Shown here in pieces: positions 1 to 34,281 of a stretch of 34,281 bases of DNA. The position numbers were made by a program, and so were the translations under genes. The DNA is taken from NCBI GenBank assembly GCA_016744315.1, contig JADGER010000007.1:1-34281 (forward strand). Reading direction: 5' to 3'. Origin of the DNA: Sulfurovaceae bacterium (lineage in GTDB: Bacteria > Campylobacterota > Campylobacteria > Campylobacterales > Sulfurovaceae). The number at the start of each line of letters is the position of its first letter. Position 1 is the stretch's first letter. The notes below the pieces were generated by a model that saw nothing but the letters and a program-made list of their open reading frames with translations, searched no databases and was not told the origin of the DNA.

Positions 1-22
1 TAAAATTTCATTTCTACAAGAT

Positions 23-98
23 GGGGAATTAGCTCAGCTGGGAGAGCGCTTCGCTGGCAGCGAAGAGGTCGACGGTTCGATCCCGTTATTCTCCACCA
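23..98 (+). tRNA. tRNA-Ala (anticodon GGC), CCA encoded
   Basis: Cloverleaf readable by eye: acceptor GGGGAAT/ATTCTCC, D-arm AGCTCAGCTGGGAGAGC, anticodon stem-loop CTTCG-CTGGCAG-CGAAG (GGC), T-arm with GGTTCGATCCC, 3' CCA at 96-98. Confidence 0.95.
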
Positions 99-274
99 TT
101 GTAACTTCACAAAATTATCTTAAAAAAATCAAAATATATTATTAGAAATAAGAAAAGACTTAGAATACTATTAAAATTATGGACATTAAGCTCTGTATTA
201 TATAGTGCCTAAATTTTTTAGATAAACCTCATTCTACTAGATAGCAATTAATACTATAAACAAAAAGGACACAA

Positions 275-2011
275 ATGCCATATATAGATTGGATGGGTAA
301 AGAAGATGTACAAAATCATCATAAAAATATTACTTATAAGACGATTGAGTGTAAAGAAGAGATAGGCGATAAAGATAGTGAGAATATGATTATCAAGGGC
401 GATAACCTCTTAGCACTTAAATCACTTTTGCCTTATTATGCCTCTAGTGTCAAGATGATATACATTGACCCACCTTATAATACGGGGAATACTTCGTGGG
501 TTTATAATGATAATATGGATAGTCCTCTTATCAAAAAATGGCTAAACGATACAGTCAATGCCGATGATTTGAGCAGAAGCGACAAATGGCTTTGTATGAT
601 GTATCCACGACTTAAACTTTTGAGAGAACTACTTAAAGATGATGGGGTGATTTTTATCTCTATTGATGATGCAGAAGTAGCACATCTTAGAATGATATGT
701 GATGAGATTTTTGGTTCTGAAAATTTTATAACAGAAGTGATATGGGAAAGAGCTTTTGCCCCAAAGAATGATGCTAAATATTTTTCAGTCAGTCATGATT
801 ATATTTTAGTTTATGCTAAAAAAATTGATAAATGTAAAATAAATAGATTGGCTAGAACAGAAGAAGCAAATAGCCGATATAAAAATCTTGATAATGACCC
901 TAGAGGTATATGGATTTCTGATAATTTAACAGTAAAGACTTATTCTGAAAAATATGATTATCCAATAGAAACACCTAGTGGTAAATTAATTAATCCATCA
1001 ATAGGTTTGTGTTGGCGTGTATCACAAGAAAAACTTAAAGAGTTAGTTGATGATAATAGGATTTGGTTTGGTAAAGAAGGTTCAAATGTACCTCGTCTAA
1101 AAAGATTTTTATCCGATGTTCAAGATGGAATGGTGCCGATTAGTCTTTGGAAACATGGAGAAGTTGGACATAATCAAGAAGCAAAACAAGAAAGTAACAA
1201 AATTTTATTTGATAAAACTCTTTTTGAAACTCCTAAACCAGTAAGGCTAATTCAAAGAATATTACAACTTTCAACATCAAAAGATGACATAATCCTAGAC
1301 TCATTCGCAGGAAGTGGTACAACTGCTCATGCTGTATTGGAACAAAATAAAGAAGATGGTGGAAATCGTAAATTTATATTGATAGAAACTTTGGATTATG
1401 CCAAAGATATAACAGCTGAACGAGTAAAAAGAGTGATACAAGGGTATGATTTTACGGGGAAAGATAAAACTACTTTGTATGAAAATAAACTCACAACGAC
1501 ACAAATATTAAAGCCTGAGACTATGGAAAAAGTATCTAAAGAAGTAAGTAAAATAGTGGAAGATGAAAAGCTAAATTATACAAAGATAGAAAAGACTTTT
1601 AAAGATAATATACTTAAAGTTGAGGGTATTAAAAATATAAAAAGCTTTAAAGATGGCATTGGTGGAGGGTTTAAATATTGTGAATTAAGTTATGATATTT
1701 TTGATGAGTTTGGAGAGCTAAACGCTAATCTTAGCTTTGAGCAAATCGCAAAACATATCTATTTTGTAGAGTTTAAAAAGCCTATAGATAAAAGAGAGAG
1801 AGAAGCTCCTTTTGTAGGTTCATTTAAAGATACTCATATCTATTTTTATGAAAATAAGTTTCTCAATAAAGATTTGACACAAGTGCTAAAAAGAGATAAA
1901 GTCTATAAAAATATTATTATTTATACTACCAAAACCACGGTATCAGACGATATATTAAAAGAGAAAAATATTATCATAAGATATATCCCTTATGACATAA
2001 AGGATAATTAA
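275..2011 (+). CDS. Type III restriction-modification system DNA methyltransferase (Mod), beta-class N6-adenine MTase
   Basis: DPPYNTGN catalytic motif precedes DSFAGSGTTAHAV SAM-binding motif (beta order), with a variable central region. Its stop overlaps the res start (TAATG). Confidence 0.93.
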   Translation: MPYIDWMGKEDVQNHHKNITYKTIECKEEIGDKDSENMIIKGDNLLALKSLLPYYASSVKMIYIDPPYNTGNTSWVYNDNMDSPLIKKWLNDTVNADDLSRSDKWLCMMYPRLKLLRELLKDDGVIFISIDDAEVAHLRMICDEIFGSENFITEVIWERAFAPKNDAKYFSVSHDYILVYAKKIDKCKINRLARTEEANSRYKNLDNDPRGIWISDNLTVKTYSEKYDYPIETPSGKLINPSIGLCWRVSQEKLKELVDDNRIWFGKEGSNVPRLKRFLSDVQDGMVPISLWKHGEVGHNQEAKQESNKILFDKTLFETPKPVRLIQRILQLSTSKDDIILDSFAGSGTTAHAVLEQNKEDGGNRKFILIETLDYAKDITAERVKRVIQGYDFTGKDKTTLYENKLTTTQILKPETMEKVSKEVSKIVEDEKLNYTKIEKTFKDNILKVEGIKNIKSFKDGIGGGFKYCELSYDIFDEFGELNANLSFEQIAKHIYFVEFKKPIDKREREAPFVGSFKDTHIYFYENKFLNKDLTQVLKRDKVYKNIIIYTTKTTVSDDILKEKNIIIRYIPYDIKDN

Positions 2012-4644
2012 TGCTAAAAAGATACCAAAAAAAATCATTAGAAACTTTAGATGCTTTTTGTCAAAAATCACTTAATAGTACACCTACGGAAGCTTTTAGA
2101 GAGATGACTTCAAATCAATATCTTGAAGTAGATGATTATACAAATCCTTATGTATGCCTAAGAGTGCCTACTGGTGGTGGCAAGACACTGATAGCCACAA
2201 AAAGTTTGAGGATTTTGGTTAATGAATATCTAGATAAAAAGTATCATCTTGTTTTTTGGTTAGCCCCAAGTGATAAGATAGTAAGCCAAACACTTGAAGC
2301 ACTCAAAGACAAAAGGCATTTTTACAGACAATCTTTGGATAGGGATTTTGACAATATAAATGTAATGAGTGTCAAAGAGAGTTATAAACAAAAGTTTGAC
2401 CCTCAAAATGAATTGGTGATTATTATTGGTACTATTCAAAGCTTTAGAACAAAGAATAAAGAGGGTAGAAAGTTTTATGATGAAAATGGACATTATTATG
2501 AATTACTAAAATCTTATGATATTAAACCCTCTTTAGACAATGCGATGAAGCATTTTAAACCTATTATTATTCTTGATGAAGCCCATAAGTCTAGCACAGG
2601 ACTTAGTCTCACAAATTTACTTGCGTTAAAGCCCTCATTTATATTGGAGTTTACGGCTACACCAGTGACCAAAACGAGTAAGGCAAAGAGTATCTATGCT
2701 AGTAATATTTTATACAGTGTCAATGCCTCACAACTCAAAAAAGAGAATATGATAAAACTACCTATACTACTAAAAACTATTGATGATACAAAGTTGATAT
2801 TAAAAGAGAGTATTGAAAAAAGAGATTATTTAGAACAGTTGGCAAAGTTGGAGATGATAGTAACAGATAAATATATACGACCTATCAACCTCATAAGAGC
2901 AGATGAAAATAGAGGTAGTGACTCTATGACTTATGATAAAATCAAAGCTATCTTAATGGAAGACTTTAATATAGCAGAAGAGCAGATAGCCATCCAAACT
3001 GGGAACTTAAAAGAGATAGATAGCGTTGATTTATTAAGTGATAGTTGTAAGATAAGATATATTATCACAGTAGATGCACTCAAAGAGGGGTGGGATTGTC
3101 CTTTTGCGTATATCCTTAGTGTCGTATCTAATATGCAATCAAAAACAGCAATAGAACAGCTTATCGGTAGAGTGCTAAGAATGCCCTATATAGAAGAGAA
3201 AAATAAAAAAGAGTTGGGTTATAGTTTTGTTTATGTAAAAAGTGAAAACTTTGAAGAGGTGGCTTCTAGTATCGGAGATACACTTATAAAGAGTGGATTT
3301 GAAGAGTTTGAAGCTAAGGTAAGTATAAATAATACAGACGATACCAATGAGTTTATGGGAGAATTAGGTGGTATATTTGGAGCAGATTTATATGAAGATA
3401 GACAAATAGAAGTAGATGATATAGATTTAGAAGAATTAAACAAACCATCTATCTCTCCTTATATAAATTATAATAATGAGACTAAAGAATTAACTATTAT
3501 TAAAATGCCTACAGCTTCAAAAAGAGAAGCATTTATTAAAAGTGTTCAAAAAATTGTACCTGATAATAAAAGAGATGAAGTTGAAAAAATAGTTAGAGAT
3601 TTAGAAAAACTAAACAGTGATAAATTAGATTTGATTACAGATATAGTATTACCTAGACTATTGATAAATAAAGGTGGTGAAGAGATAGAATTTGAAGAGA
3701 GTTTAATATTAGAGTATATTGATATAACAGATAAAGAGTTGATACAAAATGCTTCTTTGACACTTGACGAATTTAGTGTAAATATAGAAGAGCATATAGG
3801 ACAAATTGATATAACTCAAAGTAATAAACTCTCAATAATAGAAGTAACAACAAAAAATTCTCTTTTTGATGCACAAGAAAATAGTTATATATCAGATGTA
3901 ATCAATGAATATGGTATCAAAGTAGATGATAAATCAAATATAGCTAAATTATCAGTGGGTATATCCAAACTTATTAGAGATGAAAATAGTGATATATTAA
4001 AAATAATAAGTTCAGAGCAACTTAATCAGTTTGTCTCTTTAGTCATAATTAATTTAATAGATGAGAGAGAAGATATAAATATTTATATCTGTGAAAATCA
4101 TCAATATCAGCTAAAAAGAGCCATATTAATTAAATTAAATAAAATGATATTTGAATCTAAAAATCTAAGTTTTAATAATCTTTTAAATATTAATAGTTTT
4201 ACTACAAATATAGAAAGTGTATTTACACTCAATAACTATAAACCAAATGAAGATTCAAGAAGTTCAAGCTTTAATAAACATCAATATAAATATGCTGATA
4301 AATTTGATAGTAATGAAGAGTATATCTGTGCAAAATATATTGATAATTTACCACAAGTGACAACATGGATTAAAAATATATCTGGAAATTATGGAAACTC
4401 TTTTTGGTTACAAACTTCGACAGATAAGTTTTATCCTGATTTTATTATTAAACTAGATAATGGCAAGACAATAGTTGCAGAGTACAAAGGTGAGCATCTT
4501 AAAACCAATAATGATAGCAAAGAGAAAGAGATTATTGGTAATGCCTTTGCTTCATTAACTGATAATATTGAGTTTTTGATGTTATATAAAGATGACTATA
4601 AGAATAAATTGGATGAGGTAATTAAGGCTAAAACCAAGCATTGA
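2011..4644 (+). CDS. Type III restriction endonuclease subunit (Res), SF2 helicase plus PD-(D/E)xK nuclease
   Basis: Walker A TGGGKT, DEAH box (IILDEAHKS), TATP motif, C-terminal YPDFIIKLDNGKTIVAEYKGEH nuclease motif. Directly follows mod. Confidence 0.93.
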   Translation: MLKRYQKKSLETLDAFCQKSLNSTPTEAFREMTSNQYLEVDDYTNPYVCLRVPTGGGKTLIATKSLRILVNEYLDKKYHLVFWLAPSDKIVSQTLEALKDKRHFYRQSLDRDFDNINVMSVKESYKQKFDPQNELVIIIGTIQSFRTKNKEGRKFYDENGHYYELLKSYDIKPSLDNAMKHFKPIIILDEAHKSSTGLSLTNLLALKPSFILEFTATPVTKTSKAKSIYASNILYSVNASQLKKENMIKLPILLKTIDDTKLILKESIEKRDYLEQLAKLEMIVTDKYIRPINLIRADENRGSDSMTYDKIKAILMEDFNIAEEQIAIQTGNLKEIDSVDLLSDSCKIRYIITVDALKEGWDCPFAYILSVVSNMQSKTAIEQLIGRVLRMPYIEEKNKKELGYSFVYVKSENFEEVASSIGDTLIKSGFEEFEAKVSINNTDDTNEFMGELGGIFGADLYEDRQIEVDDIDLEELNKPSISPYINYNNETKELTIIKMPTASKREAFIKSVQKIVPDNKRDEVEKIVRDLEKLNSDKLDLITDIVLPRLLINKGGEEIEFEESLILEYIDITDKELIQNASLTLDEFSVNIEEHIGQIDITQSNKLSIIEVTTKNSLFDAQENSYISDVINEYGIKVDDKSNIAKLSVGISKLIRDENSDILKIISSEQLNQFVSLVIINLIDEREDINIYICENHQYQLKRAILIKLNKMIFESKNLSFNNLLNINSFTTNIESVFTLNNYKPNEDSRSSSFNKHQYKYADKFDSNEEYICAKYIDNLPQVTTWIKNISGNYGNSFWLQTSTDKFYPDFIIKLDNGKTIVAEYKGEHLKTNNDSKEKEIIGNAFASLTDNIEFLMLYKDDYKNKLDEVIKAKTKH

Positions 4645-4681
4645 TATAAGGTAAGTAAAGTACTGTATATAAAAGAAAGAT

Positions 4682-4710
4682 TCTAGCTAGAAAAAACTCT
4701 TCTAGCTAGA
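4682..4710 (-). terminator. Hairpin terminator for the nuo operon
   Basis: TCTAGCTAGA (4682-4691), 9-nt loop, TCTAGCTAGA (4701-4710). On the minus strand it is followed by U-rich TCTTTCTTTTATA. Lies between the convergent res and nuoN stops. Confidence 0.6.
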
Positions 4711-4720
4711 GATGTAAAAA

Positions 4721-6211
4721 TTAATAACCGCTTGCACTTACCATATAGAAGATATATGAGATAAGAGGTTGCATAAAGAAGACTGAACCAACGGTTGCAG
4801 CGACTGCTATACCAATAATTGTCATCAATGGTTTAGATGCATTATAATAAACTGTATTATCATTTTCAACAGGGTCATATAAGAACATATAGACAATTAG
4901 TTTCAAGTAATAAAATGCAGCTATCGCAGAGTTAAGACCCATAACAACAGCTAACCAAATATATCCTGCATCAACTGCTGCACTCATAATATAGATTTTA
5001 CCCCAAAATATAGAGAATGGAGGAACACCTGCAAGTGAAAGCATAAAGAGTCCCATTACAACTGCACCCATTGGCATAATTTTAACTAATCCTGCAAATT
5101 TCTCGTAAGGGTGGTCATATCTTTCATGGAAAATTCTGTTTTTGTGACGACTAATCCATAACATTGCAAATGCACCAAGGTTTGTGAACATAAAGAGTCC
5201 ATAATAGAGGAATATCCCTGTATTTCCTTTGGTTGTATCAAGTGCCAAAGCAGCCATTACAAAACCTGCATGAGAGATAGAACTATATGCTAACATTCTT
5301 TTAACATCTTGCTGTACTAATGCCATCATATTTGAAAGAGTCATAGTAAGTACTGCGAGTATTAAAATCAAAATTCTAACCCACTCAACACCTAAATCAA
5401 TATACATACCAAAGATACGCATAGCTACTACAAATACTGCTATCTTAGGTACTATAGACATATAACCTGCTAAAGGAGCAGACGCACCCTCGTAAACATC
5501 AGGAGTCCAAGTATGGAAAGGGAAAAGAGAGAGTTTAAATGCAAATGCTGCAAGTAAAAATATTGACCCACCCAAAATTGTACCCATAACCGCAGGTTCA
5601 TTAATTCTATCTTGGAGAACATCTGCAACTTGGTATAACTCAATACTTCCTGTAAGTGCATAAATAATAGCAGAACCCATAACAAAGAAACCTGCTGCTA
5701 ATGCACCCATTGTAAAGTACTTCACTGCTGCTTCATACGAGTTGTTTCTATTATGAAGAGCAATAAGTGTATAAAGAGACAAAGATGCTGTTTCGATACC
5801 AACAAAAATAAGAACAAGATTATCACTTGCAACCATAAACTGGAATCCTGCAATCATAAACAAAAAGAGTGCAAAAAATTCAGGATATGAATACTCATGA
5901 AACCTTTTAGATGTTAATGCTAATGGGATAAACAGTATAGATGCTGCTAATATAAGAAGCTGTGAAATAATAGCAACACCATCAATAAGCATTACATCAA
6001 AAAAACCTCGTTCATTGACATTGAGTCCCATTACAGAACCAAAGTCAACAAATAGTATCAATATAGTCATCATAACATACAAAGACTTATGTAGGCCATC
6101 TTTGAATAGATCAATAATTAAAATAATCAATCCACCTGCTATAGCAATTAACATTGGTGATAAAGTTACCAAGTTTAGGGAAGCTAAACTTACATTAATA
6201 GGTTCTAACAT
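4721..6211 (-). CDS. nuoN: NADH-quinone oxidoreductase subunit N
   Basis: Antiporter-like multi-TM protein (YSSISHAGFVMAAL, FPFHTWTPDVYEGASAPL); last gene of the operon. Confidence 0.95.
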   Translation of the reverse strand: MLEPINVSLASLNLVTLSPMLIAIAGGLIILIIDLFKDGLHKSLYVMMTILILFVDFGSVMGLNVNERGFFDVMLIDGVAIISQLLILAASILFIPLALTSKRFHEYSYPEFFALFLFMIAGFQFMVASDNLVLIFVGIETASLSLYTLIALHNRNNSYEAAVKYFTMGALAAGFFVMGSAIIYALTGSIELYQVADVLQDRINEPAVMGTILGGSIFLLAAFAFKLSLFPFHTWTPDVYEGASAPLAGYMSIVPKIAVFVVAMRIFGMYIDLGVEWVRILILILAVLTMTLSNMMALVQQDVKRMLAYSSISHAGFVMAALALDTTKGNTGIFLYYGLFMFTNLGAFAMLWISRHKNRIFHERYDHPYEKFAGLVKIMPMGAVVMGLFMLSLAGVPPFSIFWGKIYIMSAAVDAGYIWLAVVMGLNSAIAAFYYLKLIVYMFLYDPVENDNTVYYNASKPLMTIIGIAVAATVGSVFFMQPLISYIFYMVSASGY

Positions 6212-7737
6212 TATTCTGCCTCCTTCGTTTGTTTGCTGAGAATTATTGTCTCTTTGGCTTCAGGTGTCTGAGCCTTCTCTTCCATAAAGTTTAGTAGTGC
6301 TTTAACACTTGTATCAATAGGTGCTAACACTGGTTTAGGATATACACCTAACCATACAACAATTATAACAAGAGGAACTAATGCAGTCATTTCTCTAGCA
6401 TTTAAATCTGGAAGATTTCTATTTGCTTCATTTGTTATAGGACCAAAGAATGTTCTCTTAAAGAGTCTAAGCATATACATAGCCCCAATAATAATTGTTG
6501 TTCCTGCAAGAACTGTTGCTACTGGAGATACTTGATAGAATCCAAGAAGTACCAAAAACTCTCCAACAAATCCTATAGTAAGTGGTAAACCAACCGATGC
6601 CATTAGCATAATCCCGAAGATTACAGCATATTTTGGCATCACCGCAGCCAAGCCACCAAACTCGCTCATCTCTTTGGTATGTCGTCTATCATAGATAACA
6701 CCAACTAACATAAACAAAGCCCCTGATACAATACCGTGAGAGAGCATCAAAAAGACAGAACCACTAATACCTTCTGCATTCATAGCAAATGTACCTAGAA
6801 CGATAACACCCATATGTGATACAGATGAGTATGCAATAACTTGTTTCATATCTTCTTGAGCATATGCTACCATAGCGGTATAGATAATCATAATAACTGC
6901 TAAGACTGTCATAAATGGTATCATCATTACTGACGCATCAGGAAATAGCGGTAATGAAAATCTAATAAAACCATAAGTACCCATTTTAAGAAGTACCGCT
7001 GCAAGAATTACAGAACCTATTGTTGGTGCTTGACCGTGAGCGTACGGCAACCAAGTATGGAATGGAAACATTGGAACTTTGATAGCAAAGCCAGCAAAGA
7101 ATGCCATAAAGAGCCAAATTTGGTAATTAACAGGTAACACAAGTGCATACCAATCAGTAATAGAGAAACTCCACACACCAGAAACACTATAATAAAGATA
7201 TGCAATAAAGAGCATACCTACAAGCATTATAAGGGAACCTGTAAATGTATATAAGAAGAATTTAATTGACGCATAGATTCTTCTTGGTCCACCCCAAGCA
7301 CCAATAATATAAAGCATTGGTACCAAAGAGAGTTCCCAAAAGAGGTAAAATACAATAGCATCAAGAGCAACAAAAACACCTATCATCGTCATCTCTAAAA
7401 AGAGAAGAGAGATAATCATGTTTTTAACATCTTTTTCTATATTCATACCAATCATACCAAGAAGTGTCATCAAGGCAGCCATAATCACAATAAAGAGACT
7501 AATACCATCAACACCAACATAATAATTGATACCAAAATCAGGAACCAAAGGAATCAGTTCAACAAACTGCATTCCTGCATTAGTTCCATCAAAACTCATC
7601 CAGAGCCAAATAGCAAGTAGTAACTCCACTGTAGCTACACTAATACCATAGACCCTAGCACTACTTTTATCAACTACAAATCCTAGCAATCCTGCGACTG
7701 CGGGGAAGAATATTAATACACTTAAAATATTATCCAT
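6211..7737 (-). CDS. nuoM: NADH-quinone oxidoreductase subunit M
   Basis: Antiporter-like subunit (FPFHTWLPYAHGQAPTIGSVILAAVLLKMGTYG, AYSSVSHMGVIVLG). Confidence 0.96.
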   Translation of the reverse strand: MDNILSVLIFFPAVAGLLGFVVDKSSARVYGISVATVELLLAIWLWMSFDGTNAGMQFVELIPLVPDFGINYYVGVDGISLFIVIMAALMTLLGMIGMNIEKDVKNMIISLLFLEMTMIGVFVALDAIVFYLFWELSLVPMLYIIGAWGGPRRIYASIKFFLYTFTGSLIMLVGMLFIAYLYYSVSGVWSFSITDWYALVLPVNYQIWLFMAFFAGFAIKVPMFPFHTWLPYAHGQAPTIGSVILAAVLLKMGTYGFIRFSLPLFPDASVMMIPFMTVLAVIMIIYTAMVAYAQEDMKQVIAYSSVSHMGVIVLGTFAMNAEGISGSVFLMLSHGIVSGALFMLVGVIYDRRHTKEMSEFGGLAAVMPKYAVIFGIMLMASVGLPLTIGFVGEFLVLLGFYQVSPVATVLAGTTIIIGAMYMLRLFKRTFFGPITNEANRNLPDLNAREMTALVPLVIIVVWLGVYPKPVLAPIDTSVKALLNFMEEKAQTPEAKETIILSKQTKEAE

Positions 7738-7749
7738 TTATACTTCTCC

Positions 7750-9657
7750 TTAAGCTATTAACGCAGTAACTGCTGCGACGAGTAGCATCAAGACTAAACC
7801 TACTGCCATCCAATTAAGATAGTTAGAGAGGTTACCTGTCTGCATTTTTCTTGTTTGATCTCCACCTTTGAAGAAGAGATACGCAATTGCATCAACGCTA
7901 GCATCGATAATTTTCATATCTACTGATTTCCACATGATGTGTGATAAGAGGTAGTATGGTTTAGAAATAAACTCAGCATAAAATTGTGGAATATAGTATT
8001 GGTTTTTCAAGAGTTGATATATGAAACTATTTTCACATTTTTCATCTCTTTTAAGACCATTTCCATATTTTTTCCAAGCAAGTACAATACCACCAACTGC
8101 AAAAATAAGAACTAATATACCCAAATAAATTGCTAGATGATGAGTATGTTCACTCATTACATAGTCTGGCATAAGAGGTGAACTTGTAACAAACTCTTGA
8201 AATGCTCCTTGGAAGAATCCAGCAATAATTGCAAGTAATGCCAAAGGACTCATTGCAACTAATACAAATTTATACATTTCATGTGGATGAATATCAAACT
8301 CTTTATATCTTTCATCACCATCAAATGTTAAGAATACTTGTCTAAAGCTATAGAATGCTGTCATACCAGCAGTTACTACAAGCATAGCCCATAAAAAGAG
8401 TGTACCTTCATTGAATGCTGTTTCAATAATTGCATCTTTTGAGAAGAAACCAGCAAGTGGTGGAATACCAGCAAGAGCAATAGAAGCGATACCCATATAA
8501 AGATAAGTACCTCTCATCACTTTTTTAAGTCCACCCATTTTGAAGATGTCAAGCTCATCATGCATAGCATGCATAACATTACCTGCACCCAAGAATAACA
8601 ATGCCTTAAAGAATGCGTGTGCTGCAAGGTGGAAAAGTGCTATCCAATACGCACCAAGTCCAGCCGCTGCAAACATATACCCTAACTGTGAAAGTGTAGA
8701 ATACGCAATAATTCGTTTAAGGTCTCTATTAACCAATGCCATAGATGCAGCAAAAAATGCCACAAATGTACCAAGAGCTGCAATAAAGAAACTTACTTCA
8801 GAAACTTCAGGCATAGAATAAAGAGGATTTGCACGAATAACAAGGAAAACCCCTGCTGTTACCATTGTAGCTGCGTGAATCAATGCAGATACTGGTGTAG
8901 GACCTTCCATTGCATCTGTAAGCCAAGTATGCAGTGGAAACTGTGCTGATTTACCCATAGCACCAATAAAGAGTGCAATGGCTGCAAGTGTTAAGACAGA
9001 CTCATCTAAATATGGCAATGCTGCAAATACAACATCATACTGAAGTGACCCTGTGTTCCAATAAAGAACAAAAATACCAACTAGCATCGCAAGGTCAGCT
9101 ATACGGTTAACAATAAATGCTTCGTTTGCTGCCCAAGATGGAGAGATAGATGGATTAACTTCTGGAGACTCATCTTTTTTGTGATACCAAAAACCAATAA
9201 GTAACCAAGAACAAACACCAACACCTTCCCAACCAATAAAGAGTCCAGCAAAGTTATCACTCATAACAAGTACTAACATTGAGAAAACAAATGCTGATAG
9301 GTAAGAGAAGAATCTATTAAAACTCTTGTCGTGATCCATATATCCTATAGAATAAATATGAACAACTGTTGATACCAAAGTAACAACAACCATCATAGTT
9401 ACACTTACATGGTCAACCACAAATCCAAATGGAATAGCTAAATCACCTGCAGAAATCCAATCCATCATGGTTACATGAATACCATGCCCAGTTTGGACAA
9501 CATAGGCTGCTAAAATAGCTGAAGCAACAAAAGAGGTTGCTAAAAGTAAAGAGGCAATAACTCCAACAAAGGTCTTTTTAGGACTCATCCCAAAAAGAGC
9601 AGCAAAAAGAGAACTCACTAACGGTGCAAAAAGTGCAATATATACAAACTTTTCCAT
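7750..9657 (-). CDS. nuoL: NADH-quinone oxidoreductase subunit L
   Basis: FPLHTWLTDAMEGPTPVSALIHAATMVTAGVFL and FIGWEGVGVCSWLLIGFWY signatures; C-terminal extension. Confidence 0.97.
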   Translation of the reverse strand: MEKFVYIALFAPLVSSLFAALFGMSPKKTFVGVIASLLLATSFVASAILAAYVVQTGHGIHVTMMDWISAGDLAIPFGFVVDHVSVTMMVVVTLVSTVVHIYSIGYMDHDKSFNRFFSYLSAFVFSMLVLVMSDNFAGLFIGWEGVGVCSWLLIGFWYHKKDESPEVNPSISPSWAANEAFIVNRIADLAMLVGIFVLYWNTGSLQYDVVFAALPYLDESVLTLAAIALFIGAMGKSAQFPLHTWLTDAMEGPTPVSALIHAATMVTAGVFLVIRANPLYSMPEVSEVSFFIAALGTFVAFFAASMALVNRDLKRIIAYSTLSQLGYMFAAAGLGAYWIALFHLAAHAFFKALLFLGAGNVMHAMHDELDIFKMGGLKKVMRGTYLYMGIASIALAGIPPLAGFFSKDAIIETAFNEGTLFLWAMLVVTAGMTAFYSFRQVFLTFDGDERYKEFDIHPHEMYKFVLVAMSPLALLAIIAGFFQGAFQEFVTSSPLMPDYVMSEHTHHLAIYLGILVLIFAVGGIVLAWKKYGNGLKRDEKCENSFIYQLLKNQYYIPQFYAEFISKPYYLLSHIMWKSVDMKIIDASVDAIAYLFFKGGDQTRKMQTGNLSNYLNWMAVGLVLMLLVAAVTALIA

Positions 9658-9659
9658 TA

Positions 9660-9962
9660 CTACCCTTTCATTGAAGCTAAATCATCAAGATCAAGCGTTC
9701 CAAATTTTTTGTAAAGGACTATAAGTAGTCCCAATCCAACCGCAACTTCACTTGCAGCAACTGCAATAATAAAGAATGCAAACATCTGCCCTGTTAAATC
9801 ATGGTAATAATATGATGCTGCTGCAAAAGCTATATTTGCAGAATTTAACATTATCTCTGTAGCAAAGAAGAGCATCAAAAGATTTCTTCTTCTAATAACT
9901 CCTACAAAACCAATTGCAAAAAGCAAACCTGAGAGTATAAGGTAATGACTAAGACCTATCAT
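9660..9962 (-). CDS. nuoK: NADH-quinone oxidoreductase subunit K
   Basis: 100-aa three-TM protein (FFATEIMLNSANIAF, AASEVAVGLGLLI). Confidence 0.96.
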   Translation of the reverse strand: MIGLSHYLILSGLLFAIGFVGVIRRRNLLMLFFATEIMLNSANIAFAAASYYYHDLTGQMFAFFIIAVAASEVAVGLGLLIVLYKKFGTLDLDDLASMKG

Positions 9963-10513
9963 TTTGTATCCTCCTGTGAGATGACTTTGTCATCGTTTGT
10001 AGTTAAACTATGATCCATCTTTTTACCTGCAAGAATAATACCTGCAATCATAGCAACCAAAAGCATCACCGCAGCTACCTCAAAAGGAACAAGATATTTA
10101 GTAAAGAGTACTAAACCAACTGCTTGTGCATTTCCTACTCCCTCTACAACAGGATACATAGCTTGAATATTTTCAGAAAATACAGGAGCAGCAAAAATAA
10201 TTACTAGCATAAGTGCTACCATACCACCCAAGAAAAATACTAAAGCATCATTTGTTGTTTTTTCTTTGATATCTCTTGTTGCATCAAAAAACATCATGGC
10301 AAATGCATATAGAGCCATTACAGCTCCTACATAAACAATAAGTTGAACAACTCCTAAAAAATCTGCTCCTAACATGAAGAAGAAACCTGAAATCAAAACC
10401 ATTCCTGCTGCCAATGAAGTCATCGCATACAGTATATTTTTACTTAAAACCGTCACTAAAAAAAGTCCTATTGTAAGGACTGAAAATAGATAAAAGGCTA
10501 TTTGCTCATACAT
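9959..10513 (-). CDS. nuoJ: NADH-quinone oxidoreductase subunit J
   Basis: VVQLIVYVGAVMALYAFAMMFFD motif; position between nuoI and nuoK. Confidence 0.95.
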   Translation of the reverse strand: MYEQIAFYLFSVLTIGLFLVTVLSKNILYAMTSLAAGMVLISGFFFMLGADFLGVVQLIVYVGAVMALYAFAMMFFDATRDIKEKTTNDALVFFLGGMVALMLVIIFAAPVFSENIQAMYPVVEGVGNAQAVGLVLFTKYLVPFEVAAVMLLVAMIAGIILAGKKMDHSLTTNDDKVISQEDTK

Positions 10514-10524
10514 TCTTTCTCCTT

Positions 10525-11148
10525 TTAGTATGCAAGTGGTGTTTGCTTGATAGTATCATCAGCATTTGGACTTACTGCACCAAATCCATCATACTCTTTT
10601 TGTTGTTTAAGGGCATCAATAGGTGTTAACATATCTTCAAACAAAGAGAAACTTGCTCTTTGTTCTGAAGCTGTCTCATACCGTCCGCCATGCACAATTG
10701 CAAGTTCAGGACATACTTCTGCACAATATCCACAAAAGATACATCGACCAAAGTTAATGGTATATTCAGTAACCTCTTTTCTTTGATTTTCATCATATTT
10801 TGTATCCATTTTAATACAATCAGAGATACAAATTTTTTCACAAAGACCACAACCAATACATCTATAATGACCACTCTCTAGGAGTCGTAACATATCATGT
10901 ATTGCACGGTATCGTGGAGAAATAGGTAACTTCTCTAAAGGATATTTAATAGTATGCATATTATCTTTAAAGAGTGCATTTCCCATTTCTCTAAGTGTAA
11001 CCCATAAGCCTACAAAGAGTTCCCCTTTTACTGTTCTCTCTACAACTTGACCAAACTTTCCTATACCACTTTGAGGGGTATGTTTAATGTCAAGCATTTT
11101 GTAAGACTGCTGTCCTGTATTTCTATTTTTAAATTCTTCTAAACTCAT
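10525..11148 (-). CDS. nuoI: NADH-quinone oxidoreductase subunit I (two 4Fe-4S clusters)
   Basis: CIGCGLCEKIC and CIFCGYCAEVCP ferredoxin motifs; operon position. Confidence 0.95.
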   Translation of the reverse strand: MSLEEFKNRNTGQQSYKMLDIKHTPQSGIGKFGQVVERTVKGELFVGLWVTLREMGNALFKDNMHTIKYPLEKLPISPRYRAIHDMLRLLESGHYRCIGCGLCEKICISDCIKMDTKYDENQRKEVTEYTINFGRCIFCGYCAEVCPELAIVHGGRYETASEQRASFSLFEDMLTPIDALKQQKEYDGFGAVSPNADDTIKQTPLAY

Positions 11149-11157
11149 CTTGACTCC

Positions 11158-12186
11158 TTATATCATTACTACAATAGCGGTAATAAGAATATTTACCATC
11201 GCTAAAGGCATGAGTACTTTCCAACATAACCACATCAACTGATCAGGTCTAATATGTGGCCAAGAGGCTCTAACCCATAACATCAAGAAGAAGAAGAATG
11301 CAATTTTACCAATGATAATAAACCAACCAGCGATAAATCCTAAATCATTATATCCCCCAAGGAACATTACAGATGCCAAAATAGCTACAGTAATCATATT
11401 GGCATATTCACCAATAAAGAACATACCCCATCTCATACCTGAATACTCTGTTGCATATCCAGAGACAACCTCTGCTTCATGCTCCAAAAGGTCAAAAGGT
11501 GTTCTGTTTGTCTCTGCAAATCCTGCTATTAGGAATAATACAAATGCTACTGGCTGTTGCCAAATAAGCCATGATGTAAATCCACCAGCTTGATACTCAT
11601 TGAAATCAACCAATGAAAGAGAACCAACTAGCATAATAGGTGCAAGAATAGAAAGACCTGTTACAACTTCATAACTCAAAAATTGTATAGCTGTTCTTGC
11701 ACTTCCTATAATACCCCATTTATTTGCCTGTGCCATACCAGCAAGAAGTGGTCCATAAAGACCCGCTGCCATCATACCAAGAACAAAAAGAATACCTACA
11801 TTAATATCTGCTGCTATGGATGGTACAAATGTGCCACCCAAGAGAGGTATAAATTCAGGAATTGTAAAATCAGGAAAGACAGGAACTGCAGCTAAAGCAA
11901 TAAATGCTGTAGCTGCGGTAATCGCTGGTGCAATCTGAAAAATAAATTTATTTGCATTTTGTGGGATAATATCCTCTTGTGTAAAGAGTTTGATACCATC
12001 TGCCGCAATTTGCAAAAGTCCAAAAGGACCAACATGCATAGGTCCTAATCTTCGTTGCATAAATGCCAATATTTTACGCTCTATATAAGTACCAAATCCA
12101 GCAACGGCTGAGATTATTGCGAGAATAATAATCCCTTTTATAATCACACCCAGACTGGTTACTTCAGGTAATACTGTTGCTTCCAT
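11158..12186 (-). CDS. nuoH: NADH-quinone oxidoreductase subunit H
   Basis: ERKILAFMQRRLGPMHVGPFGLLQIAADGIKLF and NRTPFDLLEHEAEVVSGYATEYSGMRWGMFFIGEYANM signatures. Confidence 0.97.
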   Translation of the reverse strand: MEATVLPEVTSLGVIIKGIIILAIISAVAGFGTYIERKILAFMQRRLGPMHVGPFGLLQIAADGIKLFTQEDIIPQNANKFIFQIAPAITAATAFIALAAVPVFPDFTIPEFIPLLGGTFVPSIAADINVGILFVLGMMAAGLYGPLLAGMAQANKWGIIGSARTAIQFLSYEVVTGLSILAPIMLVGSLSLVDFNEYQAGGFTSWLIWQQPVAFVLFLIAGFAETNRTPFDLLEHEAEVVSGYATEYSGMRWGMFFIGEYANMITVAILASVMFLGGYNDLGFIAGWFIIIGKIAFFFFLMLWVRASWPHIRPDQLMWLCWKVLMPLAMVNILITAIVVMI

Positions 12187-12188
12187 AT

Positions 12189-14645
12189 TTATACCTTCCT
12201 TATTGTTACGGTTTTATATCTATCACTACCAAAGAGTGTATAAATATCATTTGCACTTTTGAAATCAGGGATAGAAACAATATCACCCTCCATTCTCTCA
12301 TCTGCAACCACATCAAAGAGCAGTGTACTTTTACCAAAGTCTACTTCTACTTTTTCACCCAATGCTTTTGCTTTTGCTGTACTAGCCGAGAGAGAGAATG
12401 TCTCAAAGATTTGATGTGCTTTATCAGAGAAATCATTAAACTGTCGCTGAGGATTACATCTGTACGCTATTTCACCTTCGATAACAAACTTTTCACTAAA
12501 TGGTTTTGGCTCATTTTTACCTGATCTTCTTCCAAGATTTTTCAGCAAATATCCACGATTTTCTTGACCTTCATTTGTATAACCATTTGGAAGATCATCA
12601 AAAGCCAAGGCTTGGAAACCTCTTTTAGACGCAAGTCTAGGAGTCCAATCTATAGTCAATAGTTCTCCACACTCTAAAGCATTCATAAGATCATTTAACT
12701 CATATCCCTCATACTCTAATGCTGCATTTGTTGGAGTTACTCTTTTGTGCATATTAGTCAGTGTTCCCTCTTGCTGGTTCATAGCTGGCATATCCAAATC
12801 ACCATCACCCAACGCAGAAAGTCTAAAGTCACCATTTTCATTATAACCTACAGTATAGCCTTCTACTTTTTCATCAAGCTCACACAAAAGTGCAACACCT
12901 AATGAATTAGTTTTAGGTGGAATCATAGCTACTTTCATATTACAACTTTTTTCTATCAAAGCAACAAGATGTGCCAAGTTTTCGGCTTTTGGATGATAAT
13001 AAAGATCTTCTCCAACGATAAGAGAGAATGACTCTTTTTTCTTCATCATTTTTTCAAATGTTTCAGCAAATTTATCATTACCACCAAGAAGTGTTACCAG
13101 AGAATTTCTCTCTACCTCTACCTCTTTTTCTACCATTTTAGGAACTTTTTTACTTACTTCTTTGCTCTCACCTGTTGCTTCATCTACAACAGTTTCAGTT
13201 ACTGTTTCCATCACTTTTTCTTTGATAGTAATAGTTTCTGTAAAGTGGAAAGAGTCAAGATAGCTTTTTGTACTCTCTTCTAACTTCTCTTTGTCGGCAA
13301 ATAAATCAAGAATCAAATAGAGTGCTGCTTCTTCTAGTCCTACTTTATGTGTAAAGGATACTACATTTTTTCCCATATCTGCAATAAGACTATCAGCAAT
13401 AGGATGGAAATAAAGACCTGCACCTTTATTCATTTTTTGGATATTATTAAAGGCATATCTTGCATTGGGATTATCATTTCGTAATGATGCTCCAACAGAA
13501 ATAACAAAATCTGTTGTCATAATCTCTTTGAAATCACTACCATACAAAAGATGACCAGATGGTTTTCCATAATATTTAAGAAATTTTTGGAAAGCATACG
13601 CATCAGAGTTTACTAACTTTTTGCCATACTTCTCTTTGAGCGTTTGAAGCATAAGTGCTTCTTCATTGCTAATAAGAGAATTAAATCGTATAGTATCTGC
13701 TTTTGTAAGTGCATCCACAGCATTATTAAAGGCTATTTCATCTTTACCGTTTACACGATTTTCAAAATCATATCCAAATCGCCCTGCTCCACAAAGTGAT
13801 ACATAGTTCCACTCATTTGTTACACGGAATATTTTTTCTGTATTATCTTCTATAGAAGCTGGTTTTGTCTCATAATATATCTGACATCCACTACTACAGT
13901 GCGCACAAGTAGCAGGAATCCGTTTAAGATCCCAAGCATTTGTAGTATATACAAAATCTCGACTTACTAATGCACCCACAGGACATACAGCAATACATTC
14001 ACCACAATCACTACAATTTGTCTCTGCTGTTCCATTGCTAGGAATAATCACAGATTTCTGAAGCTTATTCCACATAGCATAGGCATCTTTAGGCATAGAA
14101 TCTTTTAACTCTTTGCCTAATTTTTCTCCGCCTCTTGGCCCTGTTTTGATAGCTGCATCACCCATCATATCTTTACAAACTGTTACACATCTTTCACATA
14201 CAATACAAAGACCTGCATCATAATGAAGAATGCTACTCCAATCTACAGATTCTCTTTTAGTATCAGGAATCATATAACTTTGTGAATCTACAGCTAATTC
14301 AAGTGTGTAGTTTTGTAACTCACACTCACCACTTTGATCACAAACACCACATTGAAGAGGATGGTTCACATCATAAACTTCCATAATAGCTCTACGCTCT
14401 TCGAGAATCTCTTCAGTACTAGTTGTAACTTCCATTCCATCTTTGGCTTTTGCATTACATGCATACACTCTTTTTCCATCAGCTTCTACTAGACAGATAC
14501 GACAAGCAAGTGTTGGCGAACATCGTGTCAAGTAGCAGATAGCAGGAACAAAGATATTATTAGCACGAGCAGCATTTAGAATATATTCACCCTCTTGGGT
14601 TTTATACTCAACACCATCAATCTTAATCGTTATTTCATTACTCAT
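12189..14645 (-). CDS. nuoG: NADH-quinone oxidoreductase subunit G, paralog 1 (818 aa)
   Basis: 2Fe-2S (CYLTRCSPTLACRIC...C), HPLQCGVCDQSGEC, CIVCERCVTVC / CSDCGECIAVCP, CAHCSSGC...C (N7-type) motifs. Confidence 0.93.
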   Translation of the reverse strand: MSNEITIKIDGVEYKTQEGEYILNAARANNIFVPAICYLTRCSPTLACRICLVEADGKRVYACNAKAKDGMEVTTSTEEILEERRAIMEVYDVNHPLQCGVCDQSGECELQNYTLELAVDSQSYMIPDTKRESVDWSSILHYDAGLCIVCERCVTVCKDMMGDAAIKTGPRGGEKLGKELKDSMPKDAYAMWNKLQKSVIIPSNGTAETNCSDCGECIAVCPVGALVSRDFVYTTNAWDLKRIPATCAHCSSGCQIYYETKPASIEDNTEKIFRVTNEWNYVSLCGAGRFGYDFENRVNGKDEIAFNNAVDALTKADTIRFNSLISNEEALMLQTLKEKYGKKLVNSDAYAFQKFLKYYGKPSGHLLYGSDFKEIMTTDFVISVGASLRNDNPNARYAFNNIQKMNKGAGLYFHPIADSLIADMGKNVVSFTHKVGLEEAALYLILDLFADKEKLEESTKSYLDSFHFTETITIKEKVMETVTETVVDEATGESKEVSKKVPKMVEKEVEVERNSLVTLLGGNDKFAETFEKMMKKKESFSLIVGEDLYYHPKAENLAHLVALIEKSCNMKVAMIPPKTNSLGVALLCELDEKVEGYTVGYNENGDFRLSALGDGDLDMPAMNQQEGTLTNMHKRVTPTNAALEYEGYELNDLMNALECGELLTIDWTPRLASKRGFQALAFDDLPNGYTNEGQENRGYLLKNLGRRSGKNEPKPFSEKFVIEGEIAYRCNPQRQFNDFSDKAHQIFETFSLSASTAKAKALGEKVEVDFGKSTLLFDVVADERMEGDIVSIPDFKSANDIYTLFGSDRYKTVTIRKV

Positions 14646-14646
14646 C

Positions 14647-16920
14647 TTAACTATCCATTGTTTCTAATTTGGGTTGATTAAATCTATAAGAGGATACCGT
14701 AGAGCTACTTAAGCCCATATCGAAGCTAGGGTTAATAGCTACAGTTCCTTTCATTAATGTATCAATCATAAACACTCGTTCATATACTACGCCATCTAGT
14801 TCAAATTTAACTTTCGCACCATCTTGGAGCTTTGCAATGCTTGCAAACTGTGCAGATCCTCTCAAAAGAGCTTCAGTTTGTAACTGTTCACAATTATTAG
14901 TAAAAGCAGAAAATTGAGTATTTGTGTTACAGTGATAGATAACACTTCCATCATAAGTAGGAAGTGTACTTACTTCATCCAATTTACCATTCTTTTTATA
15001 ACGAGACTGTGTTAATAAATACCCACGGTGTTCCTCTCCTACACTATTATAGTAATCAGGCAAGTCATCAAACTCTATTGCTTGATAGCCATTTTCTATA
15101 GGAAGTTTTACTGTGTAATCTATTGTATTTGTAGCATTAATATCTAAGGCATTGGCTATATCATTAAGTGTATATCCACCATAAGGGAGTCCTGCATTTG
15201 TAGGAACTACTCTTTTATCCAAAGAAGTAAACGACCCTTCTTGTTGATTAAGTGCTGGCATATCTAAATCACCATTACCCAAAGCACTTAAGACAAAATC
15301 AGCCTTTGTGTTATATCCTACGCTATATCCTTCTACCTCATCATCTAAATCACAAACTAATGCAACACCTAAAGAATTTGTTGCAGGTGGAACAAGAAGC
15401 ACTTCAAAATCACTATATGCTTGGATAAGACCCAAAATTTTAGCAATATTTTCAGCTTTAGGATGCGTATAAATATCTGCACCCACAACCAAAGTAAATC
15501 CTGATTTTTTATCAAAAGAGTGAAGAAGAGCATCAAGTTCTTCTTCTCCAATATTACTCTCAGCACTTAAATTACCAATATCTAAATCATCCAAATATGC
15601 TTGTACTACTTTTGTTGGTTTTTGAGCATCAAGCAATGTATACGCAAGCAACGCAGCCACACCCTCTTCGCTTCCAACTTCGTACTTTATAAATTGTGTA
15701 ATAATAGCTTGAAGAGAAGAATCTTCTATTGGATGCATATACGCAACTCTTGCTCTTTGTCGTCTACTTGCCATAGTAATATGATATTTAACCATAGGAT
15801 TATCATCATTAATGCGTGTACCAAAAACAATAATACCTCTTGATGTTGAAAGGTTTTGAAGATTTCCACTATAAAGAGATTTCCCTGTCATACTAGAAAA
15901 TGCATGTAAAAATTTCTGATAGCCTCTTGCTTCATCACAAATAAGCTTTGTTTGATACTTCTGCTTAATACTTTGAAGTATCATCGCTTCTTCGTTAGTA
16001 ATAGTAGCCGTAAAAGAAATACTCTCTGCTTTTTTTACAGCCTCTACAGCTTTGGCAAAGGCATCACTATCTTTGCTTACTGATTCATTAGCATAATCAA
16101 AACCAAATCGTCCAGCACCACAAAGAGAAGAGAATTCAAAATTATTCGTTACTCTATATATCTTCTTTTGTGTATTTCCAATAGCTGTATCTTTTATCTC
16201 ATAATTCATTTGACATGCCGCACTACAATGAGAACAACTTGCAGGAATTTTTTCTAACTCCCAAGCATTGGAAGAGTATTTAAAATCTGTACTCACTAAT
16301 GCCCCTACAGGACAAACAGACATACACTCACCACAATTACTACATACTTCATCTTGTTTGGTATTAATAATAGTAGAGTTATATCCTCCAGCTGAAATAG
16401 CTAAAACATCATCACCTACAATCTGTGTACATACATGCACACATTTTTCACACATAATACACAGGCTAGGGTCATACGAAATAAAACCCCAATCTTGCAC
16501 AGGTCTATGAGGCTCTTTAGCAGAAAAACTCTGCCCAGCTACATCAAATTCCATAGTCTTATTTTGTAAGTCACACTCACCACTCTTATCACAAACACCA
16601 CATTCAAGTGGATGGTTTACATCATAGAGTTTCATAATACTTTGTCTTTGTTTATGAATTGCGTCTGTAGTTGTTGTAATAACAGCACCATCAACAGCTT
16701 TCTCCTGACAAGAGAGAATCATACCATCAACACCCTCCACATCAACCACACACATTCTACAAGATGCTATTGGTTCTACTTTTGTGAGGTAACACATTGT
16801 TGGGATATAAATATCATTAGCTCTAGCAATATTTAAAATAGTATCACCTTTGCTTCCTTGACAACTCTTTCCGTCTATAGTAAGTGTTATACTATTTGTA
16901 TCTATTTTTTTTGCTGTCAT
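14647..16920 (-). CDS. nuoG: NADH-quinone oxidoreductase subunit G, paralog 2 (start probably MTAKKIDTNS at 16920, not 16989)
   Basis: Same Fe-S architecture as paralog 1 (HPLECGVCDKSGEC, CIMCEKCVHVC, CSNCGECMSVCP, CSHCSAAC...C). The ORF extension to 16989 overlaps the upstream gene; the internal ATG gives a 1-nt gap. Confidence 0.92.
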   Translation of the reverse strand: MTAKKIDTNSITLTIDGKSCQGSKGDTILNIARANDIYIPTMCYLTKVEPIASCRMCVVDVEGVDGMILSCQEKAVDGAVITTTTDAIHKQRQSIMKLYDVNHPLECGVCDKSGECDLQNKTMEFDVAGQSFSAKEPHRPVQDWGFISYDPSLCIMCEKCVHVCTQIVGDDVLAISAGGYNSTIINTKQDEVCSNCGECMSVCPVGALVSTDFKYSSNAWELEKIPASCSHCSAACQMNYEIKDTAIGNTQKKIYRVTNNFEFSSLCGAGRFGFDYANESVSKDSDAFAKAVEAVKKAESISFTATITNEEAMILQSIKQKYQTKLICDEARGYQKFLHAFSSMTGKSLYSGNLQNLSTSRGIIVFGTRINDDNPMVKYHITMASRRQRARVAYMHPIEDSSLQAIITQFIKYEVGSEEGVAALLAYTLLDAQKPTKVVQAYLDDLDIGNLSAESNIGEEELDALLHSFDKKSGFTLVVGADIYTHPKAENIAKILGLIQAYSDFEVLLVPPATNSLGVALVCDLDDEVEGYSVGYNTKADFVLSALGNGDLDMPALNQQEGSFTSLDKRVVPTNAGLPYGGYTLNDIANALDINATNTIDYTVKLPIENGYQAIEFDDLPDYYNSVGEEHRGYLLTQSRYKKNGKLDEVSTLPTYDGSVIYHCNTNTQFSAFTNNCEQLQTEALLRGSAQFASIAKLQDGAKVKFELDGVVYERVFMIDTLMKGTVAINPSFDMGLSSSTVSSYRFNQPKLETMDS

Positions 16921-16921
16921 A

Positions 16922-18931
16922 CTACACCGCCACCATAGAGATATAATAACAACGCATACATCGTTCAGACTCTGCAAGTGCTTCTTCACCTGTAAAACCT
17001 AGATTAACTTCTTTATTGTTATCTCTTCGCTCGTCTACCCCAAGTTTTTCACTCTCTGCTCGTGGTAAACCTGGCATCCAGCCTGTAACTTTCTCTTTTT
17101 TATCATAAACTCTCAACTTATTAAGATGATCTTCCATAATCTCATCATCAGTAAGTGATATTTTGCCATCATAAATATAACGACTCATTACTGAAGCTGC
17201 TCTTTTGGCTTGTCCTACTGCATTTACAATAGTCATAGGACCATATTCACAATCTCCACTCGCAAAAAGCCCTGCTCTACTTGTCATATAATCTTTACCA
17301 TTTGTAAGGATAGTATTCCACGAAGTAAGTTTGATTTCCCATTCTTCAGGCAGAAGTTGTAAATCAGCAGCTTGTGAAACAGCAGGAATAAGATAATCTG
17401 TTTCTATTTCAAAATCACCATCTTCAATCTTCAATAATTGTGCTCTTCCACCATTTGGATCAGGAACAAGTTCAAACTTATTGATAAGTAATTTTGTTAA
17501 TTTATTATTTTCATCATAAATTTTCTCTACAGCTGAGTGGAAGATAAACTCTACACCCTCTTCTACTGCTTCGTGATACTCTTCGTAAGTAGTATTACGG
17601 ATAATAGTCTTCTCATCACGACGATAAATCATCACAACTTTTTTGGCTCCCTCACGAATAGAACATCGTACAACATCCATAGAGGTAAATCCACCACCAA
17701 CACATACAACAGTTTTGTCTTTGAGATCTTCAGAAGCAGAAGAACCAATACCATATTTGCTCCATAGATTTACTTTATCAAGCATATCTATCGCACCCCA
17801 ATATCCATCCATATCTGGTCGTTCATTTTCTGCACGAACCTTTTTGGAAAGACGAGTACCAAAAGCAAGCATTGTAGCATCATACTCTGCGTCAATCTCT
17901 TTGAGTCTAGTAGCGTCAACACGATGATTAGAATAAACAGTAACTGATTCCATAGAAGTTACGAGTTCAATATCTTTATTATACTTATCTATTGGCATAC
18001 GATATTCAGGTACACCTACAGCAACTTCACCACCAAGTACTGGTAGCTCTTCAAAAATATCAACTTGGATACCTTCTAAAGCCAAATAGTAAGCCGTAGT
18101 CAAACCAGCAGGACCAGCTCCAATAATAGCAACTTTCTTACCATCATTTTTCAAAGGCTTTGGCTCAAAAGGGTGCATCCACCCTAAACCATGATCTGTC
18201 TCATAATCTGCACCTAATCTTTTGAGTTCCATAATAGCTATAGGCTCATCAAGATTAGTTCGTCTACACGCATCTTCACATGGATGAGGACAAACTCGTC
18301 CACAAGTATGTGCCAAAGGCATAGTTCCTCTTGTAGCAGCAAGTGACTCAGAGAAAACCATATCTCGAACACCCTCTATATATGCAGGAATATCTACATG
18401 TGCAGGACACATATCTGTACACGGTGCAGTAACTTTGGCTATATAATTAACATCTGCATTATAATGTTTAGAAGGTGTTTGATTATCTATAACATAATCA
18501 AACTGATCTTTATAATGCTCCATCAAATCTAATATTGGCTTTGGTACAGTTCGTCCTATCTCACATTTGGAAGTAAGCATCATAGTCTCACTTACCTCTT
18601 TAAGGTGATCTATATCTGCTGTAGTACCCTCGCCTCTAGCTATTTTATCAAGAAGGTCAAAAAGTATTCGTCCACCCCATCGTCCAGGTGCACATCTACC
18701 GCATGCTTCTGAATAAACTTGATATTGAGCTGCGTACTCTGTTGCAAGTCTTATAGCATCTATATCCTCTTGGAATATTGCTACACCGTCCCATCCGATA
18801 AAAGCTTTAGAGCGTCTATCGGCAGTGTAATCCTCAGGAAGTTTAAATGCTGACTGTCCCCACTCATCAGATGATTTACCACGATTATCGATAAACTCAT
18901 CTTGCCAAGTGGAGAAAACAACTTCTGACAT
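16922..18931 (-). CDS. NuoF-like C-terminal (N3 cluster) domain fused to GltD-like FAD/NAD(P) pyridine-nucleotide oxidoreductase
   Basis: N-terminal EACGRCAPGRWGGRILFDLLDKIARGEGTTADIDHLKE...SKCEIGRTVPKPILDLMEHYKDQF resembles the NuoF 4Fe-4S domain. Then CTDMCPAHVDIPAYI / TCGRVCPHPCEDACRR, two Rossmann motifs (VAIIGAGPAGLTTAYYLA; VVCVGGGFTSMDVVR) and C-terminal ERCMRCYY, as in the glutamate synthase small subunit family. Confidence 0.9.
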   Translation of the reverse strand: MSEVVFSTWQDEFIDNRGKSSDEWGQSAFKLPEDYTADRRSKAFIGWDGVAIFQEDIDAIRLATEYAAQYQVYSEACGRCAPGRWGGRILFDLLDKIARGEGTTADIDHLKEVSETMMLTSKCEIGRTVPKPILDLMEHYKDQFDYVIDNQTPSKHYNADVNYIAKVTAPCTDMCPAHVDIPAYIEGVRDMVFSESLAATRGTMPLAHTCGRVCPHPCEDACRRTNLDEPIAIMELKRLGADYETDHGLGWMHPFEPKPLKNDGKKVAIIGAGPAGLTTAYYLALEGIQVDIFEELPVLGGEVAVGVPEYRMPIDKYNKDIELVTSMESVTVYSNHRVDATRLKEIDAEYDATMLAFGTRLSKKVRAENERPDMDGYWGAIDMLDKVNLWSKYGIGSSASEDLKDKTVVCVGGGFTSMDVVRCSIREGAKKVVMIYRRDEKTIIRNTTYEEYHEAVEEGVEFIFHSAVEKIYDENNKLTKLLINKFELVPDPNGGRAQLLKIEDGDFEIETDYLIPAVSQAADLQLLPEEWEIKLTSWNTILTNGKDYMTSRAGLFASGDCEYGPMTIVNAVGQAKRAASVMSRYIYDGKISLTDDEIMEDHLNKLRVYDKKEKVTGWMPGLPRAESEKLGVDERRDNNKEVNLGFTGEEALAESERCMRCYYISMVAV

Positions 18932-19236
18932 TACTCAGCCTTCTCTTCATCAGTCAGGGAAGACTCTTCATTTTTTTGTGCATTAATTCTTGCTTGAGCT
19001 ATAGTTTTATCAACTTTTTTAACTACAATTGTCCAGTCAACTTCATTGAATTTTAGGGAATTCATAAGGTCATTTCCTGATGCTTTAATAAAGTCTGCAC
19101 TTTTTTGAATAGAAGAAAAATCGCCTACTTCAAAAAGGAAAATACCAACTTCACCACTCTTTAACTCTTTGTCAATCAATTCACCCATTCTATCATAGAA
19201 TTCATTTTTCAAATGTCTTAAATCATATCTTTGCAT
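18931..19236 (-). CDS. Short NuoE-position protein, cysteine-free, Campylobacterota type
   Basis: 101-aa ORF between nuoD and the NuoF-like gene, coupled to both. No Cys in the translation. Resembles the small proteins replacing NuoE in Helicobacter/Campylobacter (from memory). Confidence 0.75.
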   Translation of the reverse strand: MQRYDLRHLKNEFYDRMGELIDKELKSGEVGIFLFEVGDFSSIQKSADFIKASGNDLMNSLKFNEVDWTIVVKKVDKTIAQARINAQKNEESSLTDEEKAE

Positions 19237-19245
19237 TGTGCCTCC

Positions 19246-20475
19246 TTAGCGGTCAACTTCACCAAATACGATATTGGTTGTACCAATAATCGTAACAACA
19301 TCTGCGATATATGTCCCCACCAAAATCTCTTGTAACAATCCTGTATGGAAGAAACTAGGTGCGCGACACTTCAATCTATATGCATACGGCTCACCTTCAG
19401 ACTTGATATAGAATCCAAGCTCACCTTTTGGTGATTCAGTAGGTGCATATACTTCACCTACTGGTGGTCTCATACCCTGAGTAACCAACACAAAGTGTTG
19501 CATCAAAGCATAGTTTTGTGTCATTATCTCTTCTTTTGGAGCTGAGATATATTGCGGTGCATGTGCCATAAGTTTTGGTTCAGTCTTATCATACATAGGG
19601 ATAAGTTGTCTTAAAATTCTTACTGATTGACGCATCTCTTCCATATAAAGAGAATACCGTCCATAACTATCACACTTATCAGAAATAGGAACATCAAAAT
19701 CAAGCTCACCATAAAGCTCATATGGTTCTTCTTTACGAATATCATATTTGATACCAGAACCTCTAATCATAACTCCAGAACAACCCCAAGAGAGAGCCTC
19801 TTCTGCTGAAAGAACTCCTACATCTTCAAGACGCATTTTCCAGATTCTATTTTCTGTCAAGAGTGCTTCATAAGTATGCTCTAGCTCATAATTTACCTTT
19901 GTACAAAACTTAGATAAATCTGTTAACCAGTTTTTTGGAAGATCCAAAGGGACACCACCAATACGAACAGCTGAGTGAGTCAATCTTGCACCACAATAGT
20001 CTTCCATTAAGTCCATAGCAAACTCTCGTTCACGGAATGCATACAAGAATACAGACATAGCTCCAACATCAAGTGCATGTGTTGCTACAAAGAAAAGGTG
20101 AGAGATAATACGGTTAAGCTCTAGTAGCATTGTACGAATTACTTTTGCTCTTCTAGGGACTTCTAAACCTATCAATCGTTCTACACTCAAAGCATACGCA
20201 TAGTTATTAGAAGTAGATGCAATATAGTCTAGTCTATCTGTTGTTGGCAAAAACTCATTATAAGTCATATTCTCTGCCATTTTTTCAATACCACGGTGAA
20301 GATACCCAATATCTGGATATGCTTTTTTGACAAGCTCACCCTCTAATTCTAGCACCAATCGTAACTGACCATGTGCAGATGGGTGTTGTGGTCCAAAGTT
20401 GATTACCATTGTATTGTCATCTCGTTCAAAATTGAGGTTTTCAAAGAATGGGGTTAATTTATTGGTTACTTGCAT
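19246..20475 (-). CDS. nuoD: NADH-quinone oxidoreductase subunit D
   Basis: [39 protein letters not shown] and C-terminal [12 protein letters not shown] motifs. Confidence 0.97.
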
Positions 20476-20484
20476 GTTCTCTCC

Positions 20485-21276
20485 CTACTTTCTTTTCTTC
20501 AGCGTTGTTGTACCTGTAGTGTAGTCAACCATAAATGTTTTACTATACTCTATTGGACTCTCTTCTTCTTTACCCTCTTCAAGTTCAGCACCAAATGGAA
20601 CTTCATATCCAACTCTTGAGAATCTTTGAGAATCATAACGCTCTACACTAGCGGGGTCTCTATTTTCTGGACCTACAACATCACGATACTCTTTACCAAA
20701 TATTTTATCTACTTCATACCAAGATGCAAATTCATCTCCTTGAAGAGGATAAGTTTTAAGAAGAGGATGTCCTTCCCAATCATCAGGCATAAGTATTCTT
20801 TTCATAAAGGGATGATTATTGGCTTTAATACCAAACATATCAAACATTTCTCGTTCTGCAAAGTTTGCACTTTTAAACAAAGGAACAATACTTTCTACTG
20901 CTTCACCCTCTTTGATACGGCATACAATTCTTACTCGTTTGGCTTCGTTGAGATTGAGCATTTGATAAAATACTTCAAACTCTCCATCTTGTGCAAGATA
21001 ATCTACAGCACTTAGCTCTGAACACATAGCATAGCCACACTCATCACGAAGTATTTGCAACGCTTTAAAGTTATCTGTAGCATTAATAACAATACGGAGC
21101 TGACCTATCTGAACGCCAGCTTCTTTGATAGTAACTGCATTAGAAATAGTATCTACAACACTCTCAAAATGAGAGCCTGCTTCTACTTCTAAAGTAGGTA
21201 CTCGTGGAGCAACCCAAAATCTATCAGTATAGTAAGATTTTTTTTGTACATTGTCTTTTGGTGTATATTTTCTCAT
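20485..21276 (-). CDS. nuoC: NADH-quinone oxidoreductase subunit C
   Basis: ANFAEREMFDMFGIKANNHPFMKRILMPDDWEGHPLLKTYPL signature. Confidence 0.96.
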   Translation of the reverse strand: MRKYTPKDNVQKKSYYTDRFWVAPRVPTLEVEAGSHFESVVDTISNAVTIKEAGVQIGQLRIVINATDNFKALQILRDECGYAMCSELSAVDYLAQDGEFEVFYQMLNLNEAKRVRIVCRIKEGEAVESIVPLFKSANFAEREMFDMFGIKANNHPFMKRILMPDDWEGHPLLKTYPLQGDEFASWYEVDKIFGKEYRDVVGPENRDPASVERYDSQRFSRVGYEVPFGAELEEGKEEESPIEYSKTFMVDYTTGTTTLKKRK

Positions 21277-21277
21277 T

Positions 21278-21790
21278 TTATACTATCCTCTGCTTCACAT
21301 TTTTTTTCATATCCGCAGACTCTCTTCTAATCTTCTTTTGCAACATCATCATAGCATATTGCAATGTTTCAGGTCGTGGAGCACAGCCTGGAAGATAAAT
21401 ATCTACAGGAACTATTCTATCAACCCCTTGCACTGTTGCATAAGTATTAAACATACCACCTGTATTTGCACAAGACCCCATAGAAATAACCCATTTTGGC
21501 TCAGACATTTGGTCATAGAGTCTGCGTGCAAACTCTGCATGTTTTTTAGAAAGTGTTCCTGCAAGTATCATAACATCTGCTTGTCTTGGTGACGCTCTAA
21601 ATATTGTACCCATTCTATCAAAGTCATAACGACTCGCTCCAGATGCCATCATCTCAATCGCACAACAAGCCAAACCATAAGTAAGTGGCCAGAGTGAATT
21701 AGATCGTCCCCAGTTGACTAGTTTGTCTACTGATGTTAGTGCTATTGGTAACCCTGCTGATGAGGCGTAGTTTACTTGATGCTGTGCCAT
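21278..21790 (-). CDS. nuoB: NADH-quinone oxidoreductase subunit B
   Basis: [60 protein letters not shown]2-cluster motifs. Confidence 0.97.
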
Positions 21791-22161
21791 TCAAGTGCTC
21801 CTTTTTTCCATGCGTAGACGAATCCAATCGTCAAAAGTAATATAAACAGAACCATCTCTGCAAAACCGAACCATCCAAGCAACTTAAAGTCAATCGCCCA
21901 TGGAAACATAAATATGATCTCTACATCAAAAAGAATAAAGAGTAGTGCAATCAAATAAAACTGTATTGATATTGTATTTGGTTGCTTTGTTACTTCTGGT
22001 CCGCATTCATATATCGATAGTTTTAACTTTTGCGTATCAAGTTTTGCAAGCTTCCTACTAACAAATCTAGCTGCTGCTAGAGTTGCAGGGAAGGCAATAG
22101 CCGTCAATGCAAACAGAAAAAAGATACCGAAGTACGGGTGTTCTGTTACCACATGAGTCAT
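21772..22161 (-). CDS. nuoA: NADH-quinone oxidoreductase subunit A
   Basis: [40 protein letters not shown] signature; first gene of the operon. Confidence 0.96.
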
Positions 22162-22208
22162 TATAACCCCTTTCCTATAACGAGAATAATCTCAGAGAAT
22201 TTGAACTA

Positions 22209-22220
22209 ATCATAACAAAA
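22209..22220 (-). promoter_or_regulatory. Candidate nuo operon promoter (-10 TATGAT with T-rich upstream)
   Basis: The minus strand reads TTTTTTGTTATGATTAG, resembling the T-rich/extended -10 promoters typical of Campylobacterota, about 45 nt upstream of the nuoA ATG. Confidence 0.4.
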
Positions 22221-22343
22221 AAGAGGTTAAAGGGGTTTTAGTAAATTATTATCAAATCATTACTTTTTTGAATGTAACTATGTGAAACAAGCTTTTAAAA
22301 GAAAAAGGCGTTACAATACGAAAAAACTAAGGTTTAGGAAATT

Positions 22344-22763
22344 ATGAAAGATAAACATATGAATATTCTCTACTGGATTGCCATGGCTCTCTTGCTTGGA
22401 TACTTTGCTTATATTAGAGGATGGATTCTTACAGACTTTGAATCTCTAACTCCCAAAGAGATAGCCAGCCTAATCCAAAAGGAAGAGAACAATATTTCGC
22501 TATTAGATGTTAGGACTCTTTTGGAATTTGATCGAGAACATATTGAAAATGCAGAAGTTATTCCACTTAATTTACTCCCAGATTCTCTGAATAAACTAGA
22601 GAATATCAAAAATAAAAAGATTATTGTCTACTGTCATAGTGGAAGTAGAAGTATCAAAGCTTCTCGTATTCTTAAAGCCCAAGGCTTCACACCTATAAAT
22701 ATGCAAGGTGGATTGATAGATTACAAAAAAGCAGGGTTTGAGGTAATTAGAGTAGTTAAGTAA
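22344..22763 (+). CDS. Membrane-anchored rhodanese-like domain protein
   Basis: N-terminal TM segment (ILYWIAMALLLGYFAYIRGWIL), then rhodanese domain LLDVRTLLEFDREHIENAEVIPLNL...IIVYCHSGSRS. Confidence 0.9.
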   Translation: MKDKHMNILYWIAMALLLGYFAYIRGWILTDFESLTPKEIASLIQKEENNISLLDVRTLLEFDREHIENAEVIPLNLLPDSLNKLENIKNKKIIVYCHSGSRSIKASRILKAQGFTPINMQGGLIDYKKAGFEVIRVVK

Positions 22764-22830
22764 CATATTTTTAATAGACTTTTGGTAATATTACCATATA
22801 TTTATAATAATTAGTAACAAAGGATATATA

Positions 22831-23838
22831 TTGTCAATTGATTATAGAGCAGAAATAGAACGAATGAAACAAGAACATAATATTACAGTTGTAGCTCATT
22901 TCTACCAACGAGATGAAGTGTTTGAAATGGGAGATATTACAGGTGATAGCCTAGAACTTGCACGAAGATGTCAAGCAGATGAGAATCCTTGGGTAGTCTT
23001 TTGTGGTGTTGGATTTATGGGACAAAGTGTTAAAGTAATTGCACCACACAAACGCGTTTTAATGCCCAAAATTGCTTGCTGTGCAATGGCTAGAATGATT
23101 GATGGAAGCTATTTTGATGAGAGTGTTGAATATATGGTACAAAGAGGTATTCCCAAAGAGGATATTCTCCCTATAACTTATATCAATTCAGATGCTACTG
23201 TTAAGTCAAAAGTTGGAGAGATGGGTGGGCTTGTTTGTACAAGCTCAAATGCCTTTAAAATTATTGAAAAAGGGCTAGAGAGTGGGAAAAAGATACTTTT
23301 TGTTCCTGATAGATGTTTGGGACAAAACTTTGCCAACTCTATGGGGCTAAAGTCTTGTGTTATTGGTGTGCAAGAAGATGGCAAAGAGTGTGACCCAAAA
23401 GAAGCAGATGTTATCTGTTTTAATGGTTTTTGTTCTGTTCATCAACTTTTTACACTTGATGATATTAGCTTTTATCGTGAAAAGTATCCTGATATTCTAA
23501 TAGCTGTACACCCAGAATGTGACCCTGCAATAGTCCAAGCATCAGATTTTTCGGGTTCTACCTCACAACTTATCAAGTATGTCAATGACCTTGACCCAGA
23601 ACAAAAAGTAGCAGTAGGGACAGAGTATAATCTTGTAAATCGTATGAGAGAGAAAAATACTTTTGTACTTTCATCTACCAAGCCAGAGTGTCCAACAATG
23701 AATGAAACTACCCTAGAAGATGTATATCTTACACTCAAATCAATAGAAGATGGGAAACCCATCAACGAGATTGTTGTAGACGAACACACGGCAAAATGGG
23801 CAAATATTGCCCTAGAGCGGATGCTAGCAATAAAGTAG
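22831..23838 (+). CDS. nadA: Quinolinate synthase (TTG start)
   Basis: VVAHFYQRDEVFEMGDITGDSLELAR, VVFCGVGFMGQSVKVIAPHKRVLMP, VHPECDP, STKPECPTMNETTLEDV motifs. Confidence 0.95.
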   Translation: MSIDYRAEIERMKQEHNITVVAHFYQRDEVFEMGDITGDSLELARRCQADENPWVVFCGVGFMGQSVKVIAPHKRVLMPKIACCAMARMIDGSYFDESVEYMVQRGIPKEDILPITYINSDATVKSKVGEMGGLVCTSSNAFKIIEKGLESGKKILFVPDRCLGQNFANSMGLKSCVIGVQEDGKECDPKEADVICFNGFCSVHQLFTLDDISFYREKYPDILIAVHPECDPAIVQASDFSGSTSQLIKYVNDLDPEQKVAVGTEYNLVNRMREKNTFVLSSTKPECPTMNETTLEDVYLTLKSIEDGKPINEIVVDEHTAKWANIALERMLAIK

Positions 23839-23853
23839 GGATCTAATCCCTAC
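23835..23853. terminator. Perfect 8-bp hairpin at the nadA/hemN convergence
   Basis: GTAGGGAT-CTA-ATCCCTAC; each arm contains one gene's TAG stop. Confidence 0.5.
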
Positions 23854-25217
23854 ACCGTCTTAGAAAAGCTCTTCTTATTGCCACCGTATTTACCCATATA
23901 GGCATCAAACGGCATGGCTATATTTCTAATAAGAAGTGTGCCTGTGTCTGATACAGAGATTTTATTTTCTGTAATAGTTACTAAGTCACCCTCTACAAAT
24001 TCTATCAAAGCGTCCATAGCATCCGCAAAATATTCTCTAAAATTTATATTATGTTCAGCTTCTACTCGTTTGATGTCTATAGAGAAATTTGCCATAAGTT
24101 CCATAATAACAGCTTGACGAATCATATCATCGTCTGTAAGGTTGATACCTCTTTCAAATGGAAGTTTTCCAGCGTCTAACGCTTCTTCATATTTACTCAT
24201 CTCTTTTGTATTTTGAGCATAATACCCAACACCCTCACCAATACTTGTAAGACCGATACCCACAAGATTAGCACCACCTTTGGTTGTGTAGCCTTGGAAG
24301 TTACGGTGGAGTTCCCCTTTTTCTATTGCTGTAAAGAGTTCATCTTCTGGTTTGGCAAAGTGATCCATCCCAACCATTCTATAGCCATTATTTTCAAAAA
24401 ATTCTATGGTATAACTAAAAATAGCTAGTTTTACATCTGGACTAGGCAAAGTAGTTTCATCAAATTTTCGCATAGTCTTTTTGAGCCATGGAACATGTGC
24501 ATAGTTAAACACTGCCAAACGGTCAGGGTCTAATTGATATGCCATCTCTAAAGTCTTTTTAAAGCTCTCAAAGGTTTGGTATGGAAGTCCGTAAATTAAA
24601 TCTACATTAATACTTTCTATACCATATCTTCTTGCCAAATCAACGGCTTCTTTTGTTAGGTCAAAAGGCTGAATACGATGTATCTCTTGTTGGACTTTTG
24701 GGTCAAAATCTTGAACACCAAAACTAATACGATTAAAACCATGTTTTTGAAATACTTTCATCTGTTCTTCATTAAAAAAACGAGGGTCTATCTCGCAACT
24801 AATTTCTGCTTTTTTATTCCAATTAGGAAATTTTGACTTAACATAACTTACAATCTCATCAAGTTCAAAAGCTTTATAAAAAGTTGGTGTACCTCCACCA
24901 AAATGAAACTGTATAACTTCACGATTTGTATCAATATGCATAGCCAAAATATCTATCTCTTTTTTGAGATATTCTATATATGAGCTAAGTTTCTCTTCTT
25001 TAGAAGTAAAAACCACATTACATCCACAAAAATAACATGCAGAGCGACAAAATGGTAAATGTATATAGAGTGAAATTTGGTTAGTACCTTTATCTAAATA
25101 ACCCAAATATTCATCATAAGTAAAATCTTCGCTAAACTCCAAAGCTGTAGGATAGCTTGTATATCTAGGACCTGGTTTGGAGTATTTACTATATTTATCT
25201 AAGTCAATGCTACTCAT
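23850..25217 (-). CDS. hemN: Oxygen-independent coproporphyrinogen III oxidase (radical SAM)
   Basis: KYSKPGPRYTSYPTA; radical SAM CRSACYFCGC; FHFGGGTPTF; INVDLIYGLPYQT. Confidence 0.95.
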   Translation of the reverse strand: MSSIDLDKYSKYSKPGPRYTSYPTALEFSEDFTYDEYLGYLDKGTNQISLYIHLPFCRSACYFCGCNVVFTSKEEKLSSYIEYLKKEIDILAMHIDTNREVIQFHFGGGTPTFYKAFELDEIVSYVKSKFPNWNKKAEISCEIDPRFFNEEQMKVFQKHGFNRISFGVQDFDPKVQQEIHRIQPFDLTKEAVDLARRYGIESINVDLIYGLPYQTFESFKKTLEMAYQLDPDRLAVFNYAHVPWLKKTMRKFDETTLPSPDVKLAIFSYTIEFFENNGYRMVGMDHFAKPEDELFTAIEKGELHRNFQGYTTKGGANLVGIGLTSIGEGVGYYAQNTKEMSKYEEALDAGKLPFERGINLTDDDMIRQAVIMELMANFSIDIKRVEAEHNINFREYFADAMDALIEFVEGDLVTITENKISVSDTGTLLIRNIAMPFDAYMGKYGGNKKSFSKTV

Positions 25218-25219
25218 AT

Positions 25220-26149
25220 TTATCTCTCTTTTCTATGTTGATCTAACCATACCATTACCCCTTTTTGGGCGTGGAGGCGATTTTCTGCTTCTGTAAATAT
25301 CTCATTGGCATGTTTTTCAAAAGTCTCTTCACTCACTTCATACTCACGGTACGCAGGCAAGCAGTGCAAGAAGATAGCATCCGCATCAGCAAGGCTCATC
25401 AATGCTTCATCCACCATATAACCGCTAAAGTCTTCAAGTCGTTTGGCTTTTTCTTCTTCTTGCCCCATAGAAACCCATGTATCTGTAGTTACAACAGTAG
25501 CTCCCCTAACTGCTTCTTTAGGGTCATCACCAATCGTAATTACTGCTCCACTCTCTTTGGCAAAAGCAAGAGCATCAGCTATGATAGAATCATCACACTC
25601 ATATCCCTTAGGTGTAGCAATTCGTAACTCAAAGCCCAATTTACTCGCAAGCATAAGCCACGAATGAGCCATATTATTCCCATCACCAATATACGCACAA
25701 ATAGGATTTGTATCTTTTCCAAATTCCATCATTGTAAGATAATCTGCCATCAACTGTACAGGATGATACTCATCTGTTAGTCCATTAATTACAGGAACTT
25801 TTGAGTGTTTAGCAAATTCCAAAAGCTTTTCTTGAGAAAAAGTACGAATCATTACCATATCAACCATTCGCGAAATAACGCGTGCAGTATCTTTCATGGG
25901 TTCCCCACGCCCTAATTGTATATCATTAGAAGAGAGAAAAAGCCCAATACCACCAAGCTGATAAATTCCCGTTTCAAAGCTTACACGCGTTCGTGTTGAA
26001 CTCTTTTCAAAAATCATCCCAAGTGTTTGATGTTCCAAATAAGGTACATACTGTTTTTTGTTCGTTTGTTGTTTGATTTTATGTGCAAGTGCTATCATCT
26101 CCAAGATTTCATCTTTTGTGAAATCTTTGAGTGTTAAAAAATGTTTCAT
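25220..26149 (-). CDS. argF: Ornithine carbamoyltransferase (start probably MKHFLTL; ORF extends to 26164)
   Basis: [45 protein letters not shown] motifs. Confidence 0.94.
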
Positions 26150-26262
26150 CTGAGTTATCCTCATGTGGCATTTGGAATATTGCCAAAATTAAAAAGTAAT
26201 CAGTGTACCATAAAAGGATTTGAACTAAGAGTTTTTAATCAATTTCTTAGAAAAAAATAATC

Positions 26263-27663
26263 TTATGACTCTTTATTACTTATAAACTCAATTGCCTTTG
26301 CAATTCTACTAATTGTTTCATCTACACCAACAATAGCCATAATCTCATCAAGTCCAGAACCTGTCATACTTCCTAAAAGAGCTACTCTTAGAGGCTGTCC
26401 TATTTTACCAAAACCTATCTCTTTGGTCTCCACAAACTTCTCTAGTACTGCATGGTACTCACTTGGCAAATGCAAAGGAGTCTCCCACTCTTTGAGCATC
26501 ACAGCAAAACCTTGTATAATATCTGAAGCATCACCCTTAAACGCTTTTTTGGCATTTTTTGGATTATATTCACTAGGAGCATTTAGGATAATATTCACTT
26601 GTTCAGCCAATTCCACCATAGTTTTTCCGCGTTCTCTTGTAGCATCTAATAAAATCTCTAATCTATCATGCCCTTCAACCTCAACACCATAACTCACAAG
26701 TAATTTTGCTAATTTATCATGAGGCATGTTTTTAATATAATGAGCATTGAGCCATAAGAGTTTATCCATGTTATAATTGGACGCACTTTTATTTATATTC
26801 TTAGGATCAAAAAGTTCTATCATTTCTGCAAGAGAAAATATTTCTTGGTCTCCATGACTCCATCCCAAACGAACCAAAAAGTTCAAGAGTGCTTCAGGCA
26901 AAAATCCTAATTTTTGATACTCCATCACATCTGTAGCACCATCTCTTTTAGAAAGCTTCTTCCCCTCTTCATTGTTAATCATAGCTACATGATAAAACTC
27001 TGGCAAAGCAAAACCAAGAGCCTTATAAACTACAATTTGTTTAGGTGTATTATAAAGGTGGTCATCTCCACGAATCACTTGTGTAAGTCCCATAAGTGCA
27101 TCATCAATAGCCACAACAAAATTATAAGTAGGTACGCCATCCGCTCTAGCTATAACAAAATCATCCACCTCACTACTAGCAATACATATCTCACCTTTGA
27201 CTCCATCACTAAAGATTATATCACCCTCTAATGGTGCTTTAATACGAATTACAGGTGCTACACCCTCTGGTGGAGTTCCATCAAAATCACGGTATCTTCC
27301 ATCATATCTAGCTCTTTGCTTATTAGCCATTTGCTCTTCTCTGAGAGCTGTTAATTCTTCTTTGGACATATAGCATTTATACGCTTTACCCTCATCTAAG
27401 AGCTGATTAATATACTTGGTATAAAGCTCAAATCTCTGAGACTGATACACAACTTCACCATCATAATGCAACCCTACCCAATCAAAAGCACGAATAATAG
27501 CATCTAATGCCTCATCACTATTACGAGAAAGATCCGTATCTTCTATACGCAGTAAAAATTTACCACCATTATGCTGAGCTGTAAGCCAAGAAAAGAGAGC
27601 TGTACGAAGACCTCCTATATGTAAATACCCTGTAGGAGATGGAGCAAAACGAGTAACTGTCAT
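26263..27663 (-). CDS. gltX: Glutamyl-tRNA synthetase
   Basis: RFAPSPTGYLHIGGLRTALFSWL, LRIEDTDLSRN, KLSKRDGATDVMEY class I motifs. Confidence 0.96.
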   Translation of the reverse strand: MTVTRFAPSPTGYLHIGGLRTALFSWLTAQHNGGKFLLRIEDTDLSRNSDEALDAIIRAFDWVGLHYDGEVVYQSQRFELYTKYINQLLDEGKAYKCYMSKEELTALREEQMANKQRARYDGRYRDFDGTPPEGVAPVIRIKAPLEGDIIFSDGVKGEICIASSEVDDFVIARADGVPTYNFVVAIDDALMGLTQVIRGDDHLYNTPKQIVVYKALGFALPEFYHVAMINNEEGKKLSKRDGATDVMEYQKLGFLPEALLNFLVRLGWSHGDQEIFSLAEMIELFDPKNINKSASNYNMDKLLWLNAHYIKNMPHDKLAKLLVSYGVEVEGHDRLEILLDATRERGKTMVELAEQVNIILNAPSEYNPKNAKKAFKGDASDIIQGFAVMLKEWETPLHLPSEYHAVLEKFVETKEIGFGKIGQPLRVALLGSMTGSGLDEIMAIVGVDETISRIAKAIEFISNKES

Positions 27664-27741
27664 AATAAAACCTTAAAATAAATTAATCGTATTGTAGCAA
27701 AGATGTAGTTAAAGAGATACCTTTGAGGTATAATACTATTT

Positions 27742-30540
27742 ATGATAGATAACGCATCCATAGAGTCACTCAAAAGTACCATTGATATTGTTGATGTAGT
27801 TGGCAACTATATAGAACTACGAAAAGCAGGAGCTAATTATAAAGCTAATTGCCCCTTTCATGGAGAAAAAACTCCAAGCTTTGTAGTAAGCCCAAATAAG
27901 CAGATATATCACTGTTTTGGATGTTTAGCTCCTACCGAAGAGATTAGAACCAAGAATGGCTTAAAACAGATTCAAAATATTCAAGTTGATGATGAGGTTT
28001 TTAGCTCTAGTGGAAAACTCACTAAGGTTATTGAAAAACTCAAACATAAGCCTCAATATAAGATGTTGCAATTTAAAACTGATTTAATCAATAGTTGGTC
28101 TACTTTTACAGCCAACCATGATATGTTGATTGTCTCCAAAGAGGAGGCTTTTGAAAAGTTACCTTATATTCGTGTGGAAAAAAATAGACCCCAAAAGTTT
28201 TATGCTGTAATCAAAAAACGAAAACATCTAAAACCAATTACACTAGAGAGTAAAATTGCTTTTGCCCAAGATGTAAAAAAGGGAGATTACTTTTTATATC
28301 CTGTAGATAGAGATACTTTAGAAATAGACACAATAGAGCTAGACTCTTTTTGGGAAAATAAAAAATTTGGTCCATCTCCTATTAAAATTAAATCTGTAAA
28401 TATAACTTCTGATTTAATGTGGATGTTTGGACTCTTTGTTGCTGAGGGTAGTACATATAGAGGTGGTATTAAATTTTCTTTACACTCTAAAGAGTTAAAT
28501 TATGCAAAAAGAGTTATTAAGATTTTAAAAAAGAGCTTTTCTAAGAATGCTTCTCTTTTTTATCCTAGAAATAGAAAAAACTCTTTGGAGGTAACTTGTT
28601 CTAGCACTAATTTAGAATATATTTTTAAAGAACTTTTTTCTAAGGGTGCAGAGAATAAGAGCTATCCTTATTACTTTAATTACTTAAAAAAAGAGTATAG
28701 AGAAGCTCTCTTTTGTGGTTTAATGGATGGAGATGGCTATTATGCAAGAGATAGCTATACAACTATTAGCCAAACACTAGCATACTCTTTGATTGATTTA
28801 TCTATTAGCTTAGAGAAGATACCTGCTCTTTATAGATACTCTGCCTATCAAGATAAACATGGAGTCAATCATAAAAAAAGTTATGAAATACTATTTAAAA
28901 AAAGAGAATCATTAAAGAGCTTTTTTGAAGAAATTTATGGTGTAAAATATCTTTTTATGAGAGTAAAAGAGATTAAAAATGCACCTAAAGAAGAGTTTGT
29001 TTATGATATTACCGTTGATGACTCTAGTCACACATTTTTAACCAAAAACTTTTTGGTAGGAAATTGTGGGGTTGGCGGTGATAGCATAAAATTTGTGATG
29101 GAAATAGAAAAACTTAGCTATCCTGAAGCGATAGAAAAATTAGCCTCTACTTATAATTTTAGTCTGCAATATACCCAAGGAAGTAGTGATTATAGTGAGT
29201 CTAAACGCATCTTAGAATCACTTCAAAAATGGTATGTTAAGAATTTAGACTTTAATAAATCTGCTAGAGAATATCTTTATGATAGAGGCATTAGCAATAA
29301 TTCTATAGAAGCATTTGAAATAGGATTTGTGGGTGGAGGTGGAGAGGTTATGAAATTTCTTTCATCTAACCTTTTTCCTCTTCCTCAAGCACATGAAGCA
29401 GGAGTTATAGCCCAAGGGGAGAAAAAAGAATTTTATGCAAGACTCACCCAAAGAGTTACCTTTCCTATTTATTCTTCTAATGGTTCTATTGTAGGCTTTG
29501 GGGGAAGAACGCTAGGGAATCATCCCGCCAAATATATCAATTCCCCACAAACAAAATTATTTAATAAATCTCGTTTACTCTATGGGTATCATAGAGCTAA
29601 AGAGAGTATTTATGCTCATAAAAAGATTATTATATGTGAAGGGTATTTGGATGTAGTGATGTTCCATCAAGCAGGATTTACACAAGCTGTAGCTACGCTT
29701 GGTACTGCTCTTACCCTAGAACATCTTCCTCTTTTGAGAAAAGGCTCACCTGAGATTATATTAGCGTATGATGGAGATGGTGCAGGAGTTACAGCTGCAT
29801 TAAAAGCTGCACAAATCCTTACCACAGGAGGTTTTGATGGAGGTGTAGTACTTTTTCCTAATGGTCAAGACCCAGCAGATATGATAGCTAATGGACAAAG
29901 TGAACTTGTGGCAAAACTCCTAAGAGAAGCCAAACCTCTTATTCCTTTTATATTAGAAACCATAGCCAATAGCTATAATCTCTCTGACCCAAGAGCCAAA
30001 GAGAGTGCTTTTGCTGATATTAAAAAGTTTTTGGAAACATTGAGTACAATTATGCAAGATGCCTATATTCCTACAGCAGCTAGCTATTTGGGTATATCAC
30101 CCAACCTCTTTGGTAAATCTACCACTATAGCCCAAGCCCATGATAACTTAACAATAGCCAGAGAAGATATAGCACAACTAAGTATTCTAAAGACTCTTTT
30201 GGAAAATCCTTATCTTATAGATGATGTGCTAAATGTAATGGATGGGAGTATGTTTGGTTCTTACCAAAATCTTTTTACTCTGCTTCTTGATAATCAAAAA
30301 GACCATCCTGCCCTTATGGGATTAGCCGTAGATGATACACTTCAGGTACTCAGCAAAGAAGAACTCAAAGTTTCATTACGAAGTTTTTTAATCCGTCAAT
30401 ACAATCTTATGCTCAAAGAGATTGTGACTGATGGTAATATTAATTTTGCTAAAAAAAGCTTTTTGATGCGAAAAATAAAAAGTGATATACTCCCAAGACT
30501 CAAACGAGGAGAATTAGTAGTGTTTAAAAAACTGCTTTAG
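27742..30540 (+). CDS. dnaG: DNA primase precursor, intein-containing (932 aa; predicted mature host protein 551 aa)
   Basis: CHC2 zinc finger CPFHGEKTPSFVVSPNKQIYHCFG|C...; DnaG core (VGFGGRTLGNHPAKYINSPQT); TOPRIM EGYLDVVMFHQAG and AYDGDGAG. Interrupted in frame by an intein at residue 61. Confidence 0.96.
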   Translation: MIDNASIESLKSTIDIVDVVGNYIELRKAGANYKANCPFHGEKTPSFVVSPNKQIYHCFGCLAPTEEIRTKNGLKQIQNIQVDDEVFSSSGKLTKVIEKLKHKPQYKMLQFKTDLINSWSTFTANHDMLIVSKEEAFEKLPYIRVEKNRPQKFYAVIKKRKHLKPITLESKIAFAQDVKKGDYFLYPVDRDTLEIDTIELDSFWENKKFGPSPIKIKSVNITSDLMWMFGLFVAEGSTYRGGIKFSLHSKELNYAKRVIKILKKSFSKNASLFYPRNRKNSLEVTCSSTNLEYIFKELFSKGAENKSYPYYFNYLKKEYREALFCGLMDGDGYYARDSYTTISQTLAYSLIDLSISLEKIPALYRYSAYQDKHGVNHKKSYEILFKKRESLKSFFEEIYGVKYLFMRVKEIKNAPKEEFVYDITVDDSSHTFLTKNFLVGNCGVGGDSIKFVMEIEKLSYPEAIEKLASTYNFSLQYTQGSSDYSESKRILESLQKWYVKNLDFNKSAREYLYDRGISNNSIEAFEIGFVGGGGEVMKFLSSNLFPLPQAHEAGVIAQGEKKEFYARLTQRVTFPIYSSNGSIVGFGGRTLGNHPAKYINSPQTKLFNKSRLLYGYHRAKESIYAHKKIIICEGYLDVVMFHQAGFTQAVATLGTALTLEHLPLLRKGSPEIILAYDGDGAGVTAALKAAQILTTGGFDGGVVLFPNGQDPADMIANGQSELVAKLLREAKPLIPFILETIANSYNLSDPRAKESAFADIKKFLETLSTIMQDAYIPTAASYLGISPNLFGKSTTIAQAHDNLTIAREDIAQLSILKTLLENPYLIDDVLNVMDGSMFGSYQNLFTLLLDNQKDHPALMGLAVDDTLQVLSKEELKVSLRSFLIRQYNLMLKEIVTDGNINFAKKSFLMRKIKSDILPRLKRGELVVFKKLL
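27922..29064 (+). other. In-frame intein with LAGLIDADG homing endonuclease (about 381 aa) in the DnaG zinc-binding domain
   Basis: Block A CLAPTEEIRTKNGLKQIQNIQVDDEV; block B TANHDML; LAGLIDADG-type LMWMFGLFVAEGS (about 28411-28452) and ALFCGLMDGDGYY (about 28702-28740); block F EFVYDITVDDSSHTFLT; block G NFLVGN|C. Removal rejoins YHCFG|CGVGGDSIKFVM. Confidence 0.95.
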
Positions 30541-30605
30541 AGTAATTGTATCTTAAATCAAAAAACTAACTTAGCATATATACTTTAGAAATAGTTAGAC
30601 TCGCC

Positions 30606-30611
30606 TATAAT
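30606..30611 (+). promoter_or_regulatory. Candidate -10 element TATAAT upstream of the efflux locus
   Basis: Exact TATAAT about 25 nt upstream of the 99-aa ORF; no convincing -35. Confidence 0.35.
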
Positions 30612-30635
30612 GAATCAACAACAAAAAGGTAAAGC

Positions 30636-30935
30636 ATGAAGTCTGCAAAGATAGGGGTACTACTATTTGTATTATCATTTTCTGCACTCCATGACATTTT
30701 TATCTCTACTGTAGATACTAAACATCCCAATATTTCTCATTATATAATGGAGAATGATACTCTACCTCAATGTACACAAATTAATGAAGTACATAATCTA
30801 CTACATTTTATTGCTATATTAGATTTTAGCCATATCTCTTTTGCTATTTCCAAAAATTTTACACTTTTATCAGAACAAACACTCCCTAATACAGCCCCCG
30901 ATATAGAAAATTCATATAAACCGCCTATAGTCTAA
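30636..30935 (+). CDS. Small secreted/membrane-anchored His-containing protein, hypothetical
   Basis: N-terminal Lys residues followed by a hydrophobic segment (MKSAKIGVLLFVLSFSALHDIF); co-directional, upstream of the RND efflux genes; no recognised family. Confidence 0.6.
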   Translation: MKSAKIGVLLFVLSFSALHDIFISTVDTKHPNISHYIMENDTLPQCTQINEVHNLLHFIAILDFSHISFAISKNFTLLSEQTLPNTAPDIENSYKPPIV

Positions 30936-31019
30936 AACTACATTATTCAAATAATTTTCCATCCATAGTTTTGTTAGACAATGAGCCTAACATACTTTTA
31001 TACATCATAAAGGACGACA

Positions 31020-32210
31020 ATGAAATATATCATTCTATTGAGTATACTTATAGAACTAAGTTATGCCAATACAATAACCCTAGAGAATATTATCACATCG
31101 AGTAAAAAACATAATAAGTTTATAAAATCACTTGATCAAAAGAGTATTGCCCAAGAAGCAAAAAACCAAGCAGACACTGCTTCAGATCCTATGGAACTTT
31201 TTGTAGTAGGAACAAAAGCTTATCCTACTAATGCACCTCATGATTATGAGTATGGTGCAGGTCTCTCCAAAAAGATTCTCCTTGATACTATTCAAGCCAA
31301 AGAGCAGATGATAACACGACTCAACAACCAAGCAGGACAACTAGAAGAAGAGTTACAGATACGCAATTTTCACCAAAATATCAAAAACCTCTACCATCAA
31401 CACTGTGTTGACCTCAATGATTATCAAAGCTTTATAGAAAATTATAATGACTTTGATAAACTCTATAGCAAAAAAGAAAAAGCCTATAACTATCAAGAGA
31501 TTTCAAAAACAGAACTTATGCAATTAGCCATAGAAAAAAACACTCTTTTTGCACAGCTCCAACAGAGTAAAAGAAGACAAGAACAATCCAAAAAATCCCT
31601 ACTCCTACAGGCTCATATACCCTATAGTCCAAAAAGTAAGCTCTCTTGTTCTGATAGATTCCCTATAAAAGAGAGTGTTACTCTTCCTAAAGAGCAATTT
31701 AAACTCTCTACACAAGCCTATCAAAAGCGTATAGAAAGTACAAAAGAAACTATGCAGAGATATAGTTCTGTGATAGATTCTGTAGACTTAAATGTACAAT
31801 ATGACAAAGAAATAGATATGGAAAAATATAGCATAGGTTTTTCACTACCACTTAATTTTACAAGTAAACGCTCAGAAAAAGAACGGGTGGCAGCCTTGTA
31901 TCAAGAGCGTGCTACAAGCCTAAAACACGAAGAAAATATACACCAAAAAAAGAGTCAAATACTCTATCTTAAAGAAAAAATTAGAAGCAAAGCTATAATG
32001 ATAAACTCTATAAAAAAGAATATCCAAGAGTATCATACTCAACTACTCCCACTTATCAAAAAAAGTTATGCCTTGGGTGAGAGTTCGGTTATTGAATATC
32101 TTCTTAATAGACAAAAATTCTACCAACTTAAACAAGAACTTTATATGACCCAAAGAGAGTACTATCAAACTCTTTTTATACTCTATTCAATAAGCGAAAC
32201 AAAGGAATAA
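31020..32210 (+). CDS. TolC-family outer membrane efflux protein
   Basis: Signal peptide; coiled-coil OEP architecture (KKSYALGESSVIEYLLNRQKFYQLKQELYMTQREYYQTLFILYS); position in the RND operon. Confidence 0.88.
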   Translation: MKYIILLSILIELSYANTITLENIITSSKKHNKFIKSLDQKSIAQEAKNQADTASDPMELFVVGTKAYPTNAPHDYEYGAGLSKKILLDTIQAKEQMITRLNNQAGQLEEELQIRNFHQNIKNLYHQHCVDLNDYQSFIENYNDFDKLYSKKEKAYNYQEISKTELMQLAIEKNTLFAQLQQSKRRQEQSKKSLLLQAHIPYSPKSKLSCSDRFPIKESVTLPKEQFKLSTQAYQKRIESTKETMQRYSSVIDSVDLNVQYDKEIDMEKYSIGFSLPLNFTSKRSEKERVAALYQERATSLKHEENIHQKKSQILYLKEKIRSKAIMINSIKKNIQEYHTQLLPLIKKSYALGESSVIEYLLNRQKFYQLKQELYMTQREYYQTLFILYSISETKE

Positions 32211-32213
32211 ATT

Positions 32214-33296
32214 ATGAAAAATATTATCACACCTATCACACTCTTAACTTTTTTTATCTACTCTCTTCAAGCACAAGAGATTATACTTAGCAAAAAACAA
32301 CTAGATAATTGGCAAATTAAAACAGCCAAAGCTATTACTGCAACACAACTTCCTCTAGGTAAGTTTATCGTAGAAGTCTCTACGCCACCATCCCTGCTCT
32401 CTACTATCTCTTTGCCTTTTGAAGCTAATGTAAAAAAGCTCTTTGTAGCGAACTACCAAAAGGTAAAAAAAGGGCAAATATTAGCTGAGGTAACAGGAAC
32501 ACAATGGATAGCAACCCAACAAAAAGCAATTTCTGATGCCATAGAACTTCGCCATCATACACACTTAGCCAAAAGAAAAGCAATACTTTGCAAAGAGAAT
32601 ATCATACCAAAAAAAGAGTGTGTAGCTGCCAATGCCGAACTCAAAGCAGACCAAATTAAAATAGTAGCATCCAAAGCTCTATTACAAAGTTATGGAGCAA
32701 GCAAAGAGACTATAAATACTCTGATAAATGATCTTGTACTCTCTCCTACTATCGCACTCAAAAGCCCAGTTGAAGGTCATATTATAACACTCAACGCATC
32801 AGCAGGCAAAAGTACAAGCCCCTCTGATGCTCTCTTTATCATAAAAAAAGAGGGTGAATTATGGCTAGAATCTGATATAGAAGCGACTAGGACAACCCAA
32901 CTCAAAGAGGGACAAAAAGTCCATATCACACTAGCTAATCAGAGTTTTGATACTACTATTTTACAACTCTCACCCACTGTTAATCCTCGTAACCAAACAC
33001 GCCATGTACGGTTTTTAGTTCCCAATGGCGTAGAACTCCTTTCTGGATTACGAAGTAGTGCTAATATTAATCAAACTCTTCCTAGTCTTAAAATTGCAAA
33101 AACGTCTATTATCAATCATGAATCAAACTCTATACTTTTTATCAAAACAGAGAAGGGATTTAATTCTGTAATTGTAAAGGTTTTAGGTGAAAAAGTAGGT
33201 TACTATTTTATTGCCAAAACTCCTGAACTAGAAGGTGAAATAGCCACAACTTCTGTAGCTATACTCAAAAACCTTTTAGGAGGAGATGATGAATAA
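32214..33296 (+). CDS. RND efflux periplasmic adaptor (membrane fusion) protein, CusB/CzcB-like
   Basis: Signal peptide; lipoyl-like halves (VKKLFVANYQKVKKGQILAEV; SPVEGHIITLNASAGKSTSPSDALFIIKKEGELWLESDI); between TolC and RND pump genes. Confidence 0.88.
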   Translation: MKNIITPITLLTFFIYSLQAQEIILSKKQLDNWQIKTAKAITATQLPLGKFIVEVSTPPSLLSTISLPFEANVKKLFVANYQKVKKGQILAEVTGTQWIATQQKAISDAIELRHHTHLAKRKAILCKENIIPKKECVAANAELKADQIKIVASKALLQSYGASKETINTLINDLVLSPTIALKSPVEGHIITLNASAGKSTSPSDALFIIKKEGELWLESDIEATRTTQLKEGQKVHITLANQSFDTTILQLSPTVNPRNQTRHVRFLVPNGVELLSGLRSSANINQTLPSLKIAKTSIINHESNSILFIKTEKGFNSVIVKVLGEKVGYYFIAKTPELEGEIATTSVAILKNLLGGDDE

Positions 33297-34281
33297 GCTT
33301 ATAGGTTTTGCTCTTGCTCAGAGACTCTTTTTCTCTTTGCTTGCCATAGTAATATTGGGATTTGGTATCAAGTCATACAATGAACTCCCCATAGATGCAT
33401 TCCCTGACATCTCACCTACACAGGTCAAAATTATTATTAAATCAAGTGGTATGACTCCTGAAGAAATAGAGTCTCGTATCACTATTCCTATAGAAATGAA
33501 AATGGTAGGTATTCCTTATGAAACTGTAATGCGGTCTACTTCCAAATATGGACTCTGTGACATCACCATAGATTTTGAAGATGGCACAGATATATACTGG
33601 GCAAGACAACAAGTTTCAGAGAGGTTAGCAGATATAAAAGAGTCTTTGCCTAGTAATATAGAAGGAGGACTCGCGCCTATCTCTACTCCCCTTAGTGATA
33701 TTTTGATGTTTACCATCGAATCAAAGACCCTTTCTCTTAGTGAAAAACGAAGTCTCTTAGATTGGATTATCTCGCCAAAAATTCGTTCTGTCGCAGGTGT
33801 AGCAGAAGTAAATGCTCTTGGTGGAAAAGTCAAGACTTATGAAGTCATACCAAACCTAGATAAAATGCGTACTATGGGTATTACCCTTGACCAACTCTTT
33901 GAAGCTCTCCATGAGAATAACCAAAATGACGGTACAGGACGCGTTTCACAAGGAGTAGAAAGTATACTTGTACGAAGCGTAGGCAGACTTAAATCATTAG
34001 AAGAAATAGCCTCTTTGCCCGTTACCAAAAAAGATAATAAAGTTATTACTATAGCCGAAATAGCCAGAGTAGAAATAGGGCATCTTACTCGTGCTGGATT
34101 TGTAAGTAAAAATGGTGAGGGGGAAGCAGTTCAAGGATTAGTCTTAGGACTCAAAGGCTCTAATACAGCTAAAGTTTTGGAAAATGTTAAAGTTGAATTA
34201 GCAAAACTAGAACCAATGCTTCCAGAAAATACAAAAATAGATATTTTTTATGATCGTTCCGATTTAGTTAATTTAGCCACA
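33289..34281 (+). CDS. Heavy-metal efflux RND transporter CusA/CzcA family, N-terminal part (truncated by window end)
   Basis: Open frame from ATG 33289 (or 33286) to the window end, absent from the ORF track because it has no stop. MNKLIGFALAQRLFFSLLAIVILGFGIKSYNELPIDAFPDISPTQVKI is typical of HME-RND pumps. Confidence 0.92.
   Translation, partial: MNKLIGFALAQRLFFSLLAIVILGFGIKSYNELPIDAFPDISPTQVKIIIKSSGMTPEEIESRITIPIEMKMVGIPYETVMRSTSKYGLCDITIDFEDGTDIYWARQQVSERLADIKESLPSNIEGGLAPISTPLSDILMFTIESKTLSLSEKRSLLDWIISPKIRSVAGVAEVNALGGKVKTYEVIPNLDKMRTMGITLDQLFEALHENNQNDGTGRVSQGVESILVRSVGRLKSLEEIASLPVTKKDNKVITIAEIARVEIGHLTRAGFVSKNGEGEAVQGLVLGLKGSNTAKVLENVKVELAKLEPMLPENTKIDIFYDRSDLVNLAT

Follow-up and report, generated by a model that had tools for sequence, protein, structure and literature searches.

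An intein splits the CHC2 zinc ribbon of DnaG primase in a Sulfurovaceae bacterium and recurs at the same residue in other Campylobacterota

The window analyzed here, a 34,281-nucleotide stretch from the draft genome of a Sulfurovaceae bacterium (277 contigs, 95.6% complete), encodes the bacterial primase DnaG in a single open reading frame of 932 amino acids with no internal stops (Table 1). All hallmarks of bacterial DnaG are present, namely the CHC2 zinc ribbon and the DNAG_N, Toprim, and helicase-binding domains, and this is the only dnaG found in the genome. The zinc ribbon is interrupted. The Pfam model Zn_ribbon_DnaG matches the precursor as two stretches, one on each side of an insert; the NCBIfam dnaG model TIGR01391 (425 bits on the precursor) is also split in two, and residues 61–441, a segment of 381 amino acids, fall outside every DnaG model in both collections. 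G+C content is approximately 0.28–0.35 across the insert vs 0.33–0.42 elsewhere in dnaG.

Other parts of the window carry features of separate interest. On the forward strand (275–4644), a gene for an N6_N4_Mtase DNA methylase is followed, with a one-base overlap, by a ResIII helicase gene, apparently a type III restriction-modification pair. On the reverse strand (12189–18931), an apparent complex I operon includes two consecutive NuoG-like genes and a gene for a 669-amino-acid protein in which a NuoF-type 4Fe-4S domain is joined with a flavoprotein domain of the glutamate-synthase-like kind.

Table 1. Features of the interrupted dnaG gene, in window coordinates.
Feature	Position	Strand	Basis or detail
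dnaG precursor gene (N-extein, intein, C-extein)	27742..30540	+	932 aa, stop included
N-extein, 60 aa, with zinc ligands Cys37, His40, and Cys58 (Cys-3)	27742..27921	+	Pfam Zn_ribbon_DnaG; alignment
Intein, 381 aa: Hint splicing domain with inserted LAGLIDADG endonuclease domain	27922..29064	+	Profiles, alignment, model
Cys1, splicing nucleophile, at the fourth zinc-ligand position in the precursor	27922..27924	+	Sequence; invariant among relatives
Block B T-x-x-H (intein Thr63, His66)	28108..28119	+	Alignment
LAGLIDADG motif 1, MFGLFVAEG (intein 168–176), acidic Glu175	28423..28449	+	Profiles, alignment
LAGLIDADG motif 2, FCGLMDGDG (intein 264–272), acidic Asp271	28711..28737	+	Profiles, alignment
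Blocks F and G, VYDITVDDSSHTFLTKNFLVGN; Asp362, His370, penultimate Gly380, terminal Asn381	28999..29064	+	Profiles, alignment
Cys+1 (residue 442): second splicing nucleophile and fourth zinc ligand of mature DnaG	29065..29067	+	Invariant in carriers
C-extein, 491 aa, with remainder of zinc ribbon	29065..30540	+	Pfam
DNAG_N domain in C-extein	29233–29601	+	Pfam; ORF residues 498–620
Toprim (Toprim_4) in C-extein	29623–29826	+	Pfam; ORF residues 628–695
Helicase-binding domain in C-extein	30166–30519	+	Pfam; ORF residues 809–926

When the insert is removed in silico, the remaining 551 amino acids read C-P-F-H...C-F-G-C-G-V-G-G-D through the zinc ribbon and align end to end with DnaG proteins that have no insert. 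The closest of these, from genome G009, is 93% identical to the window protein over the C-terminal part. Such relatives rule out an ordinary insertion belonging to DnaG, and a pseudogene is ruled out by the open frame and by the selection described below. A sequence-only reading of this DNA had proposed an intein with these same boundaries and with the CHC2 motif restored upon excision; the boundaries proved exact to the nucleotide, and the restored motif is as predicted.

Profile searches, a confident AlphaFold2 model, and in-frame alignment to intein-less alleles concur that the insert is an intein. In Pfam, it matches Intein_splicing (E 3e-7), Hom_end (E 2e-5, above the cut-off), and LAGLIDADG_3 (E 2e-4). 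On the window protein alone, Intein_splicing scores 30.7 bits, under the curated Pfam cut-off of 35.8, and this model and LAGLIDADG_3 are matched in 13 of the 13 aligned family members. The model of the intein, built from 13 relatives, has a mean pLDDT of 88.8 and a pTM of 0.88, and it adopts a Hint fold: its best match in the PDB by Foldseek is the Thermococcus litoralis VMA intein, TliVMA (7qsu, E 2e-17, TMq 0.69), followed by PhoVMA, PI-SceI, and PI-PkoII, and then by stand-alone LAGLIDADG enzymes of the I-DmoI type. A sequence search of the PDB returns the same families.

The catalytic residues place the element in class 1. Both nucleophiles, Cys1 and Cys+1, are invariant in carriers, as is the terminal Asn381; block A starts at Cys1, block B holds T63-x-x-H66, Asp362 and His370 stand in block F, and block G closes with V-G-N, with Cys as the following residue. 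The two LAGLIDADG motifs retain the acidic residues (E175 and D271) of a homing endonuclease. Blocks A, B, F, and G and both endonuclease motifs, all named in the sequence-only reading, are supported. The one departure is at the penultimate position, where the usual His, which is not defining for class 1, is replaced by Gly380; the VGN end occurs in every DnaG carrier. Inteins that lack the penultimate His exist, Ssp DnaE being an example cited in PMC8891592, and Gly at this position may slow Asn cyclization.

A scan of 85,488 GTDB species recovered 14 loci outside the window. All 14 are in Campylobacterota, all 14 are in dnaG, and all 14 insertions are at the identical residue, with intein lengths of 379–381 amino acids. 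The upstream junction reads C-F-G followed by C-L-(A/P); in complete copies, the downstream junction reads V-G-N followed by C-G. The insertion site is also identical in 19 aligned carriers. Whole-genome searches for full or nearly full copies reveal a patchy distribution: among 398 genomes sampled from the phylum, 4 are carriers. The genus of G051 has 12 carriers among 121 genomes, and the genus to which the window belongs has 1 among 10. At the family level, there are 7 among 176 for the window (one copy partial and one frameshifted) and 2 among 107 for a third family, that of G373. Host genomes bear the names Sulfurimonas, Sulfurovum, and Arcobacter.

Because the window comes from a fragmented draft genome, we considered whether the insertion might be an error of assembly or binning, a possibility that we regard as negligible. 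The frame is continuous, the dnaG flanks align with the sister genome, and the same insertion occurs in independent genomes, which rule an artifact out: three assembled as single contigs (G285, G373, and G499), the near-complete G051, and one single-cell genome. Among metagenome copies, L034 and L069 lie on one contig of 28213 bases, and L032 and L068 on one of 12212 bases. L032 and L034 are incomplete or frameshifted inside or adjoining the intein, and these defects are probably assembly errors; the shift in L034 is close to a run of A in a contig of 6-fold coverage.

Plasmid records returned no match to the intein, and the sole match in phage records is an intein of 24% identity in a DNA polymerase. 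Viral contigs yielded terminase inteins at only 30–32% identity, so these searches found no phage carrier of the DnaG-site allele. Campylobacterota also harbor inteins in DnaB at the P-loop GK-T (L043, L047, L048), in ribonucleotide reductase at one or two sites (L041, L062, L070–L073, with a second element in L071 and L072), and in terminase-like phage proteins (L042, L045, L063). The DnaB, ribonucleotide reductase, and terminase inteins matched in these searches are only distantly related to the DnaG intein.

The history of the element departs from that of its host gene. On a tree of DnaG exteins (83 rows, 19 of them carriers), 12 gains or losses are needed, 8 of which are forced by well-supported branches. 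The ratio of intein to extein distance is 2–3 in the closest pairs vs 0.34–0.6 between lineages, and the intein of L023 is 68% identical to that of L039 vs 45% for the exteins. Transfer between lineages is likely, because saturation is unlikely to push the distances of a faster-evolving sequence so far below those of a slower one. In AU tests, extein data reject the intein clade (p 0.0009) and intein data reject the extein clade (p 0.03); these values are optimistic in that the clades were picked from the trees. Because at least 8–12 gains or losses are required, and because the inteins of distant hosts resemble each other more closely than do the surrounding exteins, we conclude that the element is mobile.

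The intein also evolves under constraint. Synonymous sites are saturated, so differences at four-fold degenerate sites and second codon positions were compared in place of dN/dS. Four-fold sites differ at 0.40–0.62 vs 0.07–0.16 for second positions (0.40 vs 0.07 in the closest pair), a disparity that indicates purifying selection. In one carrier, L074 of genome G707, the second acidic motif has decayed from LMDGDG to LMVGNG and the splicing residues are kept; this copy appears to be late in the homing cycle, as expected from the known course of invasion and endonuclease decay.

Intein-less alleles are highly conserved over the 36 bp around the insertion site, third positions excepted. At the exact insertion point, the G009 allele (L006) reads GGC TGC CAA ATT vs GGA TGT GGG GTT in the window, so that the protein has CQI in place of CGV. 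Six of eight bases differ, and with a background of 0.114 mismatches per base, at least six in eight has a probability of 5e-5. This single case may represent a homing-resistant allele or the scar of an intein loss.

Taken with the class-1 residues, these results give us high confidence that the insertion is a homing-endonuclease-bearing intein allele, seated between Gly60 and the fourth-ligand Cys, that is predicted to excise itself and to spread by gene conversion. We infer the following pathway, for which every class-1 residue except the penultimate His is seen in the sequence. In an N-S acyl shift, Cys1 would take over the carbonyl of Gly60; Cys442 (+1) would accept the thioester by transthioesterification; Asn381 would cyclize; and an S-N shift would form the extein bond, yielding a 551-amino-acid DnaG with an intact C-x2-H...C-x2-C site. 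The freed 381-amino-acid protein, a predicted LAGLIDADG endonuclease, would then cut intein-less dnaG at the same conserved codons, and the element would spread through gene conversion at the cut.

The zinc ribbon of DnaG requires its three Cys and one His (PMC6163395). Given this requirement and a genome with a single dnaG, a need for splicing is very likely, and excision of the element is probably required for a working primase in the host cell; the single dnaG and the split zinc site together make it very likely that the cell depends on splicing. The noncanonical penultimate Gly could be taken to mean that the element has lost full splicing: it would stop at cleavage or stall, and primase would have to come from another source. 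We consider this very improbable, given the single dnaG, the intact state of all other splicing residues, the purifying selection on the intein, and the VGN end common to all carriers, those with complete genomes among them. Because dnaG is single-copy, a selfish element at this site must splice well, and on the evidence the default role of the intein is that of a selfish element, with regulation as a possible addition.

The sequence-only reading held that Cys+1 is both splicing nucleophile and fourth zinc ligand, a double role supported by the sequence and by the invariance of Cys442 in carriers. It further held that no normal zinc site can form before splicing. The insert does split the site, but the claim is too strong: Cys1 fills the fourth-ligand position, and the precursor reads C-x2-H-x17-C-x2-C, so that the spacing of Cys37, His40, Cys58, and Cys1 is that of the site. 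In an AlphaFold2 model of precursor residues 1–540, built from 12 shallow sequences, the two parts of the split ribbon are predicted with low confidence.

This arrangement raises the idea that the intein serves as a regulatory switch. A pseudo-zinc site in the precursor, with Cys1 as substitute fourth ligand alongside Cys37, His40, and Cys58, or else a Cys58–Cys1 disulfide, might pause splicing and priming under metal or oxidative stress, so that zinc or redox state would decide when splicing begins. Cys-3, Cys1, and Cys+1 occur together in every carrier examined (CFG-C1), and a Cys-3 in the N-extein paired with Cys1 is the sequence arrangement of a MoaA-type redox trap. Many bacteria of the Sulfurimonas, Sulfurovum, and Arcobacter types inhabit oxic–anoxic boundaries. 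There are precedents: the MoaA intein of Pyrococcus abyssi is controlled by a native Cys-3/Cys1 disulfide, an engineered redox trap in Ssp DnaE has the same arrangement (PMC3922620, PMC10663303), and mycobacterial DnaBi1 is reversibly blocked by zinc on its catalytic Cys (PMC7360933). However, Cys58 is fixed in any case as a ligand of mature DnaG, and its pairing with Cys1 could be a side effect of where the intein sits; the element, with its patchy distribution, behaves like a mobile parasite. We hold the switch to be conceivable but rather unlikely. If true, replication priming would be coupled to metal or oxygen status through a swap of ligands from Cys1 to Cys+1.

The element establishes a recurrent site of intein insertion in a replication enzyme that is both essential and single-copy. 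It comes with material for study of the homing cycle, namely close sister genes without the intein, carriers with complete genomes, and a carrier with a decayed endonuclease. Because splicing nucleophiles and zinc ligands overlap, it can be tested directly whether an intein is able to gate replication by metal or redox state. In carrier genomes, a split CHC2 domain is what gene callers and scans for zinc motifs will encounter.

Inteins in replication proteins are well known. The sequence-only reading did not count the CHC2 site among the commonly described ones. In the literature we searched there is no description of an intein at this site or of Sulfurimonas inteins, although an earlier one may exist; the site thus stands as undescribed as far as could be searched. 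The host does not, since DnaG is already named among bacterial intein hosts, with no site, species, or sequence given (PMC5874633, Table 1).

Compared with known systems, the DnaG intein shares its fold and domain order with PI-SceI and the VMA inteins of Thermococcus litoralis and Pyrococcus horikoshii, which are likewise class 1 with LAGLIDADG domains, but differs from them in host protein, insertion site, and penultimate Gly, with only 16–18% identity. The nearest full-length relatives found outside Campylobacterota dnaG are the large-terminase inteins L049–L051 on three IMG/VR contigs of uncultured viruses (30–32% identity) and the DNA polymerase intein of Staphylococcus phage 6ec (24%). 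Each of these occupies another host gene, and the terminase intein ends in VHN rather than the VGN of the DnaG family. The MoaA intein of Pyrococcus abyssi also has both Cys-3 and Cys1 in its precursor, where Cys-3 belongs to a metal-binding motif; its host enzyme differs, and the disulfide demonstrated for MoaA is a conjecture for the DnaG intein. Mycobacterial DnaBi1, like the DnaG intein, resides in a replisome protein, and its catalytic Cys can bind zinc (PMC7360933), but DnaBi1 is a class 3 intein at a different site, with no host zinc motif.
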